A DNA stretch of 64,000 bases from Bacteroidota bacterium (GTDB taxonomy: Bacteria; Bacteroidota; Bacteroidia; Chitinophagales; LD1). The notes beneath the pieces are model-generated. The model was given only the letters and a program-made list of their open reading frames with translations, was not told the origin of the DNA and did not search any database. Where the stretch lies: positions 1 to 64,000 of the forward strand of contig CANJZE010000004.1 of assembly GCA_947479455.1 (NCBI GenBank), in the 5' to 3' direction. This document shows positions 1 through 64,000 of the stretch, piece after piece (position 1 is the stretch's first letter; each line of letters begins with the position of its first letter). The position numbers and the translations under genes were made by a program.

Positions 1-369
1 AGCGTGGGCGGTAGTATGAGTTGGGTAAATAAAGACCAGTTGGTTCTTTCATCGGGCGAAGCTGTTCCTTTGAATGCACCTAAATTGAAAACATCTGTTT
101 CGTTAGACCACACGCTGAAAAAATCAGGCTTTGGATATGGAATAAATTTTCGTTATCAAATGGGTTACGAAGCAAATTCATCGATTTATGCCGGCAGTGT
201 GAAACCTGCTTATATTCTTGATGCACGGGTTAGTTATCGTCCTACTTTCTACAAAGGATTAATGCTTTCCATTAACGTAAACAACGTTGCAAATTACCAA
301 TGGCAAAGTTTTCCGGGTGCGGCTACAATGGGCACACAGTTTTTTGCTAAGGCAGCGGTTACGTTCTAA
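1..369 (+). CDS. TonB-dependent receptor, C-terminal end (partial)
   Basis: The last 122 codons of an outer-membrane receptor whose start lies before the window. The visible part alternates polar and aromatic/hydrophobic residues like the last strands of a 22-strand barrel. It contains the typical stretch LDARVSYRP...GLMLSINVNN and ends in Phe (AAVTF), as outer-membrane barrels do. TonB-dependent receptors take up siderophores, cobalamin, glycans or other large ligands using TonB/ExbBD energy; the ligand cannot be told from this piece. A strong hairpin terminator follows about 20 bases after the stop, so it is the last gene of its transcript. The family call rests on the strand pattern and the C-terminus only. 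Confidence 0.75.
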   Translation, partial: SVGGSMSWVNKDQLVLSSGEAVPLNAPKLKTSVSLDHTLKKSGFGYGINFRYQMGYEANSSIYAGSVKPAYILDARVSYRPTFYKGLMLSINVNNVANYQWQSFPGAATMGTQFFAKAAVTF

Positions 370-390
370 GAAAAAATTATACTCACATCA

Positions 391-424
391 ATCCCGAATC
401 GGTATTCCGGTTCGGGATTTTTTT
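391..424 (+). terminator. Rho-independent terminator after the TonB receptor
   Basis: Inverted repeat ATCCCGAA (391-398) / TTCGGGAT (411-418) with an inner CGG/CCG pairing, followed by a run of T. It stands about 20 bases past the receptor stop codon. Confidence 0.8.
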
Positions 425-491
425 CGCTTCTGTTCTACCAAAATTATCATCGTGATATTTCTGATAAATTCGCAACGCAATTATTCCATTC

Positions 492-1199
492 ATGAACACC
501 ATAACAGTACCCACCACTCTACATTGTGCCGGTTGCATTCAAAGCATAAAACCTTTTTTTGATAAAGCCGAAAAAATAAAAGAATGGAAAGTTGATTTAT
601 CAAAACCTGTTAAAACGATTACAGTTAGTGGTGAAAATGTGCAGCAAGGTGAGGTGATAAAACTTTTGCGCGAAGCTGGTTATGATGTGCTCGAAGATTC
701 TGCTCAACCTTCTTCTGACCTGCCTCCTATTGGAAATTCAATCACAAAAAGCGATTCAAATTTTTGGAACGATACGCAAAAATGGAAGCGCGCATCGTTC
801 AACACTTTCAACTGTTTAATTGGTTGTTCTATTGGTGACTTCGGAATGATTGTATATGTGCAGGCTGCGCATCCGCACGTTAGCATGTTCACGCAAATGT
901 TTTTAGCCATCGTAGCCGGATTATGTACTTCCATTTTATTAGAAACAACGATACTTCGCATCAGAGAAAAATTTGCCTGGAAAAATGCATTCACTACAGC
1001 ACTTTCCATGTCTTTGATTTCAATGATAACAATGGAAATAGCTATGAACCTGACCGATTTTATGATTACCGGTGGCAAAGCTTCTTTCAATACTCCTCAA
1101 TACTGGATGGCTTTTGCTATAGCTGCAATAGCAGGTTTTATAGTGCCGCTACCTTACAACTATTACAAGTTGAAAAAGTATAATCAAGCTTGTCATTAA
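492..1199 (+). CDS. HMA (heavy-metal-associated) domain fused to a DUF4396 membrane domain
   Basis: 235 residues. Residues 1-68 have the ferredoxin-like HMA pattern with a metal-binding CxxC (C12, C15) in the sequence LHCAGC. A short linker follows. Residues 103-235 match the DUF4396 pattern: NCLIGCSIGD (a second Cys pair, C108 and C112), then hydrophobic segments around 115-125, 135-152, 168-187 and 208-225, ending in a basic tail. HMA domains bind Cu(I), Zn or similar soft metals. The function of DUF4396 is not known to me; the fusion suggests an inner-membrane metal-handling protein, by inference. It stands alone between the receptor terminator and the next gene. Confidence 0.75.
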   Translation: MNTITVPTTLHCAGCIQSIKPFFDKAEKIKEWKVDLSKPVKTITVSGENVQQGEVIKLLREAGYDVLEDSAQPSSDLPPIGNSITKSDSNFWNDTQKWKRASFNTFNCLIGCSIGDFGMIVYVQAAHPHVSMFTQMFLAIVAGLCTSILLETTILRIREKFAWKNAFTTALSMSLISMITMEIAMNLTDFMITGGKASFNTPQYWMAFAIAAIAGFIVPLPYNYYKLKKYNQACH

Positions 1200-1257
1200 T
1201 CTTAAGACTATAACCGTAAATACTATTTTCAAATATCTATTCACTTAAATCATCTTC

Positions 1258-2178
1258 ATGAAAAATGTTTTTCATCACTTTGGTGTCGTGCTTCTTTTGG
1301 TTGCATTCTCCGCCCAAAATGTTTCGGCAAAAGACAAAACCGATAATGCAGAATCGGCTAAAACAGATTCGGCTCGTTTTCAAACATTGAATTATGATAC
1401 CACCGGTAGCGTAACTATTGGTTTAGGCATGGCCAAGTTTGAAATTCCAAAAGGCTTTAAATATTTAAATGGAAAACAGAGTGAATATGTGTTGCACGAT
1501 TTGTGGGGCAATCCTCCATCACAAACGTTGGGAATGATTTTTCCTGATGAAGCAGACAGTATTTTTCCTAGCACATGGGCAATTGAAATTACTTACGATG
1601 AAGATGGACACGTGAAAGATGATGATGCAAAAGATATTAAGTATGATGAGTTGCTTGAGCAAATGCAGAAAGAAGTGAAAGAGATAAACCCTGAACGGAA
1701 AAAACAAGGTTATCCAACTTTTCAATTAACAGGTTGGGCTTCGCCTCCATACTATGATGAGAAAGAAAAAAAATTGCATTGGGCAAAACGCATTTTGTTT
1801 GAAGGCGATTCAACTGAAACGTTGAATTATAACATTCGCGTGCTTGGCAGAAAAGGAGTTTTAATTCTTAATGCAATTGGCACAATGGATCAACTTGAAG
1901 AAATAAAATCACAAATCAATCCAATACTCGCCAATGTAAATTTCAGCGATGGAAATAAATACGCTGATTTCGATTCGAACGTAGATAAGGTAGCAGCTTA
2001 TGGAATAGGCGGTTTGATTGCAGGAGGAGTTTTACTCAAAACCGGTTTGTTTGCCAAGATAGGATTAGTGTTATTGAAATTTGGAAAACTAATTCTAATA
2101 GGCGGTGCTGCCGTTGTAGCAGGAATTGTAAAATTCTTCAAAGGCAAAAAAGACAACGAAGTAAACCCGAACGCTTAG
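1258..2178 (+). CDS. DUF2167 domain membrane-anchored protein
   Basis: 306 residues. It has an N-terminal signal peptide (about residues 1-24, cleavage near VSAKD) and a soluble domain (about 45-235) with DUF2167 hallmarks such as GLGMAKFEIPKGF, HDLWGNPP and TWAIEITYDEDGHVKDDDA. At the C-terminus, two Gly/Ala/Leu-rich hydrophobic segments (about 246-264 and 270-293) are followed by a Lys-rich tail. Domain order and length are usual for the family. The role is unknown; related proteins are often described as exported membrane proteins. The convergent murQ stop lies 3 bases further on. Confidence 0.8.
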   Translation: MKNVFHHFGVVLLLVAFSAQNVSAKDKTDNAESAKTDSARFQTLNYDTTGSVTIGLGMAKFEIPKGFKYLNGKQSEYVLHDLWGNPPSQTLGMIFPDEADSIFPSTWAIEITYDEDGHVKDDDAKDIKYDELLEQMQKEVKEINPERKKQGYPTFQLTGWASPPYYDEKEKKLHWAKRILFEGDSTETLNYNIRVLGRKGVLILNAIGTMDQLEEIKSQINPILANVNFSDGNKYADFDSNVDKVAAYGIGGLIAGGVLLKTGLFAKIGLVLLKFGKLILIGGAAVVAGIVKFFKGKKDNEVNPNA

Positions 2179-2181
2179 TTC

Positions 2182-2988
2182 TTATTTCGATTTAAAATTT
2201 TCAACTGCTTTTTTTACGCTGCCGTATTGTAAAAGCAATTCCTTGCTTTCTATCTGCGAAAGCCCTGTTGCTTCCATTACCATGTTGGCACCGCGCTCTA
2301 CTAATTTGTTATTGGTTAGCTGCATGTTCACCATTTTGTTGTCTTCCACTCTTCCTATTTTAATCATTACCGAAGTGCTAATCATGTTCAGCACCAATTT
2401 TTGCGCTGTTCCTGCTTTCATACGCGTGCTGCCCGTTACAAATTCAGCACCGGTAATAACTTCAATAGCTATATCAGCGTGTTTTGAGACTAACGAATCT
2501 GGATTGCACACAATGCATCCGGTTACAATTCCATTATCTCTGCAAGTTTTTAAAGCGCCTACCACGTAAGGAGTTCTGCCCGATGCAGCAATTCCAATCA
2601 CAACATCTTTCGAAGTGATGTTGTGAAGTTGTAAGTCTTTCCATCCTTGTTCTGTATCATCTTCTGCAAACTCAACGGCTTTTCTAATAGCACTATCTCC
2701 ACCAGCAATAATGCCGATAACCAAACCCTGCTCCACACCATAAGTAGGCGGACACTCGCTTGCATCTACAATTCCTAATCTTCCGCTTGTGCCCGCACCG
2801 ATATAAAAGAGGCGACCACCACTAAGCATTTTATCAGCAATAAGGTCAACGAGTTTTTCAGTTTGTGGAATTGCTTTGCGAACCGCTTCAGCAACTTTGT
2901 TGTCTTCGTTGTTGATGTTGATGAGCAATTCATGCGTTTTCATCTTTTCGAGATGGCGATAAGAAGAAGAAGATTCTGTAAAATTCAT
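2182..2988 (-). CDS. murQ: N-acetylmuramic acid 6-phosphate etherase
   Basis: 268 residues of the SIS-domain MurQ family. The enzyme cleaves the lactyl ether of MurNAc-6-phosphate to GlcNAc-6-phosphate and D-lactate in cytoplasmic recycling of cell-wall sugars. Seen here: the phosphosugar-binding GAGTSGRLG loop (about 64-72), the DASECPPTYG motif with catalytic Glu78, the AVEFAEDD motif with the second catalytic Glu (Glu109), and the STRMKAGTAQK block. It is slightly shorter than the roughly 300-residue enterobacterial enzyme, mostly at the C-terminus. No sugar transporter or kinase gene is adjacent. A TACTTTCG sequence a few bases before the ATG may be its -7 element (weak). Confidence 0.95.
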   Translation of the reverse strand: MNFTESSSSYRHLEKMKTHELLININNEDNKVAEAVRKAIPQTEKLVDLIADKMLSGGRLFYIGAGTSGRLGIVDASECPPTYGVEQGLVIGIIAGGDSAIRKAVEFAEDDTEQGWKDLQLHNITSKDVVIGIAASGRTPYVVGALKTCRDNGIVTGCIVCNPDSLVSKHADIAIEVITGAEFVTGSTRMKAGTAQKLVLNMISTSVMIKIGRVEDNKMVNMQLTNNKLVERGANMVMEATGLSQIESKELLLQYGSVKKAVENFKSK

Positions 2989-3013
2989 GGTGACGAAAGT
3001 AAAAGCATTTTTA

Positions 3014-3047
3014 AATAAAAAACCCTCCGCAATAAATGCGAAGGGTT
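3014..3047 (-). terminator. Terminator hairpin after the distal tRNA remnant
   Basis: On the minus strand AACCCT...AGGGTT with inner CGCA/TGCG pairing, followed by a run of six T. It follows the 3' end of the tRNA remnant at 3051, as in a genuine tRNA transcription unit. Confidence 0.7.
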
Positions 3048-3050
3048 AAG

Positions 3051-3104
3051 TACCCCGGATTGGACTCCCCGCCTGACCGAAGTCATTCGGGCAGGGAACC
3101 AATG
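3051..3104 (-). pseudogene. tRNA 3'-end remnant interrupted by a 28-bp palindrome
   Basis: Read on the minus strand, the 3' part of the tRNA-Arg sequence at 3496 is present: TCATTGGTTC, then GAGTCCAATCCGGGGTA. A 28-base palindromic segment (3068-3095) is placed exactly inside the T loop, between TTC and GAGT. Upstream of the T stem the similarity stops, so no anticodon, D arm or 5' acceptor strand is left. It is followed by its own terminator hairpin. Confidence 0.75.
3068..3095. repeat. 28-bp palindromic element inside a tRNA T loop
   Basis: A 10-bp stem, CCTGACCGAA / TTCGGGCAGG, with one mismatch and a GTCA loop, flanked by C and G runs. Removing exactly these 28 bases restores the T arm of the neighbouring tRNA sequence. 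I know of similar short palindromes scattered in Bacteroidota genomes, but no second copy was noticed in this window. Confidence 0.65.
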
Positions 3105-3116
3105 AAACAGAAATAA

Positions 3117-3146
3117 AAAAGCTCTCCGCAGAAACGAAGAGCTTTT
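3117..3146 (-). terminator. Terminator hairpin after the tRNA-Lys-like remnant
   Basis: AAAAGCTCT (3117-3125) / AGAGCTTTT (3138-3146) with a 12-base loop and a T-run on the minus strand. It follows directly the 3' end of the remnant at 3151. Confidence 0.7.
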
Positions 3147-3150
3147 AAAG

Positions 3151-3214
3151 TACCCCGGATTGGACTCGAACCAATGACCCTCCCGATTAAAAATCGGGAT
3201 GCTCTATCCAGTTA
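3151..3214 (-). pseudogene. tRNA-Lys(TTT)-like pseudogene, 5' end missing
   Basis: On the minus strand the T arm, variable loop and 3' acceptor strand are identical to tRNA-Arg at 3496-3569, and the D-loop piece CTGGATAGAGCA is kept. The anticodon loop reads TTTTTAA, giving anticodon TTT (Lys). Two things break it. The 5' acceptor strand and 5' D stem are absent; the sequence runs instead into the stop of the GIY-YIG gene. The anticodon arm is two bases too long, with a 6-bp stem TCCCGA/TCGGGA instead of 5 bp. It could not fold as a normal tRNA. A tRNA finder might still report it with a low score. Confidence 0.7.
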
Positions 3215-3460
3215 ATTCCCTTTTTCAATTAGTCTCAAAATGTACTTTCTACTTTTCATCTTCTTAATTTCTCTTTCTCTTTTCCGCGCATCTTTGAGTT
3301 CTGTAAACTCTTCAAAATATACAATCACCCACGGAATTCCTGTTGAAGTAAATTTCTCAGCACTATGATTATGTCTTTTCAATCGTTCGTCCTTATCAAA
3401 AGAAGATCCAACATAATACTTATCAAGTTTTTCAGAATAAAGAATATAGGTGTGCGGCAT
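3212..3460 (-). CDS. Small GIY-YIG nuclease-domain protein
   Basis: 82 residues that are almost entirely one GIY-YIG fold: HTYILYS near the start, YYVGSS (the YIG half), an Arg (RLKRHN helix), the WVIVYFEEF strand with its Glu, and the ARKREREIKKMKS basic helix. It matches the stand-alone YhbQ/UPF0213-like class common in Bacteroidota. I start it at the Met at 3460. The upstream Met at 3478 would make the first codons out of the terminator hairpin of tRNA-Arg. The gene lies inside a tRNA locus, and its stop codon overlaps the truncated tRNA-Lys-like sequence. The activity of such small proteins is uncertain (structure-specific nuclease or mobile-gene remnant). Confidence 0.85.
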   Translation of the reverse strand: MPHTYILYSEKLDKYYVGSSFDKDERLKRHNHSAEKFTSTGIPWVIVYFEEFTELKDARKREREIKKMKSRKYILRLIEKGN

Positions 3461-3462
3461 AT

Positions 3463-3492
3463 AAAAAACCCTCCACAAAATTGCGGAGGGTT
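3463..3492 (-). terminator. Terminator hairpin after tRNA-Arg
   Basis: AACCCTCC (3468-3475) / GGAGGGTT (3485-3492) with a 9-base loop, then a run of T on the minus strand. It lies immediately past the 3' end of tRNA-Arg(TCT). Confidence 0.8.
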
Positions 3493-3495
3493 ATG

Positions 3496-3569
3496 TACCC
3501 CGGATTGGACTCGAACCAATGACCCTCAGTTTAGAAAACTGATGCTCTATCCAGTTGAGCTACCGAGGC
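3496..3569 (-). tRNA. tRNA-Arg (anticodon TCT)
   Basis: A 74-base cloverleaf: acceptor GCCTCGG/CCGGGGT with a G-U closing pair and wobbles, D stem GCTC/GAGC, anticodon stem TCAGT/ACTGA around the loop TTTCTAA, variable loop GGGTC, T stem ATTGG/CCAAT with loop TTCGAGT, discriminator A. CCA is not encoded. The anticodon TCT reads AGA. It has its own upstream promoter and a terminator directly downstream. Confidence 0.93.
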
Positions 3570-3576
3570 GAGGGCG

Positions 3577-3611
3577 CAAAAATAAAAAGTTCGGCATTTT
3601 ATTAAAGCAAA
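3577..3611 (-). promoter_or_regulatory. Bacteroidota-type promoter for tRNA-Arg
   Basis: On the minus strand a -33 box TTTG (3608-3611) and a perfect -7 box TATTTTTG (3577-3584) are separated by 23 bases. This fits the TTG-N17-23-TAnnTTTG consensus known from Flavobacterium/Bacteroides. The tRNA 5' end is 8 bases below the -7 box. Confidence 0.7.
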
Positions 3612-3632
3612 TAGCCAACGATTGAAAAGAAA

Positions 3633-3665
3633 AAAGCCGCTTCGTAAATTACGGAGCGGCTTTTC
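3633..3665 (-). terminator. Terminator of the cyclophilin-FKBP gene
   Basis: AAAAGCCGCT / AGCGGCTTTT type inverted repeat with CGTAATTTACG in the centre. It lies about 20 bases past the stop codon at 3686 on the minus strand, with T-runs on both sides. Confidence 0.8.
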
Positions 3666-3685
3666 TGTTGAATATCCAGAACAAA

Positions 3686-4801
3686 TTATTTCACTTCCAT
3701 CAACTCAGTATCGAAGATAAGCGTAGCGTTTGGAGGAATTACTCCGCCTGCTCCGTTTGCTCCATAGCCCAATGATGCAGGAATAATCAATTTCACTTTG
3801 CCTCCTACTTTCATTAATGCAATACCTTCATCCCATCCGGCAATAACCTGATGTGTACCAAGCACAAATGGAAGTGGTTGGTTGCGGTCGTAAGAAGAAT
3901 CGAATTTTTTACCGTTAGCTAAAGTTCCAGAATAATGAACTGAAACATTTTTACCGGCTACAGCTTGTGCTCCTGTTCCTTCTTTTTCTACTACGTAATA
4001 TAAACCGCTAGCTGTTTTCTTTGCATTAGGATAATTTTTCTTCACATATTCTTCGGCAGAAATAGTTACTGCTTTGTTGGCCTCTGCTTCGGCTGCTGCG
4101 TAACCTGCTTTCTTTTGAGCTAGCAATTCATCTTTTTTAGCCCATGTTGCTACAGCATCAAATGCTTCGGCTTCTTTACCTACGCGTATAATTGAAACTT
4201 TAGTCATTACATCACCATTGTTCATTTGCGGAACTAATGGATATCCTTCAACTACTTCACCGTAAATAGTATGCTTGCCATCTAACCAACCACACAATGT
4301 TTCAGTGATAAAAAACTGTGAGCCGTTTGTTGCAGGACCAGCATTTGCCATGGCGAGCAAACCAACCTTATCAAATTTAGAAGTGTAATCAAACTCATCG
4401 CCAAAAGAATAACCAGGTCCACCTGAACCATTACCGGCAGGGTCGCCACCTTGAATCATGAATGGTTGCGGAGTATGAATACAACGATGAAACGTAAGAC
4501 CATCATAAAATGGAGTGCCTTCAGGTTTTGCCGTATTTTTAATTTTACCTTCTGCAAGACCCACAAAGTTTGCCACGGTTACCGGAGCCTTTTTGTAGAA
4601 AAGAGAAATAACGATATCTCCTTTAGCAGTTTTAATACTGGCATACAAGCCTGGAGTTTCTTTCCACTTTAATTCTGTGCCTGCCGCAGCAGTTGGTTCA
4701 TTGGGTGTTGCCATGTTTGATTCTTCTGTTTTGTTGCCGTTGGCATTGCATGAGGTAAGCATGCCAGCCATAAGCGTTAGGGTTAAAAATATTCTGTTCA
4801 T
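3686..4801 (-). CDS. Lipoprotein peptidyl-prolyl isomerase, cyclophilin-FKBP fusion
   Basis: 371 residues. The signal peptide ends in the lipobox LTSC with Cys18, so it should be anchored in the outer or inner membrane and face the periplasm. Residues about 50-215 are a cyclophilin domain (FHRCIH, FMIQGGDP, NGSQFFIT, WLDGKHTIYGEV). A Lys/Glu/Ala-rich linker follows. Residues about 280-371 are an FKBP domain (VSVHYSGTLANGKKFDSS, VIAGWDEG, IPASLGYG, IPPNATLIFDTELM). Both domain types catalyse cis-trans isomerisation of Xaa-Pro bonds and help outer-membrane and exported proteins fold, which suits a cell that exports many very large proteins. The nrnA-like gene lies 32 bases upstream on the same strand, so the two may be co-transcribed. 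Confidence 0.92.
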   Translation of the reverse strand: MNRIFLTLTLMAGMLTSCNANGNKTEESNMATPNEPTAAAGTELKWKETPGLYASIKTAKGDIVISLFYKKAPVTVANFVGLAEGKIKNTAKPEGTPFYDGLTFHRCIHTPQPFMIQGGDPAGNGSGGPGYSFGDEFDYTSKFDKVGLLAMANAGPATNGSQFFITETLCGWLDGKHTIYGEVVEGYPLVPQMNNGDVMTKVSIIRVGKEAEAFDAVATWAKKDELLAQKKAGYAAAEAEANKAVTISAEEYVKKNYPNAKKTASGLYYVVEKEGTGAQAVAGKNVSVHYSGTLANGKKFDSSYDRNQPLPFVLGTHQVIAGWDEGIALMKVGGKVKLIIPASLGYGANGAGGVIPPNATLIFDTELMEVK

Positions 4802-4833
4802 TTTATGATTGTTTTATTGGTGACTAATTCTGT

Positions 4834-5847
4834 TTATAATTCTAAACTTTCCAAGGCCTCTAAAAATTTTTTTTCTGTTTTCTCTAATGATAAATGGCTC
4901 TTGCCTCCTGCTGCATTTTTGTGTCCGCCACCTTCAAAATTATTTCGTGAAAACGTATTAACATCTATATCTCCTCTTGAACGAAACGAAATTTTTACTC
5001 TATCGGGTTCTTCACTGAAGTAAGCAGTCATTTTTACACCTTCAATTTTAAAAGGATAGTTGACCAGCCCTTCGCTATCGCCACCCTGCAAATAAAATTT
5101 TTTTATCTCAGCTTGTGTGGCCATGATGTATGCTACCGAGCCACCTTTCACCAACTTTAACTTTTCGTGCAAGGCATAACCAAAGAAACGCAAACGGGTT
5201 TCACGAAAAACGTTATTTACTTTTTCACTGACATACTCAGGTTTAGCGCCATGAGCTACCAAAGCAGAAGCAACAAGCAACGCGTTAGACGTTGTATTAC
5301 TGAATTGAAAAAATCCATTGTCGGTAGCAAGACCTACATACAAACATTCAGCGGTTTGTGCATCTATCAAATTGGTTTCCTCCAAATCGGCAATGATATC
5401 ATAGACCATTTCCGCAGTTGCACAGTATGTAGTATTGCTGAATGCAATAGCAGCAAAATCTTCGGGCTGCTGGTGATGGTCAATCATTATTTTGGGTGCA
5501 GAAGCGTTCTTAATTATTTCGCCTAAGTTTTCTAAGCGGCTGAGGGCATTGAAGTCAAGACAGAAAATGATTTCGGCACTTTTAATTTTGGCTTCGCATA
5601 TTTTTTTGCCCATATCGTTTTCATAAACAAAAGTATCGGCTGTGCCTTGTATCCAACTAAGGTTTTGGGTGTATGGTGTTGGCGATATGAAAGCTACTTC
5701 GTGGTTTTTCTTTTCGAGAAAAAATTTGAAGCCAAGCGATGAACCTAGCGCATCACCATCGGGATTGCGGTGCGTAACAATCACTATCTTTTTGGGAGTA
5801 CCAAGAATTTGTTTAAGCTGCTCAATATCGGTTGAGGGAAATTTCAT
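4834..5847 (-). CDS. DHH/DHHA1 phosphoesterase (NrnA-type nanoRNase / pAp phosphatase)
   Basis: 337 residues from the Met at 5847. The reading frame stays open further upstream, but the extra residues do not look like this family, whose homologues begin near the THRNPDGDALGS motif (here from residue 25). The N-terminal DHH domain has the metal ligands H26, D30 and D32, a CLDFNALSRL motif and the DHH triad in MIDHHQQP. The C-terminal DHHA1 domain ends with the substrate-binding GGGHKNAAGG. The family degrades 2-5-nt RNA to mononucleotides and dephosphorylates 3'-phosphoadenosine 5'-phosphate in the cytoplasm. It is followed by the cyclophilin-FKBP gene. Confidence 0.88.
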   Translation of the reverse strand: MKFPSTDIEQLKQILGTPKKIVIVTHRNPDGDALGSSLGFKFFLEKKNHEVAFISPTPYTQNLSWIQGTADTFVYENDMGKKICEAKIKSAEIIFCLDFNALSRLENLGEIIKNASAPKIMIDHHQQPEDFAAIAFSNTTYCATAEMVYDIIADLEETNLIDAQTAECLYVGLATDNGFFQFSNTTSNALLVASALVAHGAKPEYVSEKVNNVFRETRLRFFGYALHEKLKLVKGGSVAYIMATQAEIKKFYLQGGDSEGLVNYPFKIEGVKMTAYFSEEPDRVKISFRSRGDIDVNTFSRNNFEGGGHKNAAGGKSHLSLEKTEKKFLEALESLEL

Positions 5848-6062
5848 GAAGAGCGCGAATGTAGGAAATGAGTAGAAACACGCAAACAACAGTCTTTCGG
5901 TATGCGGCTGACAACAATATGTAAAAAGATGGTTGACATTTAGCAATTTGTTTCATCGCTATTGTTTGAACGCAAGTACGTTGTACAACTAAAAGTTTTC
6001 TTCCAACTAGAACATAATTGATTACTGTTTTCGGGAATTGCTAAACAGAGTCAACTTAGTCC

Positions 6063-6550
6063 TTAATCACTAAGACCATAGTAGTTACACACGGCTTTGT
6101 AATTATTAAAATCAACCTCGCGTTTTCCATAAACAACTGAGGTAGCTGGTGCCACTATAATGCGAAGCTTACTCAGGCTCGCGCTCACGTGTGGAGTAAA
6201 ACTTCCATCGGGTTTCAAAAGTTGAAGATCTACAGTTACATCCGGGAATCCGCTTGAAGTGGCAATTCTGCTGGTGTAATTATTAAAACAACCTACACCG
6301 GGTACACTATACCATAACCCAACACATGTGGCATCTTCAATAAATGCCAAAACAAGTGCGCTATCTACGTTGGTCACGCCTGTCAAAGTACCCGTCCAGT
6401 TCCAACTATTGGTAACAGGGTTACTAAATAGAAATGCCTTCACGTTAGCATTACCACTAACGCCCGCAGGACCAGTTGGTCCCTGCCTCTTTTTTACAGC
6501 TAGAAAAAGTAAACAAAGTTAGAACACAGAATAGAACGATTTGGTTTTTC
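6063..6550 (-). pseudogene. Lipoprotein gene with collagen-like GPTGPAG start, frameshifted
   Basis: The open frame 6063-6443 has no convincing start. Upstream, in another frame, the ATG at 6550 gives MKNQIVLF...FTFSSCKK, a clean lipoprotein signal with lipobox Cys. The two frames join at a run of six A (6490-6495, T on the plus strand). Removing one A gives SSCKKRQGPTGPAGVSGNANVKAF, the arrangement of a Bacteroidota lipoprotein family with a short Gly-Pro-rich neck. The remaining domain (VTNSWNWTG...LRIIVAP) is of unknown function. The single-base difference may be a real mutation, phase variation in a homopolymer, or an assembly error. Confidence 0.65.
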
Positions 6551-6830
6551 ATGATTTTTTTTTGTTGATTGATTGAATGGCTGAAAATAAAAAAAAGAAA
6601 TAGCATCAAACCAAAGACAATTGTATGTTCAGGGTTTCGCTTCGAAACCTACGTTCATCTTATAACAGTGGTACATATTGCGCAAGCGCATAATCCAAAC
6701 ATTTTACACCAATCTTATTTTCCAAATATCATTGTGCTTAGCATCATGCAACTTAATTTTGCTTTTATACTTCTTTACAGCAAATTCACACTTCTATAAA
6801 ATTATGGTTCACAATAACCCCGATACGGTA

Positions 6831-9800
6831 ATGAAGAAAATTTACGCGTTGCTGTTTGCATTCCTTTGTTTTTTCGCACCCATTTCGGCACAAATAGCAG
6901 TTACTGCTAACAGTAACGGAAATGCGTTGGCGCAATACCTAGCTGGCAATGGAGTAACCATCAGCAATATTGTCATCAATTGCCCAACCGGTGCTTCGGG
7001 TTTTTTCTCCAATGGACAAAACTCAAGTTTGGGAATGAGTACAGGCATTGTACTAACATCCGGTAGTGTTGATTCTATTTCTGGACCAAACGATTTATCC
7101 TACTCGGGTGCTAACTTATTAACCCCGGGAGATGCTGACCTGGAAAGTTTGACTTCCAGCACAACGCACGATGCTTGCACTCTTGAATTCGACATGCAGG
7201 TGTTAAGCGACAGTGTAGAGTTCAAATATATTTTCGGTTCTGATGAATATCCTGAATATGTTTGTTCTAATTTTAATGATGTGTTCGGATTTTTCATTAG
7301 CGGACCAGGCATTGTTGGTTCACAAAATATTGCTCTCATTCCGGGCACCGCAACTCCTGTTTCCATCAACTCTGTAAACCCGGGGGTTGCCGGGGCTAAT
7401 GCTGGACTTGGAATTTGTACTTCATTGGGATATTCTTCCTACTATAACGCAAATGGCGATGGTGCCACTGCACCACAAAATGCAAATCCATTCTACATAC
7501 AATACGATGGATTTACGACCATACTCACCGCTAAAAAGAAAGGACTTCAACCTTGCCAAACCTATCACTTAAAAATTGGTGTAGCCGATGCTTTTGACGG
7601 TGCTTACGACTCCGGAGTATTTCTTTTGGCCAACAGTTTAACCTCAAATTATATAGCCATTGATTCGGTAGGTACCGATGTGCCCTCAATTACCGATGCC
7701 ATTGAAGGTTGCGTAAACGGGAGAATACGATTGCATCTTCAAGACCCTTTTTCTCAGAATGCAACAGTTCATTTTCAAATTGGCGGAACCGCAATTAACG
7801 GTGTGGATTATATGCACATTGCTGATAGTATTGTTATACCTGCGGGTGATACTACCGTTACTATCAATATAAATCCAATTACCGATGCGTTAGTTGAAGG
7901 CACCGAAACCGTAAAAATTTATTTGCTGCTTGCGTGCAACAATCAACCTTACGATAGTGCGGTATTAAATATTCTTGATTCTATTTCTGTATCAGTAGCC
8001 CCAAATGCAGCTATCTGTACCGGTGACCAAGTACAATTACAGGCTACCGGTGCTACTACCTATTCATGGACTCCGGCTTTAGGTTTATCGGCTACAAATA
8101 TTGCCAACCCTATTGCTACACCAACGATTACTACCGTTTATAAATGTTCTACTACGGTAGGAATTTGTGTTTCGCTTGACTCACTTACTATTACGGTTAT
8201 TCCTCCACCATTTACTGTAAATGCAGGACCCGATTTAGCAAGTTGTGTAAGTCCATCGGTACCATTGAATGCAATTGTTACGGGCACTACTTATAATGGA
8301 AATCCTTTTGTGTATTTATGGACTCCGGCTGCGGGATTAACTAATACCAATACATTAAATCCAACCGCTTCACCCGCCACGCCTACGGCATACATCATTC
8401 AAGTTACCAGTGGAACTTGCGTGCGAAGAGATACTGTAAACGTGGCTATTGGCAATATTCAAATAACCGATACTTCTACCAACGAAACTTGTTATGGTTT
8501 AAATGATGGCACCGCAAGCGTTACTTCGGCTATAGGGGCAAATCCTATTACCTACATTTGGAATACCACAGCTACATCGTCATCGATTGCGAATTTACCG
8601 GGAGGAATTTATACTGTAACGATTACTGATAACGCAGGTTGCTCTACTTCTACTTCATTGAATGTAGCTAGTGCACCTGTGTTTACGGTAAGTGCGGGTA
8701 CTGATGTTATTGATTGTGTAAATCCTTCGGTGCAAATAAATGCTGGAGTAACCGGAAACCCGGTGAACGGAAACCCGTTTGTTTATGCATGGACACCGGC
8801 TTTGGGACTAAGCAGCACCAACACATTAGCTACTAATGCTTCGCCTGCTACTCCTACCAATTATGTAATACAGGTTACTACAGGGCCATGCATAGCCCGT
8901 GATACCGTACGAATTGCTATTGGCAATTTGCAAATTACAAGTTCATCGACCGATGAAACATGTTATGGCTATAGCGATGGAACCGCAAGTACCAACATTA
9001 CTGTTGGCAGCGCACCTTACAATTATTTATGGAACACAACCGATATTACCGCATCGCTCACCGGTTTGCCTGGAGGTAATTACGATGTTACTGTTACTGA
9101 TAATTTTGGATGCACAGCTTCGGCTAGTTTAGTAGTAAATGGAATTTTAACTCCGTTCACTGTAAATGCAGGAACAGATACTATTGAATGTCTAAATCCA
9201 AGTGTTCAACTGAATGCAGTTGTTACCGGTACACCGGTCAATGGAAATCCATTTGTGTATTCATGGACTCCTGCTGCAGGATTGAGTAGCACCAATACGT
9301 TAACTACTACTGCTTCGCCTGCTTCTCCAACCAATTATGAAATATTGATTTCAAGTGGAGTTTGTACCACCCGCGATACGGTGCACGTGGCTATCAGCAG
9401 TATAGCAATTAATACTTCTTCGACCAACGAAACTTGTTTTGGTTTTGCCGATGGAACAGGAAATGTAAATGTGACTGTGGGAGTAGCGCCTTACAATTAT
9501 TTTTGGAGCAATAGTAATCCTACTGCTATGGCTACAGGTTTAAGTGGAGGAACATATTATGTAACCGTGTTAGAAAACTTTGGATGTCGCGCTGTTGATT
9601 CAGTAACTATTGTTGCTGCCAATCAAATTTTATTTACTGCTCCTGTTATTACCGATGTGCTATGCTTTGGAGGAAACACCGGAAACATTTTAGTTAGCGC
9701 AAATGGTGGTGCCGGTGGATTGGCTTACCTATGGAGCAATGGACAAACTACCTCAAACGCCACGGCATTAGTTGCGGGCAGTTATAATCTCACAGTTACC

Positions 9801-11087
9801 GATGTGCGCGCTTGCACAGTAATGCAAACTTACGCAGTAACAGAACCGCAGCTTTTAGCCACTACCACTACAACTACCGATGCGATATGCTATGGTTCGC
9901 CCACTGGTTCCGCTACCACCACCACTACAGGAGGAACACAACCATACACCTACATATGGACAAATTTCGGTGTGTCGAATAGTATTTTGGGATTGACCAT
10001 GGGCCTTTATTCTTGCACTGTTAACGATGCCAATGGTTGTTCGATTACTACTGCAGGGGTAGTTAATGAACCGGCTGATATAACATTTGTAACCACTGCC
10101 GATGCTGTAAAATGCCAAGGCGATGCCAACGGAGTAATTCATGTAGCTGCACAAGGCGGAACGCAACCTTATAACTACTCAGCCACACAAGATGGTTCTA
10201 ATTTTGTGTTTGCTCAAAATGGTGCAATACCAGGGTTAGTTATTGGCGTATACACTGTGATAATTGCCGATAATTTTGGATGCACCAAGGTTGACACGGT
10301 TACTGTTCCCGATGCAACACTTAACTTTTTTGCAACTTCTACCGATTCCACTTCCTGCTATGGAAATGACTACAACGATGGTGCTGCGCACATCATGGCA
10401 TTGTCACTTCAAAACGGTCCATATCAGTATTCAATTGATGGCGGTGTTAGTCAATACTCAGGAGATTTTTATGGGCTTAGTGCGGGCAACCACACTATTA
10501 ACGCGGTAAGTTTCAACGGCTGCGAAAATGATACTACCGTTACCGTGTTAGAACCCCTGCCAATTATTGCTGAAATAAATCCCGATACCGTAGTGTTACC
10601 GCTTGGTGAAAGCAAACCTGTGTTGGTTACTTATCAAAATGCAACTAACCCAAGTTTCAGTTGGACACCCGCAGAAGGATTGAGTTGTATGGATTGCCAA
10701 AACCCGACTGTTAATACTTTTTATCGTGGCGATTATGTAGTTACCGTAAGTATGGTAAACGGAACATCCACCTGTTTTGCTACCGCTACTGTGCATGTGG
10801 ATGTGGAGCCGCACAAACCTTTGTTTATTCCAAATTCGTTTAGCCCGAATGGTGATGGCAACAACGATTTGTTTTTAGTGTTTGGCGAAGACATTAAACA
10901 GGTTGACCTTAAAATTTTTAACCGTTGGGGCGAACTGGTATACAAAACAAATAATCAATTAGCCGGTTGGGATGGTCGATATAAAGGCGAATTACAATCG
11001 CCTCAAGTGTTTACTTACACAGCTAAGATTACTTACCTCAACGATAAAACCGCTGCGCAAAACGGAACGGTAACTTTGATACGATAG
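6831..11087 (+). CDS. Very large T9SS type B cargo: choice-of-anchor L, Calx-beta-like, Ig/PKD-like and SprB repeats
   Basis: 1418 residues from the ATG at 6831, which begins a clean signal peptide ending near ISAQ; more upstream starts in the same frame lack a signal. In order: choice-of-anchor L domain (about 24-275, with PTGASGFF and GIVLTSG); Calx-beta-like domain (about 285-380); an Ig/PKD-like domain; three tandem composite units of about 158 residues (461-932), each an Ig/PKD-like module plus a SprB module; four more SprB modules (about 933-1235); a PKD-like domain; and the type B sorting domain (about 1330-1418: FIPNSFSPNGDGNND, IFNRWGELVY, GWDGRY). Expected to be a Sec- then T9SS-exported surface adhesin or gliding-associated protein. 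The next gene starts 3 bases after its stop. Confidence 0.93.
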   Translation: MKKIYALLFAFLCFFAPISAQIAVTANSNGNALAQYLAGNGVTISNIVINCPTGASGFFSNGQNSSLGMSTGIVLTSGSVDSISGPNDLSYSGANLLTPGDADLESLTSSTTHDACTLEFDMQVLSDSVEFKYIFGSDEYPEYVCSNFNDVFGFFISGPGIVGSQNIALIPGTATPVSINSVNPGVAGANAGLGICTSLGYSSYYNANGDGATAPQNANPFYIQYDGFTTILTAKKKGLQPCQTYHLKIGVADAFDGAYDSGVFLLANSLTSNYIAIDSVGTDVPSITDAIEGCVNGRIRLHLQDPFSQNATVHFQIGGTAINGVDYMHIADSIVIPAGDTTVTININPITDALVEGTETVKIYLLLACNNQPYDSAVLNILDSISVSVAPNAAICTGDQVQLQATGATTYSWTPALGLSATNIANPIATPTITTVYKCSTTVGICVSLDSLTITVIPPPFTVNAGPDLASCVSPSVPLNAIVTGTTYNGNPFVYLWTPAAGLTNTNTLNPTASPATPTAYIIQVTSGTCVRRDTVNVAIGNIQITDTSTNETCYGLNDGTASVTSAIGANPITYIWNTTATSSSIANLPGGIYTVTITDNAGCSTSTSLNVASAPVFTVSAGTDVIDCVNPSVQINAGVTGNPVNGNPFVYAWTPALGLSSTNTLATNASPATPTNYVIQVTTGPCIARDTVRIAIGNLQITSSSTDETCYGYSDGTASTNITVGSAPYNYLWNTTDITASLTGLPGGNYDVTVTDNFGCTASASLVVNGILTPFTVNAGTDTIECLNPSVQLNAVVTGTPVNGNPFVYSWTPAAGLSSTNTLTTTASPASPTNYEILISSGVCTTRDTVHVAISSIAINTSSTNETCFGFADGTGNVNVTVGVAPYNYFWSNSNPTAMATGLSGGTYYVTVLENFGCRAVDSVTIVAANQILFTAPVITDVLCFGGNTGNILVSANGGAGGLAYLWSNGQTTSNATALVAGSYNLTVTDVRACTVMQTYAVTEPQLLATTTTTTDAICYGSPTGSATTTTTGGTQPYTYIWTNFGVSNSILGLTMGLYSCTVNDANGCSITTAGVVNEPADITFVTTADAVKCQGDANGVIHVAAQGGTQPYNYSATQDGSNFVFAQNGAIPGLVIGVYTVIIADNFGCTKVDTVTVPDATLNFFATSTDSTSCYGNDYNDGAAHIMALSLQNGPYQYSIDGGVSQYSGDFYGLSAGNHTINAVSFNGCENDTTVTVLEPLPIIAEINPDTVVLPLGESKPVLVTYQNATNPSFSWTPAEGLSCMDCQNPTVNTFYRGDYVVTVSMVNGTSTCFATATVHVDVEPHKPLFIPNSFSPNGDGNNDLFLVFGEDIKQVDLKIFNRWGELVYKTNNQLAGWDGRYKGELQSPQVFTYTAKITYLNDKTAAQNGTVTLIR
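8211..9626 (+). repeat. Three tandem composite repeats of about 472 bases in the adhesin gene
   Basis: Units begin at 8211, 8682 and 9156, with spacing of 471 and 474 bases. Each encodes FTVxAGxD...C, a NGNPFVY-WTPAxGL block, an RDTV block, then a SprB module with ETCYG/ETCFG and LxGGxYxVTVxxNxGC. This is a coding-level duplication of a two-domain module, not a mobile element. Confidence 0.85.
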
Positions 11088-11090
11088 AAA

Positions 11091-11753
11091 ATGAAAGGCG
11101 GCATCAAAACAGGATTACTTCTTTTGATTGCTTTTTCAATCACTGCTTTTGTTCAGCAAAATAACTCTGCTGCAATAAAAGGCAAGTTGAAACGCGTTGA
11201 CCTCTACTTAAGCGGAACGCACGAAGATTATTTCTACGATGATTACGGAAGACTGTCGGATGTTCAGTTACCCTATGGCAAGCATTACACTTATACCTAT
11301 TCTGGAAATTCAGTTTTTGTAGAACACATTGATCCTGCATACGGAAATTACTACGATACACTTATAATGAAAACTTACGGTTTGGTAGATAGTATATTGG
11401 GCGAAAGCAGATTCTGGACATATGACTATGATATAAAGGGTAATTTAACTTCTAAAAACTATGTGCCTCTTCGTGGCAAAAAACGAAAACCCGGCAGAGA
11501 CCAATTTCACTATTACTACGATTACTATTCTGAAAAATGGGATTCCGCTAGTGCTGATATGTTTGCCTGTGGTTGCGCAAATAGAGGCGGAAGGAATTTG
11601 ATGAAGCGGTTTATTGGAATAGATACTAAAGGTGATACGACAGTATATTTTACGTATAAGTATTACTTCGATAAAGAAGAAAAGGTAAAAACTCGAACCA
11701 AATATTATAGAACCGGGCAGTTGTATGATTCATTGGGATTCTCTTATTACTGA
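11091..11753 (+). CDS. Exported protein of unknown function with a YD-like motif
   Basis: 220 residues with an N-terminal hydrophobic signal (about 5-22) and no lipobox. The mature part is rich in Tyr, Asp and Lys, and contains YFYDDYGRLSDVQLPYGK, which resembles a single YD/RHS repeat, and later YYDYYSEKWD. A CGCANRGGRN piece is near residue 162. Function unknown. It starts 3 bases after the large T9SS cargo, so it is very likely in the same transcript. It may be a partner or only a passenger. Confidence 0.75.
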   Translation: MKGGIKTGLLLLIAFSITAFVQQNNSAAIKGKLKRVDLYLSGTHEDYFYDDYGRLSDVQLPYGKHYTYTYSGNSVFVEHIDPAYGNYYDTLIMKTYGLVDSILGESRFWTYDYDIKGNLTSKNYVPLRGKKRKPGRDQFHYYYDYYSEKWDSASADMFACGCANRGGRNLMKRFIGIDTKGDTTVYFTYKYYFDKEEKVKTRTKYYRTGQLYDSLGFSYY

Positions 11754-11843
11754 CATCCTTTAAAACAATTCAGCCCCCCGATTAAACCTTTTGCATTCGT
11801 TGCGGTCGCAGGAAAGATTCATCACTAAAAAAACAATTACACT

Positions 11844-12275
11844 ATGAAAAATTATCTGAGTTTATTCCTGCTTGTTGCATTTGCTTCTATCGTTACTACA
11901 TCGTGTTATAAAGAAAACAACGAGGTGATTAAAACCATCAACGTTTCGCTAGAGCCTAACGAAGCATACACATACAACATTCCTGCGGTAGGTGATGCCG
12001 ATGATAAATTTGAAATAGCAAAACAAGCAAGTCATTATTTGAATAGCACCCTTGCCGTGGATGCAACGAACGCGGCTACATTTAATTACACACCTGCCGA
12101 AAATTACGAAGGTAATGATGAAGTACAAGTGAAGAATGTTGAACAGCACCAACAAGGCGGTTCAACACCACCTCCTCATCGCGGTGGCGGAAACTGTCAA
12201 GGTAAACGTCATGAAAATGATGAGGTTACTTACATCTTCAAGATTACTATTCAAACAACCAATAAGCCCGGATAA
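11844..12275 (+). CDS. Small lipoprotein of unknown function
   Basis: 143 residues. The signal peptide has the lipobox VTTSC (Cys at about residue 21). The mature part has NEAYTYNIPAVGDADD and TFNYTPAENYEGNDEVQV, which resembles the end of a bacterial Ig/cadherin-like domain, then a Gln/Gly/Pro/His-rich stretch (QQGGSTPPPHRGGGN) before VTYIFKITI. I do not recognise a family. It is followed by a strong terminator. Confidence 0.75.
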   Translation: MKNYLSLFLLVAFASIVTTSCYKENNEVIKTINVSLEPNEAYTYNIPAVGDADDKFEIAKQASHYLNSTLAVDATNAATFNYTPAENYEGNDEVQVKNVEQHQQGGSTPPPHRGGGNCQGKRHENDEVTYIFKITIQTTNKPG

Positions 12276-12300
12276 TTTATTCTTAAAAGAACATTTTACA

Positions 12301-12330
12301 AAAGGTCGGCCGCTGCCGACCTTTTGTTTT
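12301..12330 (+). terminator. Terminator after the small lipoprotein gene
   Basis: AAAGGTCGG / CCGACCTTT stem with a 6-base loop and a T-rich tail, 25 bases past the stop. It ends the transcript that includes the large cargo and precedes waaA. Confidence 0.85.
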
Positions 12331-12359
12331 TATATGCTTTCACCTTTGCGTTTCTAATT

Positions 12360-12367
12360 TACATTTG
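12360..12367 (+). promoter_or_regulatory. Possible -7 box TACATTTG just before waaA
   Basis: A perfect match to TAnnTTTG, 6 bases before the waaA ATG at 12374. No TTG was found at the expected 17-23 bases upstream. If used, the transcript would begin almost at the ATG (a leaderless or near-leaderless message). Confidence 0.35.
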
Positions 12368-12373
12368 TTGCAA

Positions 12374-13594
12374 ATGCAAGTTCTTATCTACGATCTCGTC
12401 CTATTCTTTTACCGCTTTGGAATTTTGCTGGCATCTCTATTTAACGCAAAGGCAAAACTGTGGGTAGAAGGAAGAAATCATTGGCAAAACAAACTTTCAA
12501 ATTTTCAATGGGGGAAAAACAAAAGGATTTGGATTCATTGTTCATCGCTCGGTGAATTTGAACAAGCCCGACCTTTGATAGAAAAACTTAAATCACAAGA
12601 ACCACAAGCACAAATCATTCTCACCTTCTTCTCTCCTTCGGGTTATGAAATTCGAAAGAATTACGAGCATACCGATGCAGTCATGTATCTACCACATGAT
12701 ACTAAAACAAACGCAAAAGCATTTCTTGATTTAATAAAACCCGATGTGGCTTTGTTTGTGAAATACGAATTCTGGTTTCATTATTTAGATGCATTGAAGA
12801 AGCGTAATATTCCAACTGTTCTTTTCTCTTCGGTTTTTAGAAAGGAGCAATTGTTTTTCAAATGGTATGGAGAGTTCTTTCGTAACATGCTTCAGCTGTT
12901 CTCTAAAATATTTGTGCAGAACGAAAATTCAAAACTGTTGCTGCAATCTATTTCCGTTGCATCAGAGGTCAGTTTTGATACTAGGTTCGACCGCGTGTAT
13001 CAAGTAGCGCAAAACAGAACGCAATTTCCATTGATAGATAAGTTCAAAGGCAATTCAAAGGTTTTAATTGCAGGAAGCACCTGGCAAAAGGATGAAGAAT
13101 TGTTGGTTCAACTTATTAATAAAAATATTTTAAGCGATTACAAATTCATCATCGCACTTCATGATATTGATTTAAAAAGAATAGCTGACCTACAAAATAA
13201 GTTGAGCGCTAAATCAGTTTTACTTTCAAAGTTGAACAACGAAAATACTTCAACTGCACAAATCATTTTTGTTGACAGTATAGGTAGTTTGAGTTCGCTT
13301 TATGCTTATGCCGAAATTGCATACGTAGGCGGAGGATTCAATGCAGGCATTCATAATGTGCTGGAGGCTGTGGTGTATAATACCCCTGTAATCTTCGGAC
13401 CTCATTACTACAAGAGCGAAGAAGCAAAAGACTTACTTGCACTTGGCGAAGCGTTTAGTATTTCTTCATTTACAGAATTAAAGACTGCGTTTCAAACTGC
13501 TTCTACAAAAACTAATTGTGCAAGTAGAAAGTATGTGGAAGAAAGGTTGGGTGGAACAGAAAAGGTGATTGCTTATTTAGGTATTCTCTGTTAA
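12374..13594 (+). CDS. waaA: 3-deoxy-D-manno-octulosonic acid (Kdo) transferase
   Basis: 406 residues of glycosyltransferase family 30. It transfers Kdo from CMP-Kdo to lipid A precursor at the cytoplasmic face of the inner membrane, in LPS core assembly. Seen: an N-terminal hydrophobic anchor (about 5-24), the GSLGEFEQARPL motif, LTFFSPSGYE, KYEFWFHYL, FDTRFDRV, AGSTWQKDEELL and the C-terminal AYVGGGFNAGIHNVLEA motif with the FGPHYYKSEEA block. The length is usual. I start at the ATG at 12374 rather than upstream TTG codons. Its stop overlaps the end of the convergent lipoprotein gene by 4 bases. Confidence 0.95.
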   Translation: MQVLIYDLVLFFYRFGILLASLFNAKAKLWVEGRNHWQNKLSNFQWGKNKRIWIHCSSLGEFEQARPLIEKLKSQEPQAQIILTFFSPSGYEIRKNYEHTDAVMYLPHDTKTNAKAFLDLIKPDVALFVKYEFWFHYLDALKKRNIPTVLFSSVFRKEQLFFKWYGEFFRNMLQLFSKIFVQNENSKLLLQSISVASEVSFDTRFDRVYQVAQNRTQFPLIDKFKGNSKVLIAGSTWQKDEELLVQLINKNILSDYKFIIALHDIDLKRIADLQNKLSAKSVLLSKLNNENTSTAQIIFVDSIGSLSSLYAYAEIAYVGGGFNAGIHNVLEAVVYNTPVIFGPHYYKSEEAKDLLALGEAFSISSFTELKTAFQTASTKTNCASRKYVEERLGGTEKVIAYLGILC

Positions 13595-13914
13595 GGATTC
13601 ACCCTTATCCTTTTTGTTACCGATGAACTCTTGTTACCGTTGGTAACAAAAAGATTCACTTTAACATAACCGGTATCATAAAACGTTTTGATTACTACCT
13701 CGCCAAACTCAATAGAATCACCGGTTTCATAAAACTCCCAGTAAAAAGAATTGCCATTGCGGGTGCAAAAGGAGGAGAAGGTTACAGGAGTATTTACATG
13801 AACGCTGTCTTCTTCCGGATTTGTTACAAAACATGGCAAAGGCGTTTTGCTGCATGACGACTCAAAAACTATTAAGCAAACCGAAAAGAAAATAGGGGCT
13901 GCAATTCTTCTCAT
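13591..13914 (-). CDS. Small PKD-like lipoprotein
   Basis: 107 residues. The signal peptide has the lipobox ESSC (Cys21). The mature part resembles one PKD/Ig-like domain: VTFSSFC, SFYWEFYETGDSIEFGE, TFYDTGYVKVNLFVTNG, SSVTKRI. It starts one base after the tyrS stop, so it is the second gene of a tyrS transcript. Binding partner and role unknown. Confidence 0.75.
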   Translation of the reverse strand: MRRIAAPIFFSVCLIVFESSCSKTPLPCFVTNPEEDSVHVNTPVTFSSFCTRNGNSFYWEFYETGDSIEFGEVVIKTFYDTGYVKVNLFVTNGNKSSSVTKRIRVNP

Positions 13915-15195
13915 TTATTCAGCTATAACTAAGTAATAGTTCTTTTTACCTTTTTGCACCAGCAAATATTTACCATGAAGTAAATCGAATGTGGTGAACT
14001 TCTTTTCAAGATTCAATTTTTCTTTATTGGCACTTACGCCATTTCCCTGTATCATTTTTTTTGCTTCTCCTTTCGATAGAAAAATTGCGGCCTTCTCTCC
14101 TACTAAACTCACGGCATCAACACCCTGGTCAAAAAGATGTTTGCTCACCTTAAAAGTTATATCAGCATCAAACGCGTCTTCTATTTCTTCGTTGTTTAAT
14201 TTTTTAAAATCTTCGAATGACGAACCGAAAAGAATAGCCGTAGTTTCTTGCGCAAGCATTAATAGTTCAGACGAGTGAACACGAGCGGTAACTTCTTCCG
14301 CTAAAGCTTTTTGCAACAAGCGTAAGTGTGGTGCATCGCTGTGTTGTTTTTCAAGAGCTTCAATTTCTTCTTTACTCTTCATTGAAAAAATACGCATATA
14401 ATTAGGTGCGTCCTCATCGGCTGAGTTCAACAAAAATTGATAAAACTTGTAGGGAGATGTTTTTTGGGGATCAAGCCATATGTTTCCCTTTTCACTTTTA
14501 CCAAACTTTGTTCCATCAGCTTTCTTAATTAAAGGTGTGGTAATGGCAAATGCTTCACCTTTTCCAATTCGCTTAATTAACTCGCTACCGGTAACTATAT
14601 TTCCCCATTGGTCACTGCCACCCATTTGCAGTTTCACCTTCTTGTTCTTCCATAGCCAATAAAAATCGTAACCTTGAATTAATTGGTAAGAAAACTCAGT
14701 GTAGCTCATTCCTTCTTCCGAATTCAATCTCAACTTCACACTCTCCTTCGACATCATGTAATTTACCATAATGCGCTTACCTACTTCGCGATAGAATTGC
14801 AAAAGCTCATATCCTTTGAACCAGTCATAATTGTTTACAATTTCGGCAGCATTACCTCCCGTAAAATCAAGAAATTTTTCAAGCTGCTTTTTAATTCCGT
14901 TCAAATTTTGTTGCAATACTTCTTCTGTCAGAATTTCTCTTTCAGTTGTTTTACCCGAAGGGTCACCCACCATTCCTGTTGCTCCACCAACAACAGCAAT
15001 AGGTTTATGACCACATCGTTGAAAATGCAATAGCGTCATAACCGGCATTAAACTTCCAAGATGAAGCGAATCGGCTGTAGGATCAAAACCTATATAACCA
15101 CTCACCGTTTCTTTGTTGAGTAATTCCTCCGTACCAGGCATAATGTCGTGGAGCATATTTCTCCAACGAAGTTCTTCAATAAAATTTTTAGTCAT
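13915..15195 (-). CDS. tyrS: Tyrosyl-tRNA synthetase
   Basis: 426 residues from the ATG at 15195; an upstream Met at 15219 would only add a non-conserved extension. A class I synthetase that charges tRNA-Tyr in the cytoplasm. Seen: [17 protein letters not shown] with the HIGH-type HLGS, the tyrosine-binding [21 protein letters not shown] and [11 protein letters not shown], the KMSKS-type KFGKS, and a C-terminal S4 RNA-binding domain (about 360-426). The length matches the family. No T-box-like structure was noticed upstream. Confidence 0.97.
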
Positions 15196-15282
15196 AATAC
15201 TTTCAGTAGGCAATTTCAAAATAATAACAAAGCGAATATCGAAACTGTAAGCACAATGTCAATTTACAAAAACAGTTCAATC

Positions 15283-15927
15283 TCAATAAAACAAATGTTC
15301 CTGTTTAATAGGGTCCAACTTTTCTACACTATCGGTTTGCTGATGCTCGTTCCCAATTTGACTGTAATGATATTTTACGATGTACGACACTTTGGTTTTG
15401 CCGTTATCTTTCATAAAAAATTTAATGGAGGTGTCAATAACCGTAAAGCGCTTTACTTTTCTGTAGATAACTGTAGTGCAAGGCTTGGCATAAATATATA
15501 CGTTAGGCAACTCGCCTCCTTGCATAATACCGGCCGGCTGAATTTTAATAGCATCTAAACGCTTATCTTGAAGTTCTAAATAACGCCATGGAAATTTGGT
15601 ATCGCTTTTCATTCCGTGAAACGAATCGTTCACATGTCCTATTTCCACTTTCACATTTTCATGAAACTCATAAAAGTATCCTGCGCTTGAAGCATCGGGC
15701 ACTTCCATATATCTGCTTAAAAAAAAATGGTCGAGGGCATTATTCCCCGACAAAGTACGCACTGAGTCGGCAATATTTTTTGCCACAGAAAAACCAATTT
15801 CATAGGCGTTCATAGAATCCTTATACAGTTGCAGGCGAGGGTCTCTGTAATCTTCTACATAAAGCGTATCGGAAGAATACACATTGCTAAAGAAAAAACA
15901 GGCAACCAATAGTGATAAGTATTTCAT
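15283..15927 (-). CDS. Exported protein of unknown function
   Basis: 214 residues with a signal peptide (about 1-18, cleavage near VYSSD) and no lipobox. The mature part is acidic to neutral and has no motif I recognise; segments such as DHFFLSRYMEVP, GMKSDTKFPWRYLELQDKRLDAIKIQPAG and VYIYAKPCTTVIY stand out. It lies upstream of tyrS on the same strand but about 90 bases away, so co-transcription is possible, not shown. Confidence 0.7.
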   Translation of the reverse strand: MKYLSLLVACFFFSNVYSSDTLYVEDYRDPRLQLYKDSMNAYEIGFSVAKNIADSVRTLSGNNALDHFFLSRYMEVPDASSAGYFYEFHENVKVEIGHVNDSFHGMKSDTKFPWRYLELQDKRLDAIKIQPAGIMQGGELPNVYIYAKPCTTVIYRKVKRFTVIDTSIKFFMKDNGKTKVSYIVKYHYSQIGNEHQQTDSVEKLDPIKQEHLFY

Positions 15928-16042
15928 TAGAATGTCTACTCTTATTTATTTTTTACTGCGTAAAGCAAATGATTTACCCAATAGAGAAAAGGTGACATGT
16001 AAACACAACCACTGTGAATTGATTGCCGACAGGCTAAAAACA

Positions 16043-16074
16043 AAAACAGCCGAAAGAAATTCTCCGGCTGTTTT
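16043..16074 (-). terminator. Terminator of the 129-residue exported-protein gene
   Basis: AAAACAGCCG / CGGCTGTTTT stem with a 12-base loop, then TTTTTGTTTTT-like sequence on the minus strand. It lies about 50 bases past the stop at 16122. Confidence 0.75.
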
Positions 16075-16121
16075 GATTTTGTATAACGTAGTCTAAGGTC
16101 TAAAATTCATTTCGCAAAATA

Positions 16122-16511
16122 CTATCTCCCCGAAATTCCATTGGCAGAAGCGTTCACTTCAACCGAACTAACACCTGGTTTAATCATGGTGCATGCCATT
16201 GGTTTTTTTTCGTTAGTCATTAAACATACTACTTCATTTTCGTGCAAGTAAAGTTTGTTTAGGCTCAGTCCTCCAAAAACATTCACTTTAGGCTCGCGAA
16301 TATTTTCTTTTGGTCCACCAAAAATAACTACCGATTTCTCCGCGGTGTTTTTAACCGTAATAACTATTTCCTTGCCTACTACTGCCGTTGCAGGTGCATT
16401 CGGTTTTTCCATAGCTGGAGTTAGACTGGCTTCGGTATTTTGAGCAAAGACGACTGGCGCAAAAGCGAAAGCGAAGGCCGCCATCAACAAGGTTGTTTTT
16501 AAGTTTTTCAT
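16122..16511 (-). CDS. Small exported protein of unknown function
   Basis: 129 residues. A signal peptide rich in Ala and Phe ends in FAQ (about residue 24). The mature part has a beta-rich look (EIVITVKNTAEKSVVIFGG, KVNVFGGLSLNKLYLHENEVVCLM, SSVEVNASANG). Two Cys in the mature part may form a disulphide. No family recognised. It is transcribed away from the DnaA-box region and has its own terminator. Confidence 0.75.
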   Translation of the reverse strand: MKNLKTTLLMAAFAFAFAPVVFAQNTEASLTPAMEKPNAPATAVVGKEIVITVKNTAEKSVVIFGGPKENIREPKVNVFGGLSLNKLYLHENEVVCLMTNEKKPMACTMIKPGVSSVEVNASANGISGR

Positions 16512-16611
16512 AACGTTTGTTTTTTAAATGATTCAATACTTACTTAGGATACTTCTTTGCCGGTTGACTTTTCGTGATTTTGATTGGTTCGGAATCGCGC
16601 GGCTTAGTTGC

Positions 16612-16669
16612 TTATCCACATTTTATCCACAAAACAAACATAGGTTATAAAGACTCGGGCTTATTCACA
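16612..16669 (+). promoter_or_regulatory. Cluster of three DnaA boxes
   Basis: Two perfect TTATCCACA boxes at 16612-16620 and 16623-16631 on the same strand, 11 bases from start to start, and a third TTATTCACA (fits TTATNCACA) at 16661-16669, also on the same strand. They lie in the 286-base region between divergent genes. This could be part of a replication origin, a DnaA-titration site, or a DnaA-controlled promoter. No dnaA gene is in the window and the strand bias of the genes around does not switch clearly, so the role is open. Confidence 0.6.
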
Positions 16670-16797
16670 TACACACATAAGAAAATGGCCTGTGTATGCA
16701 AAAACAGAACATTCTTCTTCAACAATTTTAACCAACATACTTCGTCTTCATTTCTAAATTCGCCTTCCATAATCAATCACTATTAACTTTTAAAACC

Positions 16798-17598
16798 ATG
16801 AGAACAAATCACGAAATCGATTACAAAATTTTTGGAGAAGAAATGCAATGCGTAGAAATAGAACTCGACCCGCAAGAAACGGTGGTAGCCGAAGCCGGTG
16901 CATTTATGTATAAAGACCAGCAGATTCAAATGCAAACCATTTTTGGAGATGGCAGTAGAAGTAATGGAGGCGGGTTGATGGGGAAATTGCTCGGTGCCGG
17001 AAAAAGATTACTAACCGGTGAAAGTCTATTTATGACTGCGTTTTCGCACATGGGCAGCGGCAAGGCTCGGGTCGCATTTGCCTCGCCTTACCCCGGAAAA
17101 ATTATTCCTATGGATTTACTGCAAATGGGTGGCAAGGTAATTTGTCAGAAAGATGCGTTTTTATGTGCGGCTAAAGGTGTTAGTGTAGGTATTGATTTTC
17201 AAAAACGATTGGGCACCGGTTTATTTGGAGGCGAAGGATTTATAATGCAAAAATTAGAAGGCGATGGAATGGCTTTTGTGCACGCAGGCGGTCACATTAT
17301 TGAACGTGAACTTGCTCCCGGTGAAACCCTGCATATTGATACCGGGTGTATTGTGGCATACACAAAAGATGTGGACTTCGATATTCAAATGATTGGCGGA
17401 ATCAAGAACACCATTTTTGGTGGCGAAGGAGTTTTCTTTGCCGTTCTTCGTGGTCCTGGAAAAGTTTGGTTACAAACACTTCCAATATCACGTTTGGCCT
17501 CACGCATTTATCAATACGCGCCACAAACTGGTGGCAGAAAAGAAGAAGGTAGTTTGTTGGGTGGTTTAGGAAATTTAATGGATGGAGATGGATTCTAA
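16798..17598 (+). CDS. AIM24 / TIGR00266 family protein
   Basis: 266 residues. It begins without a signal peptide ([34 protein letters not shown]) and shows the family's Gly-rich beta-structure: [49 protein letters not shown] and the C-terminal [22 protein letters not shown]. Bacterial members are cytoplasmic proteins of unknown function; the name comes from a mitochondrial relative. Length is usual. It faces the DnaA-box region on its 5' side and ends in a strong terminator. Confidence 0.92.
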
Positions 17599-17641
17599 AA
17601 CAACTGAAAGTAGAATTCGGAATTCTGAATCATAAAACACA

Positions 17642-17677
17642 AAAAGCCGTTGCGAAAATTCGTAACGGCTTTTTTTG
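17642..17677 (+). terminator. Terminator after the AIM24-family gene
   Basis: AAAAGCCGTT / AACGGCTTTT with inner GCGAA...TTCGT pairing and seven T, about 45 bases past the stop. Confidence 0.85.
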
Positions 17678-17783
17678 GCTTAGACTATTCTTTGTTAGGC
17701 AAACAAAGGATACCCTCTTAGTCTTAGCTATTCCATAGGGCTGCACCACTTATCGAAGAATTCACAAATGATGTATACAAAAA

Positions 17784-17809
17784 AGGCGTTTCGAAATTCG
17801 AAACGCCTC
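17784..17809 (-). terminator. Terminator of the 1711-residue cargo gene
   Basis: Nearly perfect palindrome AGGCGTTTCGAA / TTCGAAACGCCT, followed on the minus strand by a T-rich tail. It lies about 20 bases past the stop at 17830. Confidence 0.8.
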
Positions 17810-17829
17810 TTAAAATTAAGTCCCCAATA

Positions 17830-20800
17830 TTATTTCATAATGGCAACCGTACCGGTAATATCCTTCGTGTCCTCGTCAAACAAAGTAACCTTCATTTTAT
17901 AAACGTAAGTATCAAAAGGTAAAACCTTTCCGTCTTTCAATCCATCCCAACCGCATACACAATCCAAACCGTTATGCTGACTATCGTTATGATAAACCAC
18001 ATCGCCCCAACGAGTGTAAATAGTAATATCTACATGAGTAGCTCCCAAAATATCAAACTCAAAACGATCATTCATGCCATCACCATTAGGGGTAAAAGCA
18101 GTTGGAATAAATTGCGAAGGTTGATGCAATACAATTACAGTGGCTGTATCCGTGGCTTGGCATGAATCGTCATTCATGGCTATCACCGTAAATGTTGTAG
18201 TGAAACGTGGTGCCACCATCGGATTGCTGCAATTTGTAGCATCTACGCATCCGCTAAAATCAAAGAGGTCACCAAATGTTGAATCAACGAGTGGGCTCCA
18301 GAAATAATGCGTAACCCCTGCAGAACCATGCGCGTAAGCTTGTGTACTCATACCTTCAAGAATTACAAACTGCGGAATTTCCAAGTCAACAGTAACCGGA
18401 ACAGGAGCAACTATGGTGAATAGTGTAGTTCCTTCACAGCCGTTTACATCACGCACACCCAACGTATATTGACCTGGGAGCAATCCTCTAAAAGTATCGT
18501 TAGGTTGAATAACTCCATTCACCATAAATAGGTATGGTGGAACTCCTCCTGTGGCACTCGCAGTTACCCAACCCGATGCGGTATTATAGCACTTCGAAGG
18601 ATTAGAAGTAGCAGTTACAATTAGTGAATCAGGATTTGCTAAATCTGCTGATACAGTAATTGAACAAGCGTTAGCATCAGTGGCTGTTAGAATGTAAGTT
18701 CCTGCAGTAAGATTAGTGGCTGTTGCTCCGTTTTGAGCAGGTGATGTACTCCATACATAATTATACGGAACAGAACCACCGGTAATATCAACCGCAATAA
18801 AACCATTGTTTCCACCATTACATGTCGGGCTATACAACGAAACATTGCTGAATAAACTAATAGTTGATTTAACCAAAAACGTAGCTGATTTATTACAAGA
18901 GTTAGCGTCAGTAACAGTTACAGAATACGAACCTTCTGGAATACCAGCAATGTCTTCAACCGTAGCTGTGTTTGTCCACAAATAAGTATAACCCGAAGTA
19001 CCACCCGAAACAGTTAAGTCAATTGATCCGGTGCTATCTCCTTTGCATCTAACATCAGTCACAATTCCCGAAATTGAAATTTCAGTAGGTTGTAAAACGT
19101 TGGCAGTATCATATGCCACACAACCGTTTGAGTCAGTAATCTGAACTACATAATGTCCTGCACAAACATTAACCATAGCCGAGTCTGTCAAGAAATTATT
19201 CCATAAATAAGAATAGGCAGCAGTAGCAGAGCCTGTTCCACCATTTGGTACAACAGCGAGGGTACCGGTACAAGCACCGAAGCACAAAACATCAGCAACT
19301 ATATGAGTGGCTGTAAGTGCAACAGGATCGGTAATGGTATAATGTGCAACAGCCAAACAACCATGTGCGTCAGATGCTGTCAGCCAATATTGTCCGGCTG
19401 ATAAATTAATTGCAAATGGGCCGTTAGTGGGAATATTAAGGGTAGTACTATCAACCCAATTATAGGTATATGGTGGCGTTCCTCCATAAGCCGATGTCAT
19501 AATTGTTCCATCATTGTTCCCATGACAAGTAATATCCTTAACAATGCCTGAAATTAAGAATGCATCCGGTTCAGTAATAGTAGCAGAACCAGTTACGGTA
19601 CAACCACGTGAATCCGTTACAGTTACTTGGTAAAAACCTGTCCCTAATCCAGAAACATCCTCCGTAGTTGCGTTGTTTGCATTTGCACTCCATAGATAGC
19701 TATAACTAGGCGTACCTCCTGTAACTAACAAATCAATTGAGCCGTTTGCATCACCATTGCACAAAGGGTTTTGAGTAAAGAAATTTACTGCAAGTAAACT
19801 TGGATTAAGAACTGTAACCGAAGCTGTGGCCGAACAATTATGTGTATCTGTTACAGTTACTTCAAATACTCCATTCTGCAAACCTGTTAAGCTATCCGTT
19901 TGACCGCCATTACTCCACGCGTAAGAATATCCCGGGCTTCCACCGCTTACGTAAACATGAATTGAGCCATCGTTTGTATTGTAGCAAGAAAGATCTTTTA
20001 CCACAATTGAATCAAAGACAAGTGCGGTTGGTTCATTAATGAAAACCGAATTGCTGCTGATGCAACCGTTAACATCGGTAATTTGCACGTAATATAATCC
20101 CCCATGCAAACCGGTCACATCTTCTGAAGTAAGGAAATTTGACCAAAGGAAAGTATAAGGTGCTGTTCCTTGAGTAACCGTTAAATCTGCCGAACCATCA
20201 TTATCTCCATAGCAATTTACATCAACCGTAGTGATAGAAGACGAAATTGGGGAAGGGGATGTAATAACTTGAGAAATAGAAACCGAACAACCATTAGCAT
20301 CGGTAACAGTCACGCTGTAATTACCATCCAACAAATTCGAAATATCTTCAGTGGTTACACCAGTGTTCCATAAATATGAATAAGCAGGCACACCGCCATT
20401 GGCAGTAATATCAATAGCCCCGGAGGTATCTCCAAAACAAAGAACGTTGTTGTAGGCTGCTATATTTAGATACAAAGGATATGGCTCAGTAATAGTAAAT
20501 CCTGATGTAGCCGTACATCCATTCAAATCAGAAATACTAATTGTATAGTTGCCTGCAACAATCCCTAGCAAGTCTTCTGCTGAACCCACCGTAGCACCAT
20601 TACTTGTCCAAGTGTAAGTATTACCTCCGTTTCCTCCGGTAACAGTAACATATATATTGCCAGTGGATGTTCCCCCGCAATTGATGTTTTGCAGTGAATC
20701 AAGCACCACAGTGATAGGTGCTGGTTGATTTATGGTGAGTGTAACAAACTCTGTACAACCTTTCGAATCGCGACCAGTTACTATATAAGTTCCGGCTGAT

Positions 20801-22965
20801 AAACCTGTGAAATCAGGAGAAGTTTGGAAGGTAATTCCATTGATGGAATAAGAATATGGAGGTATTCCTCCGTTTACCTGAAAACTTGCGGTGCCGTCAG
20901 TTGAACCAGTACAACTTACATCGGTTTGTGCAGTTATACTTACCGAAATGATATAAGTATTTCCTACAGTGATAGCCCCGGTATCTACACATCCATTAGC
21001 ATCGTAAACATAAACATTGTAGGCTCCTTGTCCAATGCCCGTGAACACATTACTTGGTTGTGGAGGTCCTCCATTCAAAGAATAATTATATCCTGGTGTT
21101 CCGCCCGAAGCAGTTACGGTGATAGTTCCGTCAAACACGTTCGCACAACTCGCATCTGTTGAATCGAGCGTTTGAGTTATATCAGTCGGCTGTCCAACTA
21201 TTGCCGGATTACCATAAGGCTGTATACAACCAAAATTATCTTGTACTACAATATCGTAAGAACCCGCAGCTAAACCTGTAAACTGACCTAGTGGTTGGTA
21301 ATTAACCCCGTTATCAATTGAGTAGTTGTAAGGAGATTGACCACCAGTTGCAGTAACTGTTATTGTTCCAGTACTTCCTCCGTTGCAAAGTGCATCAGAA
21401 ATTACATAAGAAATATTGATAGGAGGAATAGTTACAACCTGAGCACCTGAAGTGAAAGCACTGTTTCGAGTACAACCATAAGCATCTGTAATGCTTACGA
21501 AACTGTAAATTGTGGTAACACTTGCTACGACTTCTACTGTATCACCATCATTTTTTCCTGTGCGCGTAAAATTGCTTACTCCATCCGAAAAAGTAAAATC
21601 ATAAGGTCCGGTGCCTGGTGAAAAATTCACGGTCAATATTGCTGTAGTTCCCGGACAAATGGTTTGTGTTGTTGGAGATAAACTTCCGTTTGGAGTAGGG
21701 CGACCTATTACGGAAATTGTATTTGAGGTCTGACCATTTCCGCATACATCTGTGGCTGCTCTTTCAATTACATAAGTAGAACCTGGCGGCACTAAATCAG
21801 TACTATTCCAAAAATTTGTGGTTACTCCTAAAACAGGATTAAAAGTTGTTCCTCCATCCGTTGACAATGACCAGCTATAAGTAGGACTTCCTCCGTTTGT
21901 TAAACCGATTGAACCTCCAGAAGCATCAGCAATATTGGTGAATAGGCCAATTGGTTGTCCTTCGCAAATTGAAGAACCATCAATAATTCCTCCAATTGTT
22001 CCTCCGGAAACTGCAGGAAGACCTTGAGGTACTATACTTACGTCAACATAATCAGGATTACAAATTCCTGTTTGGCGAATTTCAACATAGTCACTTGAAC
22101 TCAACACCATATCGGCAATAACAATAGGACCTGTAGTTGGAACGGGTGCATTGAAGGATAAAACACCGTTGATATAGACTTGGCACTTATCATCCCCACC
22201 ATTGAATGTTAGAATATAACGGTCACAAGGGAACCCAATTCGTTTAGCACTAATAGTTACGTTATCGTTTGGAATTTCTGAACATCCCGACCAGCCTGCA
22301 GCTGCCGATGGAGTACTGCCAACAGCCCAATAATTAGTTGAATTAAAACTGGTTCCCAGATTATCTACGTAATAACCGTAACAAGCAGCAGGCACCGGAA
22401 TACTAATATCAGTTGTAGCAAAAGCAGCTACATTCCAAACACCGTTTCCATTACCTGGATCGACTGAAGCAGGACAAGTTTTGTATTCTAACAACGCTGA
22501 TGTTTGACCGTTTACCCAACCTAAACACCCGCCAGAAAAAGAATTTGTATTTATTCGAACTGTACCCCCAGTAGTAGCGTACCAATCCAGCGAGGTAGGT
22601 CGAGAAGTAATAGCGCAACCTTCGCCTCCTGTCCATGAATCGCGAACGGGTGTAAGCGAATTATTGTACGGAATCACCGCAGAGGTGGATGAGAAAGTCA
22701 TATCCCATAAATTGCCAAGATTTGAAGTTCCAGATGTGTAACGGAAAGAATAAATATTGCCATAAACAATATTGAAATCGGCATAAGTGGCACTACCTAC
22801 CGATGTGCTTTGCCAACTAGTTGTTGGTGTGAGTGTTCCTGCCGGTTCTGCAAATGAGTTTAGTCCGCATTGCGCATAGGTCGCATCATTCAAAAGCAAT
22901 GATGCAAACGTTGACACAAAAATAAATTTGAATGTAGCGGTAGTACAGAATAAAAATTTTCTCAT
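17830..22965 (-). CDS. Giant T9SS type B cargo with 13 SprB repeats
   Basis: 1711 residues. A signal peptide ends near TYAQ (about 32). The N-terminal half (about 33-510) is beta-rich and Gly/Ser/Thr-rich without a family I can name. Residues about 514-1520 are 13 tandem SprB modules of about 75 residues, each with the core LCxGxxxGxIxVxxxGGxxxYxYxWxNG...GxYxVTVTDxxGC. A PKD-like segment follows, and the type B sorting domain is at about 1620-1711 (FIPTAFTPNGDGMNDRF, IYTRWGDVVYHND, GWDGLKDGK). SprB modules occur in the gliding adhesin of Flavobacterium, so a surface adhesin moved or anchored by the T9SS machinery is likely, but gliding is inference. Monocistronic, between two terminated units. 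Confidence 0.93.
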   Translation of the reverse strand: MRKFLFCTTATFKFIFVSTFASLLLNDATYAQCGLNSFAEPAGTLTPTTSWQSTSVGSATYADFNIVYGNIYSFRYTSGTSNLGNLWDMTFSSTSAVIPYNNSLTPVRDSWTGGEGCAITSRPTSLDWYATTGGTVRINTNSFSGGCLGWVNGQTSALLEYKTCPASVDPGNGNGVWNVAAFATTDISIPVPAACYGYYVDNLGTSFNSTNYWAVGSTPSAAAGWSGCSEIPNDNVTISAKRIGFPCDRYILTFNGGDDKCQVYINGVLSFNAPVPTTGPIVIADMVLSSSDYVEIRQTGICNPDYVDVSIVPQGLPAVSGGTIGGIIDGSSICEGQPIGLFTNIADASGGSIGLTNGGSPTYSWSLSTDGGTTFNPVLGVTTNFWNSTDLVPPGSTYVIERAATDVCGNGQTSNTISVIGRPTPNGSLSPTTQTICPGTTAILTVNFSPGTGPYDFTFSDGVSNFTRTGKNDGDTVEVVASVTTIYSFVSITDAYGCTRNSAFTSGAQVVTIPPINISYVISDALCNGGSTGTITVTATGGQSPYNYSIDNGVNYQPLGQFTGLAAGSYDIVVQDNFGCIQPYGNPAIVGQPTDITQTLDSTDASCANVFDGTITVTASGGTPGYNYSLNGGPPQPSNVFTGIGQGAYNVYVYDANGCVDTGAITVGNTYIISVSITAQTDVSCTGSTDGTASFQVNGGIPPYSYSINGITFQTSPDFTGLSAGTYIVTGRDSKGCTEFVTLTINQPAPITVVLDSLQNINCGGTSTGNIYVTVTGGNGGNTYTWTSNGATVGSAEDLLGIVAGNYTISISDLNGCTATSGFTITEPYPLYLNIAAYNNVLCFGDTSGAIDITANGGVPAYSYLWNTGVTTEDISNLLDGNYSVTVTDANGCSVSISQVITSPSPISSSITTVDVNCYGDNDGSADLTVTQGTAPYTFLWSNFLTSEDVTGLHGGLYYVQITDVNGCISSNSVFINEPTALVFDSIVVKDLSCYNTNDGSIHVYVSGGSPGYSYAWSNGGQTDSLTGLQNGVFEVTVTDTHNCSATASVTVLNPSLLAVNFFTQNPLCNGDANGSIDLLVTGGTPSYSYLWSANANNATTEDVSGLGTGFYQVTVTDSRGCTVTGSATITEPDAFLISGIVKDITCHGNNDGTIMTSAYGGTPPYTYNWVDSTTLNIPTNGPFAINLSAGQYWLTASDAHGCLAVAHYTITDPVALTATHIVADVLCFGACTGTLAVVPNGGTGSATAAYSYLWNNFLTDSAMVNVCAGHYVVQITDSNGCVAYDTANVLQPTEISISGIVTDVRCKGDSTGSIDLTVSGGTSGYTYLWTNTATVEDIAGIPEGSYSVTVTDANSCNKSATFLVKSTISLFSNVSLYSPTCNGGNNGFIAVDITGGSVPYNYVWSTSPAQNGATATNLTAGTYILTATDANACSITVSADLANPDSLIVTATSNPSKCYNTASGWVTASATGGVPPYLFMVNGVIQPNDTFRGLLPGQYTLGVRDVNGCEGTTLFTIVAPVPVTVDLEIPQFVILEGMSTQAYAHGSAGVTHYFWSPLVDSTFGDLFDFSGCVDATNCSNPMVAPRFTTTFTVIAMNDDSCQATDTATVIVLHQPSQFIPTAFTPNGDGMNDRFEFDILGATHVDITIYTRWGDVVYHNDSQHNGLDCVCGWDGLKDGKVLPFDTYVYKMKVTLFDEDTKDITGTVAIMK

Positions 22966-23214
22966 GTTGGTGAGTTTAAAAATGTTTTAGGTGTCAAAAA
23001 AGTTAGTGTGAAAGATATTTGGCAATAACCTTTCTAGTAAACAGTCGGAAAAATAAAACGGATACGGAGAATACCAAAAAAAAACGTTACTTTTTTTGTT
23101 GATTTGCGGTTTTACAAATGCGCTACGAAAAAAAACGACTTCTCTTCATCAGCACAGGCTGCAACTAAAACGATTCGCTCAGACTCTTTATACTTGCATT
23201 CTTTAAATATTCCA

Positions 23215-24999
23215 GTGCGTAAAAAAATTCTGCTTTTTCTAATTGCTTCGACTTTGCTTTTGCAACCTAGTTTCTGCCAAACTATTTTGGCACCAGATCT
23301 TCAATGTGTACTTGTGGACCAGTCGAACGGTGATATAACTTTATATTGGACGAATCCCCCGGTAAATGGATGTGGTGCTTTTCTTCAGTATACTGTTTAC
23401 GCTTCAAGCAATGGACCTGCAGGTCCTTATAACACTTTTGCTGTACCTACACAATCGGCATCTTCGTTCGTTTATCCTAATGCCATTTCCATTTCGGCTA
23501 CCTGGTATTTTTATGTAGAAGCAAATTACAATTGCCCGGGTGCAACCGTTCTACAATCCGACACAGTGAATAATTTAAATCCTGCCATTCCTCAAATTGC
23601 AAATGTAGATGTTACACAAAACGGAAATGCGATAATCAACTGGGCTCCTGATTCTTCGCCACAAACGCAGGGCTACGTGATTTATTACTACGCTCAGAAC
23701 GGACAGATATTTCCGTTCGACACCGTGTACGGTCGATTCAACACTTCGGTAGCAGATTTTACTGCTGACCCTACTTCGCAATCGCTTTCTTACACCGTAG
23801 CTGCCTTTGATTCGTGCAATAAGTTTAGCGCGTTCAACACCTTTCCGCACAATACCATATTTGCCACGCAATCTTCTGCGGCTTGTGTAAACAAAATTGA
23901 CTTAAAGTGGAACCGTTACATTAACTGGCCTCAGGGCGTTCAGCAATATGAAATTTGGGCAAGCAGAAATTCAGGCCCGTTTGGTTTAGCAACGATTGTT
24001 GATAGCAGCACACTCGCTTTCCCTTTCACTTTTTACAACGATGGTGATTCTCTTTGCATTTTTATTCGCGCAGTAAGCCTAGCAGATTCAACGGTTATTT
24101 CAAATAGTAACTTGATGTGTTTGCGTGCTTCCATTGTACAACCTCCGGCATACAATTACATTACTAACATTACCGTTGATTTATCGAACAATGTTTCTAC
24201 CACTTGGATAATTGATGTAGCGGGAGAATTGATTTATTACAGCATTCAAAATAGCGGCAATGGCGTTAGCTACACTAACGTAATACAGTTAACTGCTCCT
24301 TCGCCACTCAACGCTTCAGAAACATTTGTTGATTCAAATGTAACACCTGAACACAGCCCATATTACTACCAGGTAACGGCAGTTGACAGTTGTCAAAATC
24401 AATATATTACCAGTGCAGCAAAAACAATTTGTTTGAAAGGTGAATTGTTTGATTACTACATAGCTAATTTAACCTGGAACGATTTAGAAATTGATAGTGC
24501 AAAAATCATTCGCTACAATTTATATCGTAACTCCGGCAGCGGATATCAACTGATTAAAACTTTTCCATTTGGTGTAAATTCATTTTCCGATTCGTTACAA
24601 CAACTGTTACAAGAAGATGGAATTTTCTGTTATCGAGTTGAAGCGGTTTATGATTTGAATTTACCTCTTGCAAATTTCAATCAAACACTTTCAAGTTTTT
24701 CGAATGAGCAATGTATCATCCATAGACCTATCATTTACATTCCAAATGCTTTTGCTCCTAGTGGCGTAAACAATGTTTTTAAACCTACCATTATTTATGG
24801 TGATCCGAAAGGGTATACGCTTACCATCTTTAATAGATGGGGAGGCAAGGTTTTTGAAAGTAACGATCCTGCACTTGGTTGGGATGGAAACGACCACGGC
24901 AAAGAAGCGCAGCAAGGTGGTTATGCTTATCTCATTCAGTTCTCAGCAAATGATGGTGTGAAAGTAGAACGTAAAGGAATGGTGCTGTTAGTGAAATAA
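23215..24999 (+). CDS. T9SS type B cargo with fibronectin III-like domains
   Basis: 594 residues from a GTG at 23215. This start gives VRKKILLFLIAS...PSFC, a normal signal peptide; the frame has no ATG near, and an upstream TTG at 23104 would put 37 charged residues before the signal. The mature part holds several fibronectin III/Ig-like segments (ITLYWTNPPVNGCGAFLQYTVY; AIINWAPDSSPQTQGYVIYY; IDLKWNRYINWPQGVQQYEIW; LTWNDLEIDSAKIIRYNLY). Residues about 505-594 are the type B sorting domain (IYIPNAFAPSGVNNVF, IFNRWGGKVFES, GWDGNDHGK). Probably a surface or secreted adhesin-like protein. Confidence 0.9.
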   Translation: MRKKILLFLIASTLLLQPSFCQTILAPDLQCVLVDQSNGDITLYWTNPPVNGCGAFLQYTVYASSNGPAGPYNTFAVPTQSASSFVYPNAISISATWYFYVEANYNCPGATVLQSDTVNNLNPAIPQIANVDVTQNGNAIINWAPDSSPQTQGYVIYYYAQNGQIFPFDTVYGRFNTSVADFTADPTSQSLSYTVAAFDSCNKFSAFNTFPHNTIFATQSSAACVNKIDLKWNRYINWPQGVQQYEIWASRNSGPFGLATIVDSSTLAFPFTFYNDGDSLCIFIRAVSLADSTVISNSNLMCLRASIVQPPAYNYITNITVDLSNNVSTTWIIDVAGELIYYSIQNSGNGVSYTNVIQLTAPSPLNASETFVDSNVTPEHSPYYYQVTAVDSCQNQYITSAAKTICLKGELFDYYIANLTWNDLEIDSAKIIRYNLYRNSGSGYQLIKTFPFGVNSFSDSLQQLLQEDGIFCYRVEAVYDLNLPLANFNQTLSSFSNEQCIIHRPIIYIPNAFAPSGVNNVFKPTIIYGDPKGYTLTIFNRWGGKVFESNDPALGWDGNDHGKEAQQGGYAYLIQFSANDGVKVERKGMVLLVK

Positions 25000-25012
25000 T
25001 GTAAGGCACAAC

Positions 25013-26029
25013 TTACAGTTCACTGAACTTTCTTTTTCTCTGCACAAAATACGCCCACACAATACTTTTATTAAAAAGTTTAGCAGAAGATTTATGCTTG
25101 ATGGCTTTTCGCTTTTCCAAAAGTGATGGAATAGAAACATAAAAAGCAAAGTGCGCTTTCAGAATTGCATTTAACTCAGCAAATCCTTTTGTTTTAACTA
25201 CACTATTAACGGCAGCAAGTCCATCTAAAATCATGCGTATAAATATTTTGAAAAGGATGGTACCTGCCGGAGAATTTTTAAACATCATCATCAAATTATT
25301 TCTGAAATTCAAATACGTTTTGCGCGTATTTCCGTAGGGTAAACTACCTCCGCCAACATGATATACCACCGCTTGTGGAACACAAACAATTTTGTAGTTC
25401 ATGCTATTGATTCGCCAACACAAATCAATTTCTTCTTGATGGGCAAAAAAATCTTCGTCCAAACCACCTGCACTTTTGTACAATGCTGAACGAATAAATA
25501 AACACGCACCACTCGCCCAAAAAATTTCTTTCACATCATCGTACTGCCCTTCGTCCTTTTCCATGGTTTCAAAAATTCGGCCACGGCAAAATGCATAACT
25601 CATATAATCGAGAAAACCTCCTGCGCCACCTGCATATTCAAAATATTCGCGATCATGAAAAGCTAATAACTTAGGTTGCGCAGCTGCAATATTTTCATCG
25701 GTCTCCATTACATCAATCACCTTCTCTACCCAATTTTCGGTTACCTCTACATCCTGATTTAGCAATACAAAATATTTAGAATCAATTTGTTTTAGTGCAT
25801 CGTTATAACCGCCTGCATAACCGCCATTGCGTGTGTTTTGAATGATGCGAATGTTCGGATAATTAGCTTTTACAAATTCTACAGAGCCATCGGTAGAGCA
25901 ATTATCAGCCACTATAATTTCGCAAAGGTTTTGAGAAGTAAACTGAACAACGGAAGGAAGAAACTGCTCTAAATATTTTTTTCCGTTCCATCCAAGGATA
26001 ACTACAGCTACTTTCTTTTCTTGATTCAT
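25013..26029 (-). CDS. Family 2 glycosyltransferase
   Basis: 338 residues from the Met at 26029. GT-A fold: VAVVILGWNGKKYLEQFL, IIVADNCSTDGSVEF (nucleotide-sugar binding Asp), NTRNGGYAGGYNDAL, FVLLNQDVEVTENWV (DXD-like), and the acceptor-side region GLDEDFFAHQEEIDLCWR followed by VYHVGGGSL. This pattern is usual for rhamnosyl/glycosyl transferases of surface polysaccharides acting at the cytoplasmic face. No other polysaccharide gene is adjacent. The convergent cargo gene ends 13 bases away. Confidence 0.9.
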   Translation of the reverse strand: MNQEKKVAVVILGWNGKKYLEQFLPSVVQFTSQNLCEIIVADNCSTDGSVEFVKANYPNIRIIQNTRNGGYAGGYNDALKQIDSKYFVLLNQDVEVTENWVEKVIDVMETDENIAAAQPKLLAFHDREYFEYAGGAGGFLDYMSYAFCRGRIFETMEKDEGQYDDVKEIFWASGACLFIRSALYKSAGGLDEDFFAHQEEIDLCWRINSMNYKIVCVPQAVVYHVGGGSLPYGNTRKTYLNFRNNLMMMFKNSPAGTILFKIFIRMILDGLAAVNSVVKTKGFAELNAILKAHFAFYVSIPSLLEKRKAIKHKSSAKLFNKSIVWAYFVQRKRKFSEL

Positions 26030-26088
26030 GTAGCGGTGAAAATTCAAAATAATATTCAAACAAATTGTAGATTCGTAAAAACAATTTT

Positions 26089-26277
26089 ATGCAGAAGAAA
26101 CTCAGTAAATCAAACGACAAAAAATTATTCGGTGTGTGTGGCGGCATAGCTGAATTTTTCGATTTGGATCCAACCCTTATTCGCATTGCATTTCTGCTTG
26201 CTTTTTTCTGCTTTGGTAGCGGGCTTTTGCTCTATCTTATTTGTGCTATTGTAATGCCTTCAGCTCCGGCAAACTAG
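26089..26277 (+). CDS. PspC-domain membrane protein
   Basis: 62 residues: the short basic N-terminus KKLSKSNDKKLFGVCGGIAEFFDLDPTLIR followed by one hydrophobic helix (about 33-57). This is the stand-alone PspC domain (phage shock protein C type). In Bacteroidota such small PspC proteins sit in the inner membrane; they are tied to envelope stress in Proteobacteria, not shown here. Divergent from the glycosyltransferase gene. Confidence 0.93.
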   Translation: MQKKLSKSNDKKLFGVCGGIAEFFDLDPTLIRIAFLLAFFCFGSGLLLYLICAIVMPSAPAN

Positions 26278-26342
26278 AAATTATCAGAACGCCAGATTAG
26301 AAAAAAGCTCACTCGTTGTATTTTTTTTCTTCTTCGTGTATC

Positions 26343-28331
<1,989 letters not shown>

Positions 28332-28364
28332 ACTTTACATTTACCCGCTTTTGATAGCGAAAAT

Positions 28365-29900
28365 ATGCAGCAGCCGCAACCTTCAGAAATTCTTTCCATT
28401 CAGAAATTCATTTTTCTTCTTGATGATTTTCATTATGAGAAATTCGTTTCGCATTTGCGAAAAATAAATGCAGGCTTGCCGTTAAAACTTACCGAGGCTG
28501 TTCGTAAAAGCCTTCCTGCTTTCGATAGCCCTGATGCACTTTGCAAAAAAATTTATGGTGGCTATACAGAAGACCAACGAAAAAGTTTTAATCAACTCAG
28601 TTATCATACTATCAAATTGTCGTACTACTTAGCTTGGAATTATCCGGGTTATTTGCTGCCCACGGTGCAATGGATTCAGCAAGCTGCTAACGAGGGAAAT
28701 TTTGAACGCGCGAATCAAATAGCTAATTTTTTATTGAGCACTTCGGAGCGTGTGGAAGATTATCAAGCACAGGTTATTGCCTTGAAGTTTTTAAGTCAAC
28801 AAGCGTTTTTGATGAAAGATTTTACCACGGGAATCAAACTTGATCGTGTACTAACTAAGGTTTGTGAAACCGAAATGGCACTCAACCAATTGATATCGGC
28901 CTTGCGTGAATTAATTCATCTTTCGCTCAGCGGAAAAAAAGTTGACATCCCTAAAAAGAAAGATTTTTTCCACTCTTTTTTCAAACATGAGTCTCCGTCT
29001 ATTCGCATTTATAGTAAGTACGCTATTTTGTATTTGACCTACTATTTTGACCCCACTGAATTTTCTGAAGCACCGGTTCTTGCGCTAATAAAAGATATTG
29101 AAAAGGAATTAGCCAATAACAGTTTTGTGATTTTCCCTTTCTTGTTTGACCTCACCGGCTCGTTTAATTTTTTGAAACTAAATTCAGCTTCGGCCGATTT
29201 GGAAAACAAAGAATATCGCAAAGAGTTGCGGGAGTTCGGAAACCATTACCAGGAAGTTGAGTTTTGGAAAAGCTATCTAAACCTTCCTAAACTTTTTGTA
29301 ATAGCCATTAAAGCTACACACTACATTTCCAAATATCATTACTACCTGTCGCGCAAAAATTATTCTCAAATTATAGAGCGTGAAATTACCGACTTGAAAA
29401 ACTTGATTAAGGAATGTGAAGAGTTATTGGCAAACAAACATTGGGATAAACATTATAGAGTGGATCTAATGAGTGTTGAAATGCTGTATGGCGGCTTGCT
29501 CATATTATTGGGTGGCGAAAACGTTAAAAAAGGAATCAATCAATTAGAGTTTTTATTGACTTCGTATCAGCAAATGAATTTGGCGGGAAGTACCGATAGT
29601 ATTTTCTTATGCCTCATGAGCGGCTATTTTTCGTTAAAACAATATGACAAGTGCTCGCATACTTACACCCGATATTATAAAGCTACAGCCAAAACCGAAG
29701 TGTATGAAATGAATGACCTCAACATTCAGAGTTACTATTATTTATCGCAGTGGCTGGTGAGTAATCGCGATCAATACCTGGGCAAGTTACGTGCTAACCA
29801 TAAGCGCATTATTGAAAACAGCAGTGAAAAAAATTCGGCACGTGCGCTAGAAGAACTCATGGAATATTTTCAGATAGACACCACCGCTAAAGCGATGTAG
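28365..29900 (+). CDS. All-helical repeat protein of unknown function
   Basis: 511 residues without signal peptide or membrane segment. Predicted by eye to be almost all alpha-helical, with TPR-like helix pairs (for example FERANQIANFLLSTSERVEDYQAQVIALKFLSQQAFL and QLEFLLTSYQQMNLAGSTDSIFLCLMSGYFSLKQYDKCSHTYTRYY). I do not recognise a named family. It starts 33 bases after the YyaL gene and ends 25 bases before a TPR lipoprotein gene on the same strand, so the three may form one operon. Confidence 0.75.
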   Translation: MQQPQPSEILSIQKFIFLLDDFHYEKFVSHLRKINAGLPLKLTEAVRKSLPAFDSPDALCKKIYGGYTEDQRKSFNQLSYHTIKLSYYLAWNYPGYLLPTVQWIQQAANEGNFERANQIANFLLSTSERVEDYQAQVIALKFLSQQAFLMKDFTTGIKLDRVLTKVCETEMALNQLISALRELIHLSLSGKKVDIPKKKDFFHSFFKHESPSIRIYSKYAILYLTYYFDPTEFSEAPVLALIKDIEKELANNSFVIFPFLFDLTGSFNFLKLNSASADLENKEYRKELREFGNHYQEVEFWKSYLNLPKLFVIAIKATHYISKYHYYLSRKNYSQIIEREITDLKNLIKECEELLANKHWDKHYRVDLMSVEMLYGGLLILLGGENVKKGINQLEFLLTSYQQMNLAGSTDSIFLCLMSGYFSLKQYDKCSHTYTRYYKATAKTEVYEMNDLNIQSYYYLSQWLVSNRDQYLGKLRANHKRIIENSSEKNSARALEELMEYFQIDTTAKAM

Positions 29901-29925
29901 TTTTTCCTTTTTTACATTCGCGGTT

Positions 29926-30999
29926 ATGAAAAAATATTTTTTATTTCTTGCTTTTGTTTGCTCTATTCTATCTGTTATGAATTCGTGCAAACAATGTTAT
30001 TCGGGCAAACCCGAAACGGTTTCCTCCGATTCTCTCCAACTTCCTGCCCTCGATTTATTAACTGCCGAAATCAATAAAGATTCTACCAATCCATATTTGT
30101 ATTTCAAACGCGCCCAACTTTATGATGCGAATAATGAATTCAAAAGTGCGGCTACCGATATGTATCTCGCGCTCACTCTCGATTCGCTTCGCCCCGAATT
30201 TTATTTGTATGCGGCTGAACTATTTAAAAAATCGGGAGAACCACAACGTGGAATTTTACTGATGAACAAAGCTATTACTACAGATTCGATGAACACTTCT
30301 TACTATGTAAAAGCGGCTGAGTTGGCATACATTGATACCACCTTAAAAAATAATTATGGATTAGCGTTGACTTATTTGAATGAAGCTATTGCAAAGGACC
30401 CGCAAAATGCCGAAATCTACTTTTACAAGGGAACTATTTTCAAAGAACTTGGTGATACACTCAAAGCACTTTCATCTTTTCAAACCGCTACAGAATTAAA
30501 TCCAAAATTTTATAACGCCTATGTGCAAATTGGCTTACTGCTAAAAACCCGAAAAGATAAAAACGCGGCAAAATATTTTGACAACGCAATACGAGTGAGT
30601 GATAAACCCGAAGATGCACTTTATGCAAAAGCAAACTTGTTGAAAGAAGAGGGTGTGGCTTTATATGATGCCGGAAAAGATGCCCCATCGTTGGAACGAC
30701 TTTCAAAAGCAGTGGAAACTTTTAAAAAGGTAATAGACTTGAACTACAAAAATGTAGAAGCCTATATGGGCACCGGATTTTGCTATTATCAAATGGATTC
30801 CTTACCACAAGCGTATCACTATTACCAACTTGCCACTAAAGTATTGCCCACATACGCTGGAGCATATTTCAGTCAAGGTTTATGTGCCGAAGATTTAGGA
30901 AGAAAAAAAGAAGCGGTCGCTTTGTATCAAACCTGCCTGAATATTGACCCTGATTTTAAAAGGGCCGAAGAGCATTTGAAGAAATTGCAGGTGCCGTAA
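29926..30999 (+). CDS. TPR-repeat lipoprotein
   Basis: 357 residues. Signal peptide with lipobox MNSC (Cys at about 21). About seven tetratricopeptide repeats follow between residues 50 and 350 (NPYLYFKRAQLYDANNEFKSAATDMYLAL; NAEIYFYKGTIFKELGDTLKALSSFQTATELNP; VEAYMGTGFCYYQMDSLPQAYHYYQLATKV; AGAYFSQGLCAEDLGRKKEAVALYQTCLNIDP). Such lipoproteins usually act as periplasmic scaffolds. A TACATTCG box 6 bases before the ATG may be a -7 element. No partner can be named. Confidence 0.88.
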   Translation: MKKYFLFLAFVCSILSVMNSCKQCYSGKPETVSSDSLQLPALDLLTAEINKDSTNPYLYFKRAQLYDANNEFKSAATDMYLALTLDSLRPEFYLYAAELFKKSGEPQRGILLMNKAITTDSMNTSYYVKAAELAYIDTTLKNNYGLALTYLNEAIAKDPQNAEIYFYKGTIFKELGDTLKALSSFQTATELNPKFYNAYVQIGLLLKTRKDKNAAKYFDNAIRVSDKPEDALYAKANLLKEEGVALYDAGKDAPSLERLSKAVETFKKVIDLNYKNVEAYMGTGFCYYQMDSLPQAYHYYQLATKVLPTYAGAYFSQGLCAEDLGRKKEAVALYQTCLNIDPDFKRAEEHLKKLQVP

Positions 31000-31062
31000 T
31001 ACAATTTGAATACTAACTCTATTTGATTGAAAACCAAAAATTTTATCCAACTACCGCAACTC

Positions 31063-31893
31063 TCAAAAATTGGTTCCCAACGAAACTCCTATTTGCCAAA
31101 CACCTGTCCAATAGCTATCCTCTTTTTTTCCAAATACATTAGCTCCTCCAACCGCTCCGTTCACCGTTATGTTGAATTTATCAACGGGGTTAATACACAA
31201 ACCAAAAGTAGCAGCTGCAGCAAATGTTCCAACAATGTGCGGTTTAGTATCAATTTGTGTGGAATAATAGTTGTTGTACTGATACGTGTTGTTCTTATAA
31301 ATTGAAAAACCGATATCTGCTTCCGGTCCTGCAAAAATTCGAATGATCCTGTGTTTGAAAAAATAAATTTTTGCGTTTAGTCCTGTTGCCATATTAAACG
31401 CCTTGCGTTCATACTCATAAGAATTAGAGAACGGTTGGTCAGCCCAAAAGGATTGAAATTTTGTGAAACCCGCAATAGCGTTTAGCGAAAATCCAATGTA
31501 AAGAGGCACACGAAATCCAACGATTCCATTTTTCAATCTTCTTTCATAAGCTTGGCAAGCGGACAAATGAGCAAAACCGACCGGATTAAAATTCCAAGTA
31601 TTCAACTGAGGAATATTCACCTTGTAATTCCTCCTTGGCTTTCGAACCTGAAAAATTTCTTTTATACCATTAGAATAAACGATAGAGTCAATATCTCTCA
31701 AGTTCATAGTGTACGATGGACCACTAGGTAAATCACTTCTTACAAATTTGATTTGTGTTGGTGATATTTCTAACACTTTAGCCTGAATAATTCGCGTATC
31801 GTAAGTGTAAACTTTATCCTGGGCTTGCATTAGCATAGCAACAAAAAGTAGATACAAACTACCGAAAGTTTTTAGTGGAGTGGAGTTATTCAT
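31063..31893 (-). CDS. Putative outer-membrane beta-barrel protein
   Basis: 276 residues with a signal peptide ending near MQAQ (about 25). Residues 30-85 form a small beta-domain with VYTYDTRIIQAKVLEISPTQIKFVR and LRDIDSIVYSNGIKE, often seen before Bacteroidota barrels. The rest alternates like a small barrel (GLNAKIYFFKHRIIRIFAGPEADIGFSIY, FNITVNGAVGGANVFGK) and ends in Phe (SLGTNF). Function unknown. It is preceded on its own strand by the terminator of another unit, so it is probably transcribed alone. Confidence 0.7.
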   Translation of the reverse strand: MNNSTPLKTFGSLYLLFVAMLMQAQDKVYTYDTRIIQAKVLEISPTQIKFVRSDLPSGPSYTMNLRDIDSIVYSNGIKEIFQVRKPRRNYKVNIPQLNTWNFNPVGFAHLSACQAYERRLKNGIVGFRVPLYIGFSLNAIAGFTKFQSFWADQPFSNSYEYERKAFNMATGLNAKIYFFKHRIIRIFAGPEADIGFSIYKNNTYQYNNYYSTQIDTKPHIVGTFAAAATFGLCINPVDKFNITVNGAVGGANVFGKKEDSYWTGVWQIGVSLGTNF

Positions 31894-31952
31894 AAAATGA
31901 TTTTATGAATCCAAAGTATCAAACTTTGCTTTTATTGCGAAACATAAAAAAC

Positions 31953-31983
31953 AAAAAGCCCCTCGATAATCGAAGGGCTTTTT
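31953..31983 (-). terminator. Terminator of the beta-helix lipoprotein gene
   Basis: AAAAAGCCC / GGGCTTTTT with inner TCG/CGA pairing and a T-rich tail on both strands, about 20 bases past the stop at 32006. Confidence 0.85.
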
Positions 31984-32005
31984 GCTTTCTTGTCTTGTGT
32001 CTGCC

Positions 32006-33229
32006 CTACGGCAAATTCAATTTCACTTCTGTAACCGGAGCATTAGTGCAATCAAATTTTCCAATATCGCTACTACGGTTTTTTCCTTTATTCAACAAAT
32101 CCATATTGCTGAAAGTGGCGTTGCCGTTGTTATGGAAACAAATCTTCTGGTCTTCTTTCAAACTTCCATCGGGATTCTTATAAGCAGGGTTCACCGCACC
32201 GTCAGTAACTAAATCAGGCACCTGGTCGCCAAAAATTGCGGCAAACAGTTTTCCAAATATCACACTCTGGTCGGTTTTGCCGCTACCACGGGCAATCTTA
32301 TTATCATGAAAAGAAACTCCACCGCTGTAAGGGTCATAGATAGTATCCTTATACGGTTTGTTTAAAGCCATATAACTAATTACACAACCACTCACGGTGT
32401 TGTGCCCCGAAATTTCATTGTTGTAAACTTCGCATTGGTTGGTAGCCATTACAATCACTCCCGTGCCGGCAGGTATTTCGCCTACGGTAGTTCCCTTCAC
32501 ACCAAAATTAGGTACGTTATTATTTACAATCTTGTTGTTATACACGCGGCAACGGCTGCCGTTTTTTTTCTGCAAATCGGGTAAATCAAAAATTAAAATT
32601 CCACCGGTGTTGTTCGTAGAAACATTATCATAAACATCAGCATCCGTACTGTTTTCAATTTCAATTCCAGCTACGTTATCGTGCACATTATTTTTGCGCA
32701 CAATAATATTTTTCGATTGGCCTACATACACACCGGCATCGCTTGAACCAAACACATCACACTCTTCAATTAATACGTTGGTGCAGCCAACAGGGTAAGT
32801 AGAATAAGAACCGTTCTTGGTATCATGCAAAGAAGTCCATCCCATTTTCATTCTTCTAAACGTTACGTTTGTAGCATCCTGCACTTTTATACAATCTCCT
32901 TTGGCATCAAGCACTGCAAAATCTTCCAGCACAATACCATCGGCTGTTATGCGCAAACCTTCTGCACCATCTTTTTGATTTTTAAAGGTTAGAACCGTTT
33001 TATCTTTTCCCTTACCGCGTATGGTAATGTTCTTTATGCCGTCAAGAATTAAAGAACGACTGAGCGAATACGTTCCTTCGGGCAATTCAATTACATCGCC
33101 TTCTTTGGCATTGATAAATTTCTCTTGCAATTGTTTTTCAAAATCATTATCAACTTTTGGTGCAGCGTTGTTGTTACACGAAGTAAAAACAAGAACACTG
33201 GCAAAAGCGAGAAACAAAATTTTCTTCAT
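32006..33229 (-). CDS. Parallel beta-helix repeat lipoprotein (TIGR03805-like)
   Basis: 407 residues. Signal peptide with lipobox FTSC (Cys18). The start of the mature part has KEGDVIELPEGTYSLSRSLILDGIKNITIRGKGKDKTVL, the usual opening of this family. Successive Asn-rich coils of a right-handed beta-helix follow (NVTFRRMKMGW, NVLIEECDVFGSSDAGVYVGQSKNIIVRKNNVHDNVAGIEIENSTDADVYDN, GILIFDLPD). Homologues are thought to bind or cut polysaccharides, but no catalytic site can be named here. Monocistronic with its own terminator. Confidence 0.85.
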   Translation of the reverse strand: MKKILFLAFASVLVFTSCNNNAAPKVDNDFEKQLQEKFINAKEGDVIELPEGTYSLSRSLILDGIKNITIRGKGKDKTVLTFKNQKDGAEGLRITADGIVLEDFAVLDAKGDCIKVQDATNVTFRRMKMGWTSLHDTKNGSYSTYPVGCTNVLIEECDVFGSSDAGVYVGQSKNIIVRKNNVHDNVAGIEIENSTDADVYDNVSTNNTGGILIFDLPDLQKKNGSRCRVYNNKIVNNNVPNFGVKGTTVGEIPAGTGVIVMATNQCEVYNNEISGHNTVSGCVISYMALNKPYKDTIYDPYSGGVSFHDNKIARGSGKTDQSVIFGKLFAAIFGDQVPDLVTDGAVNPAYKNPDGSLKEDQKICFHNNGNATFSNMDLLNKGKNRSSDIGKFDCTNAPVTEVKLNLP

Positions 33230-33282
33230 GGTAATAGATGTTTAATTTTTTGGATGGGCGAATATAATGTTCCACTTCTTAA

Positions 33283-33314
33283 AAAAGTTCCACTTCTTTA
33301 AGAAGTGGAACTTT
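33283..33314. terminator. Long palindrome between the beta-helix gene and queE
   Basis: AAAAGTTCCACTTCTT / AAGAAGTGGAACTTTT, nearly perfect, with T-runs on both sides. It lies directly past the queE stop (minus strand). The GTTCCACTTCTT arm occurs once more just before it (33269-33280). Confidence 0.8.
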
Positions 33315-33323
33315 TGTTGATGT

Positions 33324-33944
33324 CTAAGGTATATCCATATACTTATGAATTTGCAACGAAATTTCCCATTGCTGATTTGCCTTTACATAATCAATCATCA
33401 GCGGCAGCATCACCTTCTCCTTGCTCCACTCGGGTTGAAGAAACAATTTGCAGGAAGAACTTACTTTCGATTGATACTCTTCTGCCAACCTGAAATCATT
33501 TTTATGAAACACCACCACTTTCAATTCACTAGCTTTTAACAAAGAAGAATCCACCGGCAGTTTAAATCGTTTAGGTGAAACACAAATCCAATCCCAATGG
33601 CCGGTAATATCATAAGCACCCGAAGTTTCAACATGCGCTTTAATTCCTTTGGCATGAAGTGCAGCGGTTAACGGAGCCAAATCATGCATCATTGGTTCCC
33701 CACCCGTTACCACACAAATTTTTGCCCCGCTTTGCACCACATGATTTACAATTTCTTCCACATCAATTGGGTCAAACTTTGTTGCATCCCAACTATCTTT
33801 TACATCGCACCATACACAACCAATGTCACATCCGCCTAAACGAATGAAATACGATGCCTTACCTTGATGAAAACCTTCCCCCTGCACGGTGTAGAAATGT
33901 TCCATTAAAGGAAGTGAGGAAGAAAATTGAGCGGAAGAATTCAT
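33324..33944 (-). CDS. queE: 7-carboxy-7-deazaguanine synthase
   Basis: 206 residues from the Met at 33944; the further upstream Met would translate the neighbouring terminator hairpin. Radical SAM enzyme of queuosine (7-deazapurine) synthesis that ring-contracts 6-carboxytetrahydropterin. Seen: PLMEHFYTVQGEGFHQGKASYFIRLGGC, the iron-sulphur motif CDIGCVWC (CxxxCxxC), VVTGGEPMMHDL, HVETSGAYDI and SPKRFKLP. Length fits the family. Other queuosine genes (queC, queD, queF) are not in the window. Confidence 0.93.
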   Translation of the reverse strand: MNSSAQFSSSLPLMEHFYTVQGEGFHQGKASYFIRLGGCDIGCVWCDVKDSWDATKFDPIDVEEIVNHVVQSGAKICVVTGGEPMMHDLAPLTAALHAKGIKAHVETSGAYDITGHWDWICVSPKRFKLPVDSSLLKASELKVVVFHKNDFRLAEEYQSKVSSSCKLFLQPEWSKEKVMLPLMIDYVKANQQWEISLQIHKYMDIP

Positions 33945-33976
33945 TTTGAAGAAAGTATTACAAGTTGCTAAAAAAA

Positions 33977-34006
33977 GAAAATCCACCTTCATTGAAAGTG
34001 GATTTC
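33977..34006 (-). terminator. Terminator of the 141-residue lipoprotein gene
   Basis: GAAATCCAC / GTGGATTTTC stem on the minus strand followed by TTTTTTT. It separates the lipoprotein gene from queE and overlaps the false upstream extension of the queE frame. Confidence 0.8.
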
Positions 34007-34041
34007 CTGAAAACTATTTGAAACAGTAATCTGTACCTAGA

Positions 34042-34467
34042 TTATTGTTTTCCGAAAGTTAAAGTTGCTTTAGGAGTAGAAGCACGATGAATTTTCAATT
34101 CTTTCTTGCTGATTGACTCGATTTCGTAATAAGTTCCGCTCCAAACTAATTGACTTTTTTCGAACACACGGTAACTAAAACTACTTGTTGAAATAGTAGG
34201 AACTAAGAAGCCTGTACAGTTGAGCGTATATTTTTGAGTTCCTTCGCAATCACCTTGGTCATTGTCTTTACAAAGGAAAAATGTTATGAGTTCTTCGGTA
34301 GTACAACCAACTGCAGGTAAAACCGGCAAGCCTGAAGCATCCAACTCAGAAGTTAGCATCCAAGTGCCGTGCAAAGTAGTAAGTGTAGTTGATTCCTTAG
34401 AACATGAAGACATTGTAAAAGAAAATGCAACCGCAATGATTGCTAATAGGATAAACGACTTTTTCAT
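34042..34467 (-). CDS. Lipocalin-like lipoprotein of unknown function
   Basis: 141 residues from the Met at 34467, which starts a signal peptide with lipobox MSSC (Cys22). The mature part begins LHGTWMLTSELD, a pattern found at the start of lipocalin-like/DUF4923-type domains, and ends KKELKIHRAST...TLTFGK. Four Cys in the middle (GCTTEE, FLCKDNDQGDCEG, LNCTG) suggest disulphides. No ligand can be named. It has its own terminator. Confidence 0.7.
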   Translation of the reverse strand: MKKSFILLAIIAVAFSFTMSSCSKESTTLTTLHGTWMLTSELDASGLPVLPAVGCTTEELITFFLCKDNDQGDCEGTQKYTLNCTGFLVPTISTSSFSYRVFEKSQLVWSGTYYEIESISKKELKIHRASTPKATLTFGKQ

Positions 34468-34587
34468 AATGATTTTTGTTTTGGTTAAATAACCGAAAGC
34501 GAATATATGCAGCAAATTGATAAAACGTAGTTTACGCACAACTATAAATCTTCCATGATTTCAAGATGGAAGTTTCATATATCCCAT

Positions 34588-34636
34588 AGTCACTTCGTCA
34601 TCATGTCTCATCGTCACTTCATCCTTAAGTCTCATT
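34588..34636. repeat. Degenerate simple repeat, GTCACTTC/GTCTCAT type
   Basis: Alternating copies of GTCACTTC(G/A)TC and GTCTCAT between two lipoprotein genes: GTCACTTCGTCATCAT, GTCTCATCGTCACTTCATC, GTCTCATTC. It touches the stop codon of the gene at 34632. It belongs to the same kind of short-word repeats seen elsewhere in the window. Confidence 0.5.
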
Positions 34637-35159
34637 CAATTCTAAAATCTCCGTGCCCTTTGTAATAAAGCGAATCTTTAGAAGTATAGAAGCCATAATA
34701 CATGCGGTAATTTTCGTTCTTGTGAAAAGAACCTGTGTATTGAAAATCAAAAAAATGCATCATTGGACCACCGGTTAGTTTCGCGGTTCTGTAGTGTATC
34801 ACCTCTAACTTATTGTTCACCACTGCAATTTTCATTGAACAAGCCTTCTCCACATCGGTGCCCATAATAAACAGACCTGCCGATGGATTTGAACAAGAGG
34901 CAGATACTTGAACGTATCCGGCCGTACTGTCAAGTGTTGAAATGGTATCATTAAAATTCAACAAAGCAGTTTCTGCAGTTGTCCAGGAAGCGTCATAAGT
35001 CCAATCGGTAGAATCAACATTAGCTACATAAAGACAAGAAGAATCAGTTACTGTGAAATTCGAATAGTCGAAAGTAGAAGTAGAAGAGATTTCCTTTTTG
35101 CAGGATGAAGAATGAATAAGGATAAAAGCAAAGCAAGCAAACGCGTAAAAATTCTTCAT
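34632..35159 (-). CDS. Lipoprotein of unknown function downstream of porQ
   Basis: 175 residues. Signal peptide with lipobox SSSC (Cys20). The mature part is Ser/Thr/Asp/Tyr-rich (DYSNFTVTDSSCLYVANVDSTDWTYDASW; HFFDFQYTGSFHKNENYRMYYGFYTSKDSLYYKGHGDFRIE) with no recognised family; it resembles small beta-sandwich lipoproteins. Its ATG follows the porQ stop without a gap (35160/35159), so both are almost surely on one mRNA and probably translationally coupled. Confidence 0.75.
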   Translation of the reverse strand: MKNFYAFACFAFILIHSSSCKKEISSTSTFDYSNFTVTDSSCLYVANVDSTDWTYDASWTTAETALLNFNDTISTLDSTAGYVQVSASCSNPSAGLFIMGTDVEKACSMKIAVVNNKLEVIHYRTAKLTGGPMMHFFDFQYTGSFHKNENYRMYYGFYTSKDSLYYKGHGDFRIE

Positions 35160-36239
35160 TTACATTTTTTGATTTTCGGCAGTGGGAGCAGATTTCTTTT
35201 TCACAAAACCCGCAGTGTAAACAGTGAACGTAAGGTGATTCATAATTTGCCCTTGTGCCATGGGTTGAAAACCATAACTAAAATCAAACTGACGAATGCG
35301 CACACCTAAACCAAATGAAAGTCCGGGCACTCCGCGCTTGGTGGCAAGTTTTAATTCTTGCTGGCGTAAATGATTATAGGCAACTTGTAAACGCACAATT
35401 TTTTTAATGTTGAACTCCACTCCTACTATCACGTGCCTGAAAAGTTTATCGGCAATGTATTTTTTCGGATTTTTAATTTCAGAAGAATCAGTAAAGAGAT
35501 TATCGGAAACGTTATCAGCAGGATTGTCGTACCTAATATCCCAACGATACAAGTTATGAAAGGTGAGATGAAAACGGAAAGGAAGATTTTTGAAACCGAA
35601 AGATAAACCCGCTTGCAAATCGAACGGAAGCGGCTCACGACTCCCTTTATTATAAGGTTTAAACTGAGCACCAATATTTTTTGCGACAATACTTGCAGTT
35701 ACATTATGTGCAGTGTCATTAATCATAACCGCTAAATCTGCCGCCATACCCACCGAACTGTATTGTGCCAACTGGGAATAAATAAATTTCGCATTAGCTC
35801 CTACCGAAAATAATTTACCAAACTGATAACCATACCCCGCGTAAATATTCATTTCACCAGCACTAAAATTTCCTGTTTGATTTCCCTCCACATCGGTTTC
35901 TTTAAACTTGCCATAGGCAATGTACTGCAAACCAAAACCGAAAGTGCCCGGTATTTTATCAAATCGCTTACCGTAAGCCACATTGCCAAAATTTACACCG
36001 CCCGGGTAAACCACGGTACCAAAAGCAGCCTGAGTATTCATTTTGCGATTGAGCGATGCCGGATTTGCTAACTGCAAATTGACATCATGATCTAGAATGG
36101 AAACGTTAGTTCCACCTAAAGCCGTAATACGCGCATCGGGAGAAAGGGAAAGAAATTTATAGGTGCTTTCACCACCAATTTGGGCGAACGTAATTTTTTG
36201 GAGAAGGAGGAGAAATGCAAAAAATAGAATACGCTTCAA
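35160..36239 (-). CDS. porQ: Type IX secretion system protein PorQ
   Basis: 359 residues. Signal peptide ending TFAQ (about 20), then the PorQ/PorV-like opening IGGESTYKFLSLSPDARITALGGTNVSILDHDVNLQLANPASLN, followed by an FadL-like outer-membrane barrel (FGNVAYGKRFDKIPGTFGFGLQYIAYGKFKE, MNIYAGYGYQFGKLFSVGANAKFIYSQL, VAYNHLRQQELKLATKRGVPGLSFGLGVRIRQFDFSYGF). PorQ works with PorU, PorV and PorZ in the cell-surface attachment complex that cuts T9SS sorting domains. It stands upstream of a lipoprotein gene. No other attachment-complex gene is nearby. Confidence 0.88.
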   Translation of the reverse strand: MKRILFFAFLLLLQKITFAQIGGESTYKFLSLSPDARITALGGTNVSILDHDVNLQLANPASLNRKMNTQAAFGTVVYPGGVNFGNVAYGKRFDKIPGTFGFGLQYIAYGKFKETDVEGNQTGNFSAGEMNIYAGYGYQFGKLFSVGANAKFIYSQLAQYSSVGMAADLAVMINDTAHNVTASIVAKNIGAQFKPYNKGSREPLPFDLQAGLSFGFKNLPFRFHLTFHNLYRWDIRYDNPADNVSDNLFTDSSEIKNPKKYIADKLFRHVIVGVEFNIKKIVRLQVAYNHLRQQELKLATKRGVPGLSFGLGVRIRQFDFSYGFQPMAQGQIMNHLTFTVYTAGFVKKKSAPTAENQKM

Positions 36240-36429
36240 CGGTTTTTGATTTTGGTGCTAATAAACGCAAAGGTTTCGAAATTATTGCGCGGGTTTAATT
36301 CTTACCTAAGCATTGAACGCTACTGATATAGCTAATGGCTAATGGCAATTGGATCTCTACTCAATCTTTTTTTTCGTTTCATCCAACGTGCATTTAATTT
36401 TCTCTATCTTTATTCGCAACACACATACA

Positions 36430-39400
36430 GTGAAATCAGTTTTACGTTTCGCTATCTTATGGTTGGTTATCCTTGGTTCAATTGGTTTTTCGAAAGCAGA
36501 AAAGTCGAAGAACATACGTGTGCCTAGTTCATTGCAGTTTACGGAGAACAAAGGGCAGTGGAATAATGCTGTAAAGTATGTAGCCGATTTACATGGCGGA
36601 AAATTAGTGGCGGAAAAAACCAAACTCAGTGTAATGATGTTTGATGCGCAAGCAGCTCATGAAGCGCATCATTTTCGCGCTGACACAAGTGTGCAGGCAC
36701 ATCTTTTCAGTATCAATTTTGTCAATAGCAATTTGGCTGTTGAAATAAATGCAGTAGAAAAACAAAAAACTTATCGTAATTATTTTTTAGGAAATAATAG
36801 TGCGCGTTGGGCAAGTAAAGTTGGGCTCTATAAAAAAATTAATTACAACAATTTGTGGAATGGCATTGATGCAAAAATGTTTGGCAGTGGCGATGCGCTC
36901 AAATACGAATTCGTAGTTCATACTTCTCATTCTTCTGCAAACATACAATTGAGTTATGAAGGAGTTGACGATTTAAAAATTGAAGATGGCGAGTTGCATT
37001 ACAAAACTTCTATCGGAAAATTCAGAGAACTTTCGCCTTTTGCGTATCAAACTTTCAATGGTAATCTACAAGAAGTAAAATGCGATTACGTGTTAAACAC
37101 CGTTACAAAAACGGTTTCGTTCTCTTTTCCGAATGGTTATGACGCAACTCGCGATTTAGTCATAGACCCTACATTGGTATTTTCATCCTACACAGGTTCT
37201 ACTGCTGATAATTGGGGTTACACCGCTACTTACGATAATCAAGGGAACATGTATGTGGGTGGCTATGTCAATTGCGATTATCCTTCCACCGGTTCGAGTT
37301 ATGTAATTACTCCGGGCGCATTTCAAATAACCTGGGGAAGCGGAACTGGTTTGTCGACTACAGGAAATGTAGGAGCCGGCAATGGAATTGGATATGCTTG
37401 CGATATGGCGATTACCAAATTTTCGGCCGATGGAACCACGGTCATTTATTCTACTTACCTGGGAGGAAATGATAATGATACGCCTAACTCGCTGGTGGTT
37501 GATGCACAAAACAATTTGATTATTTATGGAGTTTCTTTCTCCGCCAATTTTCCGGTTTCTGCCAATGCGTATGATGCTAACATCAATGGACTATCAGACA
37601 TTGTAGTGACCAAATTTAATTCTGCCGGAACAGCTTTGATTGGTTCTACTTTTGTTGGTGGAACCGATTTGGATGGAATAAATTATGAAGGCCAAGAATT
37701 TACTAGCGGAAAACTGAAAGTAAATTATGGCGACCAGAATCGGGGTGAAATAAATATTGACACGGCCATGAATATTTATGTTGCCAGTTGCACTATGTCG
37801 TCAAATTTTCCAACCACGGGCGGTGCTTCGCAAACTATTTTTGGTGGTGCGCAAGACGGTTGTGCTTTTAAACTCAACAGCGATTGTTCTCAATTGATTT
37901 GGTGTACTTATATCGGTGGCACTTTAGAAGATGCATGTTACTCGCTTGACATTGGACCCAACGGCACTTTATATGTAGCGGGCGGAACCATGAGCACAGA
38001 TTTTCCAACCACTGCAGGCGCATTACACACAGCCTATATGGGCGGAACTACAGACGGTTTTTTGGCGCAAATTAATTCTGCCGGAACTGCGCTCATGAGT
38101 TCGACCTACTTAGGCACAGCGGGCGAAGACCAAGTTTATTTCGTGAAATTAGATGACGTAAAAAATGTGTATGTAATGGGACAAACAACCGGAGCCTATC
38201 CTGTTTTCAATGCGCTTTATTCAAATCCAAACAGTGGACAATTTATCTCCAAAGTCTCTCCTGATTTGAGCTCAGTTTTTTATTCTACGGTTTTTGGAAA
38301 CGGAATGAGTCAACCAAATATTTCACCCACGGCTTTCTTGGTGGATACCTGCGAAAATGTTTATGTGGCTGGTTGGACAAACAATAGTCAGGTTTTTAAT
38401 TCCGGAAATTGTTGCCCTGGTTTTTTAAATCCAGGCTTGAACATGCCTCTTACTCCAGATGCCTTGCAAACAAATACTGACGGCACCGATTTTTATTTTT
38501 TCGTGCTCAAGAAAAACGCAACGGCACAACTCTACGGAAGTTATTTTGGTGGTAACGGAATTGAACACGTAGATGGTGGAACAAGCCGCTTTGATAAACG
38601 CGGAGTAATGTATCAGGCAATTTGCGCAGGTTGTGGTGGAACTTCATTTACTCCCAGCACACCGGGAGTGTGGTCGCCACAAAATCAAAGCAGCAATTGC
38701 AATTTGCTCGGACTAAAAATAGCTTTCAATCTAGGTGGAGTTCAGGTAACAGTAGATGCACATCCACGTGCAACGGGCTGTGTTCCGCTCACTGTAAATT
38801 TCGAAAGCACTACCAACGGCACCCAAGATTTATTATGGAATTTTGACGACAACAATGCCACTTCAATGCTGGCAAATCCTGTTTATACCTATACCGATAC
38901 CGGAGTTTATAATGTAATGCTAGTAGGAGTTGATTCCAACAGTTGCAACCTTGCCGACACGGCCTACCTCGAAGTGTATGTACGCGATGACTCGTTGGTG
39001 GCAAATTTTCTGCCCAACATTGTTATCCATTGTGACAGTAACGAAGTTGTTTTTGTATCGCATAATTATTCCACTACATTTTATCGTTGGGATTTTGGTG
39101 ATGGCATTAATTCCACACTTGATTCTGTTACACATCAGTACCCTTCCACGGGAAGTTACAACGTAACGCTGATTGTGACCGACACTACCAAGTGTAATCT
39201 CGAGGATACATTTACCAGCCTCATACAAATTCCACCGCTAATCAATGCAGCTTTTGTTCTAAACAATTCCTACGGCTGCATTCCGCTTACCATTGATTTT
39301 GATGCGCAACAAATAGTAGGCTCCAGTTACTACTGGGATTTTGGTGATGGAAGTTCCGACACCTCACGAACAACGGCACACACGTTTGTTACAGTTGATA

Positions 39401-40995
39401 CCTTCCAGGTTAGGTTGATTGTGAATGATACTAACTCATGCAATCTTACAGACACGGCTTTTGCCGTTATCGTCACCATCGATTCATCGGCCGATGCTGA
39501 TTTTAATTTCAACAGAATATTCTATGGATGCGATTCGGTGCAGGTGAATGTATGGACCACTTACCAAGGTGCCGATGCACAAACCTGGGACTTTGGTGAC
39601 GGCACACAATTCAATAATGTAAATAGTGCCTCGCATACATACAGCGCAGGAGGAACATTTACCATTTCACACTTCATCACCGATTTTGATGTGCTCTGCC
39701 ATAAGTTTGATACATCAGAAATTGCTATCAGTTTATCGCCTGTACAAATTGCATTAAGCATAAATGATACAGTTGGATGTTTGCCCTTCACAGCAACTTT
39801 TGTTGCTGTTTCAAATTTGCTTACTACCGATTATACCTGGCATTTTGGTGATGGAAGTTCATCTACCGTGAATCCGGTTTCGCATACGTACACCAACACA
39901 GGAAATTTTGCAGTTACGCTGCTTGGTATTGATACCAACGCCTGTATACAAGCCGATTCAGCTTTTGGAACTGTAACCGTGATTAATGATTCTGTTCATG
40001 CAGCATTTCAATTAAACGTATTGAATGATTGTGATTCTAATCTTGTTATCACTTTAACCAACCAAAGCACCAACGCGCAACAATATTTCTGGAGTTTTGG
40101 CGATTCAACTTTTTCAACTTTGCAAAATGAAAATCATGTTTATCATTTGCCGAATACTTATACCGTAACACTGATTGTGCAGGATACAAACCGTTGTCAT
40201 CCGCTCGATACAGTTTCGCAAACAGTAACCATGCTTCCGAATTTGAATGTTGATTTTACAACGACCGATGTTTGTTTGGGCACTATTGTTTTATTCAACA
40301 ACTTCAGTAATCCAAGCTCCCAATTCATCTGGAATTTTGCTGATGGAAATTTTTCGAACCAATATTCACCTTCACACGATTACACTGCTATTGGAAATTA
40401 TTTTGTGCAACTAATTGGTTTGGATACAAACACCTGCAACGTGCGCGACACCGCCATTCACAACGTAATTGTGCACGAACAACCCATTGCAAATTTCTAC
40501 ACCATTGGAGATACCATTGGTTACGAAAAACCAATTACGTTCAATAACAGCAGTACTGCTTACATCAATCTGTTTTGGAATTTCGGTGACGGAATTACTG
40601 CAACTGATGAAGAAAATCCTGTTCACACTTACGAAACGGTTTACGGAGTTATTGTTTGCTTAACTGCTATCAATGGCAATTGCATTGACACTTTTTGCAA
40701 AAACATTTTCATCTCCTTCACTTCGCTTATTGGTGTACCGAATGCATTTTCTCCGAATGGCGATGGCATTAACGATGTAGTTTATGTAGAAGGGAAAGGA
40801 ATTGTTGAACTCGATTTTAGCATTTTCAATCGTTGGGGCGAAAAGGTTTTTGAGAGCCACAATCAACACGAGGGATGGAACGGAGTTTACAAGGGCATGC
40901 TACAGGAAATGGAAGTTTACACCTACGCAGTAACTGCAGTGCTTGTAAATGGCGACAATAAATTTTTGAAAGGAAACATCACTTTACTGCGATGA
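36430..40995 (+). CDS. T9SS type B cargo with SBBP-like propeller and eight PKD domains
   Basis: 1521 residues from a GTG at 36430, which begins the signal peptide VKSVLRFAILWLVILGS. Residues about 35-265 are an N-terminal DUF7948-like domain (FTENKGQWNNAVKYVADLHGGKL...YRNYFLGNNSARWASKV). About 265-760 is a propeller with SBBP-type repeats (ADGTTVIYSTYLGGNDND, AGTALIGSTFVGG, CSQLIWCTYIGG, GTALMSSTYLG). About 777-1432 holds eight PKD domains (WDFGDG or variants in most). About 1433-1521 is the type B sorting domain (GVPNAFSPNGDGINDV, IFNRWGEKVFES, GWNGVYKG). The stop overlaps the ATG of a porP/sprF-like gene (ATGA), so the two are translationally coupled, like SprB with SprF. Confidence 0.93.
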   Translation: MKSVLRFAILWLVILGSIGFSKAEKSKNIRVPSSLQFTENKGQWNNAVKYVADLHGGKLVAEKTKLSVMMFDAQAAHEAHHFRADTSVQAHLFSINFVNSNLAVEINAVEKQKTYRNYFLGNNSARWASKVGLYKKINYNNLWNGIDAKMFGSGDALKYEFVVHTSHSSANIQLSYEGVDDLKIEDGELHYKTSIGKFRELSPFAYQTFNGNLQEVKCDYVLNTVTKTVSFSFPNGYDATRDLVIDPTLVFSSYTGSTADNWGYTATYDNQGNMYVGGYVNCDYPSTGSSYVITPGAFQITWGSGTGLSTTGNVGAGNGIGYACDMAITKFSADGTTVIYSTYLGGNDNDTPNSLVVDAQNNLIIYGVSFSANFPVSANAYDANINGLSDIVVTKFNSAGTALIGSTFVGGTDLDGINYEGQEFTSGKLKVNYGDQNRGEINIDTAMNIYVASCTMSSNFPTTGGASQTIFGGAQDGCAFKLNSDCSQLIWCTYIGGTLEDACYSLDIGPNGTLYVAGGTMSTDFPTTAGALHTAYMGGTTDGFLAQINSAGTALMSSTYLGTAGEDQVYFVKLDDVKNVYVMGQTTGAYPVFNALYSNPNSGQFISKVSPDLSSVFYSTVFGNGMSQPNISPTAFLVDTCENVYVAGWTNNSQVFNSGNCCPGFLNPGLNMPLTPDALQTNTDGTDFYFFVLKKNATAQLYGSYFGGNGIEHVDGGTSRFDKRGVMYQAICAGCGGTSFTPSTPGVWSPQNQSSNCNLLGLKIAFNLGGVQVTVDAHPRATGCVPLTVNFESTTNGTQDLLWNFDDNNATSMLANPVYTYTDTGVYNVMLVGVDSNSCNLADTAYLEVYVRDDSLVANFLPNIVIHCDSNEVVFVSHNYSTTFYRWDFGDGINSTLDSVTHQYPSTGSYNVTLIVTDTTKCNLEDTFTSLIQIPPLINAAFVLNNSYGCIPLTIDFDAQQIVGSSYYWDFGDGSSDTSRTTAHTFVTVDTFQVRLIVNDTNSCNLTDTAFAVIVTIDSSADADFNFNRIFYGCDSVQVNVWTTYQGADAQTWDFGDGTQFNNVNSASHTYSAGGTFTISHFITDFDVLCHKFDTSEIAISLSPVQIALSINDTVGCLPFTATFVAVSNLLTTDYTWHFGDGSSSTVNPVSHTYTNTGNFAVTLLGIDTNACIQADSAFGTVTVINDSVHAAFQLNVLNDCDSNLVITLTNQSTNAQQYFWSFGDSTFSTLQNENHVYHLPNTYTVTLIVQDTNRCHPLDTVSQTVTMLPNLNVDFTTTDVCLGTIVLFNNFSNPSSQFIWNFADGNFSNQYSPSHDYTAIGNYFVQLIGLDTNTCNVRDTAIHNVIVHEQPIANFYTIGDTIGYEKPITFNNSSTAYINLFWNFGDGITATDEENPVHTYETVYGVIVCLTAINGNCIDTFCKNIFISFTSLIGVPNAFSPNGDGINDVVYVEGKGIVELDFSIFNRWGEKVFESHNQHEGWNGVYKGMLQEMEVYTYAVTAVLVNGDNKFLKGNITLLR

Positions 40996-42062
40996 AGAAG
41001 AATTACAAAGTACGAATTACAAATTACAAAGTAAAGGCAAATCTGGTCTTCCTACTTTGTAATTTGTACTTTGTAATTTGTAGTTTCTCCCAGGATATTC
41101 ATTTCACTCAATTCTTTACCACTCCGCTAATTCTTAATCCTGCACACACCGGTTATTTCAATGGCAACTACAGAATCGGTTTTAATTTTAAAGCGCAGTG
41201 GCCCTTTGCCATCAACAATAAGATTTACACCTATCACACCGAATCTCCTTATGTAGATTTATCGTTTGGCGAAAAGAAATTGAAAGTAGGTTGGTTTGGT
41301 TTGGGCTTTCATTTTTTGAACGATGCTGCCGGTGATGGTAGTTTGCAGTACCAACGCTTCGGTGGAAGTTTTGCTTACCATCAGGCATTTGACAAGCATC
41401 ATAAGTATATTTTGTCGGCAGGTGCGGGTTTGAGTTATGTGATTCGTTCTGTAGATTTTTCGAAATTCTATTTCAATAATCAGTGGGTAGAAGATATGGG
41501 CTTTAATACTTCACTCAGTTCAAGCGAGCCGGTACAGCGAGAGAGTTTTCAAATGCTTGATGTAAGTGCGGGTTTGCATTTTGGCGGGCAAATACACGAG
41601 CAGGTGAAACTTGATTTGGGAATTTCAATGCTGCACATCAATCGACCGAAACACACTTTTTTTAATAACGATGAGCGGCTTGGATTTCGCTATCAGGCCG
41701 ATGCGGGTGTTCAATACAAAATTGACGAGCAAATGAGTTTGCAGTTCAACGCTTATTACGGTTATGAAAAAGCTGCGTCAGAAATTGTAGTGGGCACGCT
41801 GTTTAGTTATTCCAGCAAAAATAAATTCACCAGTAATCCGCAACACAGCTTTTATATAGGTGCTTACTATCGCGCAAAAGATGCGCTCGCTCCCACTGTT
41901 GGTTATGGTTTTAAATCTATGCGCTTTTTGTTGAATTACGATATCACCCTTTCAAAACTTGTAACCGCCAGCCGCGCTAACGGTGGCCCCGAACTTTCAA
42001 TTGTATATGTAGGCAGTTGGGAAAGGCAGTTCAATAGAAAGGTTTATTGTCCGAAGTTTTAA
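40992..42062 (+). CDS. PorP/SprF-family T9SS outer-membrane protein
   Basis: 356 residues. The mature part begins QDIHFTQFFTTPLILNPAHTGYFNGNYRIG, the hallmark of PorP/SprF proteins. The remainder is a barrel (LSAGAGLSYVIRSVDFSKF, KLDLGISMLHINRP, SFYIGAYYRAKDALAPTVGYGFKSMRFLLNYDITLSKL) ending in Phe. SprF is needed for export or anchoring of the adhesin SprB; members next to type B cargo genes are thought to serve the neighbour. The 4-base overlap with the PKD cargo supports that pairing. The signal peptide (about residues 1-34) is unusual: it is encoded by an inverted repeat of simple words (41001-41083). Confidence 0.92.
   Translation: MKKNYKVRITNYKVKANLVFLLCNLYFVICSFSQDIHFTQFFTTPLILNPAHTGYFNGNYRIGFNFKAQWPFAINNKIYTYHTESPYVDLSFGEKKLKVGWFGLGFHFLNDAAGDGSLQYQRFGGSFAYHQAFDKHHKYILSAGAGLSYVIRSVDFSKFYFNNQWVEDMGFNTSLSSSEPVQRESFQMLDVSAGLHFGGQIHEQVKLDLGISMLHINRPKHTFFNNDERLGFRYQADAGVQYKIDEQMSLQFNAYYGYEKAASEIVVGTLFSYSSKNKFTSNPQHSFYIGAYYRAKDALAPTVGYGFKSMRFLLNYDITLSKLVTASRANGGPELSIVYVGSWERQFNRKVYCPKF
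41001..41083. repeat. Inverted repeat of ATTACAAA words encoding the SprF signal peptide
   Basis: Left arm 41001-41033 (words AATTACAAAGTA) and right arm 41053-41083 (its inverse, TACTTTGTAATT), with about 19 bases between. The innermost 13 bases pair perfectly and more pair with small bulges. All of it is in frame: the left arm gives NYKVRITNYKV, the loop and right arm give the hydrophobic core LVFLLCNLYFVICSF. Confidence 0.85.
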
Positions 42063-42104
42063 AAAAAATAATTCTGACCAAAATCGAGTCACATGCTATT
42101 CAAA

Positions 42105-42422
42105 ATGACCAAACACATCGCTATCAACGTACGTGATTATAAAAAAGCAATTCTCTCTTATCGCGATACGCTCGGATGGGAAGTGATTAAAGAAGGTGCT
42201 ACAGAAACTCACTTTGTAAAAGGCGATACCAATTTTTATATCGAAGAAGGTGCAAAACCTTACGAAGTTTTCTTTGAATATGAAGTAGAAGAAATAGAAG
42301 TTGCAAAAGCAGAGTTGCTTTCAGCAGATTGTGTTATCTCCCAAACTTACCATTCAAAAAGTATAATGTTCACCGATGCTTACGGAATGAATTTTCATGT
42401 TTATGAAAAAGGAACTTTGTAA
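42105..42422 (+). CDS. VOC-superfamily (glyoxalase/bleomycin-resistance fold) protein
   Basis: 105 residues from the second Met (42105); the Met at 42093 would add four residues. One VOC half-fold pair: TKHIAINVRDYKKAILSYRDTLGWEV, HFVKGDTNFYIEE, YEVFFEYEVEEIEVAKAEL and the closing IMFTDAYGMNFHVYEK. The end-strand His and Glu-like positions fit metal ligands, but substrate cannot be told from sequence alone. It lies 42 bases after the SprF-like gene on the same strand, possibly read through from it. Confidence 0.88.
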   Translation: MTKHIAINVRDYKKAILSYRDTLGWEVIKEGATETHFVKGDTNFYIEEGAKPYEVFFEYEVEEIEVAKAELLSADCVISQTYHSKSIMFTDAYGMNFHVYEKGTL

Positions 42423-42429
42423 AACCTTT

Positions 42430-42493
42430 AGCCGTTGGTGTTTTATCCTGCGGTTTCTGTGAGAGTCACCAACAACCAATCATTCGAACGGCT
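42430..42493. other. Nested inverted repeats between convergent genes
   Basis: An outer AGCCGTT (42430-42436) / AACGGCT (42487-42493) and an overlapping inner GTTGGTG (42434-42440) / CACCAAC (42467-42473). The two pairings exclude each other in part. No T-run follows, so this is not a classical terminator. It spans the whole gap between the VOC gene and the NAD(P)HX repair gene. Confidence 0.4.
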
Positions 42494-43970
42494 TAAACAC
42501 TTTAGGCAAGTAGTAAATGATATCGCTTGCTTTCATAGCGGTTTCACCTAAATCACGTTTAGCAAAATCGCCTGCAAGCCCATGAACATAAACGGCTAAA
42601 ATTGCTGCGTTTAACGCTGTATGGTTTTGCGCAATCAGCGCAGCTATAATTCCCGTAAGTACATCGCCACTACCTCCTTTTGCCATGCCGGGGTTTCCTG
42701 AACTGTTGAAATAAACTTTGCCATCTACTGAAGTAACGGAAGTATGTGCACCTTTCAGAACTACCACCACACCGTACTTCTTTGAAAACTGCTTCTGCAT
42801 TTCAAGTTTCTCTATATCATCCTTCCATTCACCAACTAAGCGTTTAAACTCTCCCACGTGCGGAGTGAGTACCGAGCCCTTAGGAATTAAATCCAAGTAT
42901 TTTTTGTTTTCTGAAATAATATTGAGCGCATCGGCATCAAGCACCAGTGGCTTATTTAGTTTCAGTAATTCATAAAAAAAATTGATAGCACCGCTATTAG
43001 TTCCAATACCCGGACCTACAGCAATGGAATTAAAATGGCTCACATCAGGAACATTGAACAAATGCGAATCGCCATTTAAAATGCACATGGCTTCAGGTGC
43101 TGACGATTGTAGAATATCATAACCACAGGCGGGCACAAGTGTTGTTACTAAACCTGTACCACTGCGCAAAGCGGCCTTGGTGGCAAGCACCGCTGCACCA
43201 ATTTTTCCAAAACTTCCCGCTGCAATTAATGCATGTCCAAAATTTCCTTTATGCGAAAACTTTTCGCGTTTCTTAAAAAATGGTTGAATAAAATCGTGGT
43301 TGATGTAGAACGAATCTGAAGGAAGTTTCTCGCCATAATTAGTATGCAAACCAATATCAAGCACCTTAAAGTCGGGAACATATTTTCCATTCGAAGCAAA
43401 AAGAAACGAAAATTTAGGTGCGTGAAATGTGAACGTGCAAGTGGAATGCACAATCGAATCTTTTGCATTATTCAACTTGTCGCAAAACAAGCCTGAAGGA
43501 ACATCTACCGAGTAAATTTCTGCTTTTGATTTATTGATTGCATTAACAACCAAAGCAGAAATTCCATCCACTGCCCTCGATAAACCGCTACCGAAAATAG
43601 CATCAACCACTACCTCATCTTTTCTGATAACCGGAATTTGCTTAGCGGTTTTAATGAAAGCAATTTTGCTTTTATCCATTCGCTTTAAATTCAGTAAAAA
43701 ATCTTTACTGGCTTTTGAAGAATGTTCAACCACGAAAACCTTTACACTATAGTTTGCTTCGAGCAACAATCGCGCAATAGCGAGTCCATCTCCACCATTA
43801 TTCCCTTTGCCACAAAAAACTGAAATGCTTTTTTTCTTCTCTACACAACAGGTAAGCCGATGGAAAAATTGATACGCAGCACGTTCCATTAACTCAACTG
43901 AAGAAATGTTTTCCTTGGTTATAGTGTATTTATCAAGTTCATGAACTTGGGTGGCTGTCAAAATTTTCAC
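42480..43970 (-). CDS. nnrD/nnrE fusion: Bifunctional NAD(P)HX epimerase / ADP-dependent dehydratase
   Basis: 496 residues from a GTG at 43970 (VKILTATQVHELDKYTI, matching the usual family start); an ATG at 44006 would add 12 residues. The N-terminal epimerase half (about 1-215) has SVELMERAA, VFCGKGNNGGDGLAIARLL, VVDAIFGSGLSRAVDG and SVDVPSGL. The C-terminal dehydratase half (about 235-496) has HKGNFGHALIAAGSFGKIGAAVLA, AVGPGIGTN, LVLDADALN, LTPHVGEFKRL and GNPGMAKGGSGDVLTGIIAAL. It repairs damaged, hydrated NADH/NADPH in the cytoplasm. Fusion of the two activities is usual in bacteria. Confidence 0.95.
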   Translation of the reverse strand: MKILTATQVHELDKYTITKENISSVELMERAAYQFFHRLTCCVEKKKSISVFCGKGNNGGDGLAIARLLLEANYSVKVFVVEHSSKASKDFLLNLKRMDKSKIAFIKTAKQIPVIRKDEVVVDAIFGSGLSRAVDGISALVVNAINKSKAEIYSVDVPSGLFCDKLNNAKDSIVHSTCTFTFHAPKFSFLFASNGKYVPDFKVLDIGLHTNYGEKLPSDSFYINHDFIQPFFKKREKFSHKGNFGHALIAAGSFGKIGAAVLATKAALRSGTGLVTTLVPACGYDILQSSAPEAMCILNGDSHLFNVPDVSHFNSIAVGPGIGTNSGAINFFYELLKLNKPLVLDADALNIISENKKYLDLIPKGSVLTPHVGEFKRLVGEWKDDIEKLEMQKQFSKKYGVVVVLKGAHTSVTSVDGKVYFNSSGNPGMAKGGSGDVLTGIIAALIAQNHTALNAAILAVYVHGLAGDFAKRDLGETAMKASDIIYYLPKVFKPFE

Positions 43971-44065
43971 AAGAATGAAGATAATGCATGAACCGACTTT
44001 CAACAAGTTTTATCCGACACAAATGAGTAGAAAAATTAGTTAATCAATACCTATTGCATAAAAGA

Positions 44066-44098
44066 AAAAGAGCCTCACCTTTTCCCAAGGCGGGCTCT
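44066..44098 (-). terminator. Terminator of the 409-residue T9SS cargo gene
   Basis: AGAGCC / GGCTCT outer stem with inner CCTT/AAGG pairing and T-run on the minus strand, about 25 bases past the stop at 44123. Confidence 0.75.
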
Positions 44099-44122
44099 CT
44101 AATTAAACAAAATGCGGTGTTG

Positions 44123-45352
44123 TTATTTTCCTATGAATACTCGCTTAGTAGTTGTTTGCTCGGCGTTTTTTACCGAAACCACATAGTAACCAACCGGCTG
44201 CTCATCAAAACTAACGGTTGAGGTTTGCGAAGCAAGCGGTGCATGATAAACCGACTGACCAATCATGTTGTAAACCTGAACTTGGGCGTTCAAATTGTTG
44301 GCGTCATTCAAATTCACGATTACGGACTTCTGTTGTGCCGAAATGCTTACAGATTTCGTTTCGACTTCATTTACTGCCAGTGCTTGTGATACAGTGATTT
44401 CAATTTGCGCATTATCAATACAGCCTATACTATTTGAACATTTTAAGTTAACCTGATAAACGCCTGGTTCGTAATAAGCTAAAGTAGGGTGCGCTATGCC
44501 ATAGATTAAAGTGCCGTCACCAAAATCCCACTCGAATTGATTGGAATTGTTTGCCACCGCGCTAAAATCAACCGGCTCTCCGGTAGCTACTACTACTGCA
44601 GATGCTTGAATATTAGCTACAATGTAGTTTCCACTGATGTGAAAAGGAACGGTGGTTTGATATGCACCAAAGGTATAGGCCATGTAGTAATCGCCTTCGG
44701 CTAATCCCGTAAAACTGTATGCACCGGTAATATTGTTGTAAGCACCAGCTGCATTGTTGAACATATCAAACAACTGACATGCGGTCCAGGTAATTGAGTT
44801 ATCTGCAGTCACATTCAAAGCACCATCATTATTAAAACAACCGGCTACTGTTGAACTTACTGAAACAGGATACGAAACATGAAGATAGAACCTACCAGTA
44901 GCGGATTCTCCCGCAGTCATTTGAGCCTGATAAAAGTTGGTACGCATATCAGTAAATCTACCGTTTGCACGGTCCTCTAATCGTATAATCGAAGTAGGAT
45001 CAAAATTGGTGAGGTTAGGTGCTGTAATATTATATAGACCATCTGCATCTACATCAACACCTATACTCATTAGTTCAGTGTTTGAAAGCGTTCCTGCTCC
45101 ATTGATTGAGCAGGGAATGTTGTCAACGCTTTCTGAATAGATTACAGGAACACCTGCAATACCGCTAAATATTTTTTGAGCGTCTTCGGCATTTATATAA
45201 GCCGGATTTATATTCTGGTCAAAATAAATAGTTGCTTCATCAATGTTACCTGCAGGAGCTTGTATGCGAAGCTTTACCTGTTTTTTGTTTTGTGTAGCAA
45301 ATACACTTGAAGAAAGTGTGGCGAAAATCAGTGTAAAAATTAATACTCTCAT
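44123..45352 (-). CDS. T9SS type A cargo with one PKD domain
   Basis: 409 residues from the Met at 45352, which starts the signal peptide MRVLIFTLIFAT...SSVFA; further upstream codons lack a signal. The first 240 residues are beta-rich (VKLRIQAPAGNIDEATIYFD, LEDRANGRFTDMRTNFYQAQMT) and unknown. A PKD domain is at about 247-335 (FEWDFGDGTLIYGIAHPTLAYYEPGVYQVNLKC). The type A sorting domain covers the last 70 residues (VNLNDANNLNAQVQVYNMIGQSVYH...PVGYYVVSVKNAEQTTTKRVFIGK). Secreted or surface-anchored via T9SS. Divergent from yidC. Confidence 0.88.
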   Translation of the reverse strand: MRVLIFTLIFATLSSSVFATQNKKQVKLRIQAPAGNIDEATIYFDQNINPAYINAEDAQKIFSGIAGVPVIYSESVDNIPCSINGAGTLSNTELMSIGVDVDADGLYNITAPNLTNFDPTSIIRLEDRANGRFTDMRTNFYQAQMTAGESATGRFYLHVSYPVSVSSTVAGCFNNDGALNVTADNSITWTACQLFDMFNNAAGAYNNITGAYSFTGLAEGDYYMAYTFGAYQTTVPFHISGNYIVANIQASAVVVATGEPVDFSAVANNSNQFEWDFGDGTLIYGIAHPTLAYYEPGVYQVNLKCSNSIGCIDNAQIEITVSQALAVNEVETKSVSISAQQKSVIVNLNDANNLNAQVQVYNMIGQSVYHAPLASQTSTVSFDEQPVGYYVVSVKNAEQTTTKRVFIGK

Positions 45353-45580
45353 GGGTGACCGTTTTAGCTTGTTCGTTAATGTTCCTTCATTCCCGATGGT
45401 CCCAATCGTCTTCGGCAAGTTCCAGTTGCGTCCGACAAAATCATTTACGGCATACAAGCGCAAAAGGTTTCACACAAGTAAATTATTGTGTCAATGTTTT
45501 ATTCACATGTCAATTACAAACAAGTGGTGGTATGTGCTGCAAAATGTGTGGGTTTAAAATGAAACGCTCGGTATTGCGTC

Positions 45581-45614
45581 TTGTTAGCATCAAACGCTAA
45601 ATTTCTTACGTTTG
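45581..45614 (+). promoter_or_regulatory. Bacteroidota-type promoter for yidC
   Basis: -33 TTG (45581-45583), 23 bases, then a perfect -7 box TACGTTTG (45607-45614), 19 bases before the yidC ATG. It fits TTG-N17-23-TAnnTTTG. Confidence 0.65.
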
Positions 45615-45633
45615 CGCCCTCAATTTTTAAAAG

Positions 45634-47538
45634 ATGTTCAATAAGAATAAAGAAACCGTTATTGGTTGGATTTTGATAGTAGTGTTGATGCTTGCTTTTG
45701 TTTTCTACCAGCAAAAGAAAATGGATGAAGAGAAAAAAATAAAACTGGAGGAAAAGAAAACAGAGAAAATTCAAAACGCACAACTGAAAAGTGATAGTAT
45801 AAGCAAAGCCAGCTCCGCACCTGTTACCTCCCTTGGGTCAGTTGATTCAACAGCACAAACCATTGGCATACGCACAGATTCATCGACTCTGCAATTACAA
45901 TACGGTGCATTTTCAAGTGCGGCACAAGGCGAGGAAAAGCTTTTTGTAATTGAAAACGAAGTAGAAAAAATAACCCTTACCACTAAAGGAGCACAGATAA
46001 AAAGTATTGAGCTAAAGAATTACAAAACGTGGGATAAAAAGCCACTCATTCTTTTCACTGATAAAACTAATTCTCTCAGCTATCAGTTTCCAATTGATGA
46101 TAATCGGGTTGTAGACACCAAGAATTTTTACTTTGAACCGGTGGGTGAAAGTTTCTCGGTAATAGGTGATTCTTCTAAAACTTTTGCGCTGCGCTTAAGT
46201 GCAGGTGATGGAAAATACATTGAACAAAAATATACGCTCAAAGGCAATTCGTATTTATTGAACTACGATGTGAGCCTAAACGGGCTGAACTCCATCATTC
46301 CGGCAAACAGCACTTTTATTAATGCAGTATGGGAGAACACACTTGCTAGCGTTGAAAAAAACATAGAGTTGGAAAGACGATACAGTGCTCTTTACTTTCG
46401 TTATAACCAAAGTGATGTTGCGCATTTGAATGAAGATAACGAGGAAGACGAATTGGTTTTTGATACACCTATAGAGTGGATTTCGTATAAGCAACAGTTT
46501 TTCAATACTACCTTGTTCAGCAAGGGCGAAATACATCGCGGAAAACTGAAAACTCATTTCACTAAAGAAAATAACAGCTTTGTAAAACGATACAACGCCA
46601 ACTTTACGTTGCCTTATAGTAACAACGAGAAGACCACCTACCCGTTTCAGGTGTATACCGGTCCAAACAGTTATAACAAACTTGCTTTGCTCGATAAAGA
46701 TGTAGAAAGCATCATAAAACTGAGTCCCGATTTTTGGATGTTTAGTTGGATAAAATACATCACGCGTTTTATAATTTGGGTTTTTAGTTGGTTCGATAGC
46801 ATTCACTTAAATTATGGCATTATCATTTTGTTGATGACCTTAATTCTAAAAATTGCTTTACATCCGTTAACTGCAAAGTCGATTGAGAGCGCAGCCAAAA
46901 TGAAAATTCTTGCACCGGAACTTGCCGCACTAAAAGAAAAGTATGGCGATGACCAGGGCAAGATGGGACAAGAGCAAATGAAACTTTACAGCAAAGCCGG
47001 GGTGAGTCCTTTTGGTGGCTGCCTTCCGCTATTGATTCAAATGCCAATATTAATGGCCATGTATTATTTCTTCCCGGCTTCGGTTGAGTTGCGTCAACAA
47101 TCATTTTTATGGGCTACCGATTTATCGAGTTACGATTCCATTTATACTTTCCAAAAAGCAATACCGTTGATTGGCGACCACATCAGTTTGTTCACCATTT
47201 TAATGACGATTACCTCTGTACTACAAGCAGTAATGAATAGCCAAATGAATGTAATGGCCAACCAACAACCGGGTATGCAATACATGCCTTACATTATGCC
47301 GGTAATGCTCATGTTTATGTTCAATAGTTTTCCTGCAGCATTAACATACTACTACCTGTTGCAAAATCTTTTAGGAGTAGCACACCAATGGCTTATTCAA
47401 AAGTTCTTCATTAACGAAGAAAAACTGCATAAGCAAATTGAAGAAAACAAAAAGAATCCGAAGCAGCCAAGCGGCTGGGCTAAGAAGTTAGCTGAAGTGC
47501 AGAAACAAGCAGAACAAAGAGGAAAGAGTAAGAAATAG
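45634..47538 (+). CDS. yidC: Membrane protein insertase YidC
   Basis: 634 residues. One N-terminal membrane helix (about 9-26), a Lys/Glu-rich stretch, a large periplasmic beta-domain (about 95-370), then the conserved insertase core with five segments (about 385-610): FWMFSWIKYITRFIIWVFSWF, NYGIIILLMTLILKIALHPLTAKSIESAAKMKILAPEL, GVSPFGGCLPLLIQMPILMAMYYFFPASVELRQQSFLWATDL, and the tail FPAALTYYYLLQNLLGVAHQWLIQKFF. It inserts inner-membrane proteins alone or with SecYEG. The length is usual for Bacteroidota. Confidence 0.97.
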   Translation: MFNKNKETVIGWILIVVLMLAFVFYQQKKMDEEKKIKLEEKKTEKIQNAQLKSDSISKASSAPVTSLGSVDSTAQTIGIRTDSSTLQLQYGAFSSAAQGEEKLFVIENEVEKITLTTKGAQIKSIELKNYKTWDKKPLILFTDKTNSLSYQFPIDDNRVVDTKNFYFEPVGESFSVIGDSSKTFALRLSAGDGKYIEQKYTLKGNSYLLNYDVSLNGLNSIIPANSTFINAVWENTLASVEKNIELERRYSALYFRYNQSDVAHLNEDNEEDELVFDTPIEWISYKQQFFNTTLFSKGEIHRGKLKTHFTKENNSFVKRYNANFTLPYSNNEKTTYPFQVYTGPNSYNKLALLDKDVESIIKLSPDFWMFSWIKYITRFIIWVFSWFDSIHLNYGIIILLMTLILKIALHPLTAKSIESAAKMKILAPELAALKEKYGDDQGKMGQEQMKLYSKAGVSPFGGCLPLLIQMPILMAMYYFFPASVELRQQSFLWATDLSSYDSIYTFQKAIPLIGDHISLFTILMTITSVLQAVMNSQMNVMANQQPGMQYMPYIMPVMLMFMFNSFPAALTYYYLLQNLLGVAHQWLIQKFFINEEKLHKQIEENKKNPKQPSGWAKKLAEVQKQAEQRGKSKK

Positions 47539-47561
47539 TATCAATCAATTTTTTTCAACCT

Positions 47562-48503
47562 ATGTTTCACCAGCTAATTTCTGTTTTTACTTTCTCCTGC
47601 ATTTTTCTTTCTACTTGCAAGCAACTGCCCGTAGATTCTGCTTTTAGTAAGAGTGTGTCAGTTGAAGGTGATTCAGTTATGTTTGCGGTAATTGGCGACT
47701 ATGGCGAAAACTCACCTGCCGAATTAAGGGTGGCTAATCTGGTTAAGTCGTGGAATCCTGAATTCATCATTACAACTGGCGACAATAACTATCCCACAGG
47801 AAGTATTACTACTATCAAAGCAAATATTGCCGATTATTTCTGCGATTATATTTACAATCCCGATGCACCTGCCAATCTTCAATGTCATGGCAAGGCTACC
47901 GAAGAAAGAAAGAATCGCTTTTTCCCAAGCCCCGGAAATCACGATAATTATTCGGTGCCTCCATTAGGTCCTTACAAAAGTTTTTTCACGTTACCTGGCG
48001 ATGAAACTAATTTTGATTTTGAATGGGGTCCTGTTCATTTTTATTCCATCAATACAGGAACAATGGGCGATAAAACCTGTTGCACTTCGGAAGAGGCATC
48101 GTGGTTGAGCAACGTTATTCCTTTGAACAAGAAGCCGTTTAAGTTGGTTTATTTTCATCACCCGCCATACTCACCCGGCAACCACGGCAGCAGTGTAAAA
48201 ATGCGTTGGCCTTTTACCGAGTGGGGAGTTGATGCCGTGCTTTGCGGTCACGAACATTTTTATGCGCGCATAAAAGATAAAACTGCTGCTAATCCTGTTT
48301 ACATTATTTGCGGCAGCAGCGGAAACGAAAACTTGTATAGTTGTAATGCGCATCCGCTCGACACCACTAAACTGGATGTGTATTGCGAAAACAGCACTCA
48401 CGGTGCAATGAAAGTGAAAGCCACTTTAAACCATGTGGTGTTTGAATACTACTCGGTTAATGATTCGCTGCATCCCTTGGATGTTTATAATATTTACAAA
48501 TAA
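47562..48503 (+). CDS. Calcineurin-type metallophosphoesterase, lipoprotein-like
   Basis: 313 residues. Signal peptide with a Cys at about 19 (LSTC), a likely lipobox. The dinuclear metal site is visible in order: FAVIGDYGENS (GDxG), ITTGDNNYP (GDNN), SPGNHDNY (GNHD), LVYFHHPPYSP (HH) and LCGHEHFYARI (GHEH). This is the arrangement of purple-acid-phosphatase-like enzymes. Likely periplasmic; the substrate is unknown. It follows yidC by 23 bases and overlaps the convergent thrA by 10 bases. Confidence 0.9.
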   Translation: MFHQLISVFTFSCIFLSTCKQLPVDSAFSKSVSVEGDSVMFAVIGDYGENSPAELRVANLVKSWNPEFIITTGDNNYPTGSITTIKANIADYFCDYIYNPDAPANLQCHGKATEERKNRFFPSPGNHDNYSVPPLGPYKSFFTLPGDETNFDFEWGPVHFYSINTGTMGDKTCCTSEEASWLSNVIPLNKKPFKLVYFHHPPYSPGNHGSSVKMRWPFTEWGVDAVLCGHEHFYARIKDKTAANPVYIICGSSGNENLYSCNAHPLDTTKLDVYCENSTHGAMKVKATLNHVVFEYYSVNDSLHPLDVYNIYK

Positions 48504-50941
48504 TTTGCTGCGCGAATAATATCGGCAAACACACCCGATGCAGTAACATCTGCTCCTGCTCCTGCTCCTTTTATTACTAATGGTTGTTGCGCATATCTGC
48601 GTGTATAGAATAAAACCACATTGTCTTTTCCGTAGAGGTGATAGAGATCGTGGTCTTTGCCAATGTGTTGCAAGCCGACAGAAGCTTTTCCGTTTTCTAA
48701 CTGCGCCACAAATTTGAGCTTACAGTTCTTATCAGCGGCTTCGTCATAAAGCTTTTTGAAATGTGGTTCCTGCTTTTCTAATTCTTTGTAGAAGTCACTA
48801 ACGGTTCCGTTCATGCACTGTGCCGGCAGAAACATGTTATTCGTAATTTCTTCCATTTCCATTCGAGAACCTGACTCGCGGGCAAGAATTAAAATCTTGC
48901 GCATAACATCAGTACCTCCCAAATCTAAACGCGGGTCAGGCTCGGTGTAACCTTCTTCTTGCGCTTGTTTCACAATAGCGGCAAAAGGTACGGTGCCGTC
49001 ATAATTATTGAAAACAAAATTAAGCGTGCCGGAAAGCACCGCCTGTATTTTGTGTACTTCATCGCCACTGCTTATTAAATCGTTGAGTGTTCCAATAACG
49101 GGCAAACCTGCGCCTACGTTGGTTTCGAAAAGAAAAGAAGTATGATGCTCGCGCGCTATTGATTTTAGCTTTTCATATTTTTTAAAAACCGAAGAGCAGG
49201 CAATTTTGTTGCACGCTACAACCGAGACACTTTTATCTAATAGAAAAGAATAACAATCGGCCGCTTCGTTGCTGGCTGTAACATCTACAAAAACTGAATT
49301 GCGCAAATTCTTTTCATGAATAAAACTAACGAGATCGTTCAACTTCATATCATCTGCCTTCTTCACTTCATTTTCCCAATCGTTCAAATTGATTCCTTCT
49401 TCGTTCAAGGCTATTCGTTTGCTGTTGGCAATAGCAATAACGCGAACATTCAACCGCAAATGATTTTGCAGATAACTGTGTTGCTGTTTCAATTGTTCAA
49501 TAAAACGTTTGCCCACGTTTCCTGCACCTGCCACAAACAAATTGATTTGCTTGAAGGTGGTTTCAAAAAACTCTTCGTGCAAAACATTGATCGCTTTCTT
49601 TACATCAATAGCAGTGATTACAGACGAAATATTTTTTTCGCTAGAGCCTTGTGCTATAGCACGAATGTTCACACCGTTTCTTCCGAGTGCACCAAACATT
49701 CTTCCGCTAACTCCTGAATGATTGCGCATGTTCTCTCCTACCAAGGCCACAATAGCTAAACCGTTTTCAATATTCAGTGGCTCGAGTTTCCTTTCAGAAA
49801 TTTCATAAGCAAATTCAGCATCTACAGCTGTCTTCGCCTTTTCTGCATTCAACTCATCAATAGCTACGCAAATAGAATGTTCCGATGAACTTTGAGTGAT
49901 GAGAATCACATTAATTTTTTCTTTCGCCAGTGCTTCAAATAAACGTTTCGAAAATCCGGGTATGCCAACCATTCCGCTTCCTTCGAGTAATAGCATCGAG
50001 ATCTTGCTGATACTCGATAATCCACTTACCACATTTGAGTTACGCACGTTTTTATTTTCAACGAGCGTTCCTTCCTCATCAGGCGCAAATGTGTTCTTCA
50101 CCCATAGCGGAATTCCAAGAACCATTACTGGTTGAATAGTTGGCGGGTATATAACCTTAGCACCGAAATGCGAAAGTTCCATGGCTTCCTGATAAGAGAT
50201 GTGCGGAATAACTTTTGCGTTGGGAACCAAACGCGGGTCGGCTGTCATCATGCCGCTTACATCGGTCCAAATTTCAAGCACAGCTGCTTTTACCGCTGCC
50301 GCAATAATAGCTGCAGTATAATCTGAGCCACCACGGCCCAGCGTAGTCGTAATTCCATTCGCATCACTGCCAATAAAACCCGGAAAAAGATATAGCGATG
50401 AAGGATTTGCTTTCGCAAAATTGAGAATGGCAATATCTGTTTTAGCAAAATCAACAACGGCTTGCGTGTAATCAGAATTGGTAGAAATTACTTCGCGCGA
50501 ATCTTTCCAAACATGCTTCACCTTTTCGGTTTTGAGTTTGTGTGAAACAATCATACTACTCATCAACTCACCAAAACTTACAATTTTATCGAGCGAACGC
50601 GGAGTGAGTTCGCGCAAAAGAAAAACACCTTCGCAAACCAATTCTAATTCGTTGACTTGTTTTTTAATTGCACTTAAAATAGAACTCTGTTCAGTAACCG
50701 GAATTAATTCCTTAATGGTTTGCAAATGGCGGTTCTCAATCGCTTTCAGCTTGTCCGTATATGATGCATTACCTGCAGCTGCCATTTTACCGGCATCAAT
50801 CAACACATCGGTGGTGCCGCCTAAAGCTGAAACTACTACAAAGGTTTTGCCTTTGTCTAAAGCTTTGCGCATAACTGCAACTGCTTTGCTAATATTTTCT
50901 GCATTAGCTACTGATGTTCCACCAAACTTTAAAACCTGCAT
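48494..50941 (-). CDS. thrA: Bifunctional aspartate kinase / homoserine dehydrogenase
   Basis: 815 residues. The aspartate kinase domain (about 1-290) has VLKFGGTSVANAENIS and TLGRGGSDYTAAIIA; the central ACT pair (about 310-460) has KISMLLLEGSGMVGIPGF and GRNGVNIRAIAQGSSEKNIS; the homoserine dehydrogenase domain (about 465-815) has NLFVAGAGNVGKRFIEQL, VACNKIACSS, ETNVGAGLPVIGTL, LSGTLNFVFN and EPDPRLDLGGTDVMRKILILARE. It catalyses the first and third steps of the threonine/methionine branch from aspartate. Length matches enterobacterial ThrA. In most relatives thrB and thrC follow; here the convergent phosphoesterase gene does. Confidence 0.96.
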   Translation of the reverse strand: MQVLKFGGTSVANAENISKAVAVMRKALDKGKTFVVVSALGGTTDVLIDAGKMAAAGNASYTDKLKAIENRHLQTIKELIPVTEQSSILSAIKKQVNELELVCEGVFLLRELTPRSLDKIVSFGELMSSMIVSHKLKTEKVKHVWKDSREVISTNSDYTQAVVDFAKTDIAILNFAKANPSSLYLFPGFIGSDANGITTTLGRGGSDYTAAIIAAAVKAAVLEIWTDVSGMMTADPRLVPNAKVIPHISYQEAMELSHFGAKVIYPPTIQPVMVLGIPLWVKNTFAPDEEGTLVENKNVRNSNVVSGLSSISKISMLLLEGSGMVGIPGFSKRLFEALAKEKINVILITQSSSEHSICVAIDELNAEKAKTAVDAEFAYEISERKLEPLNIENGLAIVALVGENMRNHSGVSGRMFGALGRNGVNIRAIAQGSSEKNISSVITAIDVKKAINVLHEEFFETTFKQINLFVAGAGNVGKRFIEQLKQQHSYLQNHLRLNVRVIAIANSKRIALNEEGINLNDWENEVKKADDMKLNDLVSFIHEKNLRNSVFVDVTASNEAADCYSFLLDKSVSVVACNKIACSSVFKKYEKLKSIAREHHTSFLFETNVGAGLPVIGTLNDLISSGDEVHKIQAVLSGTLNFVFNNYDGTVPFAAIVKQAQEEGYTEPDPRLDLGGTDVMRKILILARESGSRMEMEEITNNMFLPAQCMNGTVSDFYKELEKQEPHFKKLYDEAADKNCKLKFVAQLENGKASVGLQHIGKDHDLYHLYGKDNVVLFYTRRYAQQPLVIKGAGAGADVTASGVFADIIRAANYL

Positions 50942-51034
50942 GCGTTACAATTGATTTTGTTTTCAAAAATCAATGATAAAGAAAAAGAAAGTAGGAAAAA
51001 TTTGAGAATTGCGGAAGGAGAGCGTTAAAGTTAG

Positions 51035-51151
51035 TTACGCATAAATCACAAAAACAAAAAGCATAACAAAAAGATAGGTGGCTAAAGCGCTTAACATAGT
51101 AATGCTGAATTTGTAGAGAAAAAGGTCGGGCGTAGATTTTTTTTGTTTCAT
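51035..51151 (-). CDS. 38-residue single-helix membrane microprotein
   Basis: ATG at 51151, stop at 51035. The protein has the short basic start MKQKKSTPDLFLYKF, then one long hydrophobic segment (about 16-37) with no charged residue: SITMLSALATYLFVMLF and VFVIYA. It is preceded by a plausible Bacteroidota promoter and stands upstream of thrA on the same strand. Codon use looks like that of a gene (no rare stop-prone stretch), but such a short frame can occur by chance. I do not recognise a family. Confidence 0.5.
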   Translation of the reverse strand: MKQKKSTPDLFLYKFSITMLSALATYLFVMLFVFVIYA

Positions 51152-51169
51152 AAATGCGATTGTTTGTAA

Positions 51170-51201
51170 CAAATATTTCTTGTATGATACTTGAAATCAA
51201 A
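51170..51201 (-). promoter_or_regulatory. Possible promoter of the 38-residue microprotein gene (and thrA)
   Basis: On the minus strand TTTG (51198-51201), 20 bases, then AATATTTG (51170-51177), one mismatch from TAnnTTTG. It ends 18 bases before the microprotein ATG. Confidence 0.45.
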
Positions 51202-51321
51202 AAAAAGGTTCCAAAACCCTAAGAATCATTTACATCGCGTAATTTGTTTGCTATACGCTTTTACAAATACAAATTCATGTTTCGATTGAATTGTTACATT
51301 TAAAAATTAAAGTTTGAAACT

Positions 51322-52641
51322 ATGATAATGGCTTTGGTCTTTCTTTTTGCTGGGTTGCTAATTGGCGTTGGTGGTGGCTTTTTTTATTTCAAAAGCAAAG
51401 GTGAAACTGCCTTGAGCACTGCTAACGAAAAAGCTAGAATTACTGAGCAAAACTTGATAGAAGCCAAAAACGATTCGAAAATTGTGTTGACCGAAACAGA
51501 AAGAAAAGTAAACGAAGAGCGCAAGCGATATGAAGAACTCAATTCAGCCTTTGCTTCGGCTAAAAAGGAGAATGAATTTTTGAATAAAAACTTGCTAGAG
51601 CAAAAAACAGAACTAGAACAACTCAATAAAAAATTTATTACCGAGTTTGAGAACTTAGCCAACCGAATTTTGGAAGAGAAAAGTCAAAAGTTTGCCGACC
51701 AAAACAAGAATAACCTCGACATCATTTTAAATCCGCTAAAGGAGAGAATAAAAGAGTTTGAACTAAAAGTAGATAAAACCTATAAAGATGAATCGGCCGA
51801 GCGCATTAATCTTAAAGTAGAAATCAAAAATCTGATTGACCTTAACAAAAAAATAAGTGACGAAGCCAACCAACTTGCCATAGCGCTTAAAGGCGATAAC
51901 AAACAACAAGGCAACTGGGGAGAAATGGTATTGGAAAAAGTGTTGGAACGAAGCGGTTTAAAATTAGGTGAAGAATACAAACTCGAGTTTGCCACTACCA
52001 ATAATGATGGGGATAGAATACGACCCGATGCTGTTATCTTTCTTCCAGATAACAAACATGTTATTATTGATTCGAAGGTTTCTTTAGTAGCCTATAACTC
52101 CTGTGTAAATGCTTCCAATGAAGAAGAACGAATGAAATTTTTGAAACTTCATATTGAATCATTGCGCAGTCATGTGAAAATACTGGGCGATAAAAATTAT
52201 CAAACCGCTACCGGTTTGCAAAGTCCCGATTTTGTTTTGCTTTTTGTTCCTATTGAATCATCTTTCAGTTTAGCCGTGCAAGGCGATGCTGAACTTTTCA
52301 ATTTTGCGTGGGATAAAAAAATTGTGATTGTAAGCCCATCTACCTTGCTGGCCACGTTGCGCACCATTGCATCTATATGGAAACAAGAAAAACAAACACG
52401 TAATGCTTTGGAAATTGCCGAAGAAGGAGGAAAACTTTACGACAAGTTTGTTGCCTTTGTTGACGACCTGATAAAAGTTGGAAACGGTATAAAGAAAACA
52501 CAAAACGATTATGAAGATGCAATGAAAAAGCTTCACGATGGCAGCGGGAACTTAGTTAGACGCGCAGAAAAAATGAAAGAACTGGGAGCCAAAACAACTA
52601 AACAATTACCTACTTCGTTAATAGAAAGAGCCAATGATTAA
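51322..52641 (+). CDS. rmuC: DNA recombination protein RmuC
   Basis: 439 residues. One N-terminal membrane helix (about 2-22: MALVFLFAGLLIGVGGGFFYF), a long coiled coil (about 28-200, rich in Lys, Glu and Leu), then the conserved nuclease-like domain (about 200-390): NKQQGNWGEMVLEKVLERSGL, RIRPDAVIFLPDNKHVIIDSKVSLVAY, FVLLFVPIESSFSLA and STLLATLRTIASIWKQEKQ. RmuC is linked to limiting inverted-repeat recombination in E. coli; the domain belongs to the PD-(D/E)XK-like group. Length is usual. Confidence 0.95.
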   Translation: MIMALVFLFAGLLIGVGGGFFYFKSKGETALSTANEKARITEQNLIEAKNDSKIVLTETERKVNEERKRYEELNSAFASAKKENEFLNKNLLEQKTELEQLNKKFITEFENLANRILEEKSQKFADQNKNNLDIILNPLKERIKEFELKVDKTYKDESAERINLKVEIKNLIDLNKKISDEANQLAIALKGDNKQQGNWGEMVLEKVLERSGLKLGEEYKLEFATTNNDGDRIRPDAVIFLPDNKHVIIDSKVSLVAYNSCVNASNEEERMKFLKLHIESLRSHVKILGDKNYQTATGLQSPDFVLLFVPIESSFSLAVQGDAELFNFAWDKKIVIVSPSTLLATLRTIASIWKQEKQTRNALEIAEEGGKLYDKFVAFVDDLIKVGNGIKKTQNDYEDAMKKLHDGSGNLVRRAEKMKELGAKTTKQLPTSLIERAND

Positions 52642-52692
52642 GATTAATTTCATTTTCAAATTTCCGAAATTGCGAAATTGCGAATCCTAATT

Positions 52693-53241
52693 ATGTTCTC
52701 CTTCATCATTTACATACTTATTGCAGCTATTGGTTTTATGATGGGTTATCTCTATCATCAATCAAACACCAGTGCACAGTTCTTCAAATTCGATCCCAAA
52801 AAAGCACTTCGCGTTTTCATTTTCCTTTTCATTATTGCTATTGGCATTACTTATTTTCTTTCCTGGTGGGCTATGCATGCGCTCACGTCAACACAAATAC
52901 CTGATGAAAGCAGTATGCAATATCAGAACACGAAGTCGGTAATGATTTTTTTGATGAATCTTTTTTTTCTTGTACTGGTGGTGGCCGCTAATGTTTATTC
53001 ACAATCCATCAAACAGATTTCGCCAGTACCTTATTTGCTGGCATTCGGTTTCTATGTACTTTTTGTGATTAAAGATGCTTACTACATCAGTGATTACTTT
53101 CAAGTTTGGAAACAATCTTTGAATATCATTCAAGGAGACCTGCCCGATTTTCATAGTAAGGGTTGGATGAAAACTGTTTTTGCTTTTGTGGTTACTTCAT
53201 TCAATGCCTTTATGATTTGGTGGGGCATGCGCAAGAAATAA
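52693..53241 (+). CDS. Polytopic membrane protein of unknown function
   Basis: 182 residues from the ATG at 52693. Five hydrophobic segments at about 3-22, 40-60, 85-105, 113-130 and 158-176, with a short loop rich in Gln/Ser/Asp after the second. No family recognised. It lies 51 bases after rmuC and 13 bases before the Smr gene on the same strand, so it may be co-transcribed with both. Confidence 0.75.
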   Translation: MFSFIIYILIAAIGFMMGYLYHQSNTSAQFFKFDPKKALRVFIFLFIIAIGITYFLSWWAMHALTSTQIPDESSMQYQNTKSVMIFLMNLFFLVLVVAANVYSQSIKQISPVPYLLAFGFYVLFVIKDAYYISDYFQVWKQSLNIIQGDLPDFHSKGWMKTVFAFVVTSFNAFMIWWGMRKK

Positions 53242-53254
53242 TTTTTCGTTTAAA

Positions 53255-53515
53255 ATGGCTCGCATAAAACTTGACCTTCACGATATTTATAACAATAGCA
53301 AAGCAATTGACAAGGCTTTGGAAGAAGCATTTGAAGAAGCTATCGAGAATAAAATAAGAGAAGTGGAAATTATTCCCGGCAAAGGCTCGGGACAATTGCG
53401 AAAAAAAGTAGAGCGATTTCTTCAAATGCCGCATATCAAATCAAAATATCATCGTATAGAAAACGATAGCAAAAACTTTGGCAGGCTGTTCGTGTATTTT
53501 AAGTTTGATAAATAG
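53255..53515 (+). CDS. Stand-alone Smr-domain protein
   Basis: 86 residues covering one Smr domain: KLDLHDIYN (LDLH motif), an amphipathic Glu/Lys helix (ALEEAFEEAIENKIREVEIIPGKGSGQLRKKVERFL, with the nucleotide/RNA-binding GKGSGQLR) and the final FGRLFVYFKFD. Smr domains are nicking endonucleases or RNA-binding modules, found at the end of MutS2 or alone. Here it follows rmuC and a membrane protein. The precise substrate is unknown. Confidence 0.9.
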   Translation: MARIKLDLHDIYNNSKAIDKALEEAFEEAIENKIREVEIIPGKGSGQLRKKVERFLQMPHIKSKYHRIENDSKNFGRLFVYFKFDK

Positions 53516-53656
53516 AACCTCCATATTTTCTGGAACACAAGTACAACATACCTACTCGTTCCTTCAACAAACTCATTTACTCTACTCAAATAGGTAGAAA
53601 CTTAAATAGCCGCTTGCCAATAAGTTTTTAGTTTTAGCCCGCTAAAAAAATCATCA

Positions 53657-55777
53657 ATGAAAAAACTCTTTACACTTTCCATTATCCTTTCTGTTTTCGC
53701 TTCTTCATTTTCGCAAATTACTTACAACATTACCGATGTGCCCTCGGCACCTTCTACACAACGAATAGCACAAGATACTTTTCCTTTGCCGGCTGTTAAC
53801 TTCGGTAACAAAGGAGCCAATCAGGTTTATGATTTCAGCAATCTTGTTTTATTTAAATACGATACGGCTGAATTCAAAACGCCTACTAACAGTCAACTGA
53901 CTACTTGCCCTAATGCAGATGTTGCTACTACAGCTGATGGAATAAATTTTCTTTTAACCAACACCGATAACGCCAATAATAAATTAACACTTGAGGGTTT
54001 TGAGGGACAGCTAACACCGGGCAACACTGTTTCGGCAGCTTATTCTACCAAGCCCGATTTATTTCGCTTTCCATCAAACTACTTAACCACCTTTGCGGGT
54101 ACCGCATATCTGCAAAAAACAGTACCGGGTAGTCAAGTTGGTCAGCCTTTGGCTACTTCGGTTGAATTAACTATCAATACTACTTATACAGATACAATTG
54201 ACGGTTGGGGGAAAGTAATTACACCGGTAGGTGCCTATAAATGTTTGCGCAAGCAACGGAAGGAAACAACTAATACAGTAATCAGAGCACTTGTGTTTGG
54301 CTTTTGGCAAAACGTTTCAAACACTACTCAAACAACGGTTCGTTATACTTATGTAACTAAGGAAGCGAAAGGAAGTGTAGTCAATTTTAATTACGATACC
54401 GCCAGTGTGTTGCAATCGGTTAGCTGGTCAATGGTTCCGCCAACAGCACCGGTGGCAGATTTCAGTTTTGTAGCAGGTGCGGGCGGCTCAGTTGCGTTTA
54501 CCGATTTGTCAGACTTCTATCCAACTTCATGGGCATGGACATTTGGCGATGCAGGAACTTCTACTTCTCAAAATCCTACACACGTTTACGCAACTAACGG
54601 AACTTATAATGTTTGTTTGATTGCTACCAATGCAGGAGGTAGCAGTGTTCAGGTTTGTAAGCAGGTTGTAGTAACCAATGCAGCCGTTCAACCTGTAGCG
54701 GCTTTTACATGGGCTAATCCAAGTGGTGGCTTAGTAAACTTTACCGACCAGTCAACTAATACTCCTACTTCATGGGCTTGGGATTTTGGTGATGGCGGAA
54801 ATTCGAGTTCTCAAAATCCTTCGCATGTTTATACAGCAAACGGTGCGTATTATGTTTGTCTTACAGCTACCAATACTGCCGGAAGCAATACGCTTTGTGA
54901 CAGTGTTCATGTAACTAATATCTCTGCTCAAAACAATGCACCGGTAGCGTTTGATGATACTGTTAGTTTATTGCAGGCTAGTTCTACTATAATTTTTCAC
55001 GTAGCGTCAAATGATGTTGACCCCGATGGTGATAACATTTGTATGAACAGTGTATGGGGTTCGCCTTATGTAACTGAATATATTGGAGGCAGTTGCGACA
55101 TGGTAGGCATAACTGTAGATTCGACCTTTATCGGCACGGATACCGCCTGGTACAGTCTCTGCGACAATGGCACTCCCGTGCTTTGCGATACTGGGATGAT
55201 AATTTTCACCGTAAATCCAGATCCTGCTTTGTTGCCAGTGGCGGGATTTACGGATAATACTTTCACTTACGCAACCTGCGTTGGTGCGTTATTAACTAGC
55301 ACTTCTTCTAGTGCCGATTCTTTAGTTTGGGGTTTTCACCCATTAAATTCCGATCCTGATTCAACATACACGAACACAAATACAGTTCAGTATTACGGTA
55401 TGTATTCACTTGGAAACAACATTCAGGTTTGCTTAACTGCCTACAATCAATTTGGAGTTTCTACGCACTGCGATACAGTAACTATTTCATGTATTACTAA
55501 AATATCCGAAGTTGAACTTTCTTCAATTCATATGTATCCAAATCCTGCAACTTGTTTCCTCACCATCGATATACGCCATAACAATGATGAAGCGGTTCAT
55601 AGTGATTCATCAATTGAAATTTACAATGCACTTGGGGAAAGAGTTAAATCTGTAAACACCAGAAACAAAATAGTAACCTTTGCTGTTGCTGAACTCACTA
55701 ACGGAGTTTACCTCGCAACCCTTGTTGATGCAACAGGAACGAGAAGAATGCTTGGAAGATTTGTGGTGGAGAAATAA
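53657..55777 (+). CDS. T9SS type A cargo with two PKD domains
   Basis: 706 residues. Signal peptide ends SSFSQ (about 20). Residues 21-260 form an unknown beta-rich domain starting ITYNITDVPSAPSTQ and including NFGNKGANQVYDFSNL. Two PKD domains follow at about 264-342 (TSWAWTFGDAGTSTSQNPTHVY) and 344-420 (TSWAWDFGDGGNSSSQNPSHVY). A cadherin/Ig-like segment is at about 426-525 (NNAPVAFDDTVSLLQASS, SNDVDPDGDNICM). The type A sorting domain is at about 625-706 (MYPNPATCFLTIDI, IEIYNALGERVKSV, LTNGVYLATLVDATGTRRMLGRFVVEK). Expected to be secreted or surface-anchored via T9SS; the ligand is unknown. Confidence 0.9.
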   Translation: MKKLFTLSIILSVFASSFSQITYNITDVPSAPSTQRIAQDTFPLPAVNFGNKGANQVYDFSNLVLFKYDTAEFKTPTNSQLTTCPNADVATTADGINFLLTNTDNANNKLTLEGFEGQLTPGNTVSAAYSTKPDLFRFPSNYLTTFAGTAYLQKTVPGSQVGQPLATSVELTINTTYTDTIDGWGKVITPVGAYKCLRKQRKETTNTVIRALVFGFWQNVSNTTQTTVRYTYVTKEAKGSVVNFNYDTASVLQSVSWSMVPPTAPVADFSFVAGAGGSVAFTDLSDFYPTSWAWTFGDAGTSTSQNPTHVYATNGTYNVCLIATNAGGSSVQVCKQVVVTNAAVQPVAAFTWANPSGGLVNFTDQSTNTPTSWAWDFGDGGNSSSQNPSHVYTANGAYYVCLTATNTAGSNTLCDSVHVTNISAQNNAPVAFDDTVSLLQASSTIIFHVASNDVDPDGDNICMNSVWGSPYVTEYIGGSCDMVGITVDSTFIGTDTAWYSLCDNGTPVLCDTGMIIFTVNPDPALLPVAGFTDNTFTYATCVGALLTSTSSSADSLVWGFHPLNSDPDSTYTNTNTVQYYGMYSLGNNIQVCLTAYNQFGVSTHCDTVTISCITKISEVELSSIHMYPNPATCFLTIDIRHNNDEAVHSDSSIEIYNALGERVKSVNTRNKIVTFAVAELTNGVYLATLVDATGTRRMLGRFVVEK

Positions 55778-55792
55778 AACACTTTTGGCGTA

Positions 55793-55919
55793 ATGTCATC
55801 CTGAACTTCGACTTTGCGAAGTGAAAGCCTGTCCCGATTTTTTAATCGGGAGAACTTGTTTTCTCCTCTAAAGAAATACAAGATGTTTCGTTCCGCAGAG
55901 CCTTCACTCAAGATCACAT
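55793..55919. repeat. Palindromic intergenic element (ATGTCATCCTGA ends)
   Basis: A 127-base element with inverted ends ATGTCATCCTGA / TCAAGATCACAT (10 of 12 match). It contains an internal hairpin CCCGATTTTTTAATCGGG (around 55838). Its ends match those of the shorter element at 63186. It is non-coding and sits between convergent genes. Confidence 0.65.
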
Positions 55920-55932
55920 ACATTCCACAAAC

Positions 55933-55968
55933 AAAAAAAGCAACCTCGTTTGGTGTTGCTTTTTTTTT
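55933..55968. terminator. Bidirectional terminator between the PKD cargo gene and ahcY
   Basis: AAAAAAAGCAAC / GTTGCTTTTTTT with a 9-base loop and T-runs on both sides, about 33 bases past the ahcY stop. Confidence 0.85.
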
Positions 55969-55971
55969 CTG

Positions 55972-56000
55972 TCAACTGACAACTGTCAGCCGTCAACAAT
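55972..56000. repeat. Simple repeat of GTCAACTGACAACTGTC type
   Basis: Short inverted and direct words (GTCAACTGACAACTGTCAGC) immediately before the ahcY stop codon. One more instance of the simple-word repeats of this genome. Confidence 0.45.
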
Positions 56001-57317
56001 TTAATATCTGTAATGCTCTCCTTTAAAAGGACCTGTTTTCTTAACTCCTATATAAGAAGCTTGCTTATCGTTTAGTTCTTCCAATTCTACCCCAATTTTT
56101 TCGAGGTGAAGTTTAGCCACCATTTCATCTAAGTGCTTAGGCAAAGTATAAACCTTGTTGTCATAACGCTCCGAGTGCAACCACAATTCTAACTGAGCAA
56201 GTGTCTGGTTCGTAAAAGAATTACTCATTACAAATGATGGATGACCTGTTGCACAACCAAGGTTTACTAATCTACCTTCAGCTAAAACGATGATGTCCTT
56301 ATTATCGATGGTATACTTGTCAACTTGTGGTTTAATCTCATCCTTAGTTTTACCATAAGTGCCGTTCAACCAAGCCATATCAATTTCATTATCGAAATGG
56401 CCGATGTTACAAACCACCGCATTGTGTTTCATGGCGCGGAAATGCTCTTCGCGAATGATATCACAGTTACCAGTGGCAGTAACAATTATGTCTGCTTCTT
56501 TCACCGCTGTTGCCATGGTCTTCACTTCATAACCTTCCATCGCAGCTTGCAATGCGCAAATAGGGTCAATCTCGGTTACAATTACACGAACACCTGCATT
56601 ACTCAACGAATCGGCAGAACCTTTGCCCACATCTCCGTATCCCGCAACAACGGCAACCTTACCAGCCATCATTAAGTCTGTAGCTCTGCGAATGGCATCT
56701 ACCAAACTCTCGCGGCAACCGTACTTGTTATCAAATTTGGATTTAGTTACAGAATCGTTGATATTGATTGCCGGAAGAACAAGCGTTCCATTTTTTTCTC
56801 TTTCATACAATCGGTGAACACCGGTAGTAGTTTCTTCTGAAATTCCTTTAATGCCTTGCACTAATTCAGGAAATTTGTCAAACACCATGTTGGTCAAATC
56901 GCCACCATCATCCAAAATCATATTTAATGCTTTGCCACCTTCAAAAGCAAACAAAGTTTGTTCAATGCACCAGTTAAATTCTTCTTCGTTCATTCCTTTC
57001 CAAGCATAAACCGGAAAACCCGCTGCGGCTATGGCTGCAGCTGCTTGGTCTTGGGTGGAGAAGATATTGCATGAACTCCAGGTAACTTCTGCCCCTAATG
57101 CCGCCAGTGTTTCAATTAGCACAGCTGTTTGAATGGTCATGTGTAAGCATCCAGCTATACGTGCACCTTTCAACGGCTTCTCTTTTCCGTATTGAGCGCG
57201 AAGCGACATTAAACCGGGCATTTCTGCTTCTGCTAAATTTATTTCTTTACGACCCCATGCCGCCAACGACATGTCTTTTACTTTGTAATTCAATTTTGTT
57301 TCAGTTGTTGTTGACAT
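56001..57317 (-). CDS. ahcY: Adenosylhomocysteinase
   Basis: 438 residues. It splits S-adenosylhomocysteine into adenosine and homocysteine with bound NAD+, in the cytoplasmic methyl cycle. Seen: [61 protein letters not shown], the NAD-binding [36 protein letters not shown], and the C-terminal [16 protein letters not shown]...[17 protein letters not shown]. Length is usual for the bacterial enzyme. No SAH riboswitch is visible in the short leader. Confidence 0.97.
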
Positions 57318-57336
57318 AATTTGATTTTTTGCGCGG

Positions 57337-57344
57337 CAAATATA
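57337..57344 (-). promoter_or_regulatory. -7 box TATATTTG upstream of ahcY
   Basis: Perfect match to TAnnTTTG on the minus strand, 19 bases before the ahcY ATG. The nearest TTG upstream is about 25 bases away, beyond the usual spacing, so only the -7 box is clear. Confidence 0.45.
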
Positions 57345-57414
57345 ACAATTGAAGTGAAGAATAACTGCTCAACTTCAGCTGTTTGATCAGTGGCGATAAG
57401 AATGAAAACAAAAA

Positions 57415-57440
57415 AAAGAGGGAGCAAAACTCCCTCTTTA
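57415..57440 (-). terminator. Terminator of the copper-monooxygenase-like gene
   Basis: AAAGAGGGAG / CTCCCTCTTT stem with a 5-base loop and T-run on the minus strand, about 24 bases past the stop at 57464. Confidence 0.85.
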
Positions 57441-57463
57441 TAATTCATATTTCTTCGTTTAAA

Positions 57464-59206
57464 CTACTCGCTGACAATAAATTTCTTGGTGTAAACGATG
57501 CCATTCACCGACAACCTGGCGAAATAAATTCCAGAGGAAAGTTTTTCTCCATTACCGATTACGATTTCATGTGTGCCCTCTACTTCCTTTTCATTATCCA
57601 TTTGAGCAACCAATTTGCCTGTTACATCCATAATACAAGACTCCACATTAGATGTGGTAGTCAAGGTATAAATCAATTTGCCGTTGTTGTTCATAGGGTT
57701 AGGCATTATTTCGAAATAAATTCCCTTGGCAGAATTATCATTTATAGCTGTGGATGTTGACAATGGTTCAGAAGTATACATGTAATACCACAATTGCATT
57801 TCGCCATTTGTTTGCGTACTAAAATACAAAGTACTGCCGGTAGTGTTGTTATACGTAGCTTTAGAAACTAAGCCAGCCTTTTTATTACCATATTTACCAA
57901 ATTTAATCGGGAGAAGTTCAGGCCAATAAGCAATTGGAGGATGTTGCCATTTCCAGATACCTGAACCATCACCACCTTCGTAGTAACAGTTGCCATAGCT
58001 TTCAATTCCCGCACCATGATAAATAGTGTCATCTAAATTTAAGTTTCCAAGTGTATCGCGCAAAAACAAGTCAAATGAAGTACCCCACTCGTGTGTATGA
58101 CCTGCAGCCATCCACAAGTAGCGTGTTTCCTTCTGCATATTATTAACTGGGTCGTCAAAAATTTCGGTTTGTACGCCTGTTGGAATTACAAGCGAAATTG
58201 TTTGTTGCGAAAGCTGCGACTTCATTTCAATTGTAGCAGCGCTCCTTGTTTTATAATAAATATTAAAATAAAAATCGCAAGGAAGTACGAAGGCAGCGTT
58301 GAAGTTTTTGATATGGTAGTTCATATCCAAAATTGTTTTTTGATCCCAAAACAGAGCAGTTCCTGTAGGAAGTACCAAGTTAGCATCGGTTTGCCAAGAA
58401 GCAGTTAACGATTTATCACCATCAAACGAGGTATTGAATAATGCTACTTTACCTAAGTTATCAACGTCAGCCGCATTTGAATTTGAAGCGGCCGCGACAT
58501 CATCAAATTTGAAAAGCAGAAAGTGATGCGATTGCTGATTCATAAAACCATCTATTTCGGTAACCTCAGGCAGAGAAGGAAAATTTATTTCTTGTTGCTG
58601 TAAATATTCTTGTTCAATTTCACCGGTTATAGGTAAAAAGATAGGTCCCATACGCAACTGAATTCCTTCTCCGGCTGCTGGTTTCGGTGGTTTTTGAATA
58701 AACCGGTCAATCCCGTTTGCCGCCAAAGAGTCATAAAACTGATTTACTAACCCCCAGTTAGGTTGAGGCTCGCTGCCTGAATAACTTAGTTTAGCTCCAA
58801 AGGTAATCCACTGACGAATGAATTCAATTTCCTTTTTGCTCAACGGTTGCCCGCTTATATCATTCATTGCCGCACCTTCGTTTGCATCAATAGACAAATC
58901 AGTGTCAAATGAAGCACCAGCAATTTTGCGGAGTAAAAAACTAAAATATGGATGTTGCTGTTTCACTAACTTTTCGTTCTTAGCAACAGAACTTGCATTG
59001 GAGGCTGCCACATTGAACAAAGCAGCATGAACTTGAGATTGTGTGCCATCGAACTTCAAAGAAGCTGATGCATCAATTGCAGTTGCACTGTGACAAGTAC
59101 TGTTCCGACATTTGGTATTCAGCGTGGTATAAACACGTTGAAAAGGAGTTTGTGCGTTTGCCCCGAACAACACAAACATAAAAACAAGGGTATAAAATTT
59201 TTTCAT
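57464..59206 (-). CDS. T9SS type A cargo: cytochrome c-like domain plus copper type II monooxygenase (PHM/DBM-like) core
   Basis: 580 residues from the Met at 59206 (signal peptide ending GANAQ). Residues about 25-140 look like a planctomycete-type cytochrome c domain, with a CX4CH heme site (C33, C38, H39) and LSKKEIEFIRQWITFGAKL. Residues about 185-480 show in order the copper ligands of peptidylglycine/dopamine-type monooxygenases: HH (H227, H228), H298 in DMNYH, HTH (H370, H372) and Met470 in GEMQLWYYMY. The last 75 residues form a type A sorting domain (PNPMNNNGKLIY...LSSGIYFARLSVNG). Predicted secreted or surface enzyme that may hydroxylate an organic substrate with a heme electron donor; this is inference. 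Divergent from a metallopeptidase-like gene. Confidence 0.8.
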   Translation of the reverse strand: MKKFYTLVFMFVLFGANAQTPFQRVYTTLNTKCRNSTCHSATAIDASASLKFDGTQSQVHAALFNVAASNASSVAKNEKLVKQQHPYFSFLLRKIAGASFDTDLSIDANEGAAMNDISGQPLSKKEIEFIRQWITFGAKLSYSGSEPQPNWGLVNQFYDSLAANGIDRFIQKPPKPAAGEGIQLRMGPIFLPITGEIEQEYLQQQEINFPSLPEVTEIDGFMNQQSHHFLLFKFDDVAAASNSNAADVDNLGKVALFNTSFDGDKSLTASWQTDANLVLPTGTALFWDQKTILDMNYHIKNFNAAFVLPCDFYFNIYYKTRSAATIEMKSQLSQQTISLVIPTGVQTEIFDDPVNNMQKETRYLWMAAGHTHEWGTSFDLFLRDTLGNLNLDDTIYHGAGIESYGNCYYEGGDGSGIWKWQHPPIAYWPELLPIKFGKYGNKKAGLVSKATYNNTTGSTLYFSTQTNGEMQLWYYMYTSEPLSTSTAINDNSAKGIYFEIMPNPMNNNGKLIYTLTTTSNVESCIMDVTGKLVAQMDNEKEVEGTHEIVIGNGEKLSSGIYFARLSVNGIVYTKKFIVSE

Positions 59207-59295
59207 AATTTTTTTTATTGCTCTTTTTAAAAAGCGGTTCGAAGATAGATAAAAATTGAAACAAGAAAATACCTTTTTTACTTTTAACCATTCAA

Positions 59296-60810
59296 ATGCA
59301 AAAAATGTTTCCACACCGCTTGTTTATTTTGTTGATGGTAGTATCAAACTTTCAAGTTTCTGCGCAAACCATTTGCATCTCGCCCTTGCTACCACCTTAC
59401 TTTTTGCCAATAGACACGAATGCTATGTTAGATGGGACGAGAAGTGGTAGTTACAAAATTCCTTTTGACACTATTAGGTTTAATCAAGCCTTGGGTACGC
59501 AGGCTTTTGACGTGGTAATGGTTGTGGACGGAGTAATTAACAATACTCAAATAGGTTTGGCCGACAGATATGTAGATTCTCTTGTGGCTCGGCTGCAAAC
59601 CATAGCGCAATACAATCCTCGTTTTAAGTATTTTAATTTTTACAGAATAGCGAAACTATCGAATGAAGAGGGTGCTGCTTGGGGTTACATGGGAGATACT
59701 ACAGTTGATAATCGTTACGGAAGTAGGTTCAATGCGTTTGGTCTACCCCGCTTAATTCTGCCTGAAAAATATGATACCCTTTTTGCCGATGTAGGTGAGT
59801 TTGTTCCGCAACACGATTTGGTTTTAAATCTTTGCTTCGATAAAAAATATGGTGGTTCAGGATGGAGTTTATATGATGGAAGGAAAGTGGCAAGTTTCAC
59901 GCTTGATGAACAAACGGGTTGGCACTTGGGCGATGAAGTTGCCATACATGAAATGCAGCACATTATGCCTTTTGCCGGTCATGGTTTCTTAGGCGATGAA
60001 TATGAAGACACACTCGCCTGCCCGATTTACGACACCCTTCCTTTACAATATCTAACTAGTCCAAATTTCACCGGAGATACGTTGAACAACAGAAAATGGG
60101 AACATTGTATGAGCGAGCCCGGAGTTGGTTTCTTCCCTAACGCTGGAATTTGTCCAGGGAATTATCGTCCAACTACAAATTGCGCTATGCATCAGGTTTA
60201 TGATATGCCTCCTTTTTGTCCGATATGTCGCGAGCATTCAACTGCCTATTTTGATAGCCTCTTCAATCCTGTTTATAACGTAAGTCCAACTCCTGCTGTG
60301 TTTACAGGTAATTATACCTTTAGTGTTCAAGTGGATACGCCCTCAGTAAATACCTTTCGGTATCAATGGTTGCTTGATGATACCATAGTTGCATCAACGA
60401 CCGATTCATTTTCAGTTGATTTTTCCTTACTTAACCACGGCACCAATCACACGTTGAAATTTGTTTGCACCGATGTGGACCCACATATTATTGATACCAA
60501 TTTACGCAGACCATGGATTACTCATTGGAATTTGCTAACTCAGGATTCAACCGTTGGCGTTACTACTTCTGAAAATGAAGTTTTTGAAATTTCCCTTAAT
60601 CCTGCCAAAACCGAAATCTTCGTTCAGTCTGTTTTTGCCCTTCAAACAATTTCTATTGTAAACATTTTGGGCCAAATTGTTTACAAAAAAGAAGTTGGTT
60701 TAGCGCTTTCCCAAAAAATTGATATTTCATTTCTTTCCAAAGGCTTATACATTTTTACAACTGACTCTCCTGCTTCAAAAAAGATAGTTCGAAAATTCTT
60801 AGTGTTCTAA
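59296..60810 (+). CDS. T9SS type A cargo: M64-like metallopeptidase
   Basis: 504 residues. Signal peptide ending VSAQ (about 24). Residues about 68-260 contain DVVMVVDGVINNTQIG, then HEMQHIMPFAGHGFLGDEYED: HExxH zinc ligands H218 and H222 with catalytic Glu219, and D234-E235-Y236 matching the xxDEY of M64 (IgA peptidase-type) enzymes. Cys-rich segments follow (CMSEPGVGFFPNAGICPGNY, PFCPICREH). About 280-395 is an Ig-like domain. The C-terminal 75 residues are a type A sorting domain (LNPAKTEIFVQS, ISIVNILGQIVYKKE, LSKGLYIFTT). Substrate unknown. It is divergent from the copper-enzyme-like gene with about 90 bases between. Confidence 0.82.
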   Translation: MQKMFPHRLFILLMVVSNFQVSAQTICISPLLPPYFLPIDTNAMLDGTRSGSYKIPFDTIRFNQALGTQAFDVVMVVDGVINNTQIGLADRYVDSLVARLQTIAQYNPRFKYFNFYRIAKLSNEEGAAWGYMGDTTVDNRYGSRFNAFGLPRLILPEKYDTLFADVGEFVPQHDLVLNLCFDKKYGGSGWSLYDGRKVASFTLDEQTGWHLGDEVAIHEMQHIMPFAGHGFLGDEYEDTLACPIYDTLPLQYLTSPNFTGDTLNNRKWEHCMSEPGVGFFPNAGICPGNYRPTTNCAMHQVYDMPPFCPICREHSTAYFDSLFNPVYNVSPTPAVFTGNYTFSVQVDTPSVNTFRYQWLLDDTIVASTTDSFSVDFSLLNHGTNHTLKFVCTDVDPHIIDTNLRRPWITHWNLLTQDSTVGVTTSENEVFEISLNPAKTEIFVQSVFALQTISIVNILGQIVYKKEVGLALSQKIDISFLSKGLYIFTTDSPASKKIVRKFLVF

Positions 60811-60867
60811 CATCTACAAAAAAATACGAAAGTCCGTTTGGTTGTCTCACCATTTACAGGCAGATGT

Positions 60868-60920
60868 CGCAAGTCTCCTGGATTTACCGATTTGACAAAT
60901 GTACATGGACGGAGACTGCG
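60868..60920. other. Structured intergenic segment upstream of the acylase gene
   Basis: CGCAAGTCTCC (60868-60878) pairs with GGAGACTGCG (60911-60920): ten base pairs with one bulged A around a 32-base loop that itself contains ATTTGACAAAT. No T-run follows, so it is not a simple terminator. It lies 58 bases past the metallopeptidase stop and 113 bases before the acylase ATG. No known riboswitch class is recognised. Confidence 0.4.
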
Positions 60921-61033
60921 GTAGTAACTCGAAGTAAATACTTCAGAAAGAGATTAAACCATTGGAAGCAAACGGAAATTATTCACTCATTCCTATACAT
61001 TCGCCACTTCGTTTTAATTGCAACCATTCTACC

Positions 61034-63181
61034 ATGAAAAAAACTTCCTTCTTCGATTTTCTTTTTTGCATTGCCACATTTATTACTCCGCTGCTTTCAG
61101 TTGCTCAAAACACCAATTCAGAATTTCCTGTTATCAATCCTGAAAACTTAACCATTGTTCGCGATAGCTTTGGCATTCCACATATTTTTGGAAAGACCGA
61201 TGCTGAAGTAGCCTATGGTTTAGCCTGGGCAAATGCAGAGGATGCTTTTTATGTAACGCAGGAATTGCTTGCCACTGGAAAAGGTTTTATGGGAAGAAGA
61301 GACGGTATAAACGGAGCTAAGAATGATTTTTTTGTTCATGCTATTGGAGCAAGAGAGTTGGTTGATAAAAATTTTGATAAAGATTTATCACCGGAGTTCA
61401 AAAAATATCTCGATGGTTTTGTGCAGGGCATAAACGCTTATGCTAAAGCGCATCCGGAGGAAGTGAAGGTGAAAAAATTGTTTCCGGTTACCTCAAAAGA
61501 TATTGTGACTTGCTATGTGGTAATTATGTCGGCTTTGAGCCGCGTGCAAAACCAGGTAGGCGATGCTGTAGCCGGAAAGTTTGACCACGTGCCACTTGTT
61601 TTTCCGAAGCATACAGCGCCTAACGTAGGTTCTAATGCTTTTGCACTCAACAGCACCAAAACGGTTGACGGCAAAACTTATCTATGCATCAATCCACATA
61701 TGGGTATGGATGGATTGTTATCATTTTATGAAGCTCACCTTCAAAGTGAAGAAGGTTTGAACATTGAGGGTTGTATGTTTCAAGGCAGTTCTTCGCTTGC
61801 CATGGGAGTGAACGAACACCTCGGCTGGGGAATGACCTGGAATAATTTTGACCGCGTGGATGTGTTCAAACTGAGCATGAATCCTAAAAAGAAATTGGAG
61901 TATGAATTTGACGGCAACTGGTTAAAGCTCGAAAAGAAACCTGTTTGGCTGAAAGTGAATTTGAGCAAGAAAGGAAAGTTTGTTTTACCCGTGAAGAAGA
62001 TGACCTATTGGAGCAAATATGGAGCTACTCTCAAAAGCGACAAAAGTGAAAACTACTATGCTATTCGGTACCCGGCAAACACCACCGTACGAACGGCAGA
62101 GCAGCTTTACAAAATGAACAAGGCAAAAAATTATACTGAATATTGGGATGCCATTCGTATTCATGCTATAACCCTTTTCAATATTGTATATGCCGATGAT
62201 AAGGATAACATTTTTTACATCCACCACGGCATGATTGCAGAGCGTGATACACTGATTGATTGGAGTGGTTTAGTAGCAGGCAATACCTCGAAAACCCTTT
62301 GGACTAAGCTGATTCCACTCGACAGCATGCCCAAAACAATTAATCCTTCTTGCGGCTATGTTTATAATACCAACAACACTCCTTTTCACGCCTCTTCTAC
62401 CGAGTGTAACGAAAATGGATATTGCTACACTTCGCGCAAACTGATGGATGAACGCCCGGGAGATAACAATCGTGCGGAAAGATTTAAAGAATTGATTTCA
62501 GTGAAGAATAAATTCAACTTGCAGGATCTGCACGATTTGAAATTTGACGTTACGCTTTCGCGCAATGGCACCGTTGCCAAATCATTGAAGCCGTTGTTTA
62601 ATTTAGATGTAAAAAAATACCCCGACCTAAAAGAGCCGCTGGAAATTTTGAATTCTTGGAATCGTATTGCAGATATTCACGAATATGCACCCACGCTACT
62701 CGGTTTATGTATACAAACCGTTTTCAAAAAGTATGATTATGATGATGCCAATTTTGTTTTAGGCTTTAATGTAAAGGAAGATGAGTGGGTAAGCACACTA
62801 CGTGGTGCTTGCGATACACTAAAAGCATATTTCGGAAGTATAAAAGTAGAATGGGGAACAGTAAACCGTTTAATACGCGGTGATAAAGATTTACCTTTAC
62901 GCGGTTTTCCGGATGTGTTAAGCCCGAGTTATCCTAAGCGAGTAAAAGGTCGAATGGCGTTTAAAGTAGAGCATGGCGATACTTATACCATGTTTGCCTC
63001 ATTCGGTAAAAACGGTGTAGAAAAAATATCGGCACTTCAACCGCTCGGCAATTCGCTGAATCCTAAAAGCAAACATTACACCGACCAAATGGAAATGTTT
63101 ACAAAACAAGAAATGCGTCCGTTGAGTTTAAAAAAGGAAGATGTTTTGAAACGGGCAGAGAGTGTTTATCACCCGCGGTAG
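61034..63181 (+). CDS. Penicillin acylase-family (Ntn hydrolase) protein
   Basis: 715 residues from the ATG at 61034 with a signal peptide ending LSVAQ (about 25). Begins NLTIVRDSFGIPHIFGKTDAEVAYGLAWANAEDAF, as usual in the family. The autocatalytic cleavage and nucleophile site is VGSNAFALN with Ser200. LSSFYEAHL-type and GVNEHLGWGMTWNNFDRVDVF blocks and the late GDNNRAERFKELI, LRGACDTLKAYFG and GRMAFKVEHGDTYTMF follow. Exported, it should mature in the periplasm into two chains and cleave an amide, for example acyl-homoserine lactones or other N-acyl compounds; substrate not predictable. Confidence 0.92.
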   Translation: MKKTSFFDFLFCIATFITPLLSVAQNTNSEFPVINPENLTIVRDSFGIPHIFGKTDAEVAYGLAWANAEDAFYVTQELLATGKGFMGRRDGINGAKNDFFVHAIGARELVDKNFDKDLSPEFKKYLDGFVQGINAYAKAHPEEVKVKKLFPVTSKDIVTCYVVIMSALSRVQNQVGDAVAGKFDHVPLVFPKHTAPNVGSNAFALNSTKTVDGKTYLCINPHMGMDGLLSFYEAHLQSEEGLNIEGCMFQGSSSLAMGVNEHLGWGMTWNNFDRVDVFKLSMNPKKKLEYEFDGNWLKLEKKPVWLKVNLSKKGKFVLPVKKMTYWSKYGATLKSDKSENYYAIRYPANTTVRTAEQLYKMNKAKNYTEYWDAIRIHAITLFNIVYADDKDNIFYIHHGMIAERDTLIDWSGLVAGNTSKTLWTKLIPLDSMPKTINPSCGYVYNTNNTPFHASSTECNENGYCYTSRKLMDERPGDNNRAERFKELISVKNKFNLQDLHDLKFDVTLSRNGTVAKSLKPLFNLDVKKYPDLKEPLEILNSWNRIADIHEYAPTLLGLCIQTVFKKYDYDDANFVLGFNVKEDEWVSTLRGACDTLKAYFGSIKVEWGTVNRLIRGDKDLPLRGFPDVLSPSYPKRVKGRMAFKVEHGDTYTMFASFGKNGVEKISALQPLGNSLNPKSKHYTDQMEMFTKQEMRPLSLKKEDVLKRAESVYHPR

Positions 63182-63185
63182 AGAA

Positions 63186-63237
63186 ATGTCATCCTGAGCT
63201 TGTCGAAGGATGCGCTTCGACAGGCTCAGCGTGACAT
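63186..63237. repeat. Short palindromic intergenic element (ATGTCATCCTGAGC ends)
   Basis: A 52-base near-perfect inverted repeat: ATGTCATCCTGAGCTTGTCG opposite CGACAGGCTCAGCGTGACAT, with a short centre. It fills the gap between the convergent acylase and glycosyltransferase genes, and shares its ends with the longer element at 55793. Such elements are frequent between convergent genes in Bacteroidota and may act as bidirectional terminators. Confidence 0.75.
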
Positions 63238-63241
63238 ACTT

Positions 63242-63976
63242 TTATTTTTTTCGGTAATCCGAAAAGAAACTGTTCCACTGAATCTGGAGCACTCCTAAAA
63301 TTCCTTCTTTAATAATGTTGCGGCTCATTTTTGAAACGCCTTCAACGCGCTCGGTAAAAACGATAGGCACTTCAACAATTTTGAAACCGAGTTTGCGTGC
63401 CGCAAATTTCATTTCAATTTGAAAAGCGTAACCCACGAAACGAATTTTATTTAAATCAATCGTTTCTAAAACATTTCGCTTGTAACAAATAAAACCGGCA
63501 GTAGGGTCTTGTATTTTTATACCTGTTACAAAATTTACATAGCGTGAAGCATTCTTCGATAAACGGATTCTGTCTTTCGGCCAGTTGATAAAACCACCCC
63601 CTTTTACATAACGCGAGCCAACTGCCAAATCAAAATTTCCATTCTTACACGCATCATGCAAACGAACTAAATCATCGGGGTTGTGACTGAAATCGCAATC
63701 CATTTCAAAAATAAATTCGTAGCTTTTTTCGAGTGCAAAGCGGAAACCTGCAATGTAAGCCGTTCCGAGTCCTTGCTTGCCGCTGCGTTCAATCAGAAAA
63801 AGTTTACCGGCAAATTCAGCTTGAAGTTGTTTTACTTTCTGTGCAGTTCCGTCAGGAGAACCATCATCAATAATCAGCAAATCAAAAACGTGCGGTAATG
63901 AGAAAACCTTACGCACCATTTTTTCAATGTTGCCCAGTTCGTTGTAAGTAGGAATAATAATGAGACTATCGCTCAA
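63242..63976 (-). CDS. Polyprenol-phosphate mannosyltransferase-like GT2 enzyme
   Basis: 244 residues, family 2, DPM1-like. Seen: IIIPTYNELGNIEKMVRKVF, LLIIDDGSPDGTAQKV, RSGKQGLGTAYIAGFRFAL, FIFEMDCDFSHNPDDL (DXD in DCD), VGSRYVKGGGFINWPKDR and the C-terminal IVFTERVEGVSKMSRNIIKEG. No C-terminal membrane helices, so it is a short single-domain form. It should transfer a sugar from a nucleotide donor to a polyprenyl phosphate at the cytoplasmic side of the membrane. In Bacteroidota these can supply protein O-glycosylation or surface sugars. The convergent acylase gene ends about 60 bases away, across a palindromic element. Confidence 0.93.
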   Translation of the reverse strand: MSDSLIIIPTYNELGNIEKMVRKVFSLPHVFDLLIIDDGSPDGTAQKVKQLQAEFAGKLFLIERSGKQGLGTAYIAGFRFALEKSYEFIFEMDCDFSHNPDDLVRLHDACKNGNFDLAVGSRYVKGGGFINWPKDRIRLSKNASRYVNFVTGIKIQDPTAGFICYKRNVLETIDLNKIRFVGYAFQIEMKFAARKLGFKIVEVPIVFTERVEGVSKMSRNIIKEGILGVLQIQWNSFFSDYRKK

Positions 63977-64000
63977 AACACAGGTTTAGAAAATTAGAAA

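Follow-up and report, generated by a model that had tools for sequence, protein, structure and literature searches.

We consider it probable that a gene in the analysed stretch of DNA (64,000 nucleotides, hereafter the window) encodes a noncoupled binuclear copper monooxygenase of the PHM/DBM fold class, one that is secreted and has a c-type heme domain of its own for electron entry. The enzyme class is already known; what is new is its heme-fused, probably secreted form, and the architecture is widespread rather than singular. The first-pass annotation had read the product as a T9SS-exported protein with a cytochrome c-like and a copper monooxygenase-like part, and as a description of architecture this is supported by the relatives, the fold, the motifs and the sorting domain.

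Results

The gene occupies positions 57464..59206 on the minus strand, as do all parts of it given below. According to the reading frame and its translation, it opens with ATG at 59206, closes with a stop at 57464 and yields 580 residues, laid out as a signal peptide (residues 1-18, 59153..59206), a cytochrome c-like domain (residues 19-145, 58772..59152), a monooxygenase core (residues 169-483, 57758..58702) and a T9SS type A sorting domain (residues 500-578, 57473..57709). The signal peptide was read by eye from the hydrophobic start; its cleavage is likely to occur before Q19, which is conserved in 47/47 rows of the alignment of homologues. The residue numbers proposed earlier (H227, H228, H298, H370, H372 and M470) are all correct in the translation, and its CX4CH site is C33-RNST-C38-H39. 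The assembly with the gene comprises 3.76 Mb in 70 contigs. The labelled relatives (n=11) are MAGs named Bacteroidetes, Bacteroidia, Chitinophagales or Chitinophaga, and one isolate name refers to Lake Pavin; the source may thus be of Chitinophagales type and perhaps lives in fresh water.

Conservation was assessed over 51 rows, obtained from 67 matches above 60 bits by removing three truncated edge copies and merging identical sequences. The proposed CuH-site ligands H227-H228 (58523..58528) and H298 (58313..58315) are histidines in 51/51 rows and fall on the HH and on the H of QxHY, respectively, in a PF01082-positive sister family. The proposed CuM-site ligands H370-T-H372 (58091..58099) and M470 (57797..57799, within an EM motif) are invariant in the 50/50 rows reaching those positions; the former coincide residue by residue with the HTH of PHM, and the latter with its EM. 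The assignment of these residues to CuH or CuM is carried over from the animal enzymes. The distances in the window protein are 71 (H227 to H298), 72 (H298 to H370) and 98 (H372 to M470), all within the family ranges of 62-87, 66-97 and 70-98 (50 rows), the last at the upper end. Thus, the claim of six PHM/DBM-type copper ligands in order and at fitting spacing holds, and conservation across the 51 rows speaks against a chance origin of the copper and heme motifs, which we reject. Apart from those of the heme motif, cysteines are poorly conserved (C310 in 25/51 rows, C407 and C524 in one row each).

Among the Pfam and NCBIfam models, the sorting domain is the only one above its cut-off in the window protein; Cu2_monooxygen (PF01082), Cu2_monoox_C (PF03712) and the cytochrome models do not match it even at E <= 1. 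Since Pfam sees the T9SS tail alone, the assignment of the core rests on the relatives and the fold. The comparison with these families suggested in the first-pass annotation therefore has a divided outcome: the window protein itself has no match, while its relatives do. PF03712 is found in 21 of the 43 close relatives at E <= 0.1 and misses the other 22, and one relative with 35% identity to the window protein (G038:C41) exceeds the curated Pfam cut-off. Against PDB sequences, the window protein alone gives 0 matches; the core profile gives 13 at E <= 1, all of them PHM chains, at E-values of 0.0097-0.39 that make the match weak, and in this alignment HTH falls on HTH and EM on EM.

The structure prediction, also proposed earlier as a check, places the core on PHM and on dopamine beta-hydroxylase (DBH). 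The AlphaFold2 model of the protein has a mean pLDDT of 85.4 and a pTM of 0.76. Ranks 1-26 of VIA-align are PHM or DBH with Z 16.2-20.1, including the best PHM match (5wja_D, Z 20.1, rmsd 3.2, 268 aligned residues, 13% identity) and DBH (Z 17.6); the next row (Z 9.6) covers the sorting domain only. The best 29 Foldseek matches of the full model in the PDB are likewise all PHM or DBH (E 3.3e-11 to 2.3e-7), and unrelated beta-rich proteins with low TM-scores appear from rank 30 (E 2.2e-6). Considering that such proteins also reach low Foldseek E-values, it is the rank and the gap in Z that carry weight, not the E-value. The model supports a two-domain PHM/DBM fold for residues 169-483. Accepting this predicted fold, the protein has what characterizes the PHM/DBM superfamily: a three-histidine site (HH, H) and a site of HxH and Met, in this order, in a two-domain core.

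The cytochrome c-like domain is supported by the conserved C33, C38 and H39, by the pLDDT of its model (mean 91.3 for residues 19-172) and by a match to the sister profile. A CX4CH heme-like site had been noted ahead of the core, and C33-RNST-C38-H39 (59090..59110) is indeed there; of the rows covering its position, 47/48 have the C..CH motif, with four, three or two residues between the cysteines in 34, 8 and 5 rows. Other proteins carry heme c at CX3CH and CX4CH sites. The candidate distal axial ligand is M114 (58865..58867), a methionine in 39/49 rows reaching the position, with MPP in 23/23 sister rows; it precedes the conserved QWI..GA helix (124-135), where an axial ligand would sit. In alignment A1 (43 of the 51 rows, leaving out L013, L020, L022, L033 and L079 as incomplete and L035, L075 and L083 as long or without heme), the segment 106-121 in window-protein numbering contains Met in 34/43 rows, His instead in 8/43 and neither in 1/43. 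This pattern takes at least 3 changes on the core tree, and seven of the eight rows with His group in a single clade (SH-aLRT 99). In L024, L025, L027-L030, L070 and L085 the candidate methionine is absent and a histidine is found one or two residues on; a natural Met-to-His swap of the axial ligand is possible in these rows.

At sequence level, what points to a cytochrome c in the N-terminal domain is its motif, the putative axial methionine and a set of weak matches to families (its profile finds the cytochrome end of the sister subfamily at E 9.6e-6; Cytochrome_CBB3 in 3/43 members, best E 0.0038). The motif makes a strong case for this assignment, and the structure search lends weak support to the fold: Foldseek with this domain alone gave 6 matches at E <= 10 and none at E <= 0.001, and the sole entry listed by VIA for the heme-domain model is hydrazine synthase, with a Z of 7.2, a level that the VIA notes call common. 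Nothing significant was found with the heme-domain profile among PDB sequences, where the first entry is FoxE (E 0.3).

The sister subfamily has a member in the same genome (G000 contig C7, L113:7997-9595). Its alignment (A4) was hand-picked and contains 23 of 33 matching ORFs, with the same-genome member re-read from L113; those left out are L053, L087, L090, L094 and L095 (nearer to A1 by score), L054 and L057 (apparently incomplete), L065 (divergent), L086 (a 295-aa Reeler protein) and L088 (heme motif damaged). At E <= 0.1, PF03712 is found in 23/23 members, PF01082 in 21/23 and the T9SS tail in 22/23; the cytochrome end is recognized as Cytochrome_CBB3 in 14/23, Haem_bd in 5/23 and Cytochrom_C in 4/23. 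The heme motif is present in 23/23 members, a count that is conditional because the rows were hand-picked; it is found in 32 of the 33 unselected ORFs. The profile comparison between the window subfamily and the sister one gives E 2e-13 over 236 columns, and the six copper ligands are in register when read by eye from the printed alignment. In L113:7997-11090 the sister protein is followed by an AhpC/TSA peroxiredoxin and by a T9SS protein that combines a CX4CH motif with a Reeler domain.

The sorting domain exceeds the cut-off of both models describing it (PF18962, 34.7 bits against 27; TIGR04183, 36.3 bits), and the genome encodes the T9SS sortase PorU (NF033707, 1293.5 bits; cut-off 420 bits), a combination that identifies T9SS type A cargo. 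We conclude from these sequence features that the protein is probably secreted. The genome also has two over-cut-off matches of Cytochrom_C_asm. With proteins for cytochrome c assembly as well as PorU encoded, it is feasible that the protein receives its heme in the periplasm and then leaves through the T9SS.

The gene neighbourhood is a weak clue to the substrate. The monooxygenase cluster is present in 20 of 21 contexts (the window and 20 loci), and the commonest neighbours identified are D-Ala-D-Ala ligase (6), LuxC-like acyl-CoA reductase (6), adenosylhomocysteinase (5) and M20 peptidase (4); a recurring secreted or electron-transfer partner gene was not found among these commonest neighbours in the 21 contexts. 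In 6/21 contexts, the monooxygenase is immediately preceded on its own strand by the LuxC-like gene, ~50-130 bases upstream (L100:7592-10453, L106:8179-10948, L108:7260-10033, L109:6997-9765, L110:8404-11194 and L116:7262-10058), that of the window not being among them; PF05893 is over the cut-off in 5/5 scanned LuxC-like genes. We do not build on this link, because four of the six contexts belong to one genus and the counterpart in the window genome lies elsewhere on the contig, at a distance of ~65 kb. Other genes near the monooxygenase in the window encode T9SS-tailed proteins (53657-55777 and 59296-60810), a PKD/Big_9 and an IgA peptidase M64-like protein. The product of 60962-63181 belongs to the Penicillin amidase family, with a partial match to a PvdQ-type acylase model far under the cut-off of that model.

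PF03712 was found in 28 and the core profile in 29 of 296 Bacteroidota genomes that are at least 90% complete; in the 60-genome set of relatives, PF03712 was found in 39. The phylum-wide sample was searched with a copper-core profile that lacks the heme domain, and 29 of the 35 matches listed were examined (the others are the window itself and 5 without a locus). The C..CH motif and the six ligands occur together in 29/29 of these ORFs; as they were found by the copper core alone, the heme and copper sites are kept together. A crude pattern flagged a T9SS-like tail in 8/29, which suggests that the fusion of heme and copper domains is wider in occurrence than T9SS export. Among the 33 matching ORFs of the earlier set, 32 have C..CH; one of the 33 is a Reeler-domain protein that lacks copper motifs. 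The first-pass description of the arrangement as not a textbook one thus needs qualification: members of the class in Bacteroidota commonly have the fusion (29/29; 32/33), and it is not peculiar to this gene. The PHM/DBM class is known mostly from animals, as was also stated there; still, the Pfam copper-monooxygenase models already match bacterial proteins. A bacterial cytochrome c/PHM-type fusion was not among the matches listed by a literature search whose coverage mostly leaves out subscription papers, so its absence from the literature is unproven. A plasmid collection contained no match to the window protein and one to the sister protein. Tandem pairs of the heme-copper monooxygenase are found in several relatives (L117:9886-13559, L116:8352-11967 and L118:7502-10970).

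There are exceptions to the joint occurrence. Two ORFs have intact copper motifs and an altered heme site: L083:94-2328 (G055), where C..CH is lost, and L088:1714-5244 (G014), where it reads CTSYH and PKD-type domains are also present. Either the heme is dispensable at times, or these paralogues switched their donor, or the draft genomes contain assembly errors. The one homologue examined outside Bacteroidota, from the actinobacterium Nonomuraea, has the copper motifs and PF03712 and no C..CH; as this single homologue does without the heme motif, the heme is not obligatory to the fold.

Discussion

In the animal enzymes ascorbate serves as the cosubstrate or reductant, CuM binds O2 and CuH relays electrons, and it is still debated whether the role of ascorbate is purely that of an electron source or includes a reaction with the oxygen intermediate at CuM (PMC11363018). 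For the window protein we propose the following mechanism. The protein would be exported by Sec, heme would be attached in the periplasm by the cytochrome c assembly system of the genome, and the folded protein would then be exported by the T9SS, whose sorting domain and PorU are observed, to be attached to the surface or released. H227, H228 and H298 (CuH) together with H370, H372 and M470 (CuM) would bind copper and form the O2-activating centre; here the ligands are observed and the fold is that of the model. The heme would take single electrons from an outside donor and pass them to CuH and on to CuM, in place of the ascorbate of animals. Finally, as the fold class suggests, O2 at CuM would abstract hydrogen from an extracellular substrate and hydroxylate it. 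The joint conservation of the two sites supports the linked heme as the putative natural electron donor.

One alternative concerns the source of electrons. The protein could be a true PHM/DBM-class monooxygenase reduced by a small extracellular molecule (ascorbate, a quinol, reduced flavin or a phenolic), with the heme domain serving docking, sensing, stability or the like. This accords with the use of ascorbate by the animal enzymes, with the intact copper motifs of L083 (no C..CH) and L088 (CTSYH) and with the Nonomuraea homologue lacking the heme motif; nevertheless, we find it rather unlikely, considering that the heme and copper sites are joint in 29/29 ORFs and the heme motif is kept in 32/33 of the earlier set, which argues for a coupled role. 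Still less probable is a copper-binding surface protein without oxygenase activity, i.e., one for copper sequestration or a cuproprotein scaffold. In its favour, we know of no activity for any member of the family; however, the invariant Met ligand and the two-site layout seem to exceed what copper storage needs.

The top structural matches are to PHM, and this might suggest a strict peptidylglycine alpha-hydroxylating enzyme acting on the C-terminal glycine of peptides. We regard this as very improbable. R240, N316 and Y318 of PHM are the contacts of the peptide carboxylate. In the register of the alignment between the core profile and PHM, the R240 position (368) is R in 0/50 rows (S 14, T 13, A 10, Q 7, N 3, G 1, V 1, Y 1) and the N316 position (472) is N in 0/50 (L 33, V 9, I 7, G 1), which makes peptide amidation unlikely; the Y318 position (474) is Y in 35/50 rows. 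Furthermore, DBH is matched as well (Z 17.6), and the Pfam scan of the ORF, where just the T9SS tail is over the cut-off, reveals no lyase domain, although PHM and the lyase are separate proteins in some animals.

Returning to the heme-fused monooxygenase as the preferred reading, it is tempting to propose a broader one: an ascorbate-independent, heme-wired, extracellular branch of the PHM/DBM class in Bacteroidota, in which a tethered one-electron donor drives both coppers and which lineages tune by exchanging the axial Met for His and by varying the Cys spacing. We put this forward tentatively, as somewhat short of an even chance. If it is true, the branch is a natural experiment on electron entry into a two-copper centre and on the need for ascorbate in its cycle; with a fixed one-electron heme donor, if that is the case, electron entry could be timed and counted directly. 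The observations also add many bacterial proteins to a class otherwise known mostly from animals and green algae, about half of the close relatives (22/43) escaping the Pfam copper-domain model at E <= 0.1, and point to extracellular oxidation in Bacteroidota.

Comparison with known systems

PHM (1phm, 1sdw, 5wja) shares with the window protein the two-domain core fold, the six copper ligands in order and the HTH and EM motifs in register. At ~13% identity, the window protein differs in having a cytochrome c-like domain in front and a T9SS tail behind, and its family lacks the equivalents of R240 and N316; PHM has several disulfides. Dopamine beta-hydroxylase (4zel) shares the core fold (Z 17.6 over 268 residues); its N-terminus is a DOMON domain, in the place taken by the cytochrome c-like domain in the window protein. 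Members of the class in green algae are mentioned in PMC6919629 and PMC3494510.

The closest arrangement is that of the Bacteroidota proteins of A4 (CXXCH-MPP cytochrome, Cu2_monooxygen, Cu2_monoox_C, T9SS), which resemble the window protein in domain order, the six ligands and the heme motif, and differ from it in the canonical CXXCH, the MPP axial motif, the copper domains recognized by Pfam and QxHY replacing NYH. Residues 672-801 of hydrazine synthase (5c2v_D) resemble the heme-domain model (VIA Z 7.2, rmsd 3.8, 107 residues, 22% identity), although it is a different enzyme and the match is weak (Foldseek E 1.6). Cellobiose dehydrogenase and LPMO have unrelated folds and a b-type heme and are classically separate proteins; what they share with the proposed enzyme is the idea of a cytochrome that feeds electrons to a copper oxygenase.
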